64,000 nucleotides of DNA from Bacteroidota bacterium (GTDB lineage: Bacteria; Bacteroidota; Rhodothermia; Rhodothermales; JANQRZ01): positions 1 to 64,000 of the forward strand of contig JBCDKT010000019.1 in the NCBI GenBank assembly GCA_038746285.1, given 5' to 3'. Both the position numbers and the translations under genes were made by a program. Below are positions 1 to 64,000 of this stretch, piece by piece (within the stretch, counting starts at the first letter, position 1; each line of letters begins with the position of its first letter). The notes below the pieces were generated by a model. The model saw only the letters and a list, made by a program, of their open reading frames with translations. It ran no database searches and was not told the DNA's origin.

Positions 1-122
1 CTTTCTCGGCTTTTCTTTCCACTCCTCCCACTCCTCCCACTCCTCCCACTCCTCCCACTCCTCCCACTCCTCCCACTCCTCCCACTCCTCCCACTCCTCC
101 CACTCCTCCCACTCCTCCCACT
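1..122. repeat. 9-bp tandem repeat tract (CACTCCTCC, 11 copies) with 19-nt leader
   Basis: From position 20 the 9-nt unit CACTCCTCC repeats 11 times and abuts the stop codon of the minus-strand deacetylase gene. Bases 1-19 form a non-repetitive leader that recurs exactly at 52452-52470, again followed by the same unit. On the sense strand of the upstream gene the tract reads AGTGGGAGG repeats starting directly after TAG. Confidence 0.95.
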
Positions 123-1478
123 CTACCGCCCCTCCAGCACGTCCCGCAGGCTGAGCACGGCGGCCCCGTCGGCGAGGGCGCGGTCGAGGGTGCGCTCGAA
201 GACGGCGGCCTGGCCGGGGTAGTCCACCTCGTCGTAGACCGTGTTGTGCCAGAGCACGACGCACACGCCGCCCACGCGGCGGCATGCGGCGAAGAGGCCG
301 AGGATCGCGGCCTCGGCGGCGTCCGGGGCGAGGCCGAGGTGGGCGAAGAGCGTCGTGTCCATCACCGCGAGCGGCAGCTCCCAGAGGTCGAGCGGCGCGT
401 TTGCCTCCAGGTCGAAGAGCGGGAACGGGAAGCAGGTCCCGCGCCGGAAGCCCGGCTGCCGGGCGAAGCCGAGCGTCGAGTCGAGCCGGAACCCGGCGGC
501 GGCGTGAAGCCTCGGCGTTGCCTCCGTCCAGCGCAGGAAGTGCTGGCGGACGGCGGTCGGCGGCGCGCCCGCGAGAGCCGCGAGGCGGCTGCGCTCCTCG
601 GCGAGGTGGCCGGGGTGGTCGTGCGCGAAGTAGCTCGGGTGCAGCCCGACCTCGAACCCGTCGCCGAGGTCGGCGATGAACCGGCGCAGCCAGGGGTCGT
701 ACGCCGGGTACGGCACGTCCCACGGACTCCGGGCGGCGGTCTTGAAGAAGTAGGTCGCCCCGACGCCCCGACGCCGCTCGGCCTCGGCCATCCGTTCGAG
801 GCTCCGCTTGCGGGGGTTGGGGTCGAAGACGGCTTGCCGGACGGCGGCACCGGCCTGCCCGTCGCGGCGGAGGGCGGCGCGGGCAAGCGTGCCGAGCCGC
901 CGCTTGCGCAGCAGGTCGACGTCGTGCGTCAGCGCCACGGCCCACGGCCTCCCCTGCCGCGTCCACCGGCAGACCGGCACGCCGTGCGCGGCGAGCTGCT
1001 CGGCCAGCCTCTCCCGGTACAGGTCCACGACCGGCGCCGCCGCGCAGCCCAGCACCGCCTGGAGCGAGGCGTGGTACGGGAAGCGCCCGTGCTCGTCGCG
1101 CACCCGCGTCGTGGCCTCCTGCCAGCCCGCGAGCCAGAAGAACGCCGAGGCGATGAGGTCGGGGCGGTGAGACGGTGGGACGGTGAGACGATGGGACAGG
1201 CACCGGGGGAAGAGGACCGGGACGCCGTCGACCGTCGAGGCGTCAGCCGCCGCGTACGCATCGGACCCGTCGAAGAACGCGGCCGTGTCCGGGTCGAGGT
1301 GGAGGGCGAGGACGGACTCGGGCAGGCCGTCGGGCCGGGGGCCGTAATAGAGCGCGCCCGTGCCGAGTTCATCCCGGGACGCCCACGCCGGGGCGAGGCC
1401 GAGCGGGGCGAGGAGCACGCGCAGCGCGTAGCGCGCTTTCGGCTCGAACGCCGCCGGCGCTTCGACGCAGCAAGGCAC
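123..1478 (-). CDS. Polysaccharide deacetylase family protein
   Basis: Probable cell-surface or cytosolic carbohydrate N-deacetylase of the NodB-fold superfamily (about 451 aa). A variable N-terminal half is followed by the metal-site strand THDVD at about residues 184-188 and a second histidine motif HPSYFAHDH at about 280-288. I chose the GTG at 1478. An ATG at 1541 is in frame, but it lies in a CAGAGGA-repeat spacer resembling the intergenic tract at 26578 and next to a -7-like box, so it would leave no leader. Odd feature: about residues 94-106 are encoded by a GTGAGACGGTGGGAC-type tandem repeat otherwise seen between genes. No polysaccharide operon surrounds it, so the substrate is unknown. 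The fold is fairly sure; function is inferred. Confidence 0.8.
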   Translation of the reverse strand: MPCCVEAPAAFEPKARYALRVLLAPLGLAPAWASRDELGTGALYYGPRPDGLPESVLALHLDPDTAAFFDGSDAYAAADASTVDGVPVLFPRCLSHRLTVPPSHRPDLIASAFFWLAGWQEATTRVRDEHGRFPYHASLQAVLGCAAAPVVDLYRERLAEQLAAHGVPVCRWTRQGRPWAVALTHDVDLLRKRRLGTLARAALRRDGQAGAAVRQAVFDPNPRKRSLERMAEAERRRGVGATYFFKTAARSPWDVPYPAYDPWLRRFIADLGDGFEVGLHPSYFAHDHPGHLAEERSRLAALAGAPPTAVRQHFLRWTEATPRLHAAAGFRLDSTLGFARQPGFRRGTCFPFPLFDLEANAPLDLWELPLAVMDTTLFAHLGLAPDAAEAAILGLFAACRRVGGVCVVLWHNTVYDEVDYPGQAAVFERTLDRALADGAAVLSLRDVLEGR

Positions 1479-1547
1479 GCGAGCGGCGTAGTCCCGCCCG
1501 CTGCCCGCTGCCCTCTGTCCTCTGTCCTCTGGAGTCGGCATTTCACC

Positions 1548-1555
1548 GAAAAATA
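1548..1555 (-). promoter_or_regulatory. Candidate -7 box (TATTTTTC) for the deacetylase gene
   Basis: On the minus strand TATTTTTC lies 70 nt before the preferred GTG start. It resembles the Bacteroidota TAnnTTTG box seen before several other genes here. Prediction from the motif only. Confidence 0.35.
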
Positions 1556-1655
1556 CCTTGGCGCGGCTCGACCCTCTCGCTATTCTTTCCGCGCACGAAA
1601 CCGCCCCCGGCGGCTGACTTCGCGACCTACCTGACTTAACGGAGCACGTAACGTT

Positions 1656-3746
1656 ATGGGCATGATGACCAAAATGCGGGAGAGCACGGGCGTGGTCCTG
1701 TGGATTCTCGTCCTCTCCTTCGGCGGCCTGTGGGTCCTCCAGGACTCCGGTGCCCTCGACAACATCGGCATCCAGCAGCGCCAGAACATCGCCGTCGTCA
1801 ACGGCGAGCCCGTGCTCTACGAGGAGTACACGCGCGCGCTCGAGCAGGAAGTCCGCAACTACCGGCAGCAGACCGGGCAGTCGGCGACCCAGGCCCTGCG
1901 CGACCAGTACTCCGACGCGGTCTACGACCGCCTCGTCGAGGACCGGCTGCGCGAGCGCGAGATGGACCGCCTCGGCATCCGCGTCACCGACGCCGAGGTC
2001 GAGAACCTCTTCACCGGCCCGAGCCCGGACCCGGTCGTCCTCCAGCTCTTCGCGGGCCAGGACGGCGAGCTCGACCGGGGCCTGCTCCAGAGCGCCATCG
2101 ACAACCCCGAGGCCACGCAGGACCTGATCGCGATCGAGGAGTACCTCCGGGGCAAGCGCCGCGCCGAGAAGCTCAACGCCCTCTTCGGGGCCGCCGTCCG
2201 CGTCAGCGACGCCGAGGTCGACGCCGAGTACGTCCGCCGCAACCGGACCGCGCAGGGGCGCTACGTCGCCCTCCGCTACGCCGAGATCCCCGACAGCGCC
2301 GTCGCCGCGACTGACCGCGACTTCCGGGCCTACTACGACGCCAACCGCGACGACTTCGCCCGCGAGCGCACCGTCTACGTCGACTTCGTCACGCTCTCGC
2401 AGGAGCCGAGCGCCGAGGACTCCGCTGCCATCATGAGCGACCTCGGCGACCTCCGCGCCGCCTTCGCCGCCGCCGAGGACGACTCGCTCTTCGTCCTCCA
2501 GAACTTCTCGCAGACGCCCTTCGACGGCCTCTACGCCGGGCCGAGCGGCATGGAAGCCGAGATCGCCGAGGCCGTCTTCGCCGACCCGACCGAGGGCCGC
2601 GTCGTCGGCCCCGTCCTCGTCGGCGACCAGGCGCGGCTCGTCAAGATCGCGGACGTGCGCGAGGCCGACGAGGTCGCCGTCCGCGCCCGCCACATCCTCT
2701 TCGGCAACCGCGGCGACACCGACGCCCAGCGCGAGGCCCAGCGCCAGCAGGCGCTCGACGTCAAGCGGCAGCTCGACGGCGGCGCGTCGTTCGAGACGCT
2801 CGCCCGGCAGTACTCCCAGGACCCCGGCAGCGCCGCCCGCGGCGGCGACCTCGGCTGGTTCGGCCAGGGCCGGATGGTCCCGCCGTTCGAGGAGGCCGCC
2901 TTCGGAGCCCGCACCGGCGAGGTCGTCGGGCCGGTGGCGACCGACTTCGGGTTCCACCTGATCCGCGTCGAGGACCGCACGAACGCTGAGGTCCGGCTGG
3001 CGCAGCTCTCGCAGTCCGTCGGCATCACGTCGGCCACGCTCCGCGCCGTGCGCGACCAGGCCGACGACCTGACCTACTACACCGAGGAGGGCGGCGACTT
3101 CGCCGGCGAGGCCGAGCGCCTCGGGCTGGAGCTCCAGCAGGCCGTCGTCCAGGGCGACCAGGCGTTCATCCCCGGCCTCGGCAACAGCCGCGCCGTGCGG
3201 AGCTTCGTCGCCCGCGCCGAGCCCGGCGACGTCTCCGACGTGATCGACACCGGCACGGCCTTCGTCGTGGTCCGCGTCACGGATGTCGAGGCCGAGGGCT
3301 TCCGCCCGTTCGAGGACGTGCGCGCCGAGGTCGAGCCGCGCGTCCGGCTGGAGCAGAAGAAGGAGGTCCAGGCCGCGAAGCTCCGCGACGCCAGCGGGAG
3401 CCTGGAGGAGATCGGGGCCGCCGTCGGCGCGCCCGTCCGCACCGCGCAGAACCTCGCGCTCTCGGCCACGACCGTCCCCGGCCTCGGGCGCGAGCCCGCC
3501 TTCGTCGGGACGCTGCTCGGGCTGGACGAGGGCGAGACCTCGGGCGTAGTGACCGGCGAGAACGCCGCCTTCGTCATCACGTCCACCGGTGTCACCGAGG
3601 TCGATCCGGCGTCGATGACGGCCGAGGAGCGGACGACGCTGCGCAGCGAACTGCTGAACCAGCGCCGCCAGCGCATCCAGCAGCAGTGGCTCGAGCGCCT
3701 CCGCGACGAGGCCGACATCGAGGACAACCGCTCGCTGTTCTTCTAG
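1656..3746 (+). CDS. ppiD: PpiD/SurA-like peptidylprolyl isomerase (parvulin)
   Basis: Inner-membrane-anchored periplasmic foldase of 696 aa. A hydrophobic segment at about residues 12-28 anchors the protein, followed by a SurA_N-type chaperone region (from VVNGEPVLYEEY, about 47) and one clear parvulin domain at about 340-435 (VRARHILFG ... GGDLGWFGQGRMVPPFEEA ... FGFHLI). A long C-terminal segment resembles the second, degenerate rotamase/chaperone part of PpiD. It presumably helps outer-membrane protein folding; the BamA-like protein at 22382-24118 is a plausible client. It starts at ATG 1656, divergent from the deacetylase gene; TATTCTTTC at 1581 could be its promoter. A 28-bp palindrome lies 22 nt downstream. 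The family is confident; the exact symbol is by analogy. Confidence 0.88.
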   Translation: MGMMTKMRESTGVVLWILVLSFGGLWVLQDSGALDNIGIQQRQNIAVVNGEPVLYEEYTRALEQEVRNYRQQTGQSATQALRDQYSDAVYDRLVEDRLREREMDRLGIRVTDAEVENLFTGPSPDPVVLQLFAGQDGELDRGLLQSAIDNPEATQDLIAIEEYLRGKRRAEKLNALFGAAVRVSDAEVDAEYVRRNRTAQGRYVALRYAEIPDSAVAATDRDFRAYYDANRDDFARERTVYVDFVTLSQEPSAEDSAAIMSDLGDLRAAFAAAEDDSLFVLQNFSQTPFDGLYAGPSGMEAEIAEAVFADPTEGRVVGPVLVGDQARLVKIADVREADEVAVRARHILFGNRGDTDAQREAQRQQALDVKRQLDGGASFETLARQYSQDPGSAARGGDLGWFGQGRMVPPFEEAAFGARTGEVVGPVATDFGFHLIRVEDRTNAEVRLAQLSQSVGITSATLRAVRDQADDLTYYTEEGGDFAGEAERLGLELQQAVVQGDQAFIPGLGNSRAVRSFVARAEPGDVSDVIDTGTAFVVVRVTDVEAEGFRPFEDVRAEVEPRVRLEQKKEVQAAKLRDASGSLEEIGAAVGAPVRTAQNLALSATTVPGLGREPAFVGTLLGLDEGETSGVVTGENAAFVITSTGVTEVDPASMTAEERTTLRSELLNQRRQRIQQQWLERLRDEADIEDNRSLFF

Positions 3747-3768
3747 GTGCGGGTCCCGGATGCATCCT

Positions 3769-3796
3769 GTAGGGGCGACCGGCCGGTCGCCCCTAC
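3769..3796. repeat. Perfect 28-bp palindrome (GTAGGGG...CCCCTAC, GC-rich core)
   Basis: The two 14-nt halves are exact reverse complements. It lies between the convergent ppiD-like gene and dapF, so it could act as a bidirectional terminator, but no T-run follows. Its outer GTAGGGG/CCCCTAC ends match the palindrome at 9744-9771, and GTAGGGGCGACC recurs at 13269. Confidence 0.9.
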
Positions 3797-3800
3797 GCGT

Positions 3801-4634
3801 TTATACCTCCAGCATCCCCTGAAAGACGGCGACGGCGGGGCCTTCGAGCCATAGGTCGCGGACGTGGCCGTGCTCGTTGAGGCCGAACCCGACGCGGAGC
3901 GTCCCGCCCCGGGCGACGATCTCCACTTCGTCGCCCTCGACCCGCTCCATGAGCCGCGCCACGAGGGCCGCCGCGAGCGCCCCCGTCCCGCACGCCAGCG
4001 TCTCGGCCTCGACGCCCTTCTCGAACGTCCGCACCTCCACCCTCGCCGGGCTCGCCTCGGCGATCTGCACGAAGTTGACGTTGGCCCCCTCGGGCGCGAG
4101 CGCCGCGTCGTGCCGGATGCGCGGGCCGATCTTCTCGACGTTCGCCGTCGCCACGTCGCGGGCGAAGACGACCGTGTGGTGGGTGCCGGTCCAGATGTAG
4201 GGCACGGTCCCCCCGGCCTCGAGCACGCGCGCCGGGTCGAAGTGCTTCGGGTTCGGGACGAAGAGGCGAACCGGGGCGTCGGGATCGCCGGGCACCGAGG
4301 CGCGGTAGACGCCGTCGTCGGAGGCGAAGACGAGCGGCTCAGCGTCGAGGCCGGCGGTGCGGGCGAAGCGGGCGAGGCAGCGGGCGCCGTTGCCGCACAT
4401 CCCGGCGCGCGAGCCGTCGGGGTTGACGTAGTCCATCCGGTAGGCGTGCCCCTCGTCATCGGGCGCGCTCAGCGCGAGGAGGCCGTCGGCCCCGACCCCG
4501 AAGCGGCGCGGGCAGAAGCGCCGGGCGAGGTCGGCGAGTTCGTCGTGCGCGAGGTGGAGGAAGCGGTTGTCGAGGACGAGGAAGTCGTTCCCCGCGCCGT
4601 GCATCTTGGTGAAGGGGACGACGAGGTTGGGCAT
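3801..4634 (-). CDS. dapF: Diaminopimelate epimerase
   Basis: Cytosolic enzyme converting LL- to meso-diaminopimelate for lysine and peptidoglycan synthesis. It is 277 aa, normal for the family. Both cysteines of the two-base mechanism are present: Cys80 in MCGNGARC and about Cys215 in ACGTGALAAA. The N-terminal KMHGAGNDFLVLDN motif is canonical and fixes the ATG at 4634. The start codon is directly preceded by six copies of an 8-bp repeat, so its 5' UTR is almost entirely TCCGCTCT repeats on the sense strand. Convergent with the ppiD-like gene. Very sure. Confidence 0.97.
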   Translation of the reverse strand: MPNLVVPFTKMHGAGNDFLVLDNRFLHLAHDELADLARRFCPRRFGVGADGLLALSAPDDEGHAYRMDYVNPDGSRAGMCGNGARCLARFARTAGLDAEPLVFASDDGVYRASVPGDPDAPVRLFVPNPKHFDPARVLEAGGTVPYIWTGTHHTVVFARDVATANVEKIGPRIRHDAALAPEGANVNFVQIAEASPARVEVRTFEKGVEAETLACGTGALAAALVARLMERVEGDEVEIVARGGTLRVGFGLNEHGHVRDLWLEGPAVAVFQGMLEV

Positions 4635-4682
4635 AGAGCGGAAGAGCGGAAGAGCGGAAGAGCGGAAGAGCGGAAGAGCGGA
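4635..4682. repeat. 8-bp tandem repeat (AGAGCGGA, 6 copies) against the dapF start
   Basis: Six exact AGAGCGGA units followed by a degenerate seventh. The first unit touches the dapF ATG. It is also about 130 nt upstream of phoH on the plus strand. Confidence 0.95.
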
Positions 4683-4814
4683 AGAGCAAGATAGGCGGTG
4701 TCTCGCCTTCGCGTGGCGATCCGTCAGAGTTCACGCATCCAGCATCGTGCGCCGGAAAACCTCCGCCGAATCCGCGCATACCAGACGCCCCTACTCACTC
4801 TAGCTCCCTGCTGA

Positions 4815-5780
4815 TTGGCTGACAAAACCCTCACGATCGAAGGCGTCGAGCCGCTGCTGCTCTTCGGCTTCGACGACACCTACCTCCGCAAGATCGAAGC
4901 CGCGTTCGCCGACACCCGGATCACGGCGCGCGGCCAGCAGCTCTTCCTCAGTGGCGACGCCGAGGCGCTCCGCCGCATCGAGCAGATCCTCGGCGAGCTG
5001 ACGCGCATCCTGACGCGCAACGGCAACCTCACCGAGCGCGACGTGGACACCGTCCTCGACCTCACCACGCTCGGCAGCGGCCATCCGCGCGCGGACACGA
5101 CCGATGTGGTGCTCTTCACGCCGTCGGGCGGCGTCATCAAGGCCAAGACGCCCGGCCAGGTTCGGCTCGTTGAGTCGGCTCGGCAGAACGACATCGCGTT
5201 CGCCGTCGGGCCCGCCGGGACCGGGAAGACCTATATGGGAGTCGCGCTCGCGGTCTCGGCGCTCAAGAGCCGGCAGGTGAAAAAGCTCATCCTCAGCCGC
5301 CCGGCCGTCGAGGCAGGCGAGAGCCTCGGCTTCCTCCCCGGCGACTTCCGCGACAAGATCGACCCCTACCTGCGCCCGCTCTACGACGCGCTCGAGGACA
5401 TGATTCCGCGTGACAAGCTCGCGGCTTACCTCGACCAGAACATCGTTGAGATTGTACCGTTAGCTTACATGCGCGGTCGGACGCTCAGCCAAGCGTTCGT
5501 CATCCTCGACGAGGCGCAGAACGCGACGGCGGCGCAGATGAAGATGTTCCTCACCCGCCTCGGGCCGGGCAGCCGCTGCATCGTCACCGGCGACGTAACG
5601 CAGACCGACCTCCCCAACCGTGCCGACAGCGGCCTCGTTCACGCCACGCGCATCCTCCACGGCGTCGACGGGATCGACTTCGTCGAGTTCAACCGGGGCG
5701 ACGTGGTCCGCCACCGCCTCGTGATGGACATCATCGAGGCCTACGAGAAGCACGAGGACAAGAAGGAGCGCACCTCGTGA
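4815..5780 (+). CDS. phoH: PhoH family protein (PhoH/YbeZ-like ATPase)
   Basis: Cytosolic P-loop NTPase of the PhoH/YbeZ family (321 aa), associated in other bacteria with RNA metabolism and ribosome maturation. Walker A GPAGTGKTYM is near residues 132-141 and Walker B VILDEAQNAT near 228-237. An N-terminal KH-like/alpha-beta segment precedes them. The start appears to be TTG at 4815 (MADKTLTIEG); I see no better ATG upstream. The stop overlaps the GTG of the next gene (GTGA), so both are probably cotranscribed. The often-linked ybeY is not adjacent. Confidence 0.93.
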   Translation: MADKTLTIEGVEPLLLFGFDDTYLRKIEAAFADTRITARGQQLFLSGDAEALRRIEQILGELTRILTRNGNLTERDVDTVLDLTTLGSGHPRADTTDVVLFTPSGGVIKAKTPGQVRLVESARQNDIAFAVGPAGTGKTYMGVALAVSALKSRQVKKLILSRPAVEAGESLGFLPGDFRDKIDPYLRPLYDALEDMIPRDKLAAYLDQNIVEIVPLAYMRGRTLSQAFVILDEAQNATAAQMKMFLTRLGPGSRCIVTGDVTQTDLPNRADSGLVHATRILHGVDGIDFVEFNRGDVVRHRLVMDIIEAYEKHEDKKERTS

Positions 5781-6565
5781 TCGAGTACGGCGACCTCCGC
5801 ATCTGGCCGCTCCCCGAGGGCCGCTTCACCGTCGGGGGGGACAAGCGCTTCGTGCCGAGCGCCGACGGCGAGCCGAAGCCGCCGGGGACGCTTTTCATCT
5901 CCGTCACCCCGTTCCTCGTCGAGACGCCCGCCGACCTCCTCCTCCTCGACACCGGCCTCGGCGAGTACGCCCGCGGGCGCGACGCGACGTTCCTCACCGA
6001 CGGCCTCCGCCGCGCCGGGTTCGAGCGCGAGGCCGTCACCCGCGTGCTCCTCTCGCACCTCCACTTCGACCACGCCGGCGGCACCGTCCTCGACGCGGGC
6101 GGCTCTGACCTCCCGACCTTCCCGAACGCCGAGTACGTCGTCCAGGCCGGCGAGCTCGACGCGCCCTACGCCGGCGTCTCCGCCGAGGCCCGCGACCGGG
6201 TAATCCACACGCTCGACACGGCGGGCCAGCTCGTGACGGTCGAGGGCAGCGGGTGGCTCACCGACGAGATCGAGTTCGAGCACACAGGCGGGCACACGCG
6301 GGACCACCAGCTTTTCCGGCTCCACACTGGCGGGCGCACCGTCGTCTTCGGCGGCGACGTGGTCCCGAGTCCAGGCCAGATCACGCGCTCGTTCCGCGCC
6401 AAGTACGACTTCGAGCCGGAGCGCTCGCAGGCCGAGCGCAAGCGGATCGTGGGCGAAGCTGCTGAGGGCGGGCACCTGCTGCTCCTCTATCATTCGACCG
6501 AGGCCCTGGCCGCGTTTGTGGACGAAGCCACGCGCGGCTTCCACGTCGAGCCGGTGGCGACTTAG
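5777..6565 (+). CDS. MBL-fold metallo-hydrolase
   Basis: Metallo-beta-lactamase-fold hydrolase of 262 aa. The dinuclear metal motif SHLHFDHAGG is near residues 92-101, with a further LLLDTGLG strand before it, GHTRDHQLF near 174-182 and FGGDVVPS near 193-200. Its organisation is like quorum-lactonase/glyoxalase-type MBL proteins, but the substrate cannot be told from sequence. It starts at GTG 5777, overlapping the phoH stop by 4 nt, implying translational coupling. Its stop overlaps that of the convergent CIA30 remnant. Confidence 0.88.
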   Translation: MIEYGDLRIWPLPEGRFTVGGDKRFVPSADGEPKPPGTLFISVTPFLVETPADLLLLDTGLGEYARGRDATFLTDGLRRAGFEREAVTRVLLSHLHFDHAGGTVLDAGGSDLPTFPNAEYVVQAGELDAPYAGVSAEARDRVIHTLDTAGQLVTVEGSGWLTDEIEFEHTGGHTRDHQLFRLHTGGRTVVFGGDVVPSPGQITRSFRAKYDFEPERSQAERKRIVGEAAEGGHLLLLYHSTEALAAFVDEATRGFHVEPVAT

Positions 6566-6886
6566 TCGGCCTCGCGGTACGCCCGAATCCAGTCTACCTC
6601 CAGCCGGAAGAGTCCGTCCTGGCCGTCGATGATGTAGAGGCCAATCGACCGCATGGCCGCCAGGTCGAGCGGGGCGATGGTTACTCGCTCGCCGTGGGCG
6701 CGCGCTGTGGGGGCGGCGAATGGGACGCGGACCGTCGCCCACGCCTCGGCCGTCGGGACCGGTCCGCGACGGGTTACCTGGCGGTTCCGGTTGCGCGTCC
6801 CGTCGTCGATGTCGACCTCGAACGTGCGTCCGCCGCCGCGGACGCGAAGCTCGACCCCGTCGTGCCCGGAAGGGATTCGGGGTAGG
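6562..6886 (-). pseudogene. CIA30-like domain, 5'-truncated remnant
   Basis: The minus-strand frame ending at 6562 encodes the C-terminal half of a CIA30 (complex I intermediate-associated protein 30) domain: DGVELRVRGGGR, then WATVRVPFAAP, then LDLAAMRSIGLYI and FRLEVDWIRAYRE. The expected N-terminal half (the NDGVMGG and ENNGGF strands) is absent in all minus frames upstream, and the open frame to 7119 is arginine/proline-rich sequence without family features. I read it as a decayed, deletion-truncated gene. It could instead be a novel small protein starting further upstream. Confidence 0.55.
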
Positions 6887-7180
6887 GTCGCTCGTGCGAC
6901 CGCCGCTGTGGTCGTCGTGCCGCGCGCCGGGTCTCGGCGGCAGCGCGGGCGGGCGCGGCAGAACTCACCGCTGCAGGCCGACGCCGGGCTCGGCGGCGGG
7001 GCTTGCCGTTGTGCTAGCGCCGGTCGTTTCTTGCGCTCGGTCGTCGTCGCCTCCGGTGCGTCTGAGCGGTCCACTGTTAGGAAGCACTCCCCGCACCGGT
7101 TCGCTATCCTCGACCTCACATGAGCGACCCAAGTAACGGGGGCACGGCAGAGTGTTAGCCAGCGCTACGAAGCGCGGCGG
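6887..7180. other. No recognisable gene
   Basis: About 290 bases between the CIA30 remnant and the next gene. All frames give low-complexity arginine/proline-rich translations typical of shadow frames in GC-rich DNA. I see no RNA or repeat. Confidence 0.5.
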
Positions 7181-7188
7181 TATCTTCG
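7181..7188 (+). promoter_or_regulatory. Candidate -7 box (TATCTTCG) for the DUF4160 gene
   Basis: TATCTTCG starts 29 nt before the ATG at 7210 and matches the recurrent TAnnTTtG element of this window. Motif-based only. Confidence 0.4.
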
Positions 7189-7209
7189 GGCGTTCGAGAG
7201 CCACAGCCT

Positions 7210-7479
7210 ATGCCGCGCGTCTGCGAGTTCTTCGGGATCACGATCTACCTCTACTTCGTGGACACGAACCGGCACGCCGCCCCGCACTTCCACGCCAAGT
7301 ACGGCGGAGACGAAGCGACCTATTCGATCCCCGACGGCGACCGCCTGGCGGGTTCACTCCCGAAGCGCCAGGAGAGAATGGTCCAGGGCTGGGCCGCTCT
7401 GCGCTCGGCGGAACTGGAACAGGCTTGGGAGCGCGCCGTGAACATGGACCACCCTGGTAAGATTGAGCCTCTAGACTGA
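7210..7479 (+). CDS. DUF4160 domain protein
   Basis: Small protein of 89 aa with the DUF4160 signature: short beta-rich start (CEFFGITIYLYFVD), the conserved HAAPHFHAKYGG loop and a helical C-terminus (LRSAELEQAWERA). Its stop overlaps the start of the DUF2442 gene by one base (TGATG). DUF4160-DUF2442 pairs are common in accessory regions and are suspected toxin-antitoxin-like modules; no biochemical function is established to my knowledge. Confidence 0.88.
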   Translation: MPRVCEFFGITIYLYFVDTNRHAAPHFHAKYGGDEATYSIPDGDRLAGSLPKRQERMVQGWAALRSAELEQAWERAVNMDHPGKIEPLD

Positions 7480-7769
7480 TGGAAGCACCTCTTTCCCCGC
7501 CTCCGGCATCAGACCGGCCGCTGCCAATGCTCCCTCGGATCACCTCGGTAGAGGCTGAACCCGAGACTCACACCGTCCTCGCCACGTTCGAGAACGGCGA
7601 GCGCCGCCGCTACGACGTGTCTCCGCTCCTGGAGCGTGGAGTGTTCCGCCTCATCAAGTCGCCGGACACCTTCTCAGCGGTCGAGGTGGACGAGATGGGA
7701 GGCATTGTCTGGGAGGCCGGACCGGACCTTTCGCGGGACACGATTTATCTGGTAGGCCAACCAGCATAG
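7479..7769 (+). CDS. DUF2442 domain protein
   Basis: Small protein of 96 aa from ATG 7479, or about 80 aa if the internal ATG at 7527 (MLPRITSVEAEPE) is used. The DUF2442 core runs from RITSVEAEP through FENGERRRYDVSPLLERGVF to AVEVDEMGGIVWEAGPDLS. It overlaps the DUF4160 stop, so the two are translationally coupled and probably act together. The function is unknown; a regulatory or antitoxin role is inference from pairing. Confidence 0.85.
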   Translation: MEAPLSPPPASDRPLPMLPRITSVEAEPETHTVLATFENGERRRYDVSPLLERGVFRLIKSPDTFSAVEVDEMGGIVWEAGPDLSRDTIYLVGQPA

Positions 7770-7883
7770 CGGGCGCCGGCTAACTCGCTGTCGGCGTATC
7801 CTGCGCTCGGAACTACTTGCCAGCGGTCGTTCCCCTTCGCGGACATGCCGCGTCTTGCTCTTTTTCTCGCCATCAGCAACGCC

Positions 7884-8273
7884 ATGGCATACCGCTCCAG
7901 CCTTTTGCTTCCCCTCGTCCTGCTCCTGCTCGCCGGCTGCGCCCGGACGGAGCAGATGATCTCGCCCTCCTCCATCGTCGGCACCTGGGCGTACGTCATC
8001 GAAGGCCCCGACAGCCCCTCCTCGGGCCTCTTCTCCATCGAGGAATCCGGCGACGGCCTCGTCGGGCAGATCAGCGGCGAGGCGCTCGACGGCACGGCCG
8101 AACTCACCGACGTGGTCTTCGAGGAAAACACCGTGTCGTTCGGCTTCGACGCCGGCACCCTCGGGATCGTCTCGGTCAGCGCCGACGTGGACGGCCCCGA
8201 ACTGAGCGGCACCGTCGACGCGGCGGGCTTCGTGCAGTTGCCCCTGCGGGCCACGCGGCAGACGGACACGTAA
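7884..8273 (+). CDS. Small lipoprotein, function unknown
   Basis: Start chosen at ATG 7884, because MAYRSSLLLPLVLLLLAGC is a textbook type II signal peptide with lipobox LAGC; the in-frame ATG at 7845 would put charged residues before it. The mature part of about 110 aa (PSSIVGTWAYVIEG ... GLVGQISGEALDG ... ELSGTVDAAG) is beta-rich. It resembles short lipocalin-like domains that begin with a GTW motif, but I cannot assign a family. It stands alone, convergent with the Nudix gene. Confidence 0.75.
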   Translation: MAYRSSLLLPLVLLLLAGCARTEQMISPSSIVGTWAYVIEGPDSPSSGLFSIEESGDGLVGQISGEALDGTAELTDVVFEENTVSFGFDAGTLGIVSVSADVDGPELSGTVDAAGFVQLPLRATRQTDT

Positions 8274-8284
8274 GCCCTGCGCCC

Positions 8285-8923
8285 TCAGGCGGTGTCCTCG
8301 ACGACGGCAAGCAGCTCGGCGAGCATCATCGCGGTCGCGCCCCAGATCTCGAACTCGCCAAAGGCGAAGTACGGGATCTCGATCTCGCGCCCCCGAATCG
8401 TCCACAGACCCGATTGCCGGCTCGCCGGACCGAGGAGTGCCGGGAGCGGGACTTCGATGATGACATCGACCTCCTCTTCCTGCGGCCGGAAGACGGGGCG
8501 CTCGTCGAGGCTTGCAATAACAGGCGTCACGGTGAAGTCCGACGGCGGGATGTAGAGGTCCGTCATCGTCCCGAGCACGTCAGCGGCGCTCCGGTCGATC
8601 CCGACTTCCTCCCACCCCTCGCGGAGCGCGGCCTCGGCCGGCGTCTCGCCCGGCTCGATGCTGCCGCCGGGGAACGAGATCTGCCCGCTGTGCGCCCTCA
8701 GGTCGGCGTTGCGCTGGGTGAGGACGAGCGCGGTCGTGTCCTCGTAGGGATAGAGCAGCACGAGGACGGAGGCGCGGCGGCCGTTCTGCTGCGCCTCGTC
8801 CCACTGCTCGGGCGCGCCCCGCTGCGGCGGCCCCATTGTGAGCTGCGCCGCCAGCCCCGGCAGCGGCCCGGCGAGGCGCGCGCGCAGCCGCTCGGCGAAG
8901 GCAGTGTGGGCCGGCAGCGTCAC
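8285..8923 (-). CDS. NUDIX hydrolase, CoA-pyrophosphatase type
   Basis: Cytosolic Nudix pyrophosphohydrolase of about 212 aa, most like the NudL/CoAse group. SVLVLLYPYEDTTALVLTQR leads into the segment AHSGQISFPGGSIEPGE that precedes the catalytic box, and the Nudix box itself is GGSIEPGETPAEAAL followed by REGWEEVGI. The GTG at 8923 is chosen because it overlaps the TGA of the SDR gene (GTGA) and gives the usual family length; a longer in-frame ORF extends to 9049 inside the SDR gene. Likely last gene of the SDR operon; possible role in CoA/acyl-CoA turnover alongside the upstream hbd and thiolase genes (inference). Confidence 0.87.
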   Translation of the reverse strand: MTLPAHTAFAERLRARLAGPLPGLAAQLTMGPPQRGAPEQWDEAQQNGRRASVLVLLYPYEDTTALVLTQRNADLRAHSGQISFPGGSIEPGETPAEAALREGWEEVGIDRSAADVLGTMTDLYIPPSDFTVTPVIASLDERPVFRPQEEEVDVIIEVPLPALLGPASRQSGLWTIRGREIEIPYFAFGEFEIWGATAMMLAELLAVVEDTA

Positions 8924-9714
8924 GCCTCGTCCCCCGCCGCGTTTCGGTCCGTGACCGCACTCCGGTCGATGAGCGAGACCGACGACTGCGCGGTCGGCAT
9001 CATGATGACCTCGGCGATGTTGACGTGCGGCGGGCGGGCCGCGCACCACACGACGGCCTCGGCCACGTCTTCGGCCTGGAGCGGCGTCGTGGTCGAGTAG
9101 ACCGTGTCCGCGCGCTCGGCGTCGCCGTCGAAGCGGACGAGCGAGAAGTCAGTCTCGGTCAGGCCGGGGTCGACCGTCGAGACGCGGACGGGCGTGCCGT
9201 GCAGGTCGATCTTGAGGCCGCGCGTGATCGCGTCGACGGCGTGCTTGGTGGCGCAGTAGACCGAGCCGCCGGCGTAGACCCCGTGCCCGGCCGTCGAGCC
9301 GATGTTGATGACGTGCCCGCGCCCGCGCTCGACCATCCCCGGCACGACGGCCCGCGTGACCCACAAGAGACCTTTCACGTTCGTGTCGAGCATCGTGTCG
9401 ACCTGCTCGTCGGTGTGGTCCCACACGGGCTGGAGGCCGCGCGAGAGGCCCGCGTTGTTGACGAGCACGTCGATGGCCTGCCACGCCTCGGGCAGCCCGG
9501 CGACGGCCTCGCGCACCGCCGCCGCGTCGCGCACGTCGAGCGCGAGCGTGTGCGTCTCAGCGCCGAGCCGGGCGGCGAGGTCGTCGAGCTTGTCCTTGCG
9601 CCGGGCAGCGAGAAGCAGCCGCGCCCCGGCCTCGGCAAACGCCTCGGCGCACGCGGCCCCGATCCCGGCCGAGGCCCCGGTGATGAATACGGTGGTGTCG
9701 CGGAGAGGTCGCAT
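8920..9714 (-). CDS. SDR family NAD(P)-dependent oxidoreductase (YdfG-like)
   Basis: Classical short-chain dehydrogenase of 264 aa. The cofactor motif TGASAGIG lies near residues 12-19, NNAG near 87-90, the catalytic serine in INIGSTAG near 136-143 and YCATK near 153-157. The VDPGLTETDF segment is typical of YdfG-type 3-hydroxy acid dehydrogenases, which oxidise serine, 3-hydroxyisobutyrate and related acids; the substrate here is inferred. It starts at ATG 9714, 30 nt after a 28-bp palindrome, and overlaps the downstream Nudix gene by 4 nt. Confidence 0.9.
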   Translation of the reverse strand: MRPLRDTTVFITGASAGIGAACAEAFAEAGARLLLAARRKDKLDDLAARLGAETHTLALDVRDAAAVREAVAGLPEAWQAIDVLVNNAGLSRGLQPVWDHTDEQVDTMLDTNVKGLLWVTRAVVPGMVERGRGHVINIGSTAGHGVYAGGSVYCATKHAVDAITRGLKIDLHGTPVRVSTVDPGLTETDFSLVRFDGDAERADTVYSTTTPLQAEDVAEAVVWCAARPPHVNIAEVIMMPTAQSSVSLIDRSAVTDRNAAGDEA

Positions 9715-9743
9715 GGAGCGATGCGGTGTAATGGATCGACGGC

Positions 9744-9771
9744 GTAGGGGTTTGATTAATCAAACCCCTAC
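9744..9771. repeat. Perfect 28-bp palindrome (GTAGGGG...CCCCTAC, AT-rich core)
   Basis: The halves GTAGGGGTTTGATT and AATCAAACCCCTAC are exact reverse complements. It shares both 7-nt ends and the total length with the element at 3769-3796 but has a different core. It lies between hbd and the SDR gene on the minus strand. Confidence 0.9.
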
Positions 9772-9786
9772 GTTCAGGAATACCCG

Positions 9787-10644
9787 TCAGCCCCCGTAGT
9801 CGTAGAACCCGCGGCCCGACTTCCGGCCGAGCCGCCCGGCGACGACCATCTTCCGCAGGAGGGGGCAGGGGCGGTACTTCGCGTCGCCGAGCTCGCGGTG
9901 GAGCACCTCCATGATCGAGAGGCACACGTCGAGGCCGATGAAGTCGGCGAGCGTGAGCGGTCCCATCGGGTGCGCCATGCCGAGCTGCATCACGGTGTCG
10001 ATGTCCTTCGGTTCGGCGACGCCCTCCATGACGCAGTAGACGGCCTCGTTGATCATCGGCATCAGGATCCGGTTCGAGACGAAGCCCGCGTAGTCGTTGA
10101 CCTCGACGGGCGTCTTGCCGAGCTTCTCCGCGAGGTCGTAGACGGCCTGGAAGGTCGCGTCCGAGGTCTCCAGCCCGCGCACGATCTCGACGAGCTTCAT
10201 CACCGGCACGGGGTTGAAGAAGTGCATCCCGATGACCTGGTCCGGGCGCTCGGTGTCGGCCGCGATCTGGGTGATCGAGATCGACGAGGTGTTCGAGGCG
10301 AGGATAGCCTCGGGCTTGGTCGCCCGGTCGAGGGCCTGGAAGATCTCGGCCTTAACGGCCGGGTTCTCCGTCGCGGCCTCGATCACGAGGTCGGCCTCGG
10401 CGGTGTCGGCCGAGAGGTCGGTCGCGCACGCGACCCGCGCCATCGTCTCGACCTGCTCCCCCTCGGTGATCCGCCCTTTCTTGACCTGGCGGGCGAGGTT
10501 CTTCTCGATCGTGGCGAGGCCCCGGTCGAGGCGGTCCTGGTCGACGTCGATCAGGGTGACGCCGTGCCCAGCGAGCGCCGCGACGTGGGCGATGCCGTTG
10601 CCCATCGTGCCTGCGCCGATGACGGCGATGTGGTTGATGCTCAT
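9787..10644 (-). CDS. hbd: 3-hydroxybutyryl-CoA dehydrogenase
   Basis: NAD-dependent (S)-3-hydroxyacyl-CoA dehydrogenase of 285 aa, cytosolic. N-terminal Rossmann motif [12 protein letters not shown] (residues 8-19), conserved [13 protein letters not shown] and [17 protein letters not shown] with the catalytic histidine, then the C-terminal dimer domain ending [13 protein letters not shown]. The length matches single-domain Hbd/PaaH enzymes rather than fused FadB. Same strand as a thiolase 1.4 kb upstream, so the pair could carry out acetyl-CoA/acetoacetyl-CoA/3-hydroxybutyryl-CoA interconversion. The (S) stereochemistry expected of the family is not that used for PHA monomer formation. Confidence 0.96.
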
Positions 10645-10694
10645 GGTGTGCGTGTTGTGGATAGCGATTGGGTAAAGGTGAGGAGGTAGTGCAG

Positions 10695-11852
10695 CTAGCG
10701 CGACGTGAGCTGGCTCCAGACGAAGGTTCCGTCGGGGTCGATGTAGCCCTCGCGCTCACCCTCGCGGACGAAGGCGAGGCCGCCCAGGAACGACCGCGCG
10801 TAGCCGAACCGAGGCGGCAGGACTTCGGTGCCGTCGGGCGCGACGAAGCCGAAGCGGTCGCCCTGCTGCACCAGCGCCCGGCCGCCCGAGAAGGCAAAGG
10901 CGAGGTCGTACTGCGGGGTCACGGCGAGGCGGCCCGACGCGTCGGCGAAGCCCCATCGCCCCTCCTGTCGGACCGGGGCGAGGCCTTCGCGAAAGGCCCC
11001 CGCCAGCTCGAACTGCGGCTCGATCACAAGCGCGCCGGTCGTGTCGACATAGCCGAAGCGCCCGCCGTCCACGACGGGGGCGAGCCCCTCGGAGAACCGG
11101 AGCGCGAGCTGGAACTGCGGCTCGATGACCGTGTCGCCCGCAGCGTCGAGGTAGCCCCACTGCTCGGTCACGAACGGCCAGACGCCGGCGTTGACCGCGT
11201 AGGGAAAGCGCCCTTCCGCGTAGCCGAGCACATTCTGCGCCTCGTCGAGCGCGAACGCCACCTCGCCGTCGGCGCGGATCACCTCCCACGCACCCACCGA
11301 CCGCGACTGGGTGCTGAGAAAGCTGAACAGGCGGCTCCCGAAGGGGAGGTACTCCGTCGTCTCCGCCCGGATGACCGGAGCGAGCAGGCCGTCCGGCGTC
11401 TGCGCGAAGTCTCTCGCCTCGGCGAGGTTCGGGGCCACGACCGTCGCGCCCTCGACGTCGATGTAGGCCTCCAGGTCCGTCTCGGGCAGCACGACGCGCG
11501 CGCGCCCGTTCGAGAAGTCGAGCGCCTGGCGGAAGCGCGGGGCGATGACGCTGCCGCCGTCCGGGTCGATGTAGCCGTAGCGGCTGCGCACCTTGACTCG
11601 CGCCAGCCCCTCGGCGAAAGGATGCGCCTCGTCGAACTGCGGCTCGACGACCACGGAGCCGGACCGGTCGATGTAGCCGTAGCGCCCGCCCACGGCGATG
11701 GGGAAGCGGTCGGCTCCGGCCGCCACCTGCGCCTGGGCAATCGCGGTGGCAGGCCGGCCAGTCTCGTCCACAGACGGCTCAACGAGCGTCGCCGTGCAGC
11801 CGGGGGCAGCCAGCAGCACGGCGACGAAGACCCAGGGGCGCAGCGTGGGCAT
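10695..11852 (-). CDS. WG-repeat lipoprotein
   Basis: Exported protein of 385 aa with a lipoprotein signal ([12 protein letters not shown], lipidated Cys near 19). About eight WG-type repeats follow, with cores such as [45 protein letters not shown] and REGYIDPDG, each followed by PQF/PRF and an F-x-G/E-G-L/R-A motif. WG (KWG) repeats form beta structures of unclear function. The start codon lies only 4 nt from the end of a 160-bp MITE, so any promoter or leader must lie in the MITE or beyond it in the thiolase gene. Confidence 0.9.
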
Positions 11853-11854
11853 CC

Positions 11855-12018
11855 TAGGCTGTGTCTGATGGACCAGAGCGAAGCCGAGCGTGAGAACCCG
11901 GTGCAGCCTGCAAGGCGCGCGAAACAGCCGTAGCCTGAGCTACGGCGATGCAGCGCAACGCCGCAGGATGCGCCGGGGGCCACGCGGAGGCCGGTTTGGG
12001 TTCGTCAAACACAGCCTA
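11855..12018. mobile_element. MITE-like element, 160 bp with TA target duplication
   Basis: Terminal inverted repeats run inward from 11857 (GGCTGTGTCTGATGGACC) and from 12016 on the other strand (GGCTGTGTTTGACGAACC), matching at 15 of 18 positions with the first 8 exact. TA dinucleotides at 11855-11856 and 12017-12018 look like the target duplication, as in IS630/mariner or some IS5-group elements. An internal hairpin GCCGTAG...CTACGGC lies near 11931-11947. There is no transposase ORF, so it would be mobilised in trans. It separates the thiolase stop from the WG-gene start. Confidence 0.8.
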
Positions 12019-13191
12019 GGGGCGTTCGACGATGAGGGCGGTCGCTTCGCCGCCGCCGATGCAGATGGCGGCGAGGCCACGCTTGGCGTCGCGCTGCTCC
12101 ATCGCGTAGAGGAGCGTCGTCAGAATCCGCGCCCCGCTCGCGCCAATCGGGTGGCCGATGGCGACCGAGCCGCCGTTGACGTTCAGCTTCTCGTGGGGAA
12201 TCCCGAGCGCGTCTTGGGCCGCGAGGGCGACGACGGCGAACGCCTCGTTGACCTCGAACAGGTCGACGTCGTCGACCGTGAGGCCGGTCTTCTCCAAGAC
12301 CTTCTCTGTAGCCTGAATCGGAGCCGTCGTGAACTCCTCGGGCCGCTTGGCATGCTGCGCGTTCGCCACGATGCGGGCGAGCGGGGTGAGGCCCTGCTCG
12401 CGCGCCCAGTCCTCGTCGGCGATGACGAGCGCGGCGGCCCCGTCGTTGATCGTGCTCGCGTTTGCAGCGGTGACGGTACCGCCCTCCTTCGAGAACACCG
12501 GGCGCAGCGTCGGGATCTTGTCGAAGTTGGTGCGGAACGGCTCCTCGTCCTTCTCGACGACCGTGTCGCCCTTCCGGCCCTTGATCGTCACCGGCGCGAC
12601 CTCGGCGTCGAACACGCCTTCGCTGACCGAGTGCTGGGCGCGCTCGTAGCTCGTGACGGTGAAGGCGTCCTGGCGGTCGCGGGGGACGTTGCAGGTATCG
12701 GCGCAGAGGTCGGCCGCGACGCCCATCGCCTGGCCGCTGTAGGCGTCGGTCAGGCCGTCGTGCTGCATCGCGTCGAGGAGCTGGCCGTTGCCGAATTTGT
12801 AGCCGTAGCGCCCGTTCTGCATGAGGTACGGGGCGGCGCTCATGTTTTCCATCCCGCCGGCGACGATCACCTTCGCGTCGCCCGCGCGGATCGCCTGGTC
12901 GGCGAGCATGACGGTCTTCATCCCCGAGCCGCAGACCTTGTTGATGGTCATGCACGGCGTCTTGTCCGGCAGCCCGGCCTTGATCGCGGCCTGGCGCGCC
13001 GGGGCCTGCCCGATCCCGGCGGTGACGACGCACCCCATGATGACCTCGTCGACGTCGCCCGCGCTGACGCCCGCGCGGTCGAGGGCGGCTTTGATGGCGG
13101 TCGCGCCGAGGTCGGGGGCCGGGACGGAGGAGAGCGCGCCGCCGAAGGAGCCGACGGGCGTGCGGGCGGCAGAAAGGATGACAGAGGCCAT
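12016..13191 (-). CDS. Acetyl-CoA C-acetyltransferase (thiolase)
   Basis: Type II thiolase of 391 aa, a normal length, condensing two acetyl-CoA or cleaving acetoacetyl-CoA. The active-site nucleophile is in NKVCGSGMKTVM near residue 88, with NGGSVAIGHPIGASGAR and the C-terminal CIGGGEATALIVER motif with the second Cys. The start is ATG 13191 (MASVILSAARTPVG), since sequence further upstream is spacer with a palindromic repeat. The TAG stop codon uses the TA target duplication of the adjacent MITE. Candidate first enzyme for PHA or fatty-acid metabolism with hbd; AtoB/PhaA roles cannot be separated by sequence. Confidence 0.95.
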   Translation of the reverse strand: MASVILSAARTPVGSFGGALSSVPAPDLGATAIKAALDRAGVSAGDVDEVIMGCVVTAGIGQAPARQAAIKAGLPDKTPCMTINKVCGSGMKTVMLADQAIRAGDAKVIVAGGMENMSAAPYLMQNGRYGYKFGNGQLLDAMQHDGLTDAYSGQAMGVAADLCADTCNVPRDRQDAFTVTSYERAQHSVSEGVFDAEVAPVTIKGRKGDTVVEKDEEPFRTNFDKIPTLRPVFSKEGGTVTAANASTINDGAAALVIADEDWAREQGLTPLARIVANAQHAKRPEEFTTAPIQATEKVLEKTGLTVDDVDLFEVNEAFAVVALAAQDALGIPHEKLNVNGGSVAIGHPIGASGARILTTLLYAMEQRDAKRGLAAICIGGGEATALIVERP

Positions 13192-13268
13192 GACGAGGAA
13201 GTCGAGTTGCGAGTGAAGAGGGACGAAGGGGTGCCGCGTTTCGAAGCGCCAACTCCCACCGGGCACCC

Positions 13269-13296
13269 GTAGGGGCGACCCCGCGTGGTCGCCCTG
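13269..13296. repeat. Imperfect inverted repeat, GTAGGGGCGACC type
   Basis: GGGCGACC and GGTCGCCC form a stem around CCGCGT, and the left part is identical to the start of the palindrome at 3769. It sits between the thiolase start and the panC stop. Confidence 0.75.
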
Positions 13297-13402
13297 TTCG
13301 AGGGCCGGCGAAGCGCTTCCGAAAATACCCGTCCGTAAAGGACCGAGCAGGCACGAGGTTCGCGGCGCGGCGCGTCCTCCCCGGTTCTTCACCCGGTCCC
13401 CG

Positions 13403-14269
13403 TCAGCCCCGGTCCGGCACCTCGATGAACGCGTTGTCGATCAGCCGCGCCGCGCCGAAATGCACTGCTACGGCGGCGAGCACCTCCTGCCCCGGCCGCA
13501 GCGTCTCGACAGGCTGGAGCGCTTCGGTGTCGACGACCTCGGCGTACTGCAAGCGTGCCCGCGGGGCCGTGCCGATCTCGGCCCGCATCGCCTCGGCGAG
13601 CACCGCCGCCCGCCGCTCCCCGGCCTCGACGCGACGCCGCACGCCGGCCAGCGCCTGCGAGAGCACGACCGCCTGCTGCCGCTCCTCGGCGCTGAGGTAC
13701 TGGTTCCGCGACGACAGCGCCAGCCCGTCCGCCTCGCGCACGGTCTCGACCCCGACGATCTCGACCCCGAAGCCGAGGTCGCGCGCCATCCGCCGGAGGA
13801 TGAGGAACTGCTGCGCGTCCTTCTTCCCAAAGACTGCGACGTGCGGGCGGCAGGCCAGGAGCAGCTTCGTCACGATCGTCGTCACGCCGTCGAAGTGGCC
13901 GGGGCGGTGCGCGCCGCAGAGGTGGTCGCCGAGGCCGCCGACCTCGACCGAGGTGGCCGCGTGCTCGGCGTACATCTCCCCCACTTTGGGCACGAATACC
14001 ACGTCCGCCCCGCCGACGCTGCGAAGTGCGTCGAGGTCGGCGTCCAGCGTGCGCGGGTAGGCGTCGAAGTCCTCGCCCGGCCCGAACTGCGTCGGGTTGA
14101 CGAAGACCGAGACCGTGACGTGCTCGGCCCGGCGGCGGGCCTCCTCGACGAGCGCGAGGTGCCCGGCGTGGAGCGCCCCCATCGTCGGGACCAGGGCTAG
14201 GGTGCGCCCGGCGCAGCGCGCTACCTCGGCGCGGGCCTGCATCTCGGCAACGGTGGGGACTACGTCCAT
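13403..14269 (-). CDS. panC: Pantothenate synthetase
   Basis: ATP-dependent condensation of pantoate and beta-alanine, the last step of pantothenate (CoA precursor) synthesis. It is 288 aa. The HIGH-like PTMGALHAGHLAL motif is near residues 28-40, followed by VSVFVNPTQFGPGEDFDAYPRT, the KKDAQQFLILRRM loop and SSRNQYLS (KMSKS-equivalent). All family signatures are intact. Start ATG 14269, just next to a short 15-bp tandem duplication. It may be transcribed with the thiolase gene downstream on the same strand. Confidence 0.97.
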   Translation of the reverse strand: MDVVPTVAEMQARAEVARCAGRTLALVPTMGALHAGHLALVEEARRRAEHVTVSVFVNPTQFGPGEDFDAYPRTLDADLDALRSVGGADVVFVPKVGEMYAEHAATSVEVGGLGDHLCGAHRPGHFDGVTTIVTKLLLACRPHVAVFGKKDAQQFLILRRMARDLGFGVEIVGVETVREADGLALSSRNQYLSAEERQQAVVLSQALAGVRRRVEAGERRAAVLAEAMRAEIGTAPRARLQYAEVVDTEALQPVETLRPGQEVLAAVAVHFGAARLIDNAFIEVPDRG

Positions 14270-14275
14270 GATTCA

Positions 14276-14304
14276 GTGAGACGGTGGACGGTGAGACGGT
14301 GGAC
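14276..14304. repeat. 15-bp tandem duplication (GTGAGACGGTGGACG)
   Basis: Two copies of GTGAGACGGTGGAC(G) between panC and fumC. The same unit type occurs inside the deacetylase gene at 1166-1199 and after the PspC gene at 40364-40411. Confidence 0.85.
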
Positions 14305-14349
14305 AGAAGATCGGCACGGGCGGGTTCATGCGAAGAGAACGAGGCTCGG

Positions 14350-14357
14350 TATCTTCC
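14350..14357 (+). promoter_or_regulatory. Candidate -7 box (TATCTTCC) for fumC
   Basis: TATCTTCC starts 44 nt before the fumC ATG, matching the element also seen at 59826. Motif-based. Confidence 0.4.
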
Positions 14358-14393
14358 GCTCCTCCCTTCCTCCGCTCTTCCGCTCCTAGCCCA

Positions 14394-15785
14394 ATGCCTG
14401 AGATGCGCATCGAAAAAGACTCGCTCGGCGAGGTCCATGTCCCCGCCGACGCCCGCTACGGTGCCCAGACCCAGCGCGCGCGCGAGAACTTCCCGATCTC
14501 CTCGCTCCGCTTCCCGCGCCGCTTCATCGAGGCCCTCGGGACCGTCAAGCGCGCCGCCGCCCACGCCAACAACGGCCTCGGCCTCCTCGACGCCTCGAAG
14601 GCGCTCGCCATTGCCGACGCCGCCGACCGCGTGGCCCAGGGCCAGCTCGACGGCGAGTTCGTGCTCGACATCTTCCAGACCGGCAGCGGGACCTCGACGA
14701 ATATGAACGCCAACGAGGTCATCGCCCACGTCGCCAGCGAGGCAACGGGCGACGCTCATGGCATCCACCCGAACGACGACGTGAACATGGGCCAGTCGTC
14801 GAACGACGTGATCCCGACCGCGATGCACGTCGCCGCCCGCGTCGGGATCGAGAACGAACTGATCCCGGCGCTGGAGCGGCTGCACGCCTCGCTCGCGGCA
14901 AAGGCCGAGCAGTTCGACGACATCGTCAAGAGCGGGCGGACACATCTGATGGACGCGACGCCGGTCCGGCTCGGGCAGGAGTTCGGCGGCTACGCGTCGC
15001 AGGTCGAGCACGGCATCCGCCGGCTGCGCAACGCCTCGGAGGAGCTAGCCGAACTCGCCCTCGGCGGGACCGCCACCGGCACCGGCATCAACCGCCACCC
15101 CGACTTCTCGCGTCTCGCCATCGAGCGCATCTCCGAGGCGACGGGGCTCGCCTTCCGCGAGGCCGAGAACCACTTCGAGGCGCAGGCCGCGAAGGACGCC
15201 TACGTCTCGGCCTCGGGCGCGCTGAGCACGCTCGCCGTCTCGCTCCTCAAGATTGCCAACGACGTCCGCCACCTGTCGAGCGGCCCGACGAGCGGGCTGA
15301 GCGAAATCCAGCTCCCCGCCGTCCAGCCCGGAAGCTCGATCATGCCGGGGAAGGTCAACCCGGTGCTCTCGGAGGCGCTGATGATGGTCTCGGCCCGCGT
15401 GATGGGCAACCACGCCACGATCACCGTCGGCGGGCAGCACGGCAACTTCGAGCTCAACGTAATGATGCCGGTCATGGCGCACGCCATGCTGGAGAGCATC
15501 GAGATCCTGGCGAACGGCTGCGACGCCTTCCGCGCGCGCTGCCTCGACGGGATCGAGGCCAACCGCGAGCGCTGCCGCGAGCTGCTGGAAAAGAACCCCT
15601 CGATTGCGACGGCGCTCAACGACGCCATCGGCTACGACGCCGCCTCGAAGATCGCCAAGCAGGCCGCCGCCGAGGGCCGCTCCGTCCGCGACGTGCTCGA
15701 AGAAAAGGACCTCATCCCCGACGACGAGATCGACGCCGTCCTCGACGTGCGCTCGATGACCGAGCCGGGCATTCCGGGGCGGTAG
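14394..15785 (+). CDS. fumC: Class II fumarate hydratase
   Basis: Iron-independent fumarase of the TCA cycle, 463 aa, cytosolic homotetramer in the family. Conserved regions are present: TGSGTSTNMNANEVIA, SSNDVIPTAMH, SGRTHLMDATPV and the GSSIMPGKVNPV superfamily signature with the catalytic loop serine. Start ATG 14394 (MPEMRIEKDSLGEVHVP) is the natural family start; the in-frame ATG at 14328 would add spacer-encoded residues. A second possible ATG is at 14403. Very sure. Confidence 0.97.
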   Translation: MPEMRIEKDSLGEVHVPADARYGAQTQRARENFPISSLRFPRRFIEALGTVKRAAAHANNGLGLLDASKALAIADAADRVAQGQLDGEFVLDIFQTGSGTSTNMNANEVIAHVASEATGDAHGIHPNDDVNMGQSSNDVIPTAMHVAARVGIENELIPALERLHASLAAKAEQFDDIVKSGRTHLMDATPVRLGQEFGGYASQVEHGIRRLRNASEELAELALGGTATGTGINRHPDFSRLAIERISEATGLAFREAENHFEAQAAKDAYVSASGALSTLAVSLLKIANDVRHLSSGPTSGLSEIQLPAVQPGSSIMPGKVNPVLSEALMMVSARVMGNHATITVGGQHGNFELNVMMPVMAHAMLESIEILANGCDAFRARCLDGIEANRERCRELLEKNPSIATALNDAIGYDAASKIAKQAAAEGRSVRDVLEEKDLIPDDEIDAVLDVRSMTEPGIPGR

Positions 15786-15809
15786 CGGGCGAAGCTCTAG
15801 CTCAGTCCC

Positions 15810-16283
15810 ATGAAGCCGAAGCTCTACATCGAAACGACAATCATCAGCTACCTCACGGCCCGCCCGAGCAGCAACCTCATCACGGCAGGTCGCCAGCAAC
15901 TGACGCGCCAGTGGTGGGAGAACGAGCGAGGCCGCTACGACCTTTTCGTTTCGGAGTTCGTGGCGTCAGAAGCCGCAGGCGGAGACCTAGGCGCTGCACA
16001 GTTGCGCCTCGATGCACTTTCGGGTATCCCTGAAGTCCTGCTGCCGCCCAAAGCCAAGGCGCTGGCCCGTACTCTCGTCGAGCCGGGACCGATACCGAGC
16101 AAAGCCGCGCTTGATGCTTCTCATATCGCCGCTGCCGTCGCAGGTGGAGCCGAGTATCTACTGACATGGAACTTCAAGCACCTCGCCAATGCTGCTCTGA
16201 GGAAACGGATCGACGCGGCCTGCCGTTTGAACGGATATGACCCACCCGTCATTTGCACACCGGAGGAACTGATCCAGCCATGA
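15810..16283 (+). CDS. PIN-domain protein, VapC-type toxin candidate
   Basis: PIN-fold nuclease candidate of 157 aa. The N-terminal YIETTIISYLTARP carries the first acidic residue of the fold (Glu in place of the more usual Asp), mid-protein FVASEAAGGD the second, and SKAALDASHIAAA plus YLLTWNFKHLAN the later acidic/active-site strand with Asp. The stop overlaps the start of the next small ORF (ATGA), so toxin would precede antitoxin. It shows lower GC and less biased codons than neighbours such as fumC, consistent with recent acquisition. Toxicity is inferred from family and context. Confidence 0.83.
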   Translation: MKPKLYIETTIISYLTARPSSNLITAGRQQLTRQWWENERGRYDLFVSEFVASEAAGGDLGAAQLRLDALSGIPEVLLPPKAKALARTLVEPGPIPSKAALDASHIAAAVAGGAEYLLTWNFKHLANAALRKRIDAACRLNGYDPPVICTPEELIQP

Positions 16284-16474
16284 ACCTACCTGAGAGGAAC
16301 AACGAACCGATGCAGGACGAGATCATTGCCGAGGTCCGGCGAATCCGTGATGAGCTAGCGGCTGAGTTCGATTACGACTTAGACCGACTGTTCGAAGAAA
16401 TGAAGCGACGTGAGCAGGCGTCGGATCGACCGAAGATAGAGCCGTCGCCGAAACGGCTTCCATCCGCTGCGTAG
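16280..16474 (+). CDS. Small acidic/helical partner of the PIN toxin (antitoxin candidate)
   Basis: 64 aa from the ATG overlapping the PIN stop (ATGA); the ATG at 16310 (MQDEIIAEVRRIRDEL) is an alternative start. The core of about residues 11-40 is one long predicted helix, EIIAEVRRIRDELAAEFDYDLDRLFEEMKRRE, shown here only as its beginning and end: EIIAEVRRIRDEL and LDRLFEEMKRRE. Small coupled ORFs of this kind follow many PIN genes. No known DNA-binding domain is visible. Antitoxin role inferred from coupling and size. Confidence 0.7.
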   Translation: MNLPERNNEPMQDEIIAEVRRIRDELAAEFDYDLDRLFEEMKRREQASDRPKIEPSPKRLPSAA

Positions 16475-16605
16475 CCGGTGCCGTACTCGCCGTGCACTCG
16501 ATGCCAAACTGGGCATTCTAGGGAGATGGGAGACGACAGGTCGCAGCCGGGCGGCAACTTCTTGAGATTCCACCGCGATTTCAGTGGCAACAGACCGGGC
16601 TAGCC

Positions 16606-16818
16606 ATGAATCCCATCGTTGTTCGAGACCCTGACGTTCTCGGCGGTACGCCCGTGTTCGCCGGAACCCGCGTGCCCGTTCAGAACCTCGTGGATTATCT
16701 CGCCGCCGGGGACGACCTCGGCGAGTTTCTCGCCGACTTCCCAACGGTCCACCGCGAACAGGTCGGGACCTTTCTGGAGCGGGCGAAGGACGCGCTGCTC
16801 AAAGCAGAGGCTGCCTGA
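16606..16818 (+). CDS. DUF433 protein, antitoxin candidate
   Basis: 70 aa with the DUF433 signature: DPDVLGGTPVFAGTRVPVQN at the start, then LVDYLAAGDDLGEFLADFPTV, a helix-turn-helix-like fold. DUF433 proteins are usually encoded just before DUF5615 PIN-like toxins, as here (next start 3 nt after this stop). The ORF is intact although the toxin partner is frameshifted. Confidence 0.9.
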   Translation: MNPIVVRDPDVLGGTPVFAGTRVPVQNLVDYLAAGDDLGEFLADFPTVHREQVGTFLERAKDALLKAEAA

Positions 16819-16821
16819 GCC

Positions 16822-17149
16822 GTGCGTGTCTTGCTCGACGAATGCTTGCCGGGCCGGAAGCTCAAGCCGGGGTTTCCGACGCACGACGTGCGGACGGTCG
16901 CTGACATGGACTGGCGCGGGATCAAGAACGGGGCACTCCTCGCGCTGGCCGAGCCAGCGTTCGACGCCTTCGTGACGGTGGACGGCAGTCTTCGGTATCA
17001 GCAAAACATGCCGGAGAGTGGACTCGCTGATCGTCGTGCTGAAAGCGAAGAGCAACCGGCTAGAGCGCCTGCTGCCTCTCATGCCCAATGCGAACGCAGC
17101 ATTTGCACATGGTATCCGCCGCGCGGTCGTCGTCGTAGGCGTGCGGTAG
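16822..17149 (+). pseudogene. DUF5615 PIN-like toxin, frameshifted
   Basis: From GTG 16822 the frame encodes the family start MRVLLDECLPGRKLK, then VRTVADMDWRGIKNG and AFVTVDGSLRYQQN up to about 17020. The expected next strand appears only in the +1 frame from 17027 (LIVVLKAKSNRLERLLPLMP), ending at TAG 17147-17149 (VVVVGVR). So one base was gained or two were lost near 17005-17026. The original frame instead runs as non-family sequence to 17220. Either a true pseudogene (toxin inactivated while DUF433 is kept) or an assembly error. Confidence 0.85.
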
Positions 17150-17406
17150 GAGAACAACCCTTCTGGGCTGTGCTAAAAATCCAGCACTTCACATACCAAC
17201 TTTGCCGCTCGCGTCGTTAACGATTCGCACCCTCCGAACAAACCCGCTCGCGGGTCATGCAGCGTGGCCTCGGTCGCGCTGCATATTTTTTCGGCCGGCT
17301 CCGTAGCAGGCTCCACCGGGCACCGGCACCCCCGGGCTCCGGCACCCAGCGCCGCGCCCGGCGTAGGACCTCCGACTGCTCCTCTGCCACAACCCTCTGC
17401 CCTACC

Positions 17407-18945
17407 ATGTCCACGCGCACCTCTCGCAGACTCTCCGTCGCCCTCCTCGTCGCCGCCGCGTTCGTCGCGGGCGTGTTCTTCGTCACCGCTAGCGGGTCGT
17501 TCTTCGACGGCGCGCTCTTCGGCTCGGCCGAGGCGCAGCAGGCTCCGGTCGTCCGCGGGGACGTCTCCGAAGGCATCGAGACGGCGACCGAACTCGGCGA
17601 GGCGTTCTCGGCGGTCGCCGAGGCGGTCAACCCCGCCGTCGTCTCGATCTCCTCGACCCAGCTCGTCCAGCAGCCTGCGATGGGCAACCCGTTCCAGGGC
17701 ACGCCCTTCGAAGGGTTCTTCGGCAACCCCGGCGGCGGAGGCGGCGGGCAGGCGATCCCGCGCTCCGGCCTCGGCTCCGGCGCCATCGTCCGCCCCGACG
17801 GCTACATCGTCACCAACAACCACGTCGTCGAGAACGCCGACGAGCTCGTCGTTCGCTTCTTCGACGGAACCGAACTCGCGGGCGAGATCGTGGGGACCGA
17901 TCCGTTTGCGGACCTCGCGGTCGTGAAGGTGGACGCGGAGCAGCTCCCCTACCTCGGCTTCGGCAACGACGACGAGCTGCGCGTCGGGCAGTGGGTGATC
18001 GCTGTCGGGAGCCCGCTTCAGCAGTCGCTCTCGAATACCGTCACGGCCGGGATCGTCTCGGCGCTCGGGCGGGCGCAGGGCATCAACGGGCTAGAGAACT
18101 TCATCCAGACCGATGCCTCGATCAACCCCGGCAACTCGGGCGGCCCGCTCGTCAACTTGCGCGGCGAACTGATCGGGATCAACACCGCGATCGCCACGCG
18201 CACCGGCGGCTTCCAGGGCATCGGCTTTGCGATCCCGGTCGACATCGTCGAGAACGTCGTCGGCCAGCTCATCGACACGGGCGACGTGGAGCGCGGCTAC
18301 CTCGGCATCCAGTTCACCTCGATCTCGCAGTCGCTCGCCCGCGCGCTCGACGTGCCGGTGGGCTCGGCGCAGATCTCATCGGTGCTTGGCGGCAGCGCGG
18401 CGGCTGAAGCGGGCCTCGCAGACGGCGACATCATCGTCTCCATCGACGGCGAGGAGCTGCGGACCAGCAACGACCTCCTGGCGATCGTCGCCAACCGCCG
18501 TCCCGGTGACGACCTCGACGTGGCCTACATCCGCGGTGAGGACCGCCGCCGCGCGACGGTCGAGCTCGGCGCTCGGCCGCAGGACGAGCAGGCGCAGCGC
18601 CAGCGCCGCGACCGGCAGAGCAATGACGAGCCGGCCGGGGAATCGATGGACGCCCTCGGCATGGAGCTCGGCGAGCTGACCGACGCGGCAGCGCAGAAGT
18701 TCGGTTACGGCAGCGACGCGTCGGGGGTCTACGTGGTCGACGTCGAGCGCGGCAGCGAAGCCTTCCGCGACGCCAACATCCGGACCGGTGACCTGATCGT
18801 GAGCCTCGACGGCGAGCCGGTCCGCTCGCTCCGCGCGTTCGAGCGCATCTACGACGGGATCGGCCAGGGCGAGACGTTCCTGCTCACGCTCCAGCGCGGC
18901 CGCCAGGACAGCCGCCAGCTCTACCGAACCGCGCTGACGAAGTGA
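17407..18945 (+). CDS. degP: DegP/HtrA-type periplasmic serine protease
   Basis: Envelope quality-control protease, 512 aa from ATG 17407. A signal/anchor segment lies at about residues 8-28 (LSVALLVAAAFVAGVFFV). The trypsin-like domain carries the catalytic His in TNNHVVEN (about 138), Asp in DPFADLAVV (about 168) and Ser in NPGNSGGPL (about 243). Two PDZ domains follow (about 295-385 and 410-500). The longer upstream frame to 17257 lacks features and crosses TATTTTTTCG at 17284, a possible promoter. After the stop comes a purine-rich GACGGAGGAC-type spacer. Very sure of the family. Confidence 0.95.
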   Translation: MSTRTSRRLSVALLVAAAFVAGVFFVTASGSFFDGALFGSAEAQQAPVVRGDVSEGIETATELGEAFSAVAEAVNPAVVSISSTQLVQQPAMGNPFQGTPFEGFFGNPGGGGGGQAIPRSGLGSGAIVRPDGYIVTNNHVVENADELVVRFFDGTELAGEIVGTDPFADLAVVKVDAEQLPYLGFGNDDELRVGQWVIAVGSPLQQSLSNTVTAGIVSALGRAQGINGLENFIQTDASINPGNSGGPLVNLRGELIGINTAIATRTGGFQGIGFAIPVDIVENVVGQLIDTGDVERGYLGIQFTSISQSLARALDVPVGSAQISSVLGGSAAAEAGLADGDIIVSIDGEELRTSNDLLAIVANRRPGDDLDVAYIRGEDRRRATVELGARPQDEQAQRQRRDRQSNDEPAGESMDALGMELGELTDAAAQKFGYGSDASGVYVVDVERGSEAFRDANIRTGDLIVSLDGEPVRSLRAFERIYDGIGQGETFLLTLQRGRQDSRQLYRTALTK

Positions 18946-19144
18946 CGGAAGACAGACGACGGAGGACGGGCGTAGGCTCAGAAGGCTACTGAGGCGAGAC
19001 TGCTTCGCCCGGCGCTTGTCTGTCTTCTGTGTTCCGTCGCCTGTCCGCTGGGCCTCAACGCCAAATTCTCCGTGCGGGTGCGAACCTCCTCTGCGCCTGG
19101 ACGGTTAACGCCGTTGCCCTCGACGAAACCACCAGACCCCGCCC

Positions 19145-19906
19145 ATGCCCACGACGGAAACCAGCAGCAGCGTCACCGACCAACTCCGCGCCCTCATCCG
19201 CCTCCAGCACATCGACAGCAAGATCGACCAGGTCGAGAAGCTGCGCGGCGACCTGCCCGAGGAGATCCGCGACCTCGAAGACGAGAAGGCCGGGCTCCAG
19301 ACGCGGATCGACAACGCGCACGACGAAGGCCAGCAGGCCGAGATCCAGCGCCGCAAGCTTCAGATGGACATCACCGAGAGCGAGGGGCTCATCAAGAAGT
19401 ACGAGGAGCAGCAGCTCAACGTCCGCAACAACCGCGAGTACGACGCCCTCACGAAGGAGATCGAGGCCCAGCGCCAGCGCATCGAGCAGGCCGAGGCCGA
19501 CATCGAGTCTCACACGGAGCGCGACGGGGCGAACGAGGAGGTCGTCGCCGAAGCGCAGGAGCGCCTCGGCGAACTCGACGAGCTCCTGAAGGAGAAGAAC
19601 GCCGAGCTTGCCCAGGTCGTCGAGGAGACGGAGAAGGAGCAGGAGTCCTACGTCTCCCTCCGCGACGCCGCCGCCGGAGCCATCGAGGCGCGCTACCTCC
19701 GCGCCTACGAGCGCCTCCGCAACCGCCTCCGCGACGGCCGCGCCGTCGTCCCAATCGAGCGCGGTGCCGCCGGGTCGTTCATGGTCCCGCCGCAGCGCCA
19801 AGTCGAGGTCCGGCAGCGCAACCGCATCGTCGTCTGCGAGCACACCGGCCGCGTGATCGTCGACGACGAGCTCTTCCGCGAGACGACGGACGACATGAAA
19901 CTGTAG
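19145..19906 (+). CDS. Coiled-coil protein of the C4-type zinc-ribbon (CdsZ-like) family, zinc ribbon degenerate
   Basis: 253 aa. Residues about 12-190 are a long antiparallel coiled coil (IRLQHIDSKIDQVEKL ... NVRNNREYDALTKEIEAQ, a family signature). The C-terminal domain keeps the family skeleton PPQRQVEVRQRNRIVVCEHTGRVIVDDEL. In relatives I know this domain holds two CxxC knuckles; here the first is replaced by the GAAGS region and the second keeps only the Cys of VCEHTGR. Zinc binding is therefore unlikely. Cytosolic; proposed roles in other phyla involve RNA or envelope processes but are not settled. It lies directly upstream of rnpB. Confidence 0.85.
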   Translation: MPTTETSSSVTDQLRALIRLQHIDSKIDQVEKLRGDLPEEIRDLEDEKAGLQTRIDNAHDEGQQAEIQRRKLQMDITESEGLIKKYEEQQLNVRNNREYDALTKEIEAQRQRIEQAEADIESHTERDGANEEVVAEAQERLGELDELLKEKNAELAQVVEETEKEQESYVSLRDAAAGAIEARYLRAYERLRNRLRDGRAVVPIERGAAGSFMVPPQRQVEVRQRNRIVVCEHTGRVIVDDELFRETTDDMKL

Positions 19907-19985
19907 ACCGTGTCGAGGGGCGAATGTCGAGTTGCGAACAAACAGACTCGGCGTTCGTCGCTCGTAACTCGTCGTTCGCAGACCT

Positions 19986-20416
<431 letters not shown>

Positions 20417-20430
20417 GCCGTACCAACAGA

Positions 20431-20466
20431 CGACGCCCCGCCTCTCACCGGAGAAGCGGGGCGTCG
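20431..20466. terminator. Hairpin terminator between rnpB and secG
   Basis: CGACGCCCCGC pairs with GCGGGGCGTCG (11 bp) around a 14-nt loop. It lies between the convergent rnpB and secG, so it could serve both. T-runs are weak on both sides. Confidence 0.75.
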
Positions 20467-20488
20467 CTGTGCGAATCCGAGACTGGGG

Positions 20489-20848
20489 TTACTCGTTCTC
20501 GACGGGCGGGGCCGGAGCGGGCGGCTCGTCGTTGATCGTGCCCGGGCCCGGCGGCAGCGGGTTCTCGATGGGCGCGTTGGCACCGCCGCCTTCCTGGAGG
20601 ATGCTTCGCTGCGCCTCCGACGGGTTGGCGAAGAAGTTGGCGAGGATGCAGAGCACGATGAAGACCGTCCCGAGCGTCCAGGTTGCCTTCTCCAGCGTGT
20701 CGGGGGCCTGACGGGCACCGAGGATCTGGGTGGTCTGGCCGCCTGCCGCGATCCCGGCGAGGCCGCCGCCCTTGCCGCTCTGCAGGAGCACGGCGATCGC
20801 CATCAGCAGGGCGATGATCGTGATGACGATAACGAGGAAGATGTACAT
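20489..20848 (-). CDS. secG: Preprotein translocase subunit SecG
   Basis: Small inner-membrane subunit of the SecYEG channel, 119 aa. Two membrane segments (about 2-22 and 52-73) flank the conserved loop LLQSGKGGGLAG and GGQTTQILGARQAP. The start ATG 20848 gives the natural MYIFLVIVITIIALLM N-terminus; further upstream is repeat-rich spacer. The C-terminal tail after about 85 is proline-rich and poorly conserved, as is usual in Bacteroidota-like SecG. Confidence 0.94.
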   Translation of the reverse strand: MYIFLVIVITIIALLMAIAVLLQSGKGGGLAGIAAGGQTTQILGARQAPDTLEKATWTLGTVFIVLCILANFFANPSEAQRSILQEGGGANAPIENPLPPGPGTINDEPPAPAPPVENE

Positions 20849-21013
20849 GACGTAGGTGCGGCGCGGGTTGGACGGAAGCGGCAGGCAAGGTAGCACCGTC
20901 CCGGCTGGGGCGCAGGCAAGCGCGTGTGAAAAAGAGGGGCGAAAGGAAGAGGGGGCGAAAGGGCGTATGGGCGAAAGGGAGACTGAGGGACCTTCTCCAG
21001 CGTCGCCTTTCAC

Positions 21014-21069
21014 CACTCGCCCACTCGCCCACTCGCCCACTCGCCCACTCGCCCACTCGCCCACTCGCC
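21014..21069. repeat. 8-bp tandem repeat (CACTCGCC, 7 copies) abutting a stop codon
   Basis: Seven exact CACTCGCC units end at the TAG of the minus-strand Nudix gene. On the gene's sense strand this reads TAG then GGCGAGTG repeats. G-tracts of three recur every 8 nt. Confidence 0.95.
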
Positions 21070-21618
21070 CTACCCCGACCGTCTCGCCACCTCAGCCCCG
21101 GCCCGCAGGAGCGCGACGGCGCTCTTGGTATCAAACACGTCGCCGCGCTCCGCCATCGCCACGGCCTCGGCGAACGGCAGGCGGAAGGGCTCGACGAACT
21201 CGTCGTCTTCGGCCTCGGCCTCGGCTTCGGACAGGTCTTCGGCGAGGAAGAGGTGGATGACCTCGTTGCTGTATCCGATGCACGGGTAGGTCGGGCCGAG
21301 CGGCGTGAGCGCCCGCGCCGTGTAGCCCGCCTCCTCCTCGAGTTCGCGCACGGCAACCTCAGCCGGGTCCTCGCCGGGCCTGTCGATCTTGCCCGCCGGG
21401 ACCTCGACAAACTCGCGCCCCGGCGCGTAGCGGTACTGCCGGAGTAGGATCGTCGTCCCGTCTTCGAACAGCGGCACGACGGCCGCGGCCCCGGGGTGCT
21501 CGATCCATTCGCGCACCGAGGTCCCGCCGCCGGGCAGCGTGACCGTGTCGCGGTAAGCACGAAGCAGCACGCCGTCCACGAGCAGGGCACGGTCCTTCAG
21601 GGTTTCAGTGAGGTCCAT
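21070..21618 (-). CDS. NUDIX hydrolase, ADP-ribose pyrophosphatase type
   Basis: 182 aa, cytosolic. The Nudix box is complete: GKIDRPGEDPAEVAVREL followed by EEEAGY. Upstream strands TILLRQYRYAPGREFVEVPAG are typical of NudF-like ADP-sugar pyrophosphatases, and YPCIGYSNEVIHLFLAEDL follows the box. It starts 5 nt after the rsmE stop and ends at a 7-copy repeat. Likely third gene of the BamA-like/rsmE operon. Confidence 0.92.
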   Translation of the reverse strand: MDLTETLKDRALLVDGVLLRAYRDTVTLPGGGTSVREWIEHPGAAAVVPLFEDGTTILLRQYRYAPGREFVEVPAGKIDRPGEDPAEVAVRELEEEAGYTARALTPLGPTYPCIGYSNEVIHLFLAEDLSEAEAEAEDDEFVEPFRLPFAEAVAMAERGDVFDTKSAVALLRAGAEVARRSG

Positions 21619-21623
21619 TTCGC

Positions 21624-22373
21624 TCAGTAATAGGAAGCCATGTCGTTCCTGACTTGATGTGATAGATGAAGCATCGCAGCCGATGCTGCGGCGAGGGCTG
21701 CCGTCTCAGCGCGCAGCCGACGCGGCCCGAGCGAGGCGACTGCCCACCCGGCGGCCTGGGCTTCGGCGACCTCGGCTTCGCTGAACCCGCCCTCGGGGCC
21801 GACAAGAATCGTGGTCTCCCCGGCGGGGTTCCGATCCAGCACGCGCGGGAGCAGCGCGTCCGGGCCGGCCGCCTCATGGCAGAGGATGCGCAGCCCTTCG
21901 GTGCGCCCGCTCAGCACCGCCGCCAGCGGCTGCGGCTCGGCGAGGCCGGGGAGCCGGCTCCGGCCGCTCTGCTTGAGCGCCGCGACGAGCATGCTGCCGA
22001 GCCGTTTCGGTTTGAGGCGAGCGCGCTCCGTCCGCTCCGTGACGAGAGGGAGGATCTCCGTGACGCCTAGCTCGACCGCCTTCTCGGCGAACGTCTCAAA
22101 CCGCCCGGCGTTCTTGAGCGTGCTCAGCCCGACCGTCAGTCGGTGCGCTGGCTCGCCGACCTCGCGCTCGGTGGCGACGACCTCGCCCGCAGCGCTGCTC
22201 TTGCCGGCCTCGGTCAGCCGGACCCGGTACCACCCGCCCGCGCCGTCCACGACCTCGATCTCATCCCCCACCGCGTGCCGGAGCGCCCGCACCGCGTGCC
22301 GCGCTTCGTCGTCCGGCAGCACGATGCGCCCATCGGCGATGCAGTCGGGCGGCGCGAAGAACGTAGTCGTCAT
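21624..22373 (-). CDS. rsmE: 16S rRNA (uracil1498-N3)-methyltransferase
   Basis: SPOUT-class methyltransferase modifying U1498 of 16S rRNA with SAM. 249 aa. N-terminal PUA-like domain (DDEARHAVRALRHAVGDEIEVVDGAGG, given in parts: HAVRALRHAVGDEIEVVDG), then KNAGRFETFAEKAVELGV, ERTERARLKPKR, and the SAM-knot motif LVGPEGGFSEAEVAEA with LGPRRLRAETAAL. The start ATG 22373 is 8 nt after the upstream BamA-like stop and 5 nt separate it from the next gene, indicating one operon. Confidence 0.95.
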   Translation of the reverse strand: MTTTFFAPPDCIADGRIVLPDDEARHAVRALRHAVGDEIEVVDGAGGWYRVRLTEAGKSSAAGEVVATEREVGEPAHRLTVGLSTLKNAGRFETFAEKAVELGVTEILPLVTERTERARLKPKRLGSMLVAALKQSGRSRLPGLAEPQPLAAVLSGRTEGLRILCHEAAGPDALLPRVLDRNPAGETTILVGPEGGFSEAEVAEAQAAGWAVASLGPRRLRAETAALAAASAAMLHLSHQVRNDMASYY

Positions 22374-22381
22374 GCTGCAAG

Positions 22382-24118
22382 CTACAACCCGACAGAGAGG
22401 CCGAGGTGGACCTTGCCGCGCGTCGGTCCGTCGTCGGGGTTGAGGGCGTAGCTGACCGCGACCAGGCCGAGCGGGGTGCGGTACTGAATGCCCAGCCCGT
22501 AGCCGGGGCGGAACGAGCGGTCGGCCAGGATGCCGGTTGTCACTGGGCGCTCGACGTAGCCGAGATCGGTGAAGAGAAACGCGTAGGACGTCCGGTCGAT
22601 CTGGTAGCGGTACTCGATGATCCCCCGCCCGACGATGTTGCCCCGGAAGCGCTCCTCGTCGTAGCCGCGCAGCGAGGTCGCCCCGCCATAGCGGAAGAGG
22701 TCGCTGTCGTCGTAGACCTCGCCGAGCAGGAACGCCGCGTCGCCACCGAGGACGAGTACCTGCCGCCGGAGGGTCGGGATGAAGAGGCGGGCCTCGGCGA
22801 CGAGCCGCTGCTGGCTGATGCTCACCGGCTCGGCGATGGCGGCGGTGTCGGCCGCGAGGTCGCGCCGCTTGACGCCCTGCTCGAGCGAGGTCTGGAGCCA
22901 CAGCCCCCGGCGCGGGTTCAGCCGCGCGTCGACCCGCCGGTAGCGCACGCCGACGCCAGCGAAGAAGGCGTCGGCCTGGGGGATGCGCTGCCGCCCCTCG
23001 ACGAGCACGACGCCCGCGATCCCCGCCTCGACGAACTCGCGGCTGGCCGTGACGAAGCCTTCCAGGCCCGGCGCAAACCGGTAGCCCGCTTCGAGCCCGA
23101 ACCGCTGGCGCTGGAACGTCGAGTCCTGCTGGTAGCCCGCGAACTGCGCCTCCAGCCGGAGCGGCAGGCCGAACACGAACGGATCGGCGACGCGCACGTC
23201 GACCGACGAGACGAGGCCGGGGTTGCGGACGAGTTCGAGGGCGAGGCTCCGGCCCCGGCCGAAGAGGTTGCGCAGCAGCAGCGACCCGTTGCCGACGACG
23301 GACCCGCTCTCCTCCCCCGCGTTCGGCGGGAGGTAGCCGAAGACGAGGTCGAACGTGCCCGGAGGGGCCTCGGTCGCGGGCACCCGCACCGTCGCCGTGC
23401 CGTCGGTCCCGAGCGCGAGCTGCGGTGCCCCGACCGACTCGAAGAGGCCCGTCTCCTCCAGCCCGCGCCGGATGCCGTCGGAGTCGAAGGCGGCAAGCGG
23501 CGCGCCGGGTTGGAGGCCGGCCGTGCGGGCGGCAAACGCGGGCGACGTGCGCCCGGCCGGCGTCAGTTCGATGGCTCCGAAAGCCAGCGTCTCCCCTTCC
23601 GCGATGCGGATGGTCAGGCGCAGCCCTGCCTCGTCGACCTCGACCTCGCCGAGGGTCGCCTGCGCGAGCGGGTAGCCGGCACGCTCGTAGTCCCGGAGCA
23701 CCGCGTCGAGATCGGCGCGCAGCACGTCGGGGTCCAGCGGCCGGCCGGGGCGCGTCTGCATCTGGCCCCGCAGCCGGTCGGCGTCGAGCGCCGCCGCGCC
23801 CCGGAGTTCGACCGACGCCACCTCGACGCGAGGGCCCCGGGAGACGAACAGCGTTCCGACCTGCCCGCTCACCTGCGCCGAGTCGACGGCGGCGAAGTAG
23901 TAGCCCTCGCGCTGGACGTGCTGCAACACCCCCGTCGCTGCCGCGCCGAGGCTGTCCGCCGGAAGCGGCCGGTCGAGCGGCCACGGGGCGTCGCGCCCGT
24001 CGGCGACGAGCGTCCAGCGCACGGCCGAGGTATCGGCAGGCTGCGCTCTCGCCGAGGCTGCGCAGAGCACGCTGAGCATGAACACGCAGCAGGATGTACG
24101 CACCACCCATCGTATCAT
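22382..24118 (-). CDS. BamA/TamA-like outer-membrane protein (POTRA plus Omp85 barrel)
   Basis: 578 aa exported outer-membrane protein. A signal peptide (MIRWVVRTSCCVFMLSVLCAASARAQ, here MIRWVVRTS...AASARAQ) precedes about two or three POTRA-like units (VEVASVELRGAAALDADRL; TLAFGAIELTPAGRTSPAF). The barrel of about 370 residues shows the Omp85 motifs FRYGGATSLRGYDEERF (VRGF-like) and GILADRSFRPGYGLGIQYRTPLG near the C-terminus. Shorter than BamA (about 800), so TamA-like or a Bacteroidota surface-antigen homologue. The start codon lies inside a GTCATCC-type inverted-repeat element. First gene of the operon with rsmE and the Nudix gene. Confidence 0.88.
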   Translation of the reverse strand: MIRWVVRTSCCVFMLSVLCAASARAQPADTSAVRWTLVADGRDAPWPLDRPLPADSLGAAATGVLQHVQREGYYFAAVDSAQVSGQVGTLFVSRGPRVEVASVELRGAAALDADRLRGQMQTRPGRPLDPDVLRADLDAVLRDYERAGYPLAQATLGEVEVDEAGLRLTIRIAEGETLAFGAIELTPAGRTSPAFAARTAGLQPGAPLAAFDSDGIRRGLEETGLFESVGAPQLALGTDGTATVRVPATEAPPGTFDLVFGYLPPNAGEESGSVVGNGSLLLRNLFGRGRSLALELVRNPGLVSSVDVRVADPFVFGLPLRLEAQFAGYQQDSTFQRQRFGLEAGYRFAPGLEGFVTASREFVEAGIAGVVLVEGRQRIPQADAFFAGVGVRYRRVDARLNPRRGLWLQTSLEQGVKRRDLAADTAAIAEPVSISQQRLVAEARLFIPTLRRQVLVLGGDAAFLLGEVYDDSDLFRYGGATSLRGYDEERFRGNIVGRGIIEYRYQIDRTSYAFLFTDLGYVERPVTTGILADRSFRPGYGLGIQYRTPLGLVAVSYALNPDDGPTRGKVHLGLSVGL

Positions 24119-24193
24119 TCCGAACTCGTTTCGGAATCTCCCCGAACGGAGCAAGCATGCGGCGACAGATCCCGGACCGAGTTCAGGATGACA
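24114..24193. repeat. Inverted-repeat element, GTCATCCCGAACTC family (copy 1)
   Basis: Two outward arms, ATCATTCCGAACTCGTTTC and, from the other end, GTCATCCTGAACTCGGTCC, enclose a short centre. Each arm contains its own small palindrome. It is the same family as 44209-44275. The start codon of the BamA-like gene (24116-24118) is inside the left arm. Confidence 0.8.
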
Positions 24194-24413
24194 GTTTTTG
24201 CGTAGGTCCTGTGCGTGAGCGGCGGCGTTCGTCATCAACCCGGCTACCGGTGGGCTGGGGTAGGGTTTCGCAGCGTGACAGTGGTTGTTCGGCGTGGAGG
24301 GAACGGAGGGGTAGGCGGGTTTCGCGTGGGTGACGGGAGCGTTGGCGCGGAGTGCGGGTGAGATCGGTGCGTTCCTCCAAGCCGACGAGGGGATCGCGCT
24401 TCGGGGCCGGGCG
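24194..24413. other. Intergenic stretch without a visible gene
   Basis: Spacer between the divergent BamA-like gene and the small exported protein. No convincing coding frame, RNA or repeat was seen. Confidence 0.5.
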
Positions 24414-24421
24414 TACCTTCT
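24414..24421 (+). promoter_or_regulatory. Candidate -7 box (TACCTTCT) for the mutY operon
   Basis: TACCTTCT starts 35 nt before the GTG at 24449, at the spacing seen for other TAnnTTtG elements in this window. Confidence 0.35.
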
Positions 24422-24448
24422 CCCTACCCGCCCAACCTCGCCATTTCT

Positions 24449-24775
24449 GTGCGCTTCCTCCCCGTCGTCCTCTTCGTGGCCGTCCTGCTCCTGGCTGCTG
24501 CGCCCGCCCCGCCCGCTCCTGCCTCTGCCGCTGCGGCCGACACGCTCCAGCTCTCGGTCCGCTCCGGCGAGCCGCTCGTGACGGCGCTGCCCGGGACGTC
24601 GGCCTCGACCTACCGCGTGCTCCGCGCGCCGGCGCTGAGCTGGCTCGTCGGCCGGTCGTTCTACTGGAGGACGCTGCCCGCCGAGCGCGGGCGCGAGTTC
24701 GTCCTCGTCGAGCAGCGCCTCGGGGGCGAGCCGCAGGACACCCTCGTGCTCGTGATCGACGTGGCACCGGGATGA
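24449..24775 (+). CDS. Small exported protein, unknown function
   Basis: 108 aa starting at GTG 24449. A signal peptide (RFLPVVLFVAVLLLAAAPAPP) is followed by an alanine/proline linker and a short beta-rich domain (TLQLSVRSGEPLVTALPG ... LSWLVGRSFYWRTLP ... EFVLVEQRLGG). I do not recognise the family. Its stop overlaps the mutY start (ATGA), so the genes are translationally coupled, although a functional link to DNA repair is not obvious. Confidence 0.7.
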   Translation: MRFLPVVLFVAVLLLAAAPAPPAPASAAAADTLQLSVRSGEPLVTALPGTSASTYRVLRAPALSWLVGRSFYWRTLPAERGREFVLVEQRLGGEPQDTLVLVIDVAPG

Positions 24776-25902
24776 GCGAGGGGTACGTCGGCCGCGTCGA
24801 GCAGCGACACCTCGACGCCTTCCACGGGCCGCTCGCGGCCTGGTTCGAGCAGGTCCGCCGCCCGATGCCGTGGCGCGAGACCGGACCGGACGGCCGGCGC
24901 GACCCGTACCGCGTCTGGCTCTCCGAGATCATGCTCCAGCAGACCCGCGTCGACCAGGCGCGGCCCTACTACGAGCGCTTCACCGCCACATTCCCGACCG
25001 TCGACGCCCTCGCCGCGGCCAACCTCGACGACGTGCTGAAGGCGTGGGAGGGGCTGGGCTACTACAGCCGGGCGCGGAACCTCCACCGCGCCGCGCAGCA
25101 GGTCGTGGACGCCTTCGATGGCCGGATGCCGGAGACCGAGGCCGAGATCCGCAGCCTGCCGGGCGTCGGGCCGTACACCGCCGCCGCCGTGCTCTCGCTG
25201 GCCCACGGCGTCCCGCTCGCCGTGCTCGACGGCAACGTCATCCGCGTCCTCACCCGCGTCTTCGCCATCGGCGACGACGTGACCTCGGGCCGCACCCGCC
25301 GCCACCTCCAGGCCCTCGCCGACGCGCTCCTCGACCGCGACCACCCCGGCCGGTTCAACGAGAGCGTGATGGAACTCGGCGCGACGGTCTGCACCCCGGC
25401 CGGCTGCCGGGCGAGCCCCCTTCGCGCCGTCTGCACCGCCTGCGCCGAGGGCAACCCGACCCGCTACCCCATCGCCAAAAAGAAAAAGCCCGTGCCTCAT
25501 CGCGATGTCGCCGTCGGCGTCCTCTTCGACGACGAGGGCCGCGTCCTCGTCCAGCAACGCCCGACCGACGCGATGCTCGGCGGCCTGTGGGAGTTCCCCG
25601 GCGGCAAGGTCGAGCCAGGCGAAACCGTCGCCGAGGCGTGCCGGCGCGAGCTGCAGGAGGAACTGAGCATAGAGGTCGAGGTCGGCGAGCCGCTCGACCG
25701 GATCGACCACGCGTACTCGCACTTCAAGATCACGCTCCACGCCTTCGCCTGCCGCCTCGTGGCGGGCACGCCCGTTCACCACGCGGCGCAACCGATGCGC
25801 TGGGTGGCCGTCGAAGACCTGGACGACCTCGCCTTCCCCCGCGCTAGCCGCCGCCTGATCGACACCCTCGTCCGGCGCGAGCAGAACCCGACGCTGTTCT
25901 AG
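24772..25902 (+). CDS. mutY: A/G-specific adenine glycosylase
   Basis: Base-excision enzyme removing adenine opposite 8-oxoguanine, 376 aa. The HhH-GPD domain has SEIMLQQTRVDQ with the catalytic Glu, LPGVGPYTAAAV and LDGNVIRVLTR with the catalytic Asp region. The iron-sulfur loop is atypical: C207-x4-C212-x2-Ser215-x5-C221, with an extra C224, against the usual C-x6-C-x2-C-x5-C. The C-terminal domain is Nudix-like and keeps a complete Nudix box (GGKVEPGETVAEACRREL then QEELSI), which is degenerate in E. coli MutY, so hydrolytic activity is possible. It starts inside the previous gene's stop (ATGA). Confidence 0.95.
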   Translation: MSEGYVGRVEQRHLDAFHGPLAAWFEQVRRPMPWRETGPDGRRDPYRVWLSEIMLQQTRVDQARPYYERFTATFPTVDALAAANLDDVLKAWEGLGYYSRARNLHRAAQQVVDAFDGRMPETEAEIRSLPGVGPYTAAAVLSLAHGVPLAVLDGNVIRVLTRVFAIGDDVTSGRTRRHLQALADALLDRDHPGRFNESVMELGATVCTPAGCRASPLRAVCTACAEGNPTRYPIAKKKKPVPHRDVAVGVLFDDEGRVLVQQRPTDAMLGGLWEFPGGKVEPGETVAEACRRELQEELSIEVEVGEPLDRIDHAYSHFKITLHAFACRLVAGTPVHHAAQPMRWVAVEDLDDLAFPRASRRLIDTLVRREQNPTLF

Positions 25903-25971
25903 ATCGCAGGTCTGAAGCCAGATCTCCCAAGCTCCCACCCCCGACATCCTGACTCTCGACTCCCGACCCGG

Positions 25972-26577
25972 ATGGACTTTGACCTGATCATCTTCCTGCT
26001 GATCTTCCTGTTCCCGCTGTTCCAGCGGCTCTTCGGGAAGAAGCGCCAGCAGCCGGCGAAGCAACCGCAGCCGGCGAAGCGGGCGCGGCGCGCGCGGCCC
26101 GAACTGGAGGCGACCTCGGCCGAGCAGCCAGAGCCCCAGCCGGCGCGCGACCCGCTCAGCGAGGCGCTCCGCCAGATCCGCGAGGCCCTCGCCGAGCAGG
26201 CCGAGCCGGAGCGGCAGCAGCCGGAACCGCAGCCCCGAGCCCTGGCCGAGCGGCCCGACGAGTTCCGGGAGGTAGGCGAGTTCGAGCACGAGGCGCACGG
26301 CTTCGGCCGGGAGAACCCACTCTCGGAGGAGGTCTTCGAGCGGCGTCCCGCCTTCCAGACGCGCACTCAGGCCCGCCCGGAGCGCGTAGCCCCCAAGCGC
26401 ATTCCCCAGAAACCGCTCGGCGACGTAGACCTCTCGACGCCGCTCGAAGTCAAGACTGAGGGCGACGCGTCGCGCCGCGACCTCGCCCGCCGCCTCCGCC
26501 AGCCGGGCAGCGCCCGCGACGCCTTCGTGCTCAAGGAAATCCTCGACGCCCCGCGCAGCCGTCGCTCGATGCGCTGA
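25972..26577 (+). CDS. Membrane-anchored proline/arginine-rich protein, unknown function
   Basis: 201 aa. One N-terminal membrane segment (LIIFLLIFLFPLFQRLFG, residues 4-21) is followed by a charged, proline- and glutamate-rich, probably disordered region. A more ordered C-terminus (SRRDLARRLRQPGSARDAFVLKEILDAPRSRR) ends the protein. The last part, ARDAFVLKEILDAPRS, resembles the C-terminal helix of short anchored proteins common in Bacteroidota, but I cannot name a family. It lies 69 nt after mutY. The TGA stop is followed directly by a 7-bp tandem repeat. Confidence 0.7.
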   Translation: MDFDLIIFLLIFLFPLFQRLFGKKRQQPAKQPQPAKRARRARPELEATSAEQPEPQPARDPLSEALRQIREALAEQAEPERQQPEPQPRALAERPDEFREVGEFEHEAHGFGRENPLSEEVFERRPAFQTRTQARPERVAPKRIPQKPLGDVDLSTPLEVKTEGDASRRDLARRLRQPGSARDAFVLKEILDAPRSRRSMR

Positions 26578-26623
26578 CAGAGGACAGAGGACAGAGGACA
26601 GAGGACAGAGGACAGAGGACAGA
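26578..26623. repeat. 7-bp tandem repeat (CAGAGGA, 6 copies) directly after a TGA stop
   Basis: Six exact CAGAGGA units start at the base after the stop codon of the plus-strand gene. The same unit occurs as two to three copies at about 1510-1531. Confidence 0.95.
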
Positions 26624-26673
26624 AAGGTAGTCGCGGAGCGCGACGGGGTCGGTAAATTTCGCGGTTTTTATTC

Positions 26674-26743
26674 CACTCTCCCACTCTCCCACTCTCCCAC
26701 TCTCCCACTCTCCCACTCTCCCACTCTCCCACTCTCCCACTCT
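26674..26743. repeat. 8-bp tandem repeat (CACTCTCC, 8 copies) abutting a stop codon
   Basis: Eight exact CACTCTCC units plus a partial one end at the TAG of the minus-strand membrane protein. On the sense strand the mRNA would continue TAG then AGAGTGGG repeats, i.e. GGG every 8 nt with 5-nt loops. Confidence 0.95.
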
Positions 26744-27220
26744 CTAAAACTCTGGCTCCGGCCCGCCTTTCTTGAAGAGCGCAGCGCCGACGGCGCCGCC
26801 GATGGCGCCGAAGACGGCGAAGAGCAGGGCCCCAAGCAGGGTGCCCGAGAGCCAGCCGGTCACGGTACGCGACGCCTCCTGCTGCGCCTCGATGTCGCGG
26901 ATCTGCTCCTCCGTCATCATCCCCCGGAACCGGTCCATCACCAGGTCTTCGATAGCTCCGCCGTCCAGCCCCAGCGCAAGCAGCAGCAGGGTGAGTAGCG
27001 CTGAGACGATGGACCCGAGCGCTCCGGCCGCAGCGCCGATCCCGGCTCCAGTTCCTCCGGCAATCGTGAGCGCGTGCGTGTCGGTGTAGTGCCACACCGC
27101 CACCGCCGCTCCGATCATCACGCCCAGGCAGCAGAGCGCGTTGATGAGGCCGAGGTAGGACGTAGAGAGCACGCCGACCGTGAGCGCACCGACCAGGATC
27201 GAGGACTGTTTGCTGGGCAT
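26744..27220 (-). CDS. Small multi-pass membrane protein, unknown function
   Basis: 158 aa from ATG 27220. Four hydrophobic segments: about 8-28, 30-45, 55-82 and 122-145. Glycine/alanine-rich stretches (GGTGAGIGAAAGALGS; FGAIGGAVGAALFKKGG) occur within or next to them. A central cytosolic helix (DLVMDRFRGMMTEEQIRDIEAQ) is charged. It resembles DUF4199/DUF5518-like membrane proteins only in general form. The gene stops at TAG followed by the 8-copy repeat. Confidence 0.75.
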   Translation of the reverse strand: MPSKQSSILVGALTVGVLSTSYLGLINALCCLGVMIGAAVAVWHYTDTHALTIAGGTGAGIGAAAGALGSIVSALLTLLLLALGLDGGAIEDLVMDRFRGMMTEEQIRDIEAQQEASRTVTGWLSGTLLGALLFAVFGAIGGAVGAALFKKGGPEPEF

Positions 27221-27296
27221 GACAGGCGGGGGCAGGGAGGCGAGGCAAGATAGCCTGCGCGCCCTATTCCCCGCTAGCAGCCGACGCGCAGAACGA

Positions 27297-27794
27297 CTAC
27301 GGTGAGGCAGGCGCGGGTCGCGCTCTCCGCACGGCGAGGGCGCGGGCGAAGAGCACCCCGATGACGAGACCGAACCATAACCCCGTCGCGAAGCGACTGC
27401 CGACCGTGTTGGCCCAGAGGCCGAGCACGCCGCCGCCCCAGTCGAGCGCGGCGGGCACGACAGCGACGAGCACCCACAGGCCCTCGTAGCGAGCGAACCC
27501 GGCAAGCCACCGGCGGAGCCCCGGCAGCGCGAGCGCCCCGAGCGCGAGCCCCGCGACGACGCCGGTGCAGCGGTGGCACAGGGCGAGGGGCACGCCGCCG
27601 ACGGCGAACGAGCGGTCCGCGAGCTGATGGCAGAACGGGTCGAACGCGGCGTGCAGCACGGCGCGCACACCAGGCCCAACGAACGGCGGGAGCACGGCCG
27701 GAACGAGGAGCACGAGCACGGCTGCGAGGGCGAGCGCCCAGCCCGCTCCGCTCCACCGGTCGCCCGGGGTTGGTTTGCTTAACGCACTCTTCAT
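27297..27794 (-). CDS. DUF2085 family membrane protein
   Basis: 165 aa. The diagnostic motif [20 protein letters not shown] then HRCTGVVAG carries the conserved CHQ and CxRCxG residues of DUF2085. Four hydrophobic segments follow the pattern of the family. Start chosen at ATG 27794 ([14 protein letters not shown]); the longer frame to 27899 would run through the CIRCE operator. It is divergent from groES and shares its 123-bp promoter region, so the CIRCE element could affect it too. No function is known. Confidence 0.87.
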
Positions 27795-27835
27795 TGCGGT
27801 CTCGAATCCTCCGTGCCGGCACCCGGTACGTACGC

Positions 27836-27862
27836 CTGGCACTCTCAGACAGGGAGTGCCAA
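27836..27862. promoter_or_regulatory. CIRCE operator (HrcA site) of groESL
   Basis: TGGCACTC-N9-GAGTGCCA, an inverted repeat with the 9-nt spacer of CIRCE (consensus TTAGCACTC-N9-GAGTGCTAA); extended by one base each side it is CTGGCACTC and GAGTGCCAA. It lies 55 nt before the groES ATG. Implies HrcA repression relieved by heat; hrcA itself is not in the window. Confidence 0.9.
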
Positions 27863-27917
27863 CGCACTTGGGTTCACCCCGCAGTTTACACCCGCTCACT
27901 TCAACTACCTAGTACCT

Positions 27918-28211
27918 ATGGCTATCAGCATCACGCCGCTCGCCGACCGCGTCGTCGTCAAGCCGCAGGACGCCGAGGAGACGACCTCCGGCGGCCTCAT
28001 CATTCCCGACACGGCCAAAGAGAAGCCGCAGCGCGGCACCGTCCTCGCTGTCGGCAAGGGCAAAGTCGAGAACGGCACGCACGTCGACATGACCGTCAAG
28101 GAAGGCGACACCGTGCTCTACGGCAAGTACGCCGGCACCGAGATCACCGTCGACGGTGACGAGGTGATGATCATGCGCGAGAGCGACATCCTCGGCGTCG
28201 TCAAGGGCTAA
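27918..28211 (+). CDS. groES: Co-chaperonin GroES
   Basis: Heptameric lid of the GroEL chaperonin, 97 aa, standard length. Family features: [17 protein letters not shown] at the start, the mobile loop [16 protein letters not shown], then [10 protein letters not shown] and [13 protein letters not shown] at the end. The ATG at 27918 follows the CIRCE operator by 55 nt; the in-frame ATG at 27813 would encode the operator. Cotranscribed with groEL 47 nt downstream. Confidence 0.98.
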
Positions 28212-28243
28212 GAACGCCCCTCTCCCCCATTCCCCAACTCTGA

Positions 28244-29896
<1,653 letters not shown>

Positions 29897-29923
29897 GCCA
29901 GTCCCGAGCACGGATGCTCCACC

Positions 29924-29959
29924 GGGGCGGCTCTCTGCGGAGGGCCGCCCCTTGCTTTT
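29924..29959 (+). terminator. Intrinsic terminator of groESL
   Basis: GGGGCGGC pairs with GCCGCCCC around a 12-nt loop, followed by TTGCTTTTG. Position and T-rich tail fit Rho-independent termination. Confidence 0.85.
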
Positions 29960-30010
29960 GTGAGGCGCGGTGTTATACCATGATATTTTCACCCACAAAC
30001 CCTTGCTGTC

Positions 30011-32539
30011 ATGAACTTAATTCTTCGCTTTCCACTTACGGCACTCGTCGTACTGTTCGCCGCCGCACCTGCCCTCGCCCAGTACCCGCTGGGCGTCGGG
30101 GGACCGCAGCCGGACGCCGCCAACGCGGCCCACTACGACGACCTGGGCAACACGTACCTCGTCGGTGCCTTCCGGGCCACGTCGGACTTCGATCCCAGCG
30201 CCGGCTCGCTCGCGCTCACCTCGGCGGGCAACACCGACGCGTTCGTCGCCTCCTACGACCCCGGCGGGACCGTGCGCTGGGCCTTTGCGATTGGAACGCC
30301 CGGGCGCGAGGTCGCCAACGACGTGATGCACCAGGACGGCGTGCTCTACGTCACCGGCCAGTACGAGGGCACGCCCGACTTCGACCCTAGCCTCACGGGC
30401 ATCGCCACTGCGCCGGCAGGCGGCGGACTCGACGCGTTCGTAGCGGCGTACGATGTATCCGGGGTCACGCCTGCTTTTCTCTGGCTGGCCCCCATCTTCG
30501 GGCCGGACGACCAGATCGGGCAGGACCTCGACGTCAACGCGTTCCCGCCGTTCAACGTCTGGGCCACCGGCTCCATCGTCGACAACGCCGACTTCGGCGG
30601 GGCCGTCCTCGCGGCGGCCGGCACCAACAGCGACGTGTTTGTCGCGGGGTACGACGCCGGGGGCGGCGCGCTCTTCGACGCGTTTCTCGTCGGCGGTCTA
30701 GGCCGCGACGAGGGCTTGGGGCTCAGCCTGCTGCGGCCCAACGTGCCGTGTGTCACGGGTCGGTTCCGCAACACCGCCGACTTCGACCCCAGCGCGGGCA
30801 CGTTCCTGTTGACCTCCACCGCGAACGACGATGCGTTTGCGGCGTGCTACCTCGCCACCACGCCCGGCTCCCCGACGCTCTTCGCTCCGTTCAACGCGAT
30901 CCAGATCGGCGGCCCGAGCGTGCAGCGCGGCTACGACATCAGCGCCAGCCCGAACGGCATCCGCGTCACCGGGACGTTTGCCGCCACGACAAACTTCAAC
31001 GGCCCCTCGTTCCCGAGCAACGGGAGCGTGGACGCGTTCATCGCCACCTACGACATCGCCGGGTCGCCGCTGTGGGTCGTCCCGTTCGGCGGGCCGCAGA
31101 TCGACGCCGGGCTCGGGATCGACGCGGACCTCTGCGGGAACGTCTATGCCACCGGCACTTTCCGCGCCGGACCGGTGGACTTCGACCCGTTCGTCGGCGG
31201 CGCGAGCTACATCCTCCCGACGGTGGGCAACTACGACGCGTGGATCGCGAGCTACGACGCGGGCGGCGGCTTTCGCTTCGCCAACCGGATCGCCCAGAAC
31301 CAGCGCGACATCGGCTATGGGGTGGCCGTGAAAACGACTTCGGGGGCGCACGTCGCCGCGGGCGAGTTCGGCGGGACGCCCATCTTCTCCTCGGGTACGG
31401 TTGTGAGCGCGGCCTCGCCGATCACCTCGAACGGCAGCCGGGACGGCTACCTCGGGGCCTATAACACGAACGGCGCGCTCCAGTCGGTTTCGTGCCCGGC
31501 CCCGCCCGGCGGCCTCGAAGTGTGGACCGACTACGACGCTTTCACCGGGACCTTCCTCGACCTCGCCTCGCTGACCTCGCCCGCCAACAACGGCACGCCC
31601 GTAGGCAGCGTTGCGACCGTCCCCGGCGTCGTCGGCCGCGCCGCCGAATTCCCGTCCCTGGGCGACCACATCGAGATCGCGCCCGACCCGTCGCTCGCCG
31701 TCAACAACGACGACCTGACGGTCGACGCCTGGGTGCAGATCGCCCCGACGTTCGTCTCGGACTTCTTCACGATCGTCTCGAACTTCGACGTGCCCGACCG
31801 CAACGGCTACGAGGTCATGCTCCGCCGCGTCAACAACACTGACTGGGTGATCAACGTCACCATCGGGGACGGTGTGATCGGGTTCGACCTGACGAGCGCG
31901 CCGTTCCCGGTCACGCCGAGCACGTGGCGCTTCATCGGCGTGACGATTGACCACGACGCGCTCTCGACGACGGCGCGGTTCTACGTCGACGGCCTGCCCT
32001 TCGGCACGGCGACGGGGGTAGCGCTCGGCCCGATCACGCACGCGGGGCCGATGTACCAGCACCGCTCGGCGCAGTTTGGGCCGAACGACGAGCTGGGCTT
32101 GCTCGACGAGGTGGAGGTGTTCCACGCGCTGCTGAGCGACGACGACGTCCAGCGCATCTTCGAGTTCGGCAAGTGCAAGCCGTGCTTCACCGCTGACTTC
32201 CAGCCGGTGTCGCGCGCGGCAAGCGACGAGGGCCTGGACGTAGACTTCGCGTCCTCGGCCTCGTCGGCGCTGCCGGCGGCGCTCACGCTCGCCCCGGCCC
32301 GGCCCAACCCGTTCCGGGGCCAGGCCGAGATCGACTTCGCGCTCCCGGCCACGGGCGCGGTCAGCCTGCAGGTCTTCGACATGATGGGGCGGCGCGTCGC
32401 CACGCTCGCAGAGGGGGTCCGGGAAGCCGGTCCCCACACCGTCCGCTTCGACGCCGGCACGCTGCCGAGCGGCGTCTACCTGGTCCGGCTCGAAGCCGGT
32501 GGCCAGGCGGCGACCCGGCGCGTCACGCTCGTCCGCTAG
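30011..32539 (+). CDS. Secreted SBBP-repeat/LamG protein with T9SS-type C-terminal sorting domain
   Basis: 842 aa. A signal peptide (LTALVVLFAAAPALAQ) is followed by a beta-propeller-like region (about 25-490) with about seven repeats marked DAFVASYD, DAFVAAYD, DVFVAGYD, DAFIATYD and DAWIASYD, as in SBBP repeats. A LamG/concanavalin-like domain occupies about 500-725 (GRAAEFPSLGDHIEIAPD; TVDAWVQIAP; RFYVDGLPFG; GLLDEVEVFH). The last 80 residues are a type A sorting tail (PARPNPFRGQAEIDF; VFDMMGRRVATL; LPSGVYLVRLEAGG; VTLVR end). Expected to be exported by T9SS and attached or released at the cell surface; its ligand is unknown. A strong hairpin terminator follows. Confidence 0.88.
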   Translation: MNLILRFPLTALVVLFAAAPALAQYPLGVGGPQPDAANAAHYDDLGNTYLVGAFRATSDFDPSAGSLALTSAGNTDAFVASYDPGGTVRWAFAIGTPGREVANDVMHQDGVLYVTGQYEGTPDFDPSLTGIATAPAGGGLDAFVAAYDVSGVTPAFLWLAPIFGPDDQIGQDLDVNAFPPFNVWATGSIVDNADFGGAVLAAAGTNSDVFVAGYDAGGGALFDAFLVGGLGRDEGLGLSLLRPNVPCVTGRFRNTADFDPSAGTFLLTSTANDDAFAACYLATTPGSPTLFAPFNAIQIGGPSVQRGYDISASPNGIRVTGTFAATTNFNGPSFPSNGSVDAFIATYDIAGSPLWVVPFGGPQIDAGLGIDADLCGNVYATGTFRAGPVDFDPFVGGASYILPTVGNYDAWIASYDAGGGFRFANRIAQNQRDIGYGVAVKTTSGAHVAAGEFGGTPIFSSGTVVSAASPITSNGSRDGYLGAYNTNGALQSVSCPAPPGGLEVWTDYDAFTGTFLDLASLTSPANNGTPVGSVATVPGVVGRAAEFPSLGDHIEIAPDPSLAVNNDDLTVDAWVQIAPTFVSDFFTIVSNFDVPDRNGYEVMLRRVNNTDWVINVTIGDGVIGFDLTSAPFPVTPSTWRFIGVTIDHDALSTTARFYVDGLPFGTATGVALGPITHAGPMYQHRSAQFGPNDELGLLDEVEVFHALLSDDDVQRIFEFGKCKPCFTADFQPVSRAASDEGLDVDFASSASSALPAALTLAPARPNPFRGQAEIDFALPATGAVSLQVFDMMGRRVATLAEGVREAGPHTVRFDAGTLPSGVYLVRLEAGGQAATRRVTLVR

Positions 32540-32561
32540 CGTGCGCGGGGCACGGCTTCGA

Positions 32562-32605
32562 CGCGGCGGCCTCTCGGAACCGGAGAGGCCGCCGCGCTTC
32601 TGTTT
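32562..32605 (+). terminator. Intrinsic terminator after the T9SS cargo gene
   Basis: A 14-bp GC stem (CGCGGCGGCCTCTC with GAGAGGCCGCCGCG) with a short loop, then CTTCTGTTTG. Located 23 nt after the stop. Confidence 0.85.
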
Positions 32606-32720
32606 GCCCCCTCTGCGTGATCCACGCGCGCGCTGTGTGCTCCGCAAGAATCCACCTGTTCCGCCGGAACCGAACCGCGCCGAGCGCCTTATTTCGCCGA
32701 ACCCACTCGCTTCGCTCCCG

Positions 32721-33656
32721 ATGAGTCCTTCGGTACGCCGCTTCGTCGCCTTCGCTTGGGTGCTCCTGATCTACACAGGCTTCGTCATCCTGTGGGGCGC
32801 GTTCGTGCGCGCGACGGGCTCGGGCGCGGGCTGCGGCGACCACTGGCCGCTCTGCAACGGCGAGGTCATCCCCCGCGCCGAGACGATGGCGACGCTCGTC
32901 GAGTTCGGCCACCGGCTGACGAGCGGCCTGGCCGGTTTCCTCGCCCTCGGGCTAGGCGTCTGGGCGTTCAGGGTCTTCCCGCGCGGCTCGAAGGTGCGGA
33001 AGGCCGCCGCGTGGACCGTCATCCTGATGGGCACCGAGGCACTGGTTGGGATGGCGCTCGTGAAGCTCGAACTCGTGGCCTACAACGTATCGGTGCTGCG
33101 CGGGTGGGTGATCGCGGCGCATCTGCTCAACACGTTTCTCCTGCTGACGGCGATCACGCTGACCGCGTGGTGGGCCGGCGGCGGGCACGCCCCCCGGTTC
33201 CGGGGCAGCGGCGCGCTCGGCGCGACGCTCGCCGCGACCGTCGCGGGCGTCTTCATCCTCGGCGCGAGTGGAGCCGTCACCGCGCTCGGCGACACGCTCA
33301 CGATCGGCGGCGGCATCGACCCGGCCTCCGACCCCGTCGTGGCGGCGCTCGTCGGGCTGCGGATCTACCACCCGCTGCTCGCCCTCGTGGTCGGCGTGGG
33401 GGTGCTGGCCACGTTCCTGCTGGTCCGCCGGACGGGCCGGCGCAAGGCGTACTTCCTCAGTCTCGGCATCCTCAGCCTCTACTTCACGCAGCTCATGATC
33501 GGGGTCCTCAACGTGCGGCTGATGGCTCCGGTCCCGCTCCAGCTCGTCCACCTCCTCATGACGGACGTGATCTGGGTCGGGCTCATCCTCCTCTGCTGCA
33601 CCGCCCTGGGCGACACCGTCACGCCGCGCCGCCGCACGGTCGCCTACGCAGCATAG
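32721..33656 (+). CDS. ctaA: Heme A synthase (COX15/CtaA family)
   Basis: Integral membrane oxidase converting heme O to heme A for aa3-type cytochrome oxidase, 311 aa with eight predicted membrane segments. Conserved histidines appear in EFGHRLTSG, IAAHLLN, RIYHPLLA and LQLVHLL; an extracytoplasmic Cys pair occurs in GCGDHWPLCNG. Start ATG 32721 (MSPSVRRFVAFAWVLL) gives the normal N-terminus; the longer frame runs back into the terminator. It stands alone, without ctaB beside it. TTATTTCG at 32690 may be its -7 box. Confidence 0.93.
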   Translation: MSPSVRRFVAFAWVLLIYTGFVILWGAFVRATGSGAGCGDHWPLCNGEVIPRAETMATLVEFGHRLTSGLAGFLALGLGVWAFRVFPRGSKVRKAAAWTVILMGTEALVGMALVKLELVAYNVSVLRGWVIAAHLLNTFLLLTAITLTAWWAGGGHAPRFRGSGALGATLAATVAGVFILGASGAVTALGDTLTIGGGIDPASDPVVAALVGLRIYHPLLALVVGVGVLATFLLVRRTGRRKAYFLSLGILSLYFTQLMIGVLNVRLMAPVPLQLVHLLMTDVIWVGLILLCCTALGDTVTPRRRTVAYAA

Positions 33657-33737
33657 CGCTCGGGCCACATGCCGTCGTGTGCTGCTGGCCCCGTCAACAA
33701 GGGTCCGAGGCTGGAGCCGTAGAGTCGGGGTAGCGTA

Positions 33738-35240
33738 TCAGAACTGGAAGTAAATAAAGGTCGTCTCGCCGTACGACCCGAAGAGGACGACCACGGCGGC
33801 GAGGACGAGGTAGACGCCCCAGCGCACCGGCCACGCGAGCGCGTCCAGCCGCTCAGCGAACGAGCGGCGGCGCTCCAAGAGGTCCACGGCGACCAGGGCG
33901 AGCACAGCCAGCGCGGTGATGACGATGTCGGCGTCTGTGAAGCCCGGCAACCACGGCGAGGCGTGCGTGCCCGGAACCACGGCGAACGCCCGCTCGATCA
34001 GCGTGACCGCTCCCTCCACACCCTCGGCCCGGAAGAACACCCACGCCAGCAGCACGAGGTGGAACGTGAGCAGCATCTGCCACCACCGCCGCACGGCGCC
34101 ACCGGGCACCGGCACGTCGACGCCCATCCGCTCGACGACCTCGCCCCGCTGCATGCCCCGGCGGTAGGCGGCCTCGGCGCGCGCCCAGAGCCGGTCCCGG
34201 AACCCTCCCGTCGCCGCGCCGACCGCGAGGTAGGCCCCGTGCAGCACGCCCCACACCACGAACGTCCACGCCGCCCCGTGCCACAACCCGCTGACGGCGA
34301 AGACGACCATCATGTTCACGTACCACCGCCAGCGCGCCACCCGGTTGCCGCCGAGCGGGATGTAGAGGTAATCCCGGAACCAGGTCGAGAGGCTGATGTG
34401 CCACCGCCGCCAGAACTCCGAGATCGACTTCGAGAAGTAGGGCCGGTGGAAGTTGTCCATCAGGTCGTAGCCCATCACGCGCGCCGCGCCAATCGCGATC
34501 AGGCTGTAGCCGGCGAAGTCGCCGTAGATCTGGAAGGCGAAAGCGTAGGTTGCCGTCCAGACGGCGAGGCCCGAGAAGCCGCCAGGGTCATTGTAGACGA
34601 GGTCCACGTAAGGCGCAAGGCGGTCGGCGACGACGCACTTGATGAAGAACCCCCACAGCATGGTCCGTAGTCCGAGCGCGATGCGCGCCTCGTCGAGTTC
34701 GAACTGCCGGTGGAACTGCGGCAAGAGGTGCTGGCTGCGCTCGATCGGACCCGCCACCAGCTGCGGAAAGAAGCTCACGTACAAGGCGAAGATCCCCAGA
34801 TGCCGCTCCGGCTCCTGACGGCCCCGGTACACGTCAATCGTGTACGCCAGCGTCTGGAACGTGTAGAAACTGATCCCCACCGGCAAGAGCAGCTCCACCA
34901 CCGGAAACGACCCGCCCCCCAGGCGAGCCAGCGCGTCGGCCGTGCTCGTGAAGAAGCCCAAATACTTGAAGCTAAAGAGCAGCCCCAGGTTCGAGGCCAG
35001 ACTCAAGAGCAGGAACGGCCGCCGCCCGGCCCGGGTCTCGCGCCGCCCCATCGCTAGCGCGGCGACGTAGTCTACCAGCGTCGAGAAGAGGATGAGGGCG
35101 AGGTAGTCGACGCGCCACCAGCCGTAGAAGAAGTAGCTGGCCGCCAGCAGCAGCATCCAGCGGTGGCGGGGGGGCCAGAGGAAGTAGCCCCCGACGACGA
35201 GGGGGAAGAAGAGGAGGAAGGCGAGCGAGTTGAAGAGCAC
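33738..35240 (-). CDS. MBOAT family O-acyltransferase (AlgI-like)
   Basis: 500 aa polytopic membrane protein that moves acyl groups from the cytoplasm to extracytoplasmic polysaccharide in the AlgI/DltB/PatA group. Family marks: N-terminal FNSLAFLLFFPLV, the KYLGFF segment, LPVGISFYTFQTLAYTIDVYRG, FFPQLVAGPIERS, FWRRWHISLSTWFRDYLYIPLGG (in parts) and the catalytic-His motif SGLWHGAAWTFVVWG. It lies 12 nt downstream of an SGNH-like gene, its likely partner. The target polymer is unknown. Confidence 0.93.
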   Translation of the reverse strand: MLFNSLAFLLFFPLVVGGYFLWPPRHRWMLLLAASYFFYGWWRVDYLALILFSTLVDYVAALAMGRRETRAGRRPFLLLSLASNLGLLFSFKYLGFFTSTADALARLGGGSFPVVELLLPVGISFYTFQTLAYTIDVYRGRQEPERHLGIFALYVSFFPQLVAGPIERSQHLLPQFHRQFELDEARIALGLRTMLWGFFIKCVVADRLAPYVDLVYNDPGGFSGLAVWTATYAFAFQIYGDFAGYSLIAIGAARVMGYDLMDNFHRPYFSKSISEFWRRWHISLSTWFRDYLYIPLGGNRVARWRWYVNMMVVFAVSGLWHGAAWTFVVWGVLHGAYLAVGAATGGFRDRLWARAEAAYRRGMQRGEVVERMGVDVPVPGGAVRRWWQMLLTFHLVLLAWVFFRAEGVEGAVTLIERAFAVVPGTHASPWLPGFTDADIVITALAVLALVAVDLLERRRSFAERLDALAWPVRWGVYLVLAAVVVLFGSYGETTFIYFQF

Positions 35241-35252
35241 GGCGCGGCAGAG

Positions 35253-36245
35253 CTAGGAGGACGCCGGGGGAAGGCGAGCGGCGAGAATATCCGTGACCTG
35301 CTCTGCGCCGCGCTCGTTGAGGTGACCCGGGTCGAACCAGAGGTCAGGATCGAAGAGACCTGGATAGCGCTCCATATCGTTGAGGATGATGAGATGCCCC
35401 GGCGGAAGCGCATCGCCCAGCACACGGGCTAGCCCGTCCAAGCCTACTTCGCCGACCTGCTCGGCGAAGTAGACCTCGACGTCCTGTGCTTCAGCGCGTC
35501 GGTAGAGGTCGATCCAGATGCTCGCCATCGCAGAGTCTGCCGCTGTCGGCTCTGCGTCTCGGTGCCGTAGCCGCTCCAGCTTACGGCGAAAAGCCTCCTG
35601 GCCCTTCGGGTGCCGAAAAGCCTCGCTGCGCCGGCCCGCGTTCTCCGCATAGTCCAGGGCAGAAAACCCTCGCCGGTCGAACCGAGAGAAGGGCTCCGGC
35701 TCTACCGTCCGCCCGGTGATGAGCGCCTCGCCCTGACCGACGAGGAAGTAGTGGTCTAGCGCTACCTTGAGCCGACCGCGTATGATCTCGAGCCGGCGCA
35801 TCAGGGGCATATCGAACGCCAAAGTAACATCCGATGCCAGCTTTACCCGCCGCAGGTCGTGGTAGTAGTAGGTCCGACGCGTATCCCGATTCTCGAGCCG
35901 CACCAGAGGCCGGACCGTGCCTAGCTCCAGAACGAGCCACCTGACGTGAGGCAGCTCCAGCATGCGCTCGGCCTGGTAGTGCACCTCCAGGGCCGTCCCG
36001 CCTCGCATGCCGAAGTTATAGCTGTTGCCACCGCCTCTCAGACTGTCGAAGCGGGTGACATCTACGTGACGGTACGTGCGGCTCGATCCCAGAAACACCG
36101 TCTCCGCCTGGAGCTCGTTCAACTCTTGCGTTTTGTACCCAACTTCGTCGATGTCCGCCGCACGGTCCTGGCTCTTGACAGCCAGCAGCAGCAGCCCCAG
36201 CAGCACGGGAAAGGCGACGGCTTTGATAATGATGCGAGGGGGCAC
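35253..36245 (-). CDS. SGNH-like membrane-anchored protein, MBOAT partner
   Basis: 330 aa with one N-terminal membrane anchor (IIKAVAFPVLLGLLLLAV). An SGNH/AlgX-like outline is visible: block I TVFLGSSRTYRHVD near 49-62 with a candidate nucleophile Ser, and block V WFDPGHLNERGAEQVTDILA near 298-317 with Asp-x2-His. Between them sequence similarity to named families is weak. In AlgI-AlgJ/X and DltB-DltD systems an MBOAT passes acyl groups to such a protein, and the 12-nt gap supports the same pairing here (inference). Base composition is somewhat lower in GC than neighbours. Confidence 0.75.
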   Translation of the reverse strand: MPPRIIIKAVAFPVLLGLLLLAVKSQDRAADIDEVGYKTQELNELQAETVFLGSSRTYRHVDVTRFDSLRGGGNSYNFGMRGGTALEVHYQAERMLELPHVRWLVLELGTVRPLVRLENRDTRRTYYYHDLRRVKLASDVTLAFDMPLMRRLEIIRGRLKVALDHYFLVGQGEALITGRTVEPEPFSRFDRRGFSALDYAENAGRRSEAFRHPKGQEAFRRKLERLRHRDAEPTAADSAMASIWIDLYRRAEAQDVEVYFAEQVGEVGLDGLARVLGDALPPGHLIILNDMERYPGLFDPDLWFDPGHLNERGAEQVTDILAARLPPASS

Positions 36246-36282
36246 GGTCGCGTGCGGACGAGGTGAGGAAGGCGAGGAACCG

Positions 36283-37548
36283 TCAGGCAGCGCGGTCCAG
36301 GACAGCGTCGAGGCGGGCGAGCACGTCGCGCAGCGTGCGCGCCACCGGCGTGCCTCGGTCGTCTTCGTCGATCTGCAGCGGCTCCTCCATCAGGTCCAGC
36401 CCGACGCCCGCCCAGAGGCGCGGGGCCGGGTCGTCGAGGACCTCGTCGCGCAGCCGCAGCCCGTGCTCGGCCAAGACCGGGGCCAGCACCGAGCGGCGCT
36501 CGGCCAAGCTGCCGAGCGTGGCGTGGTACGCGTGCTCCACGACGGCCTTGCGCGAGTCGAACGAGAAGACGTTCGTGAAGAACATCTGGTAGTCCTCCCG
36601 GCTCGGCTCGAAGAGGAGGATGTCGGCCCCCTCGTAGCGCGCCTCGTAGGCCGCGATGCCGGTGGCGAGGCGCGAGTGGATCAGCGTGCGGAACGTCTGC
36701 GCAAGCACGCCCGGCATCCCCCGGTCGATCAGCTTGCCGCGGCGCATGATCCCCTGCTCCACCGCCCGCGCCGTGTCGACCGGCACGATGGGGTTGACGC
36801 AGAGCACGAGGTCGGCCCCCGCTTCGAGCGCGACGGAGGCGTGGACCGTCTTGAGCAGCACGCCGTCGACGTACTCCCGTCCCTCGATCGTGACGGGCGG
36901 ATAGACCACCGGCAGCGCGGTCGAAGCCTGCACGGCCTCGGCGATGTCGATGTGGTCGAGGCCCTGTTCGCCGAAGCGGACGGACTCGCCCGAATTCAAA
37001 TCCGAGGCTACAATCGTGAGGTGGCCCCGGAGCTTGCGGAAGTCCGTCGTGCGGCCTTTGATCGAGAACACCTTGCGGAGATAGTCCCGGATGCCGGTGT
37101 TGCTGAAGAGCCCCACCGGCAGCGCCCGCCCGAGCCGTCCCATGAGCGCCGCGACGACGCCACCCTCGAAGTCGTGCTTGAACAGCCAGTCGGCCAGCCC
37201 CTCGACGACGTGAACCGGCACTGAGATGCTGCGCCGGGCGAGTTCGCCGTAGGCCGGGACCATGAACAGGTCCGGGCGGAACGGGTGCTCGCCAGGCTCG
37301 TCGTGGACCACGCTCCGGCAGAGCTGCGCCGTCGAGATGCCGTTGGCGAGGCAGGCCCCGACGAACGCGCCGGCCGAGACGCCGACGTAGATCGGCACGT
37401 CGGCGAAGTCGATCCCCTCGATGGCCTCCTCGAGGGCCCGCAGCGCGCCGATCTCGTAGATCGCGCCCTCGGGTCCGCCCCCGGCCAGCGCAAGGCCGAC
37501 CGTGGAGCGGGCACCTGGTGCGGTGCCGGTGGAATCGGTGTCAGTCAT
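36283..37548 (-). CDS. Patatin-like phospholipase
   Basis: About 421 aa from ATG 37548 (MTDTDSTG); ATG 37563 would add MLCSA. Patatin fold: oxyanion loop GGGPEGAIYEIG near 23-34 (usual GGGxRG, here Glu replaces Arg), nucleophile elbow VGVSAGAFVG near 62-71, and EYVDGVLLKT with the catalytic Asp. A family of this length with a C-terminal extension often acts on membrane lipids. It sits directly downstream of the PHA granule genes on the same strand; PHA-associated patatin hydrolases exist, so a granule role is possible (inference). Confidence 0.87.
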   Translation of the reverse strand: MTDTDSTGTAPGARSTVGLALAGGGPEGAIYEIGALRALEEAIEGIDFADVPIYVGVSAGAFVGACLANGISTAQLCRSVVHDEPGEHPFRPDLFMVPAYGELARRSISVPVHVVEGLADWLFKHDFEGGVVAALMGRLGRALPVGLFSNTGIRDYLRKVFSIKGRTTDFRKLRGHLTIVASDLNSGESVRFGEQGLDHIDIAEAVQASTALPVVYPPVTIEGREYVDGVLLKTVHASVALEAGADLVLCVNPIVPVDTARAVEQGIMRRGKLIDRGMPGVLAQTFRTLIHSRLATGIAAYEARYEGADILLFEPSREDYQMFFTNVFSFDSRKAVVEHAYHATLGSLAERRSVLAPVLAEHGLRLRDEVLDDPAPRLWAGVGLDLMEEPLQIDEDDRGTPVARTLRDVLARLDAVLDRAA

Positions 37549-37582
37549 CGCGGAGCATAGCATGGAATGCCGGATCTATGAT

Positions 37583-37674
37583 CGGACGGCGAACCGTCCG
37601 GCCAAAGCCGGCACAAAGAAGGGGGTGCCAGCGGCTGGTCCCGGCACCGAAGGCCGGCGGCCGCTTGCACCCCC
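37583..37674. other. Structured intergenic region: three-tier hairpin plus small hairpin
   Basis: 37621-37674 folds as nested stems: GGGGGTGC with GCACCCCC, then AGCGGC with GCCGCT (either strand), with an inner GGC/GCC stem and a TTCG-type loop on the minus strand. A second hairpin CGGACGG/CCGTCCG lies at 37583-37600. On the minus strand the big hairpin is followed by TTCTTTGT, so it could be a terminator, or a leader structure of the patatin gene. Function not established. Confidence 0.6.
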
Positions 37675-37689
37675 GTAAGATCGGCAACA

Positions 37690-37708
37690 GCGCCCGTACA
37701 AAGGGCGC
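37690..37708 (-). terminator. Hairpin directly after the phasin stop
   Basis: GCGCCC and GGGCGC pair around a 7-nt loop, one base after the phasin TAA on the minus strand. The tail (TGTTGCC) is not T-rich, so termination may be weak. Confidence 0.5.
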
Positions 37709-37709
37709 G

Positions 37710-38453
37710 TTACCGCTGCGCTTCTAGCTCTGCCACGGCAGTCTCGGCCGCGCTCTTGCCCTGCACCTTGCCGACCACAAGGCCGTGGAGCTTGACCTGG
37801 TACCAGCCGCCGCCGCCCTGGACGGCCTCGACGCCCGCCGCGCGCTCGGCGGCGGTGAGGGTCGCGTTCTCGCGCTGCAGCTCGGCGACGCGCTCGACGG
37901 CTTCGTCCTCGCCGTGCACCTTCTCGGTCACAGCACCGTGGACGACGACCTCATACCAGCCGTTGCCGGTGGCGCGGGCCTCGACCTCGGGCTGCGCCTC
38001 GGCCTCCATCGCCCGCTCCTTGCGGAGGGCGTCGAGGTTCTTCGAGAGCTGGTGCACGCTCGTGCGGAGCGCGGCGATCTCGTCGCGGGTCGGGATGCCG
38101 AGGCCCTGGAGGGCGACCGTCACGGCGTCCTGGACGCGCTGCTCGAGGCCGCCGAGGGCACCGTCGGCCACCTGGAGGACCTTGTCCACCTGGGTGTCGA
38201 TCACCTTCTTGACCTTGCCGGTCTGCTGGTCCACGTCGCGCTTGACCTGCCCGGCGCGGCCCTCGACCTGCTTGCGGATCTGCTCGACTTGCTCGAGGCC
38301 GGCTCCGTTGTACTTCTTGCCTTTCTTGACGAGCTTCTTGAACAGCTTGCTGCCCTGCTTCTCGGTGACGGCAAGTGCGCCGACGCCCGCGAGGAGCACG
38401 CGCTCGGTAGCTTCCTGGACGTCGGTCGGGAGATCGTTCTTTTTCTTTGCCAT
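37710..38453 (-). CDS. Phasin-family protein with duplicated C-terminal WYxVxxHG motif
   Basis: 247 aa, predicted PHA-granule-associated. Residues 1-140 match the PhaF/PhaI-like phasin pattern: helical KLFKKLVKKGKKY region, coiled coil with VKRDVDQQTGKVKKVIDTQVD (in parts) and the signature LGIPTRDEIAALRTSVHQLSKNLD. The C-terminal third carries two copies of a motif: NGWYEVVVHGAVTEKVHG followed by a VAELQ helix, and GGWYQVKLHGLVVGKVQG followed by a VAELE helix. I do not recognise this repeat. First or last gene of a block with a second phasin and PhaR, all on the minus strand. Confidence 0.8.
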   Translation of the reverse strand: MAKKKNDLPTDVQEATERVLLAGVGALAVTEKQGSKLFKKLVKKGKKYNGAGLEQVEQIRKQVEGRAGQVKRDVDQQTGKVKKVIDTQVDKVLQVADGALGGLEQRVQDAVTVALQGLGIPTRDEIAALRTSVHQLSKNLDALRKERAMEAEAQPEVEARATGNGWYEVVVHGAVTEKVHGEDEAVERVAELQRENATLTAAERAAGVEAVQGGGGWYQVKLHGLVVGKVQGKSAAETAVAELEAQR

Positions 38454-38503
38454 GATAAGGTCCTCTAGGGTCTGCTGGTTGAGTGGGGCGATGCCGCGGT
38501 GCG

Positions 38504-38923
38504 TTACGCCGAGCGGAGGGCGACGGCCTTTTTGTTGAGCCGGTCCACGCTGCGCTTGAGCGACTCGACATCGTCGCGCGTCGGGATGTTCATCCGGTTG
38601 AGCGCCGTGCCGATCATCTCGACGATGCGCGTCTCGACCTCGCTGCTGACGGCCTCGATCTGCTCGCCGACCTGCTCGATCTCCTGCCGAGCCTCGCGCA
38701 CGTCTTCTTTGGTCTCGGTGACGGCCTTCGCTGTGAGCGTGCGCACGCGGCCCCGCTCGGTGCGGCGGCCTTCGCGGACGAGCGCGTCGAAGCCGTCGGC
38801 GACTTCTTCTTCGATCATGGCCGCGAGCCCGATGCCGGCGTAGTACACGTCGCGCGCGGCCTCGACGAGGGTGTCGGCCGTGTTGCGGAAGGCTCGAGTG
38901 GCGTCCTGGATGGTCTGGTTCAT
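38504..38923 (-). CDS. Phasin-family protein (short)
   Basis: 139 aa, almost all alpha-helical. FRNTADTLVEAARDVYYAGIG and AMIEEEVADGFDALVREGRR match the N-terminal phasin helices, and LNRMNIPTRDDVESLKRSVDRLNKK is the same C-terminal signature as in the neighbouring phasin (IPTRDEIAALRTSVHQLSK). It lacks the C-terminal WY repeats. Expected to coat PHA granules or stabilise them. Located between the larger phasin (50 nt) and phaR (54 nt), same strand. Confidence 0.8.
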   Translation of the reverse strand: MNQTIQDATRAFRNTADTLVEAARDVYYAGIGLAAMIEEEVADGFDALVREGRRTERGRVRTLTAKAVTETKEDVREARQEIEQVGEQIEAVSSEVETRIVEMIGTALNRMNIPTRDDVESLKRSVDRLNKKAVALRSA

Positions 38924-38977
38924 GTCGGTAGGAGGTTGGGTTGGTAGCGGGAACGGTCCTGTGGGACGGGACCGGGG

Positions 38978-39442
38978 TTAGTCGGTGTTGCTGCGGTCTT
39001 GCTGGTCTTCGGCGAGGCGGCCAAGCGAGGTTTCGAGCGCGTCGAGGCGCTCGCGGAGCCGGGCCATCTCGTCCTGCATCGGGCTCGGCTGCCGGAGCTT
39101 GCCGAGGGTGCTGCGCGACGCCTTCTGCACGATTCCCTCGACGCCCTGCTGGAGCTGGCGGACGCCCGTGGTGACGGCGTCCTCACCGGCCTGCAAAGCC
39201 TCTTCGCCAGCCCGGATCAAGTCGTGGAGCAGGCTGCTCGGGAACGAGTTGCCGCGCCGCCCCTGCTCGGAGATCACCTGGGTGAGCACCGGTACGGTCA
39301 CATCCTCGCCCGACTTGTTGTCCACGACCTCGATCTGCTCGCCGGACTGGATGAGCCCGGCCACCTCCTGCATGGAGATGTACCGGCTATCGCCGGTGTC
39401 GTAGAGCTTGCGGCTGCCGTAGCGCTTGATGAGTCGGGGCAT
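38978..39442 (-). CDS. phaR: PHA synthesis regulator PhaR-like protein
   Basis: 154 aa. The N-terminal PHA accumulation regulator DNA-binding domain is clear: PRLIKRYGSRKLYDTGDSRYIS, EVAGLIQSGEQIEVVDNKSG, and DVTVPVLTQVISEQGRRG. The C-terminus is a phasin-like helical stretch (MQDEMARLRERLDALETSLGRLAEDQQ, in parts). Family members repress phasin genes and bind PHA granules, releasing repression when polymer forms. ATG 39442 fixed by the conserved start. Two 17-bp palindromes 28-77 nt upstream are candidate self-operators. Confidence 0.92.
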   Translation of the reverse strand: MPRLIKRYGSRKLYDTGDSRYISMQEVAGLIQSGEQIEVVDNKSGEDVTVPVLTQVISEQGRRGNSFPSSLLHDLIRAGEEALQAGEDAVTTGVRQLQQGVEGIVQKASRSTLGKLRQPSPMQDEMARLRERLDALETSLGRLAEDQQDRSNTD

Positions 39443-39469
39443 GGAGCGGGTCGTCTTGTTATGGCGCTT

Positions 39470-39519
39470 ATGACGCAGTGCGTCAAGGCGCGTTCCCCTG
39501 TCTTGACGCGTTGCGTCAA
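39470..39519. promoter_or_regulatory. Paired palindromic operator candidates upstream of phaR
   Basis: ATGACGCAGTGCGTCAA at 39470-39486 and TTGACGCGTTGCGTCAA at 39503-39519, both TGACGC/GCGTCA palindromes, are 33 nt apart centre to centre (about three helical turns). They lie in the divergent region between phaR and the PspC gene. Confidence 0.75.
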
Positions 39520-39591
39520 TCTTCACATTGCCTTCGGCGAGCGCCTCCTGGCCGGCCGCGCCCGAGCGCAACAACAGGCTCCGGCGCAACG

Positions 39592-39599
39592 TACATTCG
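39592..39599 (+). promoter_or_regulatory. Candidate -7 box (TACATTCG) for the PspC gene
   Basis: TACATTCG starts 31 nt before the ATG at 39623, matching the TAnnTTtG pattern. Confidence 0.4.
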
Positions 39600-39622
39600 A
39601 CCTGTATTCGATCCTGCACCCC

Positions 39623-40363
39623 ATGAGCGCACGCACCCGGAACCGCAAACCGTCCGACGGCGAGGCCCGCGAGCCGGACGAGGTGTTCGCCTACGAGGCA
39701 GCCTACGGCCTCGACGACGACATCACCGACGATGACATCGCGGACTTCCTCCACGCCAAGGAAGCAGAGGAGGAGAAACCCGGCATCTGGAACCTCCCCA
39801 CGATCGCCGGCCTCTCGACGATCACGGTCGGCTCGGCGTACCTGCTGCAGGAACTCGGCCTCTTCGCCTCGGGCTTCGACTTCTCGGCGCTCGTCGGGCC
39901 GTGGCTGATCGGGGTGCTAATCATCCTGCTCGGCTTCGGGGTGCTCTCGTGGAGCCCGGACCGGAAGCGCCGCAAGCAGAAGCAGCGCGAGCGGGCCGCC
40001 CGCCGCCGCGCCCGCGCGCAGGCTGGCCGGACCGCGTCGCGCCGCGAGCGCAAGCAGGACCGCCGCGAGCGCAAGACCGAGCGCCGGTCGGACCGCCGGG
40101 CCCGCTACGAACGCCGCCGTGGCCGCTTCGCGAAGTCGCGCACCAACCGTAAGCTGTTCGGCGTCGCCGGCGGCATCGGCGAGGCGCTCGGCATCGACCC
40201 GACGCTCGTGCGGATCGCGTTCGTGATCGCACTCATCGCGGGCTCCGGGGCGGCCATCCCGATCTACCTCCTCCTGGCCTGGCTCATGCCCGACGCCAAG
40301 TCTACGGCCTCGGCGATCTCCGACCGCGACCTCGACGACGACCGGATGATCATCATTCGGTGA
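39623..40363 (+). CDS. PspC-domain membrane protein
   Basis: 246 aa. An acidic N-terminus (DDDITDDDIADFLHAKEAEEE) precedes two membrane segments (about 58-78 and 88-108), a strongly basic arginine-rich linker (about 112-175) and a C-terminal PspC domain (NRKLFGVAGGIGEALGIDPT then VRIAFVIALIAGSG and YLLLAWLMP). PspC domains take part in envelope stress sensing. The extra N-terminal membrane pair and the long basic linker are unusual. Divergent from phaR; TGA is followed by a GACGGAGG-type repeat and a hairpin. Confidence 0.85.
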   Translation: MSARTRNRKPSDGEAREPDEVFAYEAAYGLDDDITDDDIADFLHAKEAEEEKPGIWNLPTIAGLSTITVGSAYLLQELGLFASGFDFSALVGPWLIGVLIILLGFGVLSWSPDRKRRKQKQRERAARRRARAQAGRTASRRERKQDRRERKTERRSDRRARYERRRGRFAKSRTNRKLFGVAGGIGEALGIDPTLVRIAFVIALIAGSGAAIPIYLLLAWLMPDAKSTASAISDRDLDDDRMIIIR

Positions 40364-40411
40364 GACGGAGGACGGTAGGACAGAGGACGGTGAGACGGAG
40401 GACGGTGAACG
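40364..40411. repeat. Purine-rich imperfect tandem repeat after a TGA stop
   Basis: GACGGAGGACGGT units recur three times with variants directly after the PspC stop codon. Same family of spacer as 14276-14304 and 26578-26623. Confidence 0.8.
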
Positions 40412-40431
40412 GGTAACTCCTCTGTACAGCA

Positions 40432-40466
40432 AGAGGCCGACGCCGCGGTGGGCATCGGCCTCTCTT
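40432..40466. terminator. Bidirectional hairpin between convergent genes
   Basis: AGAGGCCGA pairs with TCGGCCTCT around a 14-nt loop, followed by CTTAGTTTG on the plus strand. It lies between the convergent PspC and ferritin-like genes. Confidence 0.75.
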
Positions 40467-40493
40467 AGTTTGCGTTCCGTCGTCGCGGTGTGC

Positions 40494-41072
40494 TCAGGCT
40501 TCGACGTGGTTGCCGGACCAGGCCTCCTGGGTGTTCGACACGGCCTGCGGGCCGACGGTGCCGTCGAAGACCTTGTCCTCGTCGGCCAGTTCTTTGGCGA
40601 CGACGTGGCAGACAACCTTCGACAGGTCGACGAGGACCGGTGTGAGGTCTTTGAGGTGGCGCAGCGCCATGCTCGCGACGTTGTCGTTCTTGAGGCCGAG
40701 CGCCGTCGTGTGGAGCATGTGGTACGAGACCGCGGCGAGGCCGAGCGCGGTGTAGTTATCGCGGATCATGCGCGAGACCTCGTCGGGGCGCACCTTGTCG
40801 TAGAGACCGGCTGCGAAGCCGAGGGCGTCGCCGAGGGCTTCCTTGAGCGCACCCTTGATGCTCGCGCCGTCCTGCCGGGCTTCGATGAGGTTCTGGAGCG
40901 CGGTCGTGTGTTGTTCGAGCGTCGTGTGCACGGTGCGGACGACGCGGCCGGCCTCGGGGTAGTCTTTGATGGCCTCGCCGTTCAGCTGGCGCTCGACGGC
41001 TTCGAGGATGTGGCTCTCGACCGCGTGCATGTCGGTGAGGTAGGCGTGGAGGACTTCGTTGGGGTTCTTCAT
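40494..41072 (-). CDS. Ferritin-like (YciE/DUF892-like) helical protein
   Basis: 192 aa, all helical. NPNEVLHAYLTDMHAVESHILEAVERQL (in parts) and VVRTVHTTLEQHTTALQNLIE resemble the E/H-containing helices of ferritin-like proteins, as does MIRDNYTALGLAAVSYHMLHTTAL. Metal ligands cannot be assigned with certainty. Similar proteins are common beside stress genes in Bacteroidota. It is isolated between spacers, convergent with the PspC gene. Confidence 0.65.
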   Translation of the reverse strand: MKNPNEVLHAYLTDMHAVESHILEAVERQLNGEAIKDYPEAGRVVRTVHTTLEQHTTALQNLIEARQDGASIKGALKEALGDALGFAAGLYDKVRPDEVSRMIRDNYTALGLAAVSYHMLHTTALGLKNDNVASMALRHLKDLTPVLVDLSKVVCHVVAKELADEDKVFDGTVGPQAVSNTQEAWSGNHVEA

Positions 41073-41241
41073 GCTAGGGAGAGGATGCGGATGAGAGGTG
41101 AGGCCGGGCGGGCGCAGGGAAGAGACAGAACAGAACGTGCCCTGGGCGCTCGGCGAATGGAGGTTATTTCACGACCTCGCCGTACCGTTCGTTCCGCCGA
41201 AGGCGGGGCCGGGCGGGCGAAGACGGTGTGCAGCCGCCAGG

Positions 41242-41449
41242 TTAGCGGACGACCGTGAGCCGCTGCGCCGCCGCCTCCGTGCTGGCTGTGCCGCGCACGA
41301 GGCAGTCCCCGCTCGGCAGCCGCACGTCGTGGAGCACGGCGACCTCATGGCCGAGCACGGCGAAGACCGCGACGCGCGCCTCGCCGCTCTCCGCCAGCAC
41401 GAGCGGCACCGAGGAGCAGCCCGGCGAGGCCGCGCAGCAGGTGGGTCAT
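41242..41449 (-). pseudogene. Remnant of a T9SS C-terminal sorting tail
   Basis: On the minus strand, in a frame without a start codon, the sequence reads ARVAVFAVLGHEVAVLHDV, then RLPSGDCLVRGTAS and AAAQRLTVVR, stop at 41242. This parallels the tail of the secreted protein at 30011-32539 (VFDMMGRRVATL ... LPSGVYLVR ... RRVTLVR) with about 12 residues missing. A different frame opens with ATG 41449 overlapping the M16 stop (ATGA) and encodes a signal-like MTHLLRGLAGLLLGAARA before terminating. Best read as a deleted, frameshifted T9SS cargo gene. Confidence 0.65.
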
Positions 41450-42756
41450 CCCGCGTGCTGCGCAGGAAGCGTGCCGGCGACGGCGAGGTGCAGCCGCTCG
41501 GCGTCGAGGTGACGGGCGATGGCGGTGTTGACCTGCTCCACCGTCAGCGCGCCGACGTGGCGCGGGAAGTCGTCGAGGTAGGCGACCCCGAACCCGCGCT
41601 CGGCGTTCGTCAGGAGCGCCCCGGCAAGGCCGCCGGTCGTAGCGAGGCCGACCTTGTAGGCCCCGGTGAGCGTCTGCTTCTTCTCCTCCAGTTCCGCCTG
41701 TGTGATGCCGCCCTCGACAAAGAGGCGCGCCTGCTCCCGCGTCGCCTCAATGCCACGCTCCAGGGCGTCGCCGCTGAGCGTGACCGCGATCCGCCAGTAG
41801 CCCTCGTACTCTACGCGGACGCCGGAGAGCGCCGAGCCGATCCCGTAGGTCAGCCCCTGCTCGTCGCGGACGGTGCTCATCAGGCGTGCCGAGAAGTTGC
41901 CGCCGAGGACGTAGTTGCCGAGGTGGAGCGCGAGGAAGTCGTCGCTGTCGCGGCGGAGCGCGACGGGGTGCCCGAAGCGGACGTCGAGGTTCTGCCGGTC
42001 GGCGATCTCGACCTCGACCCGGCCCGGCGGCCCGGCGTCGGCAGCCGCGGCGAAGGAAGCGGCGGCGGTCGGCACCGGCCAGTCGCCGAGGGTGTCGGCC
42101 GTGAGACGGGCGGTGGCCTCGGGGTCGCAGGCCCCGGCGAAGGCGACGAGGAGGCCGCGCCCGCCGAGGTGCGCCGCGTGGTAGGCCCGCACGTCCTCGA
42201 CCGAGAGCGCCTCCAGCCGGTCCAGCATCGCCCCAACGTCAGGCTGGAAGTTGGGGTGGTCGGCCGGGTAGAGCCGGCGCGCGAGTGCCCCCGACGCCTG
42301 GCTGCCCGTGTTGTCGAGCGAGCGGCGGAGCGAGGCCGCGTGCTGGGCCTTGACCTTCTCGAACTCGCCCGCGTCGAAGAGGGGTTCGCGGAGCTGCTCG
42401 GCCAGGAGCGCAAGCACGTCGGGGAGATCGTCGCGGAGGGCCCGGCCGGAGAACCCGCACCGGACGCCGCCCGCGTTGAAGTGGAGTTGGACGCCCCGGT
42501 TCTCGAGCGCCTCGGCTACGGCGAAGCGGTCGCGCCGGAGCGTGCCTTTGTCGAGCATCATCGTGACGAGCTTCTGCTCCAGCTCCTCTGCTGCTCCGAA
42601 GTCCGGCAGCGTCTCGAACGAGCCCCGGAACGAGACCACGCGGTCCACCGGCGTCGGCAGCGTGAGGACGCGCGCCGCGCCGGCGTCGGCTTCGTGGACG
42701 CGCTCGGCAAAGGCATCGGGTTTTTTGTTTCTAGTTTCTAGTTTGTAGTCGGACAC
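41446..42756 (-). CDS. M16 family peptidase-like protein, non-catalytic partner
   Basis: 436 aa from GTG 42756. M16 fold (FETLPDFGAAEELEQKLVTMM; LYPADHPNFQPDVGAML; GLLVAFAGACDPEA; GLTYGIGSALSG), but the zinc motif HxxEH is absent, its place being EELEQKL. It follows a catalytic M16 gene by 40 nt, as in two-subunit M16B peptidases where one subunit supplies the zinc site and the other substrate-binding arginine/tyrosine residues. A longer frame reaches 42828 through a CTAGAAAC-repeat spacer. No signal peptide is seen. Confidence 0.88.
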   Translation of the reverse strand: MSDYKLETRNKKPDAFAERVHEADAGAARVLTLPTPVDRVVSFRGSFETLPDFGAAEELEQKLVTMMLDKGTLRRDRFAVAEALENRGVQLHFNAGGVRCGFSGRALRDDLPDVLALLAEQLREPLFDAGEFEKVKAQHAASLRRSLDNTGSQASGALARRLYPADHPNFQPDVGAMLDRLEALSVEDVRAYHAAHLGGRGLLVAFAGACDPEATARLTADTLGDWPVPTAAASFAAAADAGPPGRVEVEIADRQNLDVRFGHPVALRRDSDDFLALHLGNYVLGGNFSARLMSTVRDEQGLTYGIGSALSGVRVEYEGYWRIAVTLSGDALERGIEATREQARLFVEGGITQAELEEKKQTLTGAYKVGLATTGGLAGALLTNAERGFGVAYLDDFPRHVGALTVEQVNTAIARHLDAERLHLAVAGTLPAQHAG

Positions 42757-42796
42757 AGGGGCAAGGATTGATGAGCGGGAGACTAGAAACCGAAAA

Positions 42797-44110
42797 CTAG
42801 GGACCAGAAACTGGGTCGTAGACCCCAACGGTCAGGCGGTCGCGGTCGAAGAGGCGGCGGGCGGCGGCCTGCACGGCCTCAGCGGTGACGCGCTCGATCC
42901 GGTCGAGGTAGGTGGTGTAGAGCGTCCAGTCGCCGGCGGCGACGGCCTCGTTGAGCTGGGAGGCGATGGCGTACGGCCCGTCGCGCCCGAAGGCTTCCTG
43001 GGCGACGACCTGGTTGCGGGCGCGCTCGATCTCTGCCTCCGTCAGCCCCTCGTCGGCGACCGCCTGCAGCGTCTCCCACAGCGCGGCCTCCACCTCGGCG
43101 TGGGTCACGTCGGGCGCGAGCGCGCCGTAGACGATGAACAGGCCGGGGTCGCGCAGGCGCGGGGCGTAGGCGAAGACGCTCGTCGTCAGGCCCTGGTCGG
43201 TCAGGCGGCGGTAGAGGCGGCTGCTCTTGCCCGACCCGAGGGCGACCGAGAGCACGTCGAGCGCGTCGGCGTCGGCGTCGAGCGCGGCGACCGACTTGAA
43301 CCCGAGCATGACCGCCCCCAGCTGCCCCGCTTGGCGGACCGTCACGCGGCGCTCGCCGGCCTGGGGCGGCTCGGCCGTGACGGGGTGCTCGAAGGCGTCC
43401 GGCGCCGCCGGGATCGCCCCGAAGTGCTGCTCGACAAGGTCGAGGGCGTCGGTCCGGTCGAAGTCGCCGATGACTGAGGCTGTCGCGTTGTCGGGCCAGT
43501 AGTAGGTGTCGTAGAAGTGCCGCAGCCCGGCGGCGGTGACGGTCTCCACGTCCGAGCGCCAGCCGATGGTCGGGTGCCCGTAGGGGTGGGCGAAGTAGGC
43601 CGTCGCGTGGAGCGCCTGGAGGAGCTTGCGCGTGGGGTCGTTCTCGCCCCGGTCGAGTTCGTTGAGAACCACGGTCCGCTCGCTCGCGAGGTCCTCGTCG
43701 CGGACGCGCGCGTTCCGCATCCGGTCGGCCTCGACCTCGACGGCGAGGCCGAGGTGCTCGCTCGGGAGGAGCTCGAAGTAGTTCGTCCGGTCGAACCACG
43801 TCGTCGCGTTGACGGCGGCGCCGACGCGCTGGAGGGTCGGGAAGATGGCGGTCCCGTCGTCCTTGTTGTAGCGCGCCGTCCCCTTGAACATGAGGTGTTC
43901 GAGGAGGTGGGTCGCACCCGTCAGCCCGGCACGCTCGTTCCGGCTCCCGACGCGGTAGGTCACCATGAACGTCACGACCGGCGCGGCGGCCTGCGGCAGC
44001 AGGAGCACCGTCAGGCCGTTGCTGTCCAGGCGGTACTCCTCGATCCCGCCGGAGGCTTTGACGAACGTGAAGGCGGGGTGCTCGGCGGAGGTCGGGTCGG
44101 TGATCTGCAT
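42797..44110 (-). CDS. M16 family zinc peptidase, catalytic subunit
   Basis: 437 aa. The inverted zinc-binding motif is intact, THLLEHLMFKGT near 66-77, with the downstream Glu in NELDRGENDP region. Further M16 marks: VGSRNERAGLTG, NATTWFDRTNYFELLP, HPYGHPTIGWRSDVE and YYWPDNATASVIGDFD. No signal peptide, so probably cytosolic processing of peptides or targeting sequences. Forms a gene pair with the non-catalytic M16 protein downstream. Start ATG 44110 (MQITDPTSAEHP). Confidence 0.93.
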   Translation of the reverse strand: MQITDPTSAEHPAFTFVKASGGIEEYRLDSNGLTVLLLPQAAAPVVTFMVTYRVGSRNERAGLTGATHLLEHLMFKGTARYNKDDGTAIFPTLQRVGAAVNATTWFDRTNYFELLPSEHLGLAVEVEADRMRNARVRDEDLASERTVVLNELDRGENDPTRKLLQALHATAYFAHPYGHPTIGWRSDVETVTAAGLRHFYDTYYWPDNATASVIGDFDRTDALDLVEQHFGAIPAAPDAFEHPVTAEPPQAGERRVTVRQAGQLGAVMLGFKSVAALDADADALDVLSVALGSGKSSRLYRRLTDQGLTTSVFAYAPRLRDPGLFIVYGALAPDVTHAEVEAALWETLQAVADEGLTEAEIERARNQVVAQEAFGRDGPYAIASQLNEAVAAGDWTLYTTYLDRIERVTAEAVQAAARRLFDRDRLTVGVYDPVSGP

Positions 44111-44208
44111 AGGGTGCGGGGGCTAGAAACCAGGAAACCAGCACACGCACCGCCCGCGAGAGGTTCCACCTGCGTCTCGTGCTGCTACAGGCTCACCCTG
44201 ACGGGCTT

Positions 44209-44275
44209 GTCATCCCGAACTCGGTTCAGGATCTCGGAGCCACGCTTTAGATCCCGGATCGGGGTCCGGGATGAC
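44209..44275. repeat. Inverted-repeat element, GTCATCCCGAACTC family (copy 2)
   Basis: 67 nt with perfect 9-bp ends GTCATCCCG/CGGGATGAC. Arms GTCATCCCGAACTCGGTTC and, from the right, GTCATCCCGGACCCCGATC are diverged copies of one another. Lies between polA and the M16 pair. Same family as 24114-24193. Confidence 0.85.
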
Positions 44276-44312
44276 AGCGGAGGGGGCCCGTCAGTCTCAG
44301 CTTGCCGGAGGA

Positions 44313-47300
44313 CTAGTGCGCGTCGAGCCAGTTGCTTCCGAAGCCTACGTCGACGACGACCGGCACGTCCAGCGGGAGCGCGCCCGTCATCGCCTCGCGG
44401 ACGAGGGCCGCCATCCGGTCGCGCTCGTCGTCGGCGACCTCGAAGACGAGCTCGTCGTGGACCTGGAGGATCATCCGCGAGGCCAGCCCCTCGGCGGCGA
44501 GGCGCTCGTGGATGCGGATCATGGCGATCTTGATCATGTCGGCCTGCGTCCCCTGGATCGGCATGTTGACCGCCGTGCGCTCGGCGAAGGCGCGGTCGTT
44601 GGGGTTGCGACTGTTCATCTGCAGGTAGTACCGCCGTCGGCCGGTCAATGTCTCTGCATAATGATGCATGTGCGCCAACTCCGCCTTCTGAGACCTCGCT
44701 CTTTCAATCAGTTCGTCCGCAAAAGAAGCGACCCGGGGGAAGGCAGCTTTGTACTCATTGATCAATTGCTGCGCCTCGCTGTTGCCGATGCGGAGGCGCT
44801 GGGCAAGCCCGAAGGCGGAGATGCCATACGGGATGCCGTAGTTGACCTGCTTGACCCGGTCGCGCTGCGCCCGCGTCACGTCGCCGTAGGCCACCTCGAA
44901 GACGCGGGCCGCCGTCGCGGTGTGGATGTCCTGCTCCTGCCGGAACGCCTCCACGAGGTCGGGGTCGCCCGACATCGAGGCGATGATCCGGAGCTCGATC
45001 TGCGCGTAGTCCGCCGCCATCAGCACATGCCCCGGCTCGACGACGAACGCGCGGCGGATCTCCTTGCCGAGGTCGGTGCGGACCGGGATGTTCTGGAGGT
45101 TGGGGTTCGACGACGAGAGCCGGCCGGTCGCGGTGACGGCCTGGTTGAAGTCGGTGTGGACGCGGCCGGTGTCGGGGTGGATTAGTTCGGGGAGCTTGTC
45201 GACGTAGGTCGACTTGAGCTTCGAGACCTTGCGCCAGTCGAGCACGAAGGCCGGGAGCGGGTGCTCCTGCGCGAGTTCGGCGAGCACCTTCTCGTCGGTC
45301 TTCGGCTTGCCCGTCTTGGTCTTGCCGAGCGGCTGGAGGCCAAGCCCGAACGTCGGGGCTTCTTCGGCGAGCTGCTTTTTGGTCTTCGGCTTGGCGTCAG
45401 GGTCGCCGGCGACGGTGCCGGCCTCGTTGTCTTTCACATCCTGCACCCACTGCTCGTACGCCGCCTTCTCCTCGCTAGAGGGCGGGTCGTTGAAGAGGAC
45501 CTCGCCGAGCTGCTTCGTGGAGCCGATTCCAAACGTGCGCCCGGCCTCGGCGTAGACCTGCGCCTCGAGCTCGGCGAGCTGCGCGTCGAGTTGGGCGCGG
45601 ATGTCGGCGAGGACGCCCTCGTCGACCTTGACGCCGGCCATCTCCATCTCGGCGAGGACCGGGACGAGCGGGAACTCGATCTCCTCGGCGATTTGGAGGA
45701 GCCGCCCTGCGCCGTCGTCCATCTTCTTCAGCTCCTCGGAGAGCACCGCCACGAGGCGGAGCGCGATGTCGGCGTCCTCGCAGGCGTAGGGCCCCACGTC
45801 CTCGACCGGCACGTCGCGCATCGTGAGCGCGTTCTTGCCGGTCCCGATGAGGTCTGAAATCGGCTGCGGGCGGTAGTTGAGGTGGAAGCTCGCCACGTCG
45901 TCGAGCTTGTGGCTGGCCTCGGGGTTGAGGAGGTAGTGGGCGATCATCGTGTCGAAGACCGGCCCGCCGACGGCCACGCCGTGGCGCCGCATCACGACGA
46001 GGTCGTACTTGACGTTGTGCCCGACTTTGGGGAGGTCGGCGTTCTCTAGCGCCGGGCGGAGCGCGTCGAGGGTCTTGGGCGTGGCGGTGCCGTCGGGGAG
46101 CGGGGTCGGGACGTAGACCGCGGCCTTCTCGCGCTGCGCGAGCGAGACGCCGACGAGCTCGGCGTGCATCGGGTCGGTCGAGGTCGTCTCGGTGTCGAAG
46201 CTGAGGCGCTCGGCGCCGCGGACGGCGTCCTCGGCGAGGCCGAGGTCGCCCTGCTCCCAGACGGTCTGGTAGTCGACGGCGTCCTCGTCGAGGGCGACGA
46301 CCGGCTCGTAGGGCCCGAAATCAAACTCGAGCGCGGGGTCGTTCTCGGGGAGCAGCCTCGCTTTGCGGGGGCCGCCGCTGGAGCGCTGGCGGACGCGGCC
46401 CTCGGCGTAGTCTTTGGCCCGGTTGCGGAGCCGCGACCCAAAGCCGACCTCGTCGAAGAGCGCCTCGAGTGCGCCCAGGTCGGGGTCGGTGCGGCGGAGC
46501 GTGTGCCAGTCGAGCGGCGAGCCGTCGGGGGCAGCAAGAGGGACGTCGGTGCGGATCGTGACGAGCTGCTTCGAGAGGCGGGCGTCGTCGGCGTGGTTCG
46601 TCATGCCTTCGCGGGCGCGCTTGCCCTTGAGGTCGGCCGCGTGCTCGATGATCGTCTCGACGGTGCCGTACTCCTGGACCAGCGCAACGGCCGTCTTCTC
46701 GCCGACGCCGGGGACGCCGGGGACGTTGTCCGCCGTGTCCCCGATGAGCGCGAGCAGGTCGATGAACTGGGCCGGGGCGAGGCCGCCGTATTTCTGGGCG
46801 AACGTCTCGGGGGTCTCGCGGCTGAACGCCTCGCCCTGATACGGCGGGCGGAGCATCGAGACGCGGTCCGAGAGGAGCTGACGGAAGTCCTTGTCGGCCG
46901 AGAAAATCACCGCGTCCACGTCCTCCGCCTCGGCGCGCTTGGCAAGCGTCCCGATCACGTCGTCGGCCTCGACGCCCGCGGCTTCGAGCACGGGGATGTC
47001 GAAGGCCTCGACGAGCCGCTTGATGAGCGGGATGTTGCTCTTGATCTCGTCCGGCATCGGCGGGCGGTGCGCCTTGTAGTCTTCGTAGAGCGTGTCGCGG
47101 AAGGTCGGGGGCCCGCCGATCGTGTCGAAGACGACGGCGATGTGTTCGGGCTGGTGCTCTTCGAGGAGCTTGAGGAGCGCCCCGGCGAAGCCGTAGAGCG
47201 TCCGCGTGTCGGTGCCGTCGGGGGCCGTCAGCGAGGCGTTCTTCATCGAGAAGAAGGCGCGGTAGGCGAGCGCCATCGCGTCGGCGAGGAAGAGGGTCTC

Positions 47301-47393
47301 GCGGGCGTCGCCGCCGTCCGGTTCGGCAGCGTCCGGCTCGGCGTCGTCGAACGGAATGTCGGGGCGGGGCGAGAAGAGGTCGAGCTCGGACAT
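44313..47393 (-). CDS. polA: DNA polymerase I
   Basis: 1026 aa, longer than the usual 880-940. The 5'-3' nuclease domain is at about 30-310 (FFSMKNASLTAPDGTDTRTL; GVEADDVIGTLAKR; GVPGVGEKTAVAL). The 3'-5' proofreading domain is intact at about 395-590 (SFDTETTSTDP, GHNVKYDLVV, YACEDADIAL). The polymerase domain has RLSSSNPNLQNIPVRT, motif A ADYAQIELRI, motif B RDRVKQVNYGIPYG and motif C LQVHDELVFE. Motif B has Tyr852 where E. coli has Phe762, a change known in other polymerases to relax dideoxynucleotide discrimination. A 60-residue, lysine-rich insertion at about 635-695 accounts for part of the extra length. Confidence 0.97.
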   Translation of the reverse strand: MSELDLFSPRPDIPFDDAEPDAAEPDGGDARETLFLADAMALAYRAFFSMKNASLTAPDGTDTRTLYGFAGALLKLLEEHQPEHIAVVFDTIGGPPTFRDTLYEDYKAHRPPMPDEIKSNIPLIKRLVEAFDIPVLEAAGVEADDVIGTLAKRAEAEDVDAVIFSADKDFRQLLSDRVSMLRPPYQGEAFSRETPETFAQKYGGLAPAQFIDLLALIGDTADNVPGVPGVGEKTAVALVQEYGTVETIIEHAADLKGKRAREGMTNHADDARLSKQLVTIRTDVPLAAPDGSPLDWHTLRRTDPDLGALEALFDEVGFGSRLRNRAKDYAEGRVRQRSSGGPRKARLLPENDPALEFDFGPYEPVVALDEDAVDYQTVWEQGDLGLAEDAVRGAERLSFDTETTSTDPMHAELVGVSLAQREKAAVYVPTPLPDGTATPKTLDALRPALENADLPKVGHNVKYDLVVMRRHGVAVGGPVFDTMIAHYLLNPEASHKLDDVASFHLNYRPQPISDLIGTGKNALTMRDVPVEDVGPYACEDADIALRLVAVLSEELKKMDDGAGRLLQIAEEIEFPLVPVLAEMEMAGVKVDEGVLADIRAQLDAQLAELEAQVYAEAGRTFGIGSTKQLGEVLFNDPPSSEEKAAYEQWVQDVKDNEAGTVAGDPDAKPKTKKQLAEEAPTFGLGLQPLGKTKTGKPKTDEKVLAELAQEHPLPAFVLDWRKVSKLKSTYVDKLPELIHPDTGRVHTDFNQAVTATGRLSSSNPNLQNIPVRTDLGKEIRRAFVVEPGHVLMAADYAQIELRIIASMSGDPDLVEAFRQEQDIHTATAARVFEVAYGDVTRAQRDRVKQVNYGIPYGISAFGLAQRLRIGNSEAQQLINEYKAAFPRVASFADELIERARSQKAELAHMHHYAETLTGRRRYYLQMNSRNPNDRAFAERTAVNMPIQGTQADMIKIAMIRIHERLAAEGLASRMILQVHDELVFEVADDERDRMAALVREAMTGALPLDVPVVVDVGFGSNWLDAH

Positions 47394-47554
47394 CGTGGGC
47401 AGTCAGGGGCAGTCAGTCGAAGGGGCTGGAAGCTACGCCCGCCGGGTGACAGCGGCGCGGCGCGGCTGGAGGCGGATTCACGCCGTGTTACTCCGTCGCC
47501 TGACTGCGCGACTCGTAGGTTGCTCACCTCTGTCTACCCACATCACCTGTCTCC

Positions 47555-49102
47555 ATGCACGCATTCCGCTGGCTCACGCTCGCCCTCCTCCTCCCGGCCT
47601 CCGCCTTCGCTCAGTCCGAGGTCTCCTCCGTCTCCGACCCCATTCGCCCGAACCGTGCGCCGCTGGCTTTGACCGAGGAGGTGCCTGCGATCTTTCACCT
47701 CGGGCTAGGCGATCCCGCTGCCCTCTTCGTCAACCCAGCCCGGGCCGCGCGCGCCAGGCAGCGCTTCGTCTATGGCACACTCCGCGCGGACGGATCGCCT
47801 GAGTATCCGGTCTCGTTCGCTGGTCTTTTCGGCTCTCGTGACCGGCGCTGGCTCATCGCCGTCGAGAATGGTGTAGCGCTCGACGGCAATGAACGGACGC
47901 AGACCACTACATTCGAGATGCTCGATTCCGACCTCACTCGAGAAGAAGTGACCCAGTTCTCCAACGAGGCTGAGTCGGTGCTGACGAGCACACGAGCGCG
48001 CCTGCTATTCGTCAGCCGTACGGACTTCGGGGGGGTGGCCTTCGGGTTGTTCGGTGGCTATCGCCACACGTCGAGCGAGCTAGTCGAGACGCGAGACGTC
48101 GAGAGAACCCTTCGGCAAACCACGTCCTTCTCGGAAGTCACGGATGTGCGATTCGACGAAGAACGCCTCAGGCGAGACTTCCGACTCGACGGGTACGGCG
48201 TCGGTGCCGAGGTCGCGTTTGCCGGCCGGACGTGGGACCTGGCGGCCTCGGTCTCCTACCAGGGACGTGCCGATGACCTCGTGAGCGACGTTACGGACAA
48301 CCGCGATGAGACCACCGAGGAAGACTTCGAGGACGGGAGGCGCGTGGTTTTCATCTCCAGGACGAATGTCGAGAACCGGACTAGCGTCGAGGGCAGCCCG
48401 AGCGCAGTAGACTTCGAACTGGTCGGAGCGCTGCGAACGGGTCGGGATCAGGAAGACTACCTCTTCGGGACGGTCGCCGGCACCTTCGGTAGCGGCAGCG
48501 TCGAGGCTGACTTCCGCAGTGCCACCTCCTTCTTTACCCGCCGCGACGAAGACGGTGTGATCACCGAGACTATGAACGGCACCGAAGTGGGCGGAGGCGA
48601 GGAAACGGATCTAGCGACTCGTGCGACGGAGGTGTCATTGGGCTACGTCTTCGCCCGCAAGCGTCGGGGGGTAACCGTACTCGCGGCCGTCAACCCGGTC
48701 GGTACGTTCGCACATACGGAGGCCGTAGCCATCAGCGGCTTCAGTCCCTCCCCACTTCCCTCGCGGCAGGAAACCGATGCAACCACGCTGGCGCTGCACC
48801 TGCCGCTCTTCGTCCGCTTCAACGTGTCGAAGCGACTCGAGGCTTTTGGCGGCGGGACCTACGCCTACGCGTACAACCGGACAGAAACGGAGAGCAGCCC
48901 GATCCCGCTCGGCGACGAACCCGACCTATCCAACATATTCGAGGAAACGCTTGAGCGCACGACCGAGCAATTCTCGTCGGACGGGCGGCTCTATGCCGGA
49001 GCGGTGATGACCTTCCGCTCAGGTCTTACCGCGCAGGCTGTCTTCCGGGGTGACCTCGCGGAGATAGACCGCTGGACTGTCTCGCTAGGCTACCGGTTCT
49101 GA
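47555..49102 (+). CDS. Predicted outer-membrane beta-barrel protein
   Basis: 515 aa with a signal peptide (WLTLALLLPASAFAQ) and alternating beta strands ending in aromatic YRF, typical of outer-membrane barrels. NRAPLALTEEVPAIFHLGLGDPAALFVNPARAA is like the plug/first-strand region of FadL/PorV-type proteins; strands such as FGGVAFGLFGGYRHTSSE and WDLAASVSYQGRAD follow. I cannot name a family with certainty. Codon use is less GC-extreme than in neighbouring housekeeping genes. Located between polA (divergent) and rfbB. Confidence 0.72.
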   Translation: MHAFRWLTLALLLPASAFAQSEVSSVSDPIRPNRAPLALTEEVPAIFHLGLGDPAALFVNPARAARARQRFVYGTLRADGSPEYPVSFAGLFGSRDRRWLIAVENGVALDGNERTQTTTFEMLDSDLTREEVTQFSNEAESVLTSTRARLLFVSRTDFGGVAFGLFGGYRHTSSELVETRDVERTLRQTTSFSEVTDVRFDEERLRRDFRLDGYGVGAEVAFAGRTWDLAASVSYQGRADDLVSDVTDNRDETTEEDFEDGRRVVFISRTNVENRTSVEGSPSAVDFELVGALRTGRDQEDYLFGTVAGTFGSGSVEADFRSATSFFTRRDEDGVITETMNGTEVGGGEETDLATRATEVSLGYVFARKRRGVTVLAAVNPVGTFAHTEAVAISGFSPSPLPSRQETDATTLALHLPLFVRFNVSKRLEAFGGGTYAYAYNRTETESSPIPLGDEPDLSNIFEETLERTTEQFSSDGRLYAGAVMTFRSGLTAQAVFRGDLAEIDRWTVSLGYRF

Positions 49103-49146
49103 GCGGCGGGCGTAGTTTGCCCTTCTCTGAACCTCCCGCCGCTCGC

Positions 49147-50217
49147 ATGCACCAGCCACGGTCCGTCCTCGTCACCGGCGGGGCCGGGTTCATCGGGTCC
49201 AACTTCCTGCTCGCCCTCGTCCCGCGCTGTCCCGAGGTGCGCTTCGTCAACCTCGACCTGCTGACCTACGCCGGCAACCTGCTCAACCTGCGCGCCGTCG
49301 AGGGCGCCCCGGGCTACGCGTTCGTGCGCGGGGACGTCGCCGACGCCGACCTCGTCCAGCGCCTCTTCGCCGAGCACGACTTCGACACGGTCGTCCACTT
49401 CGCCGCCGAGAGCCACGTCGACCGCTCGATCCTCGATCCGCTCGCGTTCGTCCGCACGAACGTCGTCGGGACGGCGACGCTGCTGGAGGCGGCGCGGCAG
49501 GCGTGGAGCACGCCGGCGGGGATACGGGACGACGTGCGCTTCCACCACGTCTCGACCGACGAAGTCTTCGGAACGCTCGGCGACACCGGTGCCTTCGACG
49601 AGGCGACGCCCTACGACCCGCGCAGCCCCTACTCCGCCTCGAAGGCCGGGAGCGACCACCTCGCGCGGGCCTACCACCACACCTACGGCCTGCCGGTCAC
49701 GGTCTCGAACTGCTCGAACAACTACGGCCCGTTCCAATTCCCGGAGAAGCTCGTCCCGCTCGTGATCCGCAACGCGGCGGCGGGCGCTCCGCTCCCGGTC
49801 TACGGCGAGGGCCAGAACACGCGCGACTGGCTCCACGTCGCCGACCACGTCGACGCCCTGGACCTCGTGCTGCGCGCCGGCACGCCGGGCGAGACCTACG
49901 CCGTCGGCGGGCGGGCCGAGCGGCGCAACCTCGAGGTCGTCGAAACGCTGGCCGACCTCGTGGACGCCCACCTTGGACGCGCCCCAGGCACGGCGCGCGG
50001 CCTGATCACCTTCGTCACCGACCGGCCGGGCCACGACTGGCGCTACGCCATCGACCCGTCGAAAACGGAGCAGACGCTGAACTGGCAGCCGGCCCACTCG
50101 TTCGAGTCAGGGCTGCGCGCGACGGTCGACTGGTACCTCACCCACCCGGCATGGCTGGACGCCGTCGCCGACGCCTCCTACCGCGCCTACTACGCCACCC
50201 AATACGATTCCCGATGA
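49147..50217 (+). CDS. rfbB: dTDP-glucose 4,6-dehydratase
   Basis: NAD-dependent SDR enzyme converting dTDP-glucose to the 4-keto-6-deoxy sugar, first step to dTDP-rhamnose. 356 aa. Rossmann motif VTGGAGFIGSNF, HFAAESHVDRSI, STDEVFG with the catalytic TDE, YSASKAGSDH with YxxxK and NCSNNYGPFQFPEKL. Start ATG 49147 chosen; a TTG 30 nt earlier is in frame but weak. Other rhamnose genes (rfbA/C/D) are not adjacent. Coupled to the downstream HAD gene (ATGA overlap). Confidence 0.95.
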   Translation: MHQPRSVLVTGGAGFIGSNFLLALVPRCPEVRFVNLDLLTYAGNLLNLRAVEGAPGYAFVRGDVADADLVQRLFAEHDFDTVVHFAAESHVDRSILDPLAFVRTNVVGTATLLEAARQAWSTPAGIRDDVRFHHVSTDEVFGTLGDTGAFDEATPYDPRSPYSASKAGSDHLARAYHHTYGLPVTVSNCSNNYGPFQFPEKLVPLVIRNAAAGAPLPVYGEGQNTRDWLHVADHVDALDLVLRAGTPGETYAVGGRAERRNLEVVETLADLVDAHLGRAPGTARGLITFVTDRPGHDWRYAIDPSKTEQTLNWQPAHSFESGLRATVDWYLTHPAWLDAVADASYRAYYATQYDSR

Positions 50218-50900
50218 ACCTCCTCCTGTTCGACATCGACGGCACGCTCCTGACCACGAACGGCGCAGGCCGCGGGGCCGTCGAGTCCGCCCTCGCCGAG
50301 CTCACCGGCCAGCCGATCTCGGCCGACGGCATCTCGTTCTCCGGCAAGACGGACCCGCAGATCCTGCGCGAGGTGCTGACCCAGAACGGCGTGGACGCCG
50401 CCTGGACCAACGGCCGCTTCGCCGAGGTCGTCGAGTCGTTCCGGCAGACGATGCACCGCCTCTTCGACCCGGACGGCACGGACGAACTCGAAGGCGCGGC
50501 CGCGCTCGTCGAGCGCCTCCATGCCGACGACCGGGTGCAACTGGCGCTGCTGACCGGTAATCTCAGCGAGATGGCCTACCTCAAGGTCGGGGCCATCGGG
50601 CTCGGCGAGACCCACTTCCCGTTCGGGGCCTTCGGGAGCGACGCCGAGGACCGCAACGCGCTGCCGGCGATTGCCGTGGAGCGCGCCCACGCCCACGGCG
50701 ACCGCTCGTTCGAGGCCGGCGAGGTGATCGTAATCGGGGACACGCCGCGCGACATCGCGTGCGCCCGGGCCTACGGAGCCCGCGCCGTCGCCGTCGCCAC
50801 CGGCCGCTTCGACCGCGACGCCCTCGCCGAGCACGAGCCGGACGCCCTGCTGGACGACCTCGCCGACACCGACGCCGTCGCGGAGCTGCTGGTCAGCTAA
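50214..50900 (+). CDS. HAD-superfamily hydrolase (phosphoglycolate phosphatase-like)
   Basis: 228 aa, cytosolic. HAD motif I LFDIDGTLL with the nucleophile Asp (residue 7), motif II in LALLTGNLSEMA, and motif III/IV GEVIVIGDTPRDIACARAYG. Cap type C1 between motif I and II. Substrate unknown; the family includes Gph and nucleotidases. It starts inside the rfbB stop (ATGA), a coupling without an obvious pathway link. Confidence 0.9.
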   Translation: MNLLLFDIDGTLLTTNGAGRGAVESALAELTGQPISADGISFSGKTDPQILREVLTQNGVDAAWTNGRFAEVVESFRQTMHRLFDPDGTDELEGAAALVERLHADDRVQLALLTGNLSEMAYLKVGAIGLGETHFPFGAFGSDAEDRNALPAIAVERAHAHGDRSFEAGEVIVIGDTPRDIACARAYGARAVAVATGRFDRDALAEHEPDALLDDLADTDAVAELLVS

Positions 50901-50906
50901 GTCCTG

Positions 50907-51785
50907 TCAGCCGAACCGGCGCAGTGTGCCCTCGACGCCTGCGGCGTAGCCAGCGCCGAAGTGGTTGAGGTGGTTGACGAGGTGGTACAGGTTGTAGACC
51001 TCGCGCCGCTCGGGGTAGCCCGGCTCCAGCGGCCACGCAGCGCGGCAGGCGTCGTAGAACCGCCGGCCGAACCCGCCGAAGAGTTCCGTCATCGCGAGGT
51101 CCGCTTCGCGGTGACCGACGTAGGTTGCCGGGTCGATGAGCGCGGCGCAGCCGTCTGCAGCGGCGAGGACGTTGCCGCTCCACAGGTCGCCGTGGAGGAC
51201 CGAGGCGGGCGGCGAGGCAGGCAGCAGGTCATCCAGCCGGTCGAGGAGCCGGCCGGCCGGCTCGTCCCACGCTGTGCGCCAGCGGCCGGTCTTGCGGGCG
51301 AGGGCGATCTGCGGCTCCAGCCGCTGCGAGCGGAAGAAGTCGGGCCAGCGCTCCGCCCACGCGTTAGCCTGCTCGATCCGTCCGATGAAGTTGTCGACCT
51401 CGAACCCGTAGCGGCGGTCCTTCGCCGCGTGCCGGTGCAGCACGGCCAGCCCCTCGCCAAAGCGCTGCCAGAACCCGTCGCCCTTCGCGCCTGGCTCGAC
51501 CCAGTCCATCAGCAGGAACCCCGGCTCCGGGCCGCCGGCGTTCTGGGCGGCGATGACCTCGGGGATGACAAGCGGCGAGTCGGCAGCGCGCAGCGCCCGT
51601 AGCCCCGCCGCCTCAGCCTCGAAGGTCAGCCCGGCGTCGCCTCCGCTCCACTTCAGAAAAAAGCGGCCCTGCTCCGTGTCGATGCGCGTCGCGTTGGCGA
51701 TGCATCCGCCGCCGACGGAGACGGCGTGCTGCACCGCGCCGACGTGCGCGCGGAGGCCGGCGGTGACGGACTCGGGGAGCGTCAC
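50907..51785 (-). CDS. Fructosamine kinase family protein
   Basis: 292 aa, protein-kinase-like fold. GCIANATRIDTEQGRFFLKW carries the ATP-binding Lys, LLMDWVEPG the hinge, SVLHGDLWSGNVLAAADG the catalytic loop HGDxxxxN and LIDPATYVGHREADLAMTELFGG the metal Asp, all typical of fructosamine-3-kinases that repair glycated amines. It starts at GTG 51785, overlapping the stop of the upstream phosphatase (GTGA). In other bacteria the same two genes are often neighbours. Confidence 0.94.
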   Translation of the reverse strand: MTLPESVTAGLRAHVGAVQHAVSVGGGCIANATRIDTEQGRFFLKWSGGDAGLTFEAEAAGLRALRAADSPLVIPEVIAAQNAGGPEPGFLLMDWVEPGAKGDGFWQRFGEGLAVLHRHAAKDRRYGFEVDNFIGRIEQANAWAERWPDFFRSQRLEPQIALARKTGRWRTAWDEPAGRLLDRLDDLLPASPPASVLHGDLWSGNVLAAADGCAALIDPATYVGHREADLAMTELFGGFGRRFYDACRAAWPLEPGYPERREVYNLYHLVNHLNHFGAGYAAGVEGTLRRFG

Positions 51786-52297
51786 GCAGTCTGCTCGTCG
51801 AGGTCGTAGATCTCCCGGAACCGGTCGAGGAGCGCCCGGCTCGTGCGCTCGACGATGTCGTAGACGCGCTCGAACCCAGCCTGCCCGCCGGTGTAGGGGT
51901 CCGGCACCTGGTAGTCGCCCGGCTCGGGGTCGAACTCGCGGAAGAGGCGCACGCGCGTCCCGTGGTCGCCCGACGGGTCGAGCGCGAGCGTGTCGTGGAG
52001 GTTCGACTTGTCCATCACGAAGACATGGTCGAAGCTCTGGAGGTCGCGGCGTTCGAGCTGGCGCCCGCGGAGGTCTTCGAGGCTGATCCCGCGCCGCCGG
52101 GCCGTCGAGCGCATCCGCGCGTCCGGCGGATCCCCGGCGTGCCAGGGCCCCGTGCCGGCGGAGTCGATCTCGAAGCGGTCGGCGAGTCCTTCGTCCTGGA
52201 CGAGGTGCCGGAAGTAGCCCTCGGCGAGCGGGCTGCGGCAGATGTTGCCGAGGCAGACGAAGAGAACGCGGACGGGGTCGGAGGGCGAGCGGGACAT
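51782..52297 (-). CDS. Low-molecular-weight protein-tyrosine phosphatase
   Basis: 171 aa. The P-loop FVCLGNICRSPLAEG gives the C-x5-R-S signature (Cys near residue 15), and DPYTGGQAGFERVYDIVE carries the general-acid Asp in the family's DPY motif. Start ATG 52297 (MSRSPSDPVRVLF); the longer frame to 52627 crosses the repeat tract. Overlaps the fructosamine kinase start by 4 nt. LMW-PTPs can act on fructosamine-6-phosphate-like substrates, which would fit the neighbour (inference). Confidence 0.94.
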   Translation of the reverse strand: MSRSPSDPVRVLFVCLGNICRSPLAEGYFRHLVQDEGLADRFEIDSAGTGPWHAGDPPDARMRSTARRRGISLEDLRGRQLERRDLQSFDHVFVMDKSNLHDTLALDPSGDHGTRVRLFREFDPEPGDYQVPDPYTGGQAGFERVYDIVERTSRALLDRFREIYDLDEQTA

Positions 52298-52451
52298 GGC
52301 CAGGGCGAGTGGGTGAGGGCGAGCGCTTCTATGCGCGCCGGCCCCGGCAGGATGCAGAGAGCCTGTGGAAAGTGCGCCCGCGGCGCGGAATGGGAGGAGT
52401 GGGGCGAACGGGAAGAACGGGCGTTGGTGCCAGGCGCGAAGGTCCCAGTAG

Positions 52452-52508
52452 CTTTCTCGGCTTTTCTTTCCACTCCTCCCACTCCTCCCACTCCTCCCAC
52501 TCCTCCCA
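52452..52508. repeat. 9-bp tandem repeat (CACTCCTCC, 4 copies) with conserved 19-nt leader
   Basis: CTTTCTCGGCTTTTCTTTC at 52452-52470 is identical to window bases 1-19 and is followed by four CACTCCTCC units, then a degenerate one. Here it lies in the divergent region between the phosphatase gene and dxs. Confidence 0.93.
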
Positions 52509-52582
52509 CACTCCTGCTCGCCTTTCAGTTTATATTGAAACCCGCTCCAGGCCGCTGCGTCCACGCCCGACCTGCCTGCCAG

Positions 52583-52590
52583 TATATTTC
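52583..52590 (+). promoter_or_regulatory. Candidate -7 box (TATATTTC) for dxs
   Basis: TATATTTC starts 59 nt before the dxs ATG and fits TAnnTTTg. Confidence 0.4.
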
Positions 52591-52641
52591 CCGGGCGGTG
52601 CCCGCTCCCGACGCTCTCCCCTCTCACCCTCTGCTTTGCTG

Positions 52642-54588
52642 ATGCCCTCCGCCGATGTGATGTTCAAGCCCGGCACGCTCCTCGCCCAGATCGACAGCCC
52701 GGCGGACTTGCGGGCGCTGCCGGAGGACCAGCTCCCCCAGGTGTGCGACGAACTCCGGGACTACATCATCGACGTCGTAGCCGTGCACGGGGGGCACTTC
52801 GGCGCCTCGCTCGGCGTGGTCGAGATGACCGTCGCGGCGCACTACGTGTTCGACACCCCGCAGGACCAGCTCGTGTGGGACGTCGGGCACCAGGCCTACG
52901 GGCACAAGGTCCTCACCGGCCGGCGCGACAGCTTCCCCACGCAGCGGAAGTACGGCGGCCTCTCCGGCTTCCCGAAGCGCTCCGAGAGCGTCTACGACAC
53001 CTTCGGCGTAGCCCACGCCAGCACCTCGATCTCGGCCGCGCTCGGCATGGCGAAGGCGCGCGACATCAAGGGCACGGGCGAGAAGGTCGTCGCCATCATC
53101 GGCGACGGGGCGATGACGGGCGGCCTCGCCTTCGAGGGCCTCAACAACGCCGGCACCGCGGGGAGCGATCTCCTCGTGATCCTGAACGACAACCGGATGA
53201 GCATCGACCCCAACGTGGGCGCGCTCAACGAGTACCTCGCCCAGGTCGCCAGCGGGAAGGCGTGGAACGAGCTCCGCGACGACGTGTGGCAGTTCTTCGA
53301 GAAGCTCCGCGGCGTCGGCGGCGGGACGCTCCAGAAGATCGCGGCGCGCGTCGAGAACGGCCTCAAGGCGACCCTCACGCCGGGGATGCTCTTCGAGGCA
53401 CTCGGCTTCCGCTACTTTGGGCCGGTCGACGGGCACGACGTGAACGCGGTCGTGGACCGGCTCCAGAACCTGAAGGACCTCAAGGGCCCGATCCTCCTCC
53501 ACACGCTCACGACGAAGGGCAAGGGCTTTGCCCCAGCCGAGGCCGACCAGGTCAAGTGGCACGCCTCCGGCTCGCCCTTCGACAAGGTCACCGGCAAGAG
53601 TCTCGCCGTGGCGACGTCCAATGGCACGAAGCCGCCCAAGTGGCAGGACGTCTTCGGGCGCGCCGTGATCGAGCTCGCCGAGGCCGACGAGCGCATCGTC
53701 GGCATCACGGCAGCGATGCCGAGCGGGACGAGCCTGAAGTACATGATCGCCGAGATGCCGGACCGGGCGTTCGACGTCGGGATCGCTGAGATGCACGGCG
53801 TCGTCTTCGCCGCCGGGCTCGCCACGCAGGGCCTCAAGCCGTTCGTGGCGATCTACTCGACGTTCCTCCAGCGCGCCTACGACGGCGTCGTCCACGACGT
53901 GGCGCTCCAGGACCTGCCGGTGGTCTTCTGCATGGACCGCGCGGGCGTCGCCGGAGCCGACGGGCCGACGCACCACGGCGCGCTCGACATCCCCTACCTC
54001 CGCTGTATCCCGAACATCGTCTGCGCCGCCCCGCTCGACGAGCAGGACCTCCGCGACCTGATGTTCACCGCCGCCGCCTACGACGACGGGCCGTTCGCCA
54101 TCCGTTACCCGCGTGGGGCAGCCACGGGCATGACGCTCCGCCCGGACTTTGAAGCTATCGAGATCGGCACAGGGCGCAGGGTGGCCGACGGCACCGACAT
54201 CGCCTTCCTGAGCTACGGCGCGATCGGGCAGTACGTCCACGAGGCCCGCGAGCGCCTGCGCGCCCACGGCGTCGATGCGGCCCACTACGACCTCCGCTTC
54301 TGCAAGCCGCTCGACCACGCCCTCCTCGCCGAGGTGTTCGCCAGGTTCGACAAGGTGATTACCGTAGAGGACGGCGTCACGGTCGGCGGGGCGGGCACCG
54401 CCGTCCTCGAATGGATGGCCGAGCACGCCGAGACCCCGGCCGACGTGCTCCGCCTCGGGCTCCCGGACCACTTCGTTGAGCACGGCTCGCAGCGCGAACT
54501 GCACGACGAAGTCGGCATCGGGCCAGACGGCCTCGTGGAGCACGCCCTCGCCTTTCTGGGCCAGGAACAGCACACCGAGGCCGCCTGA
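52642..54588 (+). CDS. dxs: 1-deoxy-D-xylulose-5-phosphate synthase
   Basis: Thiamine-diphosphate enzyme starting the MEP isoprenoid pathway, 648 aa. The N-terminal HGGHFGASLGVVEMTVAAH, DVGHQAYGHKVLTGR, the TPP motif GDGAMTGGLAFEGLNNAG, RYFGPVDGHDV and the transketolase C-terminal RAGVAGADGPTHHGALDI are all intact. ATG 52642 is used; an internal ATG at 52660 (MFKPGTLLAQIDSP) is closer to the usual family start and cannot be excluded. Monocistronic by position. Confidence 0.97.
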   Translation: MPSADVMFKPGTLLAQIDSPADLRALPEDQLPQVCDELRDYIIDVVAVHGGHFGASLGVVEMTVAAHYVFDTPQDQLVWDVGHQAYGHKVLTGRRDSFPTQRKYGGLSGFPKRSESVYDTFGVAHASTSISAALGMAKARDIKGTGEKVVAIIGDGAMTGGLAFEGLNNAGTAGSDLLVILNDNRMSIDPNVGALNEYLAQVASGKAWNELRDDVWQFFEKLRGVGGGTLQKIAARVENGLKATLTPGMLFEALGFRYFGPVDGHDVNAVVDRLQNLKDLKGPILLHTLTTKGKGFAPAEADQVKWHASGSPFDKVTGKSLAVATSNGTKPPKWQDVFGRAVIELAEADERIVGITAAMPSGTSLKYMIAEMPDRAFDVGIAEMHGVVFAAGLATQGLKPFVAIYSTFLQRAYDGVVHDVALQDLPVVFCMDRAGVAGADGPTHHGALDIPYLRCIPNIVCAAPLDEQDLRDLMFTAAAYDDGPFAIRYPRGAATGMTLRPDFEAIEIGTGRRVADGTDIAFLSYGAIGQYVHEARERLRAHGVDAAHYDLRFCKPLDHALLAEVFARFDKVITVEDGVTVGGAGTAVLEWMAEHAETPADVLRLGLPDHFVEHGSQRELHDEVGIGPDGLVEHALAFLGQEQHTEAA

Positions 54589-54720
54589 GAGGGCGCGCGC
54601 GGCCTTTCCGCCTGATCGGTTTCGTCTCTCTACCTGACTCACGGGCTCATCGCTGCTCCGCGTGCGGTACCGTCACAACGAAGGCACAAGTATTGCACAT
54701 GCATCCTGTAGCGTCTTCGC

Positions 54721-54728
54721 TACCTTTG
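54721..54728 (+). promoter_or_regulatory. -7 box (TACCTTTG, exact TAnnTTTG) for the first PEGA gene
   Basis: Exact match to the Bacteroidota TAnnTTTG element, 41 nt before the ATG at 54762. A clear -33 TTTG is not seen at the usual spacing. Confidence 0.5.
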
Positions 54729-54761
54729 GCCTCCGCATAGAGGCGAATCCGTTCCCCTCCC

Positions 54762-55688
54762 ATGAGTGAGCGACTTCCCGATTCTGCCTCGCGTGCCCGT
54801 CCCATGCCCCCGCCACCGCGGACGGCACCACCACCGTCTGCACCGCCGAAGCCGCTGCGGTCCGGCATCCACCCGCTCGCGTTCATCGGCCTCCTCGTCG
54901 CGGCGCTCGGGCTCGGGCTCGGGCTGCTGCTGCTTCCCGAGAAGGAGAGCGAGGAACTGACCGAGGCCGAGGTGCAGGCGCTCGTCCACGCGGCCGCCGA
55001 CCCGACCTCGCCTTCCTCCACCGACCGGTGGACGACGCCTGCCCAGCCCTCGACGCTGCGCCTCACGACGGAGCCGCTCGGGGCCGAGGTGCGGATCGAC
55101 GGTCGCTACGCGGGCCTGACACCGCTCGAACTCGACCACCTCGGGCCGGATTTCTACGACGTGACGCTGCGCCTACCGGGCCATGCTCCGCTCGACACGG
55201 CTCTCTACCTCGCCAGCGGCTCCGTGTTCGCGCTCGACGTGGCGATGACTCCGCGACGGCAGGAGGCCGCTTCTGCCACCCCGGACCTCGTCGCAGCATC
55301 CACGGACGCGCTGCCCGCGGAGCCGGTACCGGCACCCGACAGGCCCCGCACGAGCATCGACCAGCCGGGGACACCTGCCGGCGGTGGAGCCGCTCCCCGA
55401 CGCCCGGCCCCCAAGCCGTCGCCGCGGCCCTCTTTCGCAAGCGCGAGCCCCGAGGACCTGCAGCGCGTGAGCCACACCGGGTCGCTCTCCGTATCGTCCA
55501 AGCCGGTAGGTGCCGAGGTGCTCATCGACGGCGTCCCACACGGGCGCGCGCCCCTCTCGCTGAGCGGGCTTCGTCCCGGGTTCTACGTCGTGACGCTGAC
55601 CCTCCCGGGCGAGACGCCGGTCTCGTACCGAGCCGAGGTGACGGCCCAGGCGGTCTCCGTCGTCAAGGGAGCCTTCCCGCGCGATTAA
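54762..55688 (+). CDS. PEGA-domain membrane protein 1
   Basis: 308 aa. A cytoplasmic proline-rich N-terminus (MPPPPRTAPPPSAPPKP) is followed by one membrane segment (about 37-58), then two PEGA domains: STLRLTTEPLGAEVRIDGRY then GLTPLELDHLGPDFYDVTL, and GSLSVSSKPVGAEVLIDGVP then GRAPLSLSGLRPGFYVVTL. A long proline/alanine linker separates them. PEGA domains are short surface-exposed beta domains found in S-layer-like and signalling proteins. Paralogous to the next gene. Confidence 0.85.
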   Translation: MSERLPDSASRARPMPPPPRTAPPPSAPPKPLRSGIHPLAFIGLLVAALGLGLGLLLLPEKESEELTEAEVQALVHAAADPTSPSSTDRWTTPAQPSTLRLTTEPLGAEVRIDGRYAGLTPLELDHLGPDFYDVTLRLPGHAPLDTALYLASGSVFALDVAMTPRRQEAASATPDLVAASTDALPAEPVPAPDRPRTSIDQPGTPAGGGAAPRRPAPKPSPRPSFASASPEDLQRVSHTGSLSVSSKPVGAEVLIDGVPHGRAPLSLSGLRPGFYVVTLTLPGETPVSYRAEVTAQAVSVVKGAFPRD

Positions 55689-55933
55689 GCGGCGAGGACG
55701 CCTCCGCACGTTGACGCGGCGCACGTCTCCTAGTGGACTGGCAGGCAATTTGCTCTGTGGTGAGGCGTATATGCTGTGCGTGCTAGAGGTTTTGCGCGAG
55801 TTCCAAGAACGGCCCGCCGCATGCTGCGCACCCCGTCTGTAGTTTCTACTCCCCCGCTGCCCCACCCCGACCACCGGCCAGCAGCAGACCCAGAGCCAGA
55901 GCTTCTAGGCGAGACTGACCCCCGCCCCGCCCG

Positions 55934-57055
55934 ATGACACCCCCCGAACACTCGGTCAGCCCCAAGCGGCGCATCCCAGCCGGTTCTTTCGAGCCAATGG
56001 GTGGGCCGAACTACGCGCCGCCAAGCGCGATGCAGGCTCAGCCTCCGCCGCTGCCCTTCTCGGCCCGCATCCCGCCGCCGCTGCTGTTCGGCTTCCTTCT
56101 CGCAGTTCTCCTGGGCGCGGGTGGCTTCCTGTTCTTCTCCTCCAGCGCCGAGCCGGAAGAAGAACTCACGGCCGAGACCATCGGGGCGCTCATCCACGAG
56201 CAGGAGCAAACCGTCCGGGAGAGTGCGGCTGCCATCACCGAGAGCCGGACCGGCTCGGCCGTGCTGGAGATCGAGACCTACCCCGCGGGGGCGCGCGTCA
56301 TGATCGACGGGCAGCGGGCGGGCGAGACGCCGGTGCGCCGTGACCGTCTAGCCTCGCAGTGGTACGTCCTCTCGATCTGGAAAAACGGCCACCTGCCCGT
56401 CGACTCGCTCGTCTACCTCGAACCCGGACAGCGGACCCGACTGGCCGTAACGCTGACGCCCGACGGTCTCACCGATCTCGACCTCGCCGAGCCCGGCCTG
56501 GCCGGCGCGCCGCTGCCCGAGCCGGTCGCTCCAGCCGCGCAGCCGCCCCGCACCTCGCCGCCGGCCCGGCAGTCCCAGGCCGGTGCACCGACGACCGCGC
56601 CCGTTCCAGCCCGGACGGGATCGCTCAGCGTAACGTCCCGCCCGTCCGGGGCGTCCGTGACGCTCGGCGGCCGCAGCGTCGGCACGACGCCGGTCAGCCT
56701 GAGCGGACTCGCCCCCGGCAGCCACACCGTAGGGCTCGCGCTCGCCGACTACGAGACGCAGTCGATCCAGGTGGACGTCGCAGCGGGCCAGCGCAACACG
56801 GTGCAGGCCGCGATGACACCGGTCGAGGTGGTGCCGCAGACCGGCTCACTGAGCGTCATCGTCCACCCGTGGGGATCGATCTACATCAATGGCACCCTGC
56901 ACGCGCGCGACACCGACCTCCGCTACGAGGTGGCGCTGCCGGTCGGCACGCACCGGGTCCGGGTCGAGCACCCTGCCCTCGGGGCGTGGGAGCGCACCGT
57001 CGAGGTGACGCCGGACCAGCCGGCGTCGCTGACCGCCAACCTGAGCCCCCGCTAG
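55934..57055 (+). CDS. PEGA-domain membrane protein 2
   Basis: 373 aa with the same design as its upstream neighbour: proline-rich start (QAQPPPLPFSARIPPPL), one membrane segment (about 53-72), then three PEGA-like domains (SAVLEIETYPAGARVMIDGQ; GSLSVTSRPSGASVTLGGRS then GTTPVSLSGLAPGSHTVGL; GSLSVIVHPWGSIYINGTLH). Both share a LTAE(T/V)xxLxHxx segment after the membrane helix (ELTAETIGALIHEQEQ against ELTEAEVQALVHAAAD). So a tandem duplication with domain gain. The function is unknown; exported scaffold or sensor is inferred. Confidence 0.85.
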   Translation: MTPPEHSVSPKRRIPAGSFEPMGGPNYAPPSAMQAQPPPLPFSARIPPPLLFGFLLAVLLGAGGFLFFSSSAEPEEELTAETIGALIHEQEQTVRESAAAITESRTGSAVLEIETYPAGARVMIDGQRAGETPVRRDRLASQWYVLSIWKNGHLPVDSLVYLEPGQRTRLAVTLTPDGLTDLDLAEPGLAGAPLPEPVAPAAQPPRTSPPARQSQAGAPTTAPVPARTGSLSVTSRPSGASVTLGGRSVGTTPVSLSGLAPGSHTVGLALADYETQSIQVDVAAGQRNTVQAAMTPVEVVPQTGSLSVIVHPWGSIYINGTLHARDTDLRYEVALPVGTHRVRVEHPALGAWERTVEVTPDQPASLTANLSPR

Positions 57056-57137
57056 TCCGCCGCCGCTTTTTCCTCGAAAGGAAGACATCTGATCACGGCC
57101 TGCTCCGCCTGCAGCCATCCCCCAGCCACTGGATTGC

Positions 57138-57146
57138 AGAGGAGGT
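57138..57146 (+). promoter_or_regulatory. Shine-Dalgarno-like site deciding a TTG start
   Basis: AGAGGAGGT with GGAGG ending 7 nt before TTG 57153. It is one of few clear SD sequences in the window and supports the TTG start. Confidence 0.6.
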
Positions 57147-57152
57147 AGTCGC

Positions 57153-58181
57153 TTGAACGTCTGGCCTGTCGTTTTTCTAGCGAGTCTAGGGCTCGCGCTC
57201 GCCACCCCCGCCCTCGCTCAGGCTCCGTGCACGGCCTCGCTCGCTGCGGCCCAGGCGTACTACGTGGACCAGGACTTCGCGGTCTCGGAGACCCTGCTGC
57301 AGGAGTGCGTCACGCGACCCGACGTGGACGAGGCCACGGCGGTGCAGGTCCACCGCCTCCTGGCGCTCGTCTACCTCCGGCAGGAGAAGCGCTTCGAGGC
57401 CGAGCGGATCGTGACCCTGCTGCTGAGCCGCTCGTTCGGCTACGAGCCGGACCCGGTGCTCGACCCGCCGGACTACGTGGCCCTCGTCGAGTCGATCAAA
57501 GCGCCGCTCCGCATCGAACGTGAGCAGGCCGTCACCACGCGCGAGACGCTGCCCGCCGCAGCGCCCGGCGAGGTGCCAGCGCGGCAGCAGGCGGCACCCC
57601 GCGCCCTCTACGCCCACGCGACGCTCGGGGCCGGGAGCTACGGCGGCGAGCGCGGTGCCAGCGGCACCTCGTGGCTTGGCGACGTCGTCCAGAACAGCGG
57701 CGTCTCGCTCAGCCTCGGGGTCGACCTCCGCGCAGGCAGGACGCTCGGGGCCAGCGTCAGCTACCGGCTCCACCACATTCCCCCGCTTCTGACCCTGCGC
57801 TCGGCCGACCGCTTCGGCGAGGTCGGGCCGCAGATCGACCCGGAAACCTCCAGCCGGTGGGTGCACCTGGTCGCGCTCCAGGGCCGGGCGTTCTACCCGC
57901 TCCGAGGCCGCGTCGTACCCTACGTCGAGTTTGGCGTGAGCGGCGCGGTCAGCCGGATCAACGACACGGTGCGCGCCGGCTTCGGTCCGCGAGGCGGCCT
58001 CGGGCTCGACGTGCAGGTGGCCCCGCAGCTTGCGGCGTTTGCGGGCTTCAGCGCCGCGCTCATCTTGCCCGGCAACGCCGTAGACCACATCGACAGGCGA
58101 GGACGCCTGGGCGGCCAGCGCAGCAGCGACCTGCTCTCGTTCGCCGAGGTCGGCGTCCGGTACCGCCTCGTGGCCTGGTAG
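57153..58181 (+). CDS. Exported protein: TPR-like N-terminus plus outer-membrane-like barrel
   Basis: 342 aa starting at TTG 57153, backed by an SD-like GGAGG. A signal peptide (WPVVFLASLGLALATPALAQ) precedes a helical TPR-like part (AQAYYVDQDFAVSETLLQEC; LVYLRQEKRFEAERIVTLLL) and DPPDYVALVESIKAPLRIER, followed by about 170 residues of amphipathic strands (YAHATLGAGSYGGERGAS; YLRAG-type turns; YVEFGVSGAVSRIND) ending VGVRYRLVAW. It closes the PEGA block, so it may be the outer-membrane partner of the two PEGA proteins (inference). Confidence 0.75.
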   Translation: MNVWPVVFLASLGLALATPALAQAPCTASLAAAQAYYVDQDFAVSETLLQECVTRPDVDEATAVQVHRLLALVYLRQEKRFEAERIVTLLLSRSFGYEPDPVLDPPDYVALVESIKAPLRIEREQAVTTRETLPAAAPGEVPARQQAAPRALYAHATLGAGSYGGERGASGTSWLGDVVQNSGVSLSLGVDLRAGRTLGASVSYRLHHIPPLLTLRSADRFGEVGPQIDPETSSRWVHLVALQGRAFYPLRGRVVPYVEFGVSGAVSRINDTVRAGFGPRGGLGLDVQVAPQLAAFAGFSAALILPGNAVDHIDRRGRLGGQRSSDLLSFAEVGVRYRLVAW

Positions 58182-58243
58182 ACGCTCGAAACTTCCCGGC
58201 ACGAGTGGGATTTACGACGCGTCGTCCGTCTGCCTCGCCGTCC

Positions 58244-58741
58244 ATGCTGTTTCCTGACCTTCCCCCCGACGCCCGCGTGTGGGTGTTCACCGCCGACCGC
58301 TCGCTCAGCCCCGACGAGCAGGACCGGCTGCTCGGTGCCATGCGACAGTTCACCGCGCAGTGGGGCTCGCATGGACGGCCCGTGCCGGGCGAGGCCACCG
58401 TGCTGCACGACCGCTTTCTCGTCGTGGCGGCTCACCTCCAGGGCGGGGTCTCGGGGTGCGGGATCGACAGCATGACGCACGCCGCCGAAGCCGCCGGCCA
58501 GGCCCTCGGGATAGACTGGATCGGCGGGCTCCAGGTCGTCTACCGAGACGCCAGCGGTGCCGTGCAGGCGCTGCCTCGGGCCGCATTCCGGGACCAGGTC
58601 CGCGCCGGGGCCGTCACAGCCGACACCCTCGTCTTCGTCACGACCGTAGACACCGTCGAGAACCTGCGCAGCGGCGGGCTGGAGCGGCCGGCCCATGCCG
58701 CGTGGCACGCCCGCGTGTTTCGCCTCGCCCACCCCGTCTGA
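58244..58741 (+). CDS. Conserved Bacteroidota protein of unknown function
   Basis: 165 aa. Matches from memory a small cytosolic Bacteroidota family often mislabelled 'ABC transporter ATPase': ARVWVFTADRSLSPDEQDRL, FTAQWGSHGRPVPGEATVLH, RFLVVAAH, the GCGIDSMTHAAEAAGQALGID segment and WHARVF near the end. No Walker motifs are present, so that name is not supported. Start ATG 58244. It lies 1 nt before the K+ channel gene and may be cotranscribed. Confidence 0.75.
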   Translation: MLFPDLPPDARVWVFTADRSLSPDEQDRLLGAMRQFTAQWGSHGRPVPGEATVLHDRFLVVAAHLQGGVSGCGIDSMTHAAEAAGQALGIDWIGGLQVVYRDASGAVQALPRAAFRDQVRAGAVTADTLVFVTTVDTVENLRSGGLERPAHAAWHARVFRLAHPV

Positions 58742-58742
58742 C

Positions 58743-59816
58743 GTGTCCCCCGGCTTCGTCGAACGCATCGCTGCCCGCGTGGCCCAGATGGACGGGCCGA
58801 AGCGGGAGATCTTCGTCGCCAACCTCGCTCTGCTCCTGCTCGTCATCATCGGGACGGCCGGGTACGAGCTCATCGAGGGGATGAGCGCGCTCGACGGCCT
58901 GTACATGACCTTCATCACCCTGACCACGATTGGATTCGCAGAAGTCCACCCGCTCTCCGGCGCGGGCAAAGTCTTCACGATCATACTCTCTATCTTCGGC
59001 ATCGGGATCGTCGCGTTCGTGGCGACGCGATCGGTTCAGGTGCTCGTCCTCTCCCGACATCTCAGGCACCGCGTCATGCAGCGCAAAATCGACCGTCTTG
59101 AGGGTCACTACGTGGTCTGCGGCTACGGCCGCCTCGGCCGCCGCATCGCTGCCAGCCTCGCCGAGGCTGGGCGCGACCTCGTCGTGATCGAGCGTGACCT
59201 GGAGCGCGTCGCGGTGCTCGAAGCCGAGGGGGTTCCACACGTCGAGGGCAACGCCGAGGAGGAGGCGACGCTGCGCGCGGCCGGCATCGAGCGGGCGCAG
59301 GGACTCGTCCTGACCCTGCCCGAGGACAGCGCGAACGTCTTCGTCACCCTCACCGCCAAAGAGCTGCGGCCCGATGTGTTCGCGCTCGCCCGGACGAACG
59401 AGCACCGCAACACCCGCAAGCTCCTCCGCTCCGGCGTCGACAAGGTGATCTCGCCGTACGAGATCGGGGCCGACCGGATGGCCCAGGTCATCCTGCGCCC
59501 CCATGTGGACCAGTTCATGGAGAAGGTGCTCCACGTCGATGCGCTCGACCTGCGCATGGAGGAGGTCCGCGTCGGGGCCGGCTCGCTGCTCGACGGCCGC
59601 TCGCTGGCCGAGAGCGACTTCCGCAACCGCTTCAACGCGGTCGTAATCGCCTTTCTGAACGAGGACGCAAACGAGTGGCGGTTTAACCCCAGCGCGACCG
59701 CGACGATGGAGGCAGGAGACATCCTTATCGTCCTCGGTGACCACGACATGATCGAACGGCTTCGGCGCGAAGGCGGCAGCGAAGCCCGCCCGCGTCGCAG
59801 GCACGCCGAACCGTGA
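58743..59816 (+). CDS. Two-transmembrane potassium channel with RCK/TrkA domains
   Basis: 357 aa from GTG 58743, which is directly after the previous stop. Two membrane segments (about 24-42 and 75-96) flank a pore helix and filter TTIGFAEVHP (TIGFAEV at about 62-68; typical TVGYGDV). An RCK_N domain follows (VVCGYGRLGRRIAASLAEAG with the GxGxxG loop, then VIERDLERV and EGNAEEEATL), and an RCK_C at about 270-345. Resembles MthK/Kch ligand-gated channels; changed filter residues leave selectivity uncertain. Confidence 0.9.
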   Translation: MSPGFVERIAARVAQMDGPKREIFVANLALLLLVIIGTAGYELIEGMSALDGLYMTFITLTTIGFAEVHPLSGAGKVFTIILSIFGIGIVAFVATRSVQVLVLSRHLRHRVMQRKIDRLEGHYVVCGYGRLGRRIAASLAEAGRDLVVIERDLERVAVLEAEGVPHVEGNAEEEATLRAAGIERAQGLVLTLPEDSANVFVTLTAKELRPDVFALARTNEHRNTRKLLRSGVDKVISPYEIGADRMAQVILRPHVDQFMEKVLHVDALDLRMEEVRVGAGSLLDGRSLAESDFRNRFNAVVIAFLNEDANEWRFNPSATATMEAGDILIVLGDHDMIERLRREGGSEARPRRRHAEP

Positions 59817-59825
59817 ACCCTCCGG

Positions 59826-59833
59826 TATCTTCC
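59826..59833 (+). promoter_or_regulatory. Candidate -7 box (TATCTTCC) for the L,D-transpeptidase gene
   Basis: TATCTTCC starts 34 nt before ATG 59860, identical to the box before fumC. Confidence 0.4.
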
Positions 59834-59859
59834 GTCCCTCCACCTGCCGCTCCTCTCCG

Positions 59860-60807
59860 ATGCGAACCCTTCTCGCTCTGCTCGTCCTGACGCTCGCGGC
59901 CCCGCTCGCGCGGGCGCAGGAGACCGCCCACTTTCGCCAGAACGTCATTACCGAAGTCATCGAACGCCGCAGCGGCAGCCTGGACGCAGTGCCGGTCGTC
60001 TACTACGACTACCACGCCATCGAGGACGACTCGCGCCTGGAGGCGCGCCTGAGACTCTACCGCCGCTACGGCGAGGAGAACAAGGGGCTCCTCCAGCTCC
60101 TCAACCGCAACGACCTCGAGAACCTCCGCCCCGGCGACACCCTCGTCGTCCCGACCGACCTCACGCTCGACTTCCGCGCCTACTCGCCCTACCCGCGCGC
60201 CTACCCCGGAGCCCGCGACATCGAGAAGCTCGTCGTGCTCGACAAGAGCATCCAGGCCTTCGGAGCCTACGAGTGGGGCCGTCTCAAGCGCTGGGGCATC
60301 ATCAACACCGGCACCGAGAGCGCCCGCACGCCGAGCGGCCGCTTCAACGTCAACTGGAAGCAGGACTACCGCGTCTCGACGCTCAGCCCCGGCTACGGCT
60401 CGTCGGCCCCCGATGCCGAGTTGTGGGAGATGTACTGGGTGATGAACATCCACGAAGCGCGCGGCATCCACCTCCACCAATATGCCCTTCCGATGGGCGG
60501 CCCCGCCTCGCACGGCTGCGTCCGCCTCTCCGACCCTGACGCCCGCTGGCTCTACGCCTGGACCGACACCTGGGAGAAGACCGGCGGCACCGACATCTCG
60601 TCGGCCGGTGCGACGGTCCACGAGCAGGGCACGGTCGTGCTCGTGATCGGGCACGACATTGTGGGTGATCCGAACCCGTTTGTCTTCCGCGAGGACTACC
60701 CGGTGATCCGGCGCGTGCGCCTCCCGGCCTCGCCCTACGACATTCCCGCCGGGACCCCCCAGCAGCGGCAGTTCGACCGCCAGCGGCGAGCTGCTGTGCA
60801 GGGCTGA
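59860..60807 (+). CDS. L,D-transpeptidase (YkuD family)
   Basis: 315 aa exported protein. A signal peptide (LLALLVLTLAAPLARAQ) is followed by a LysM-like or spacer segment (LLQLLNRNDLENLRPGDTLVVPT) and the YkuD catalytic domain: HLHQYALPMGGPASHGCVRL with His218/Cys220, preceded by GIINTGTESARTPSGRFNV. Catalyses 3-3 peptidoglycan cross-links or links proteins to peptidoglycan in the periplasm. Monocistronic, convergent with the sulfotransferase. Confidence 0.93.
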   Translation: MRTLLALLVLTLAAPLARAQETAHFRQNVITEVIERRSGSLDAVPVVYYDYHAIEDDSRLEARLRLYRRYGEENKGLLQLLNRNDLENLRPGDTLVVPTDLTLDFRAYSPYPRAYPGARDIEKLVVLDKSIQAFGAYEWGRLKRWGIINTGTESARTPSGRFNVNWKQDYRVSTLSPGYGSSAPDAELWEMYWVMNIHEARGIHLHQYALPMGGPASHGCVRLSDPDARWLYAWTDTWEKTGGTDISSAGATVHEQGTVVLVIGHDIVGDPNPFVFREDYPVIRRVRLPASPYDIPAGTPQQRQFDRQRRAAVQG

Positions 60808-60828
60808 GCTGGATTTTCCGGACAGAGC

Positions 60829-61659
60829 CTACAGCGACCACTCGGCGAACGGCAGACCCGTCAACGCTCGCAGCTTTTCCACTTCGGGACCGAGGCGTTC
60901 TGCGAGAACCGTGCGGTCGGCGTCCGAGACCTCGGGGCGCTCAATGAGCCGGCGGGCGGCGACGCTGTCCGGCAGCAGCGGGGCCAGCAGGCGCCGTACC
61001 CGCGGACTCTCTACCCGCTCTTCCAGCACCGACGGACGCGTCTTCCCTGCGCTGACGTGGTAGCGCTGCTCGAACTTCTCGGATTCGAAGGGCGGCACGC
61101 CGATGAACCGGAAGATCTCCTGCAACACAGCGCTCGTGCTCTGCTTCAGGCTCTCTGAGGTCGGAAACAGAAACTGGTCGAGCGAGAAGTGGTGGAGGTA
61201 CGGTTCGAGTTGATAGTGGTAACAACTTGTGAGCAGGTGCGGCTTCGCCTGCTCACTTCGAACAAACTCATCGAAAGGACGGCGTATCCATCCCTTCGAC
61301 ATGTTGTGGATGTAGCCCGACACGAAGCGAGCAATGGGGTCCCTAAGAATGTAGATGAGCCGGACATCCGGATTGGCCTCGTGGAGCAGGCGGGGGGTGT
61401 CGTCGCCGTAGCGGTGGCGCTTGCTGTACTCGGGCGACACGTCCCCGTAGGCCATTGCCTCCGTCTCGAACAGCTCGCGGTACCAGTCGAAGCCCTTGTC
61501 GTAGTTCCCCTTCTTAACAGGGATAAAGAAGTTGCATTCTTTCCTCTTTGTCATCGTAACCTCTGGATGCATGAAGAGGTAACGATGCAGGCTCGATGTT
61601 CCCCCCTTCATCGCGCCGATGACAGAGAAGGTCGGGACCACATGGGATGAGGGGGGCAT
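60829..61659 (-). CDS. Sulfotransferase family protein
   Basis: 276 aa from ATG 61659 (MPPSSHVVPTFSVIGAMKGG); the longer frame to 61725 is less likely. 5'-phosphosulfate loop VIGAMKGGTSSLHRYL and 3'-phosphate motif YILRDPIARFVSGYIHNMSKG with the conserved Arg and Ser are intact. GDVSPEYSKRH and the C-terminal ESEKFEQRYHVSAGKTRPS are typical of PAPS-dependent glycan sulfotransferases. Lower GC than its neighbours. With the asparagine-synthase-like gene it suggests surface-polysaccharide biosynthesis. Confidence 0.9.
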   Translation of the reverse strand: MPPSSHVVPTFSVIGAMKGGTSSLHRYLFMHPEVTMTKRKECNFFIPVKKGNYDKGFDWYRELFETEAMAYGDVSPEYSKRHRYGDDTPRLLHEANPDVRLIYILRDPIARFVSGYIHNMSKGWIRRPFDEFVRSEQAKPHLLTSCYHYQLEPYLHHFSLDQFLFPTSESLKQSTSAVLQEIFRFIGVPPFESEKFEQRYHVSAGKTRPSVLEERVESPRVRRLLAPLLPDSVAARRLIERPEVSDADRTVLAERLGPEVEKLRALTGLPFAEWSL

Positions 61660-61741
61660 AGTTGTCGGAGAAGTGTCGCCGAAAGGCGTTATGCGAGAAG
61701 CTGCTCCGGGATTTGTGGGCCTCACGGTGCAGGACGGTCGG

Positions 61742-61749
61742 CAAAGATA
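61742..61749 (-). promoter_or_regulatory. -7 box (TATCTTTG, exact TAnnTTTG) for the sulfotransferase gene
   Basis: On the minus strand TATCTTTG lies 83 nt before the ATG at 61659. Exact consensus match. Confidence 0.45.
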
Positions 61750-62045
61750 GCAAACCCTGGGCTGTGCCGCAGCCTGCGCTTCTCGTCATCACTTCCGAAC
61801 GCAGGGACCGGCTGCGCGGGGCGTGATGCCTGCGAAGAGGCTTGCCGGTGGGGACCACCTCTCCCTGTCACGCGCCCTCTTTGAGTCAGGAACCCTGGGC
61901 CTCAAAGCGCTCTGTCAGGCCGCCGACCACGGCGAAGTCATCGAGATGCCGGAGAGCCTGTTCGGTTGCTTCTTCGCTACCAGTTCTTTCCATAGGCACC
62001 TCGTGGGCTAACTGTGTTACGTTAAAGTGTCCTGCCACCGACCCC
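61750..62045. other. Intergenic stretch without a visible gene
   Basis: Spacer between the divergent sulfotransferase and asparagine-synthase-like genes. A 62-aa frame at 61823-62011 has no family features. No repeat or RNA was recognised. Confidence 0.5.
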
Positions 62046-62053
62046 TATCTTTC
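62046..62053 (+). promoter_or_regulatory. Candidate -7 box (TATCTTTC)
   Basis: TATCTTTC lies 64 nt before an in-frame ATG (62110) and 136 nt before the preferred GTG (62182) of the next gene. Confidence 0.35.
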
Positions 62054-62181
62054 ACCGTCTCGCCTCTCTCGCCCTGCCGCCTGCTTCCCGCGGCATTCCG
62101 CACGCGTGGATGCTGGACGAGCCTCGGCCTTCGCAGTGGCCCCGACGCTGTCTACCCTCATCCCTTCAAGCCGTACCGTCA

Positions 62182-64000
62182 GTGGAGACGTTCCTGTTCT
62201 TCTTCGGACGGCCGGACGGTCCACTAGCAGCGTTCCTAGACCGTGTTGGTGAGCGCATTATCCGCGCTATGCCCGATGCGGGCGTTGCGCTCCAGGCTAC
62301 CACGACCTTCCTCGACGGCGCAAACGCCGGCTGGTGCTGCGTCGAGCCACGCGGGGCGACCGGCCTCCCGGTCCTCAACCACCACATCGGGGAAAACCAC
62401 GCGGCGCTCGTGTTTGGCGACCTCACAGGCGTGCCGGCTGGCCAGGCCGCCCGCCGCATCGCAGAAGCCGGCACCGAGTCCGCTTCTGAACTCGACGGCT
62501 CCTTTGGGGCGGTGCTCGTGGACCGACGCGCCGGCCAGGTCAGCCTGCTGACCGACTGCATTGGGGGGCGAGCACTCCGCTACGTCGCTACGAACGATTT
62601 TGTGCTGGCCACGCCGCACGACGTGGTCTTGCTCAGTTCGGATCTCGTCGGGCTGTCGGTGGACATCGTTTCGATGGCCAGCATGGCGATGGCTGGCTGG
62701 TCCCTGGGCGGCCGGAGCCTGCTGCGGGGGGTAGCCACCAGCCGGCCCGACGAGCGGGTTCACTGGCACGAAGGTAGGCTGACCCGCGAGGCCGCGCCAC
62801 TGCTCGTCTCGGACCGGCGAATCGACCCGGGAGACACCAAGCGGTTGCAGGAGCACCTCGACGCTATGGCCGAGGTAGCCCGCGAGGGCGCACGCGCCTT
62901 CGCCCGGCAATGGCCGCAGACCGGCATCCAGCTCACTGCCGGCGTCGACAGCCGGGCCGCGATGGGGGCGATCTTGCCGTCTCTCGACCGGGACCGTACG
63001 TTCGTGCAGACGACAGGCTACCGGCACAGCCCGGACGTCCGCACGGCCCGGAGGCTCGCGGAGCACTACGAGATCGAGTTCCAGCTTACCAAGCCCCAGG
63101 TGCCCTCGCCCGACGGCTTCATGAAGACTGTCGACTTGTTCGCCTTCTCGATGAACGGGGATACCAACGCCAAGCGAGCTCCCCAGGTAGGCAACGTCTA
63201 CGAGGAGCGCACGAAGGCGCTCTCGTGGGGCGGTACCGGTGGCATCTACCGCGGTATCTACTACACGTCAACCGACACGCCGATCGGCCTGGAGGGAGCC
63301 ATCGAGAAGGTTCGGGCGAAAAACTTCCAGCGGCGGCTCGCGCTGGCGGACCCCGAAGTCAGAGCGAAGCTGGAAGACCGGATCGCAGAGACTGTCGGGC
63401 ACTACGCGAGCTTCTCTACGGACGGATACGACATCCTCGACCTCTACGCGGCCCACGAGTACTTCTCTGTCTGGGACGCTCTCAAGGACCGGTTCACCTG
63501 GACGCCGACAGCGTTCTGGACCCCGTTCAAAGATCGACGAATGCTGCGCTTGGGGTTCGAGCTTCCGGCTCCGATCAGCCGCTACGCGCACGTCCACAAA
63601 GCGCTGATCCACCAAACCATGCCCTGGGCCTACTGGGTTCGCATCAACCACGAGCGGCTGCTGCCGCTGGAGGATGTCCCGCCACTGGCGCGCGTAGACC
63701 GGCGTCTCCAGGCCGTGACGCGCAGCATCAGTTCGCGTCTCAGCACGCCGAGGGACGAGGCTGGCCGGAAGGGACACGAACAGGCCCAAGCCGACATGTT
63801 CGCCGGACCGCTCTCCGCCCCGATCCGGGCTGAGACGACGCGGCCCGACAGCCTCTCGGTGACGCTGCTCGGGCGGCAGGGAGCCGAGCGTTTTGTGCAA
63901 GAGCATGTAGATGGCGCGCGCAACAACGCCCACGTCCTCGGGTGCCTGGTCACCGCCGAGCGCTGGTTGCACCTCGCTCGCGCCTTTGCAGTCGCACCCT
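62182..64000 (+). CDS. Asparagine-synthase-like protein (partial, runs off window)
   Basis: At least 606 aa, with no stop before the window end. An N-terminal Ntn-amidotransferase-like part lacks an obvious catalytic Cys2 but keeps ASELDGSFGAVLVDRR and LLTDCIGGRALRYVA typical of AsnB. The synthetase domain has a variant PP-loop LTAGVDSRAAMG (about 251-262; usual SGGxDS), then TTGYRHSPDVRTARRLAEHY. Such variant proteins are found in capsule/exopolysaccharide loci and in lasso-peptide-like pathways; substrate unknown. Start is GTG 62182 (VETFLFFFGRPDG); ATG 62110 is an alternative. Confidence 0.82.
   Translation, partial: METFLFFFGRPDGPLAAFLDRVGERIIRAMPDAGVALQATTTFLDGANAGWCCVEPRGATGLPVLNHHIGENHAALVFGDLTGVPAGQAARRIAEAGTESASELDGSFGAVLVDRRAGQVSLLTDCIGGRALRYVATNDFVLATPHDVVLLSSDLVGLSVDIVSMASMAMAGWSLGGRSLLRGVATSRPDERVHWHEGRLTREAAPLLVSDRRIDPGDTKRLQEHLDAMAEVAREGARAFARQWPQTGIQLTAGVDSRAAMGAILPSLDRDRTFVQTTGYRHSPDVRTARRLAEHYEIEFQLTKPQVPSPDGFMKTVDLFAFSMNGDTNAKRAPQVGNVYEERTKALSWGGTGGIYRGIYYTSTDTPIGLEGAIEKVRAKNFQRRLALADPEVRAKLEDRIAETVGHYASFSTDGYDILDLYAAHEYFSVWDALKDRFTWTPTAFWTPFKDRRMLRLGFELPAPISRYAHVHKALIHQTMPWAYWVRINHERLLPLEDVPPLARVDRRLQAVTRSISSRLSTPRDEAGRKGHEQAQADMFAGPLSAPIRAETTRPDSLSVTLLGRQGAERFVQEHVDGARNNAHVLGCLVTAERWLHLARAFAVAP

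Follow-up and report, generated by a model that had tools for sequence, protein, structure and literature searches.

Results

Arrays and elements in the window

In the window, by which we mean the whole 64,000-nucleotide stretch of DNA analysed, the gap between the convergent genes 25972-26577 and 26744-27220 is filled by a single element (26576-26744) made up of (GACAGAG)6.9, a core and (CCACTCTC)9. Its G-rich arm is one of three arrays that an initial annotation had located directly after TAG stop codons, and all three were confirmed as perfect tandem arrays on the minus strand (Table 1). Among the gene identities proposed there, Nudix was confirmed by Pfam for 21070-21618; the "deacetylase" gene 123-1478 has DUF7033 as its sole Pfam match, and gene 26744-27220 matches DUF4199 slightly under the Pfam cut-off. 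The sample of three sites was misleading: in the same window, one array (4635-4687) adjoins a start codon and another (26576-26623) a TGA codon.

Table 1. Coordinates of arrays, cores and elements in the window
Feature	Coordinates	Strand	Remarks
Start of a core (AAAGAAAAGCCGAGAAAG on minus strand)	1-18	-	Cut by contig end at position 1; identical to flank at 52450-52469
G-rich arm, (AGTGGGAGG)11.7	19-123	-	TRF 9-mer, 100% identical; abuts TAG of gene 123-1478
(AGAGCGGA)6.6, start-side counterexample	4635-4687	+	Abuts ATG of DAP epimerase gene 3801-4634, antisense strand
R arm (GTGAGACGGTGGACG)	14276-14304	+	6 bp from pantoate ligase gene start
Facing Y arm (TCCGCTCC-type)	14355-14387	-	Upstream of fumarase-family gene 14403-15785
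Degenerate R arm (GGGCGAAA-type)	20932-20982	+	TRF; faces Nudix array
G-rich arm, (GGCGAGTG)7.2	21013-21070	-	TRF 8-mer, 100% identical; abuts TAG of Nudix gene
R arm, (GACAGAG)6.9	26576-26623	+	First base 2 bp inside TGA of gene 25972-26577
Conserved 53-bp core (AATAAAAACCGCGAAATTTACCGACCCCGTCGCGCTCCGCGACTACCTTTCTG on minus strand), short GCGC-type hairpin	26620-26672	-	nhmmer E=2e-11; sequence-only model R1 48 bits, E=3.4e-12
G-rich arm, (AGAGTGGG)9	26673-26744	-	TRF 8-mer x9.0, 100% identical; overlaps TAG of gene 26744-27220 by 1 bp
Purine-rich array (CGGTGAGACGGAGGA)	40358-40412	+	At stop of gene 39623-40363
Second complete element, approximate extent	52374-52521	-	Outer GCGCC..GGCGC hairpin, Y-rich arm, core, G-rich arm 52470-52509
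Core of second complete element	52416-52468	-	nhmmer E=8e-10; 43.6 bits with model R1

Other features were observed in the same window. A second arm-centre-arm family, with one unit in both arms (GAGCGGAAGAGCGGAAG ... CTTCCGCTCTTCCGCTC), is represented at 4635-4687 and also at C12:34051, C17:7123 and C6:100107; the whole gap could form one long hairpin, and TATCTT, probably a -10 motif, is present in some copies. Another repeat dispersed between genes, unlike these and marked by a GTCATCCCGGACCCCGATCCGGGATC palindrome, lies at 44110-44312, C3:94531, C9:25770 and elsewhere, occupying some 20 gaps or more in the sample. Bacterial RNase P RNA of class A, at 19987-20419, was the sole match above the gathering score in an Rfam scan of the window, which returned none for the arrays or the element.

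Placement of the arrays across the genome

The Rhodothermales assembly (G000; 4.08 Mb in 134 contigs) may be a MAG. A sample of 1.91 Mb was analysed, comprising 1602 genes whose boundaries were set by a codon-usage caller written for this analysis. It contains 77 mostly intergenic arrays with units of 7-10 bp, and array density reached 27 per Mb, compared with 4 and 7 per Mb in samples of two relatives. The three arrays in the window are far beyond chance. The units include TGGGAGGAG, GGACAGA, TGAGACGG and GGAAGAGC, as well as others; they differ among sites and shift phase inside an array. In many arrays the centre is a different one, or no core was recognised.

The suggestion that placement is not random was borne out. 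In 32 of the 50 filtered arrays having genes on both sides, a coding sequence lay no more than 10 bp from the 5' edge of the purine-rich strand, whereas random placement would give 5.4 (maximum 19 in 20,000 draws); the 3' edge lay as close in 2 of the 50. Specificity for stop codons, and for TAG in particular, was not upheld. The 32 adjoining edges comprise 16 at stops, on the sense strand, and 16 at starts, on the antisense strand, and the stops abutted by all filtered arrays were 13 TGA, 6 TAG and 1 TAA (genome usage: TGA 785, TAG 604, TAA 203). Given this equal division and the prevalence of TGA, the placement rule is not "after TAG"; what lies at a gene boundary is the 5' edge of the array. 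It is not obvious how random insertion alone would put so many edges within 2 bp of a codon.

Arrays were found within 150 bp of 5 of the 32 contig ends examined, about eight times the expectation. They thus seem to break the assembly, and copy numbers near 100 bp, which may be capped in this way, may be underestimates. The contig of the window itself begins within an element (core fragment 1-18).

A conserved core between facing arms

Comparison of the flanks revealed that arrays pair up face to face around conserved sequence. An iterated profile, followed by alignment, defined a 53-bp core, and model R1, built from 42 genomic copies, matched the genome 97 times with strict filters and 126 times at E up to 0.01. 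In the 1.9 Mb sample nearly all cores are intergenic, though about 88% of the sequence is coding. Of the two readings offered earlier, a 3'-end signal or an element that targets stop regions, the element fits better, albeit not one specific to stops.

Copies share a common anatomy: a G- or purine-rich tandem arm, the core of about 53 bp with a short GCGC-N3-GCGC hairpin, and a C- or pyrimidine-rich arm, at whose outer end some copies carry a further GCGCC..GGCGC hairpin. Arm units go together with core subtype, and the near-identical cores C19:26620 and C2:141821 have both arm units in common. The identical cores C2:99567 and C2:101339 have left arms of about 2 and 12.5 units and right arms of 4.9 and 7.6 units, as recent slippage would give. 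The exact sequence GCGCCGNAGGCGC, a near-palindrome for which both strands may count one site, occurs at 16 sites in the sample, 12 of them within 150 bp of a core, and was absent from 460 kb of the congener.

Comparison with relatives

In a search of 60 genomes of the order, G000 alone proved to have many cores. The congener G001 has one degenerate core match, the flank of that locus being similar to the core that G000 carries at C15:150, and G002, from another genus of the same family, has two, with G-rich flanks like arms and, in one case, a C/T-rich flank as well. Among 114 genomes of the order, the array of the 9-mer unit was found in no other genome and the GACAGAG array in two others. 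The core model also matched more distant genomes (L135, L136), in stretches that resemble coding sequence; these matches were regarded as due to chance. A stricter core pattern gave no match in GTDB species genomes and viral contigs, sets that may omit G000 itself, and element DNA had no match in plasmids and phages.

For 28 core-bearing junctions, the two flanking genes could be located next to each other in G001; 30 further short loci of the congener were retrieved by a chimeric query of the gene ends flanking the cores. All 28 junctions score 18-55 bits with the core model in G000, and all 28 score below 6 bits in G001. The gap is longer here by a median of 103 bp at the core junctions, compared with 2 bp at 94 junctions outside the core-bearing and array-bearing classes (p=1e-6), and several gene pairs that overlap or lie 5-8 bp apart in G001 are separated by a 100-200 bp element in G000. 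At the Nudix array, the gap measures 221 bp here and 93 bp in the congener. The cleanest empty site corresponds to 52374-52521, where G001 reads CTGTGGAAAGT, 18 unrelated bases and then TCTTTCAGTTTATATTG, and no target duplication is visible in the comparison. By eye, neither terminal inverted repeats nor target-site duplications were visible at the cleaner sites, where the arms are too variable to fix both ends. Gain in G000, as opposed to loss in the congener, is suggested by the numbers of copies that three genomes of the family contain.

Plain microsatellites, arising by independent slippage in purine-rich gaps and halted by selection at coding sequences, would require no dispersed element. 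Such an origin would agree with the variation of units among sites, the phase shifts within arrays and the different copy numbers found with the same core; the pyrimidine-rich sequence that is general upstream of starts in this genome could have provided a compositional seed, and some of the corresponding gaps in the congener hold other quasi-repeats. It is nevertheless unlikely, as it accounts neither for the recurrence, in about 100 gaps, of a 53-bp core whose phase relative to the arms is fixed nor for the median gain of some 100 bp over the 28 junctions, and ordinary gaps have no purine bias downstream of stops (0.51 at convergent ends). The core alignment is far against slippage as a complete account, although slippage is likely for arm length and for the coreless arrays.

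Gene context and possible function

Core-bearing elements occupy 26 tandem, 7 divergent and 5 convergent gaps, with no bias (p about 0.5). Between genes of the same direction, the G-rich arm points towards a start in 16 cases and towards a stop in 10, with no clear orientation preference.

Throughout the genome, starts are preceded on the sense strand by an excess of TA(T/C)CTT, greatest at a distance of 30-50 bp, and then by C/T-rich leaders; these upstream regions showed no clear -35 element. To judge from this enrichment, promoters of this genome may use TA(T/C)CTT about 30-50 bp upstream. Since pyrimidine-rich leaders are general and accompany this motif, a pyrimidine arm placed upstream of a start looks like an ordinary leader. 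The core might be a two-way promoter or regulatory site with the pyrimidine-rich arms as leaders, and, read leftwards, it often has TANNTTT. We consider this improbable, because the motif occurs on the stop side (10/16) little less often than on the start side (16/23), TANNTTT is rare rightwards, and copies are equally common where no promoter is needed.

The initial annotation had suggested, as one of two options, a 3'-end signal, and had noted that the RNA could form stacked G-quadruplexes. A canonical G3 quadruplex motif is present in 27 of 56 arrays and absent from 29. It failed as a predictor of placement: the 5' edge lies within 10 bp of a coding sequence in 20 of 29 arrays without the motif and in 12 of 21 with it. 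Judged by motif content, G4 stacking would not be the common property of the arrays, because those lacking the G3 motif hug CDS edges as often. A more general version, in which an RNA G-quadruplex or hairpin after the stop ends or protects transcripts, would be in keeping with the G3 motifs, with the three window arrays behind TAG and with the gap 26576-26744, which folds better than shuffles as minus-strand RNA (z -2.1). The plus strand of the same gap, however, folds worse than shuffles (z +2.3), starts carry as many arrays as stops, and neither the stop side nor convergent gaps are enriched. An intrinsic terminator was rejected on the latter grounds and on the fold of the core RNA, which has only 4 consensus pairs at -1.9 kcal/mol. 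Furthermore, some gene pairs with a copy between them here overlap or almost abut in the congener; a strong terminator in such a place would be harmful, which argues against strong termination by the element. A 3'-end signal is therefore very improbable, and we infer from the gene context that the element is tolerated, not used.

Despite its short GC hairpin and dispersed intergenic copies, a REP-type element moved by a RAYT/Y1 transposase is the least credible candidate, Y1_Tnp (PF01797) having no match in G000, with a few per cent of the assembly missing, or in the congener. The single reverse transcriptase match in G000 (L195, G000:C77:2632-3231), with none in the two nearest relatives, was considered as a telomerase-like source of the arms and discarded as CRISPR-associated, since it adjoins a reading frame that we take to be Cas1-like.

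Discussion

The arrays are probably the arms of a dispersed, non-coding intergenic element amplified in this lineage. The simplest reading is a lineage-specific, MITE- or BOX-like intergenic element with slippage-prone arms that is tolerated solely between genes. Copies would have been inserted between coding sequences, and their arms would then have lengthened, shortened and changed unit through replication slippage. As both strands run from purine to pyrimidine, a copy in either orientation would place a pyrimidine-rich leader upstream of a start and a largely stop-free, purine-rich tract downstream of a stop, so that any gene boundary could tolerate one. The outer limits would be imposed by the coding sequences: selection would remove copies inserted into a gene and arms growing into one, with the result that arrays would look fixed at start or stop codons. 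No mobilising enzyme was found in the search, and transposition is thus deduced from presence and absence of copies alone. Spread by break-repair copying between junctions, with the G-rich facing arrays, which run 5' to 3' towards the core, serving as homology, is conceivable and quite unlikely; if true, a mobile family would be spreading by means of its arms without a dedicated transposase.

The initial annotation knew of no described family with these features, but the placement rule had already been published. Rehm et al. (2015) described G-rich 7-mer arrays, GGGNATC or GGGGA(C/T)T, between genes of Xanthomonas and Nostoc, immediately downstream of stops on the sense strand or immediately upstream of starts on the antisense strand (PMC4692102). 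Those repeats lie nearer the 5' neighbouring gene whatever its direction, facing pairs occur, and 83% of the repeats are common to two species (PMC4692102). Both the placement rule and the facing pairs are found here. Unlike the GGGNATC repeats, however, the present arrays have many units of 7, 8 and 9 bp, none of them GGGNATC or GGGGAYT and about half without G3 tracts, their facing arms enclose a conserved core, none of 28 cores is common to the congener junctions, and divergent gaps are not avoided. As with MITEs and other small interspersed repeats, copies are many, dispersed and intergenic, restricted to one lineage, with empty sites in relatives.

Pneumococcal BOX is built of longer modules, whereas here a unit of 7-9 bp is repeated in two arms that face each other. 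BOX, RUP and SPRITE of Streptococcus pneumoniae are small interspersed intergenic repeats interpreted as parasitic (PMC3049150), and the present element would likewise have proliferated in one species and is rare in relatives; a likeness in sequence is not expected. The BrickBuilt MITE of Porphyromonas gingivalis is also dispersed and intergenic and contains a tandem array of variable copy number (PMC4596501). It differs in its 23-nt unit, its single array between leader and tail and its small inverted-repeat ends, compared with the 7-9 nt units, the two arms around a core and the inverted ends not found here (PMC4596501). In the excerpt of the report on the TAACTGA direct repeats of Beggiatoaceae, a single 7-mer in 2-6 copies lies mostly just upstream of start codons (PMC4679880); short tandem repeats a few bases from start codons are thus common to both systems, and the core present here has no counterpart in that excerpt. 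The family described here is thus a dispersed intergenic repeat in which two facing arms, built of unstable repeats of 7-9 bp, flank a conserved core.

These results illustrate how an apparent stop-codon signal can arise from an element that merely fills intergenic space, and they warn that such arrays break assemblies. The placement rule of the Xanthomonas and Nostoc repeats is now found in a distant phylum, together with a dispersed core and a core-free congener. If the spread is confirmed, about a hundred natural insertions would be available to gauge the effects of long G-rich and C-rich tracts on neighbouring genes.
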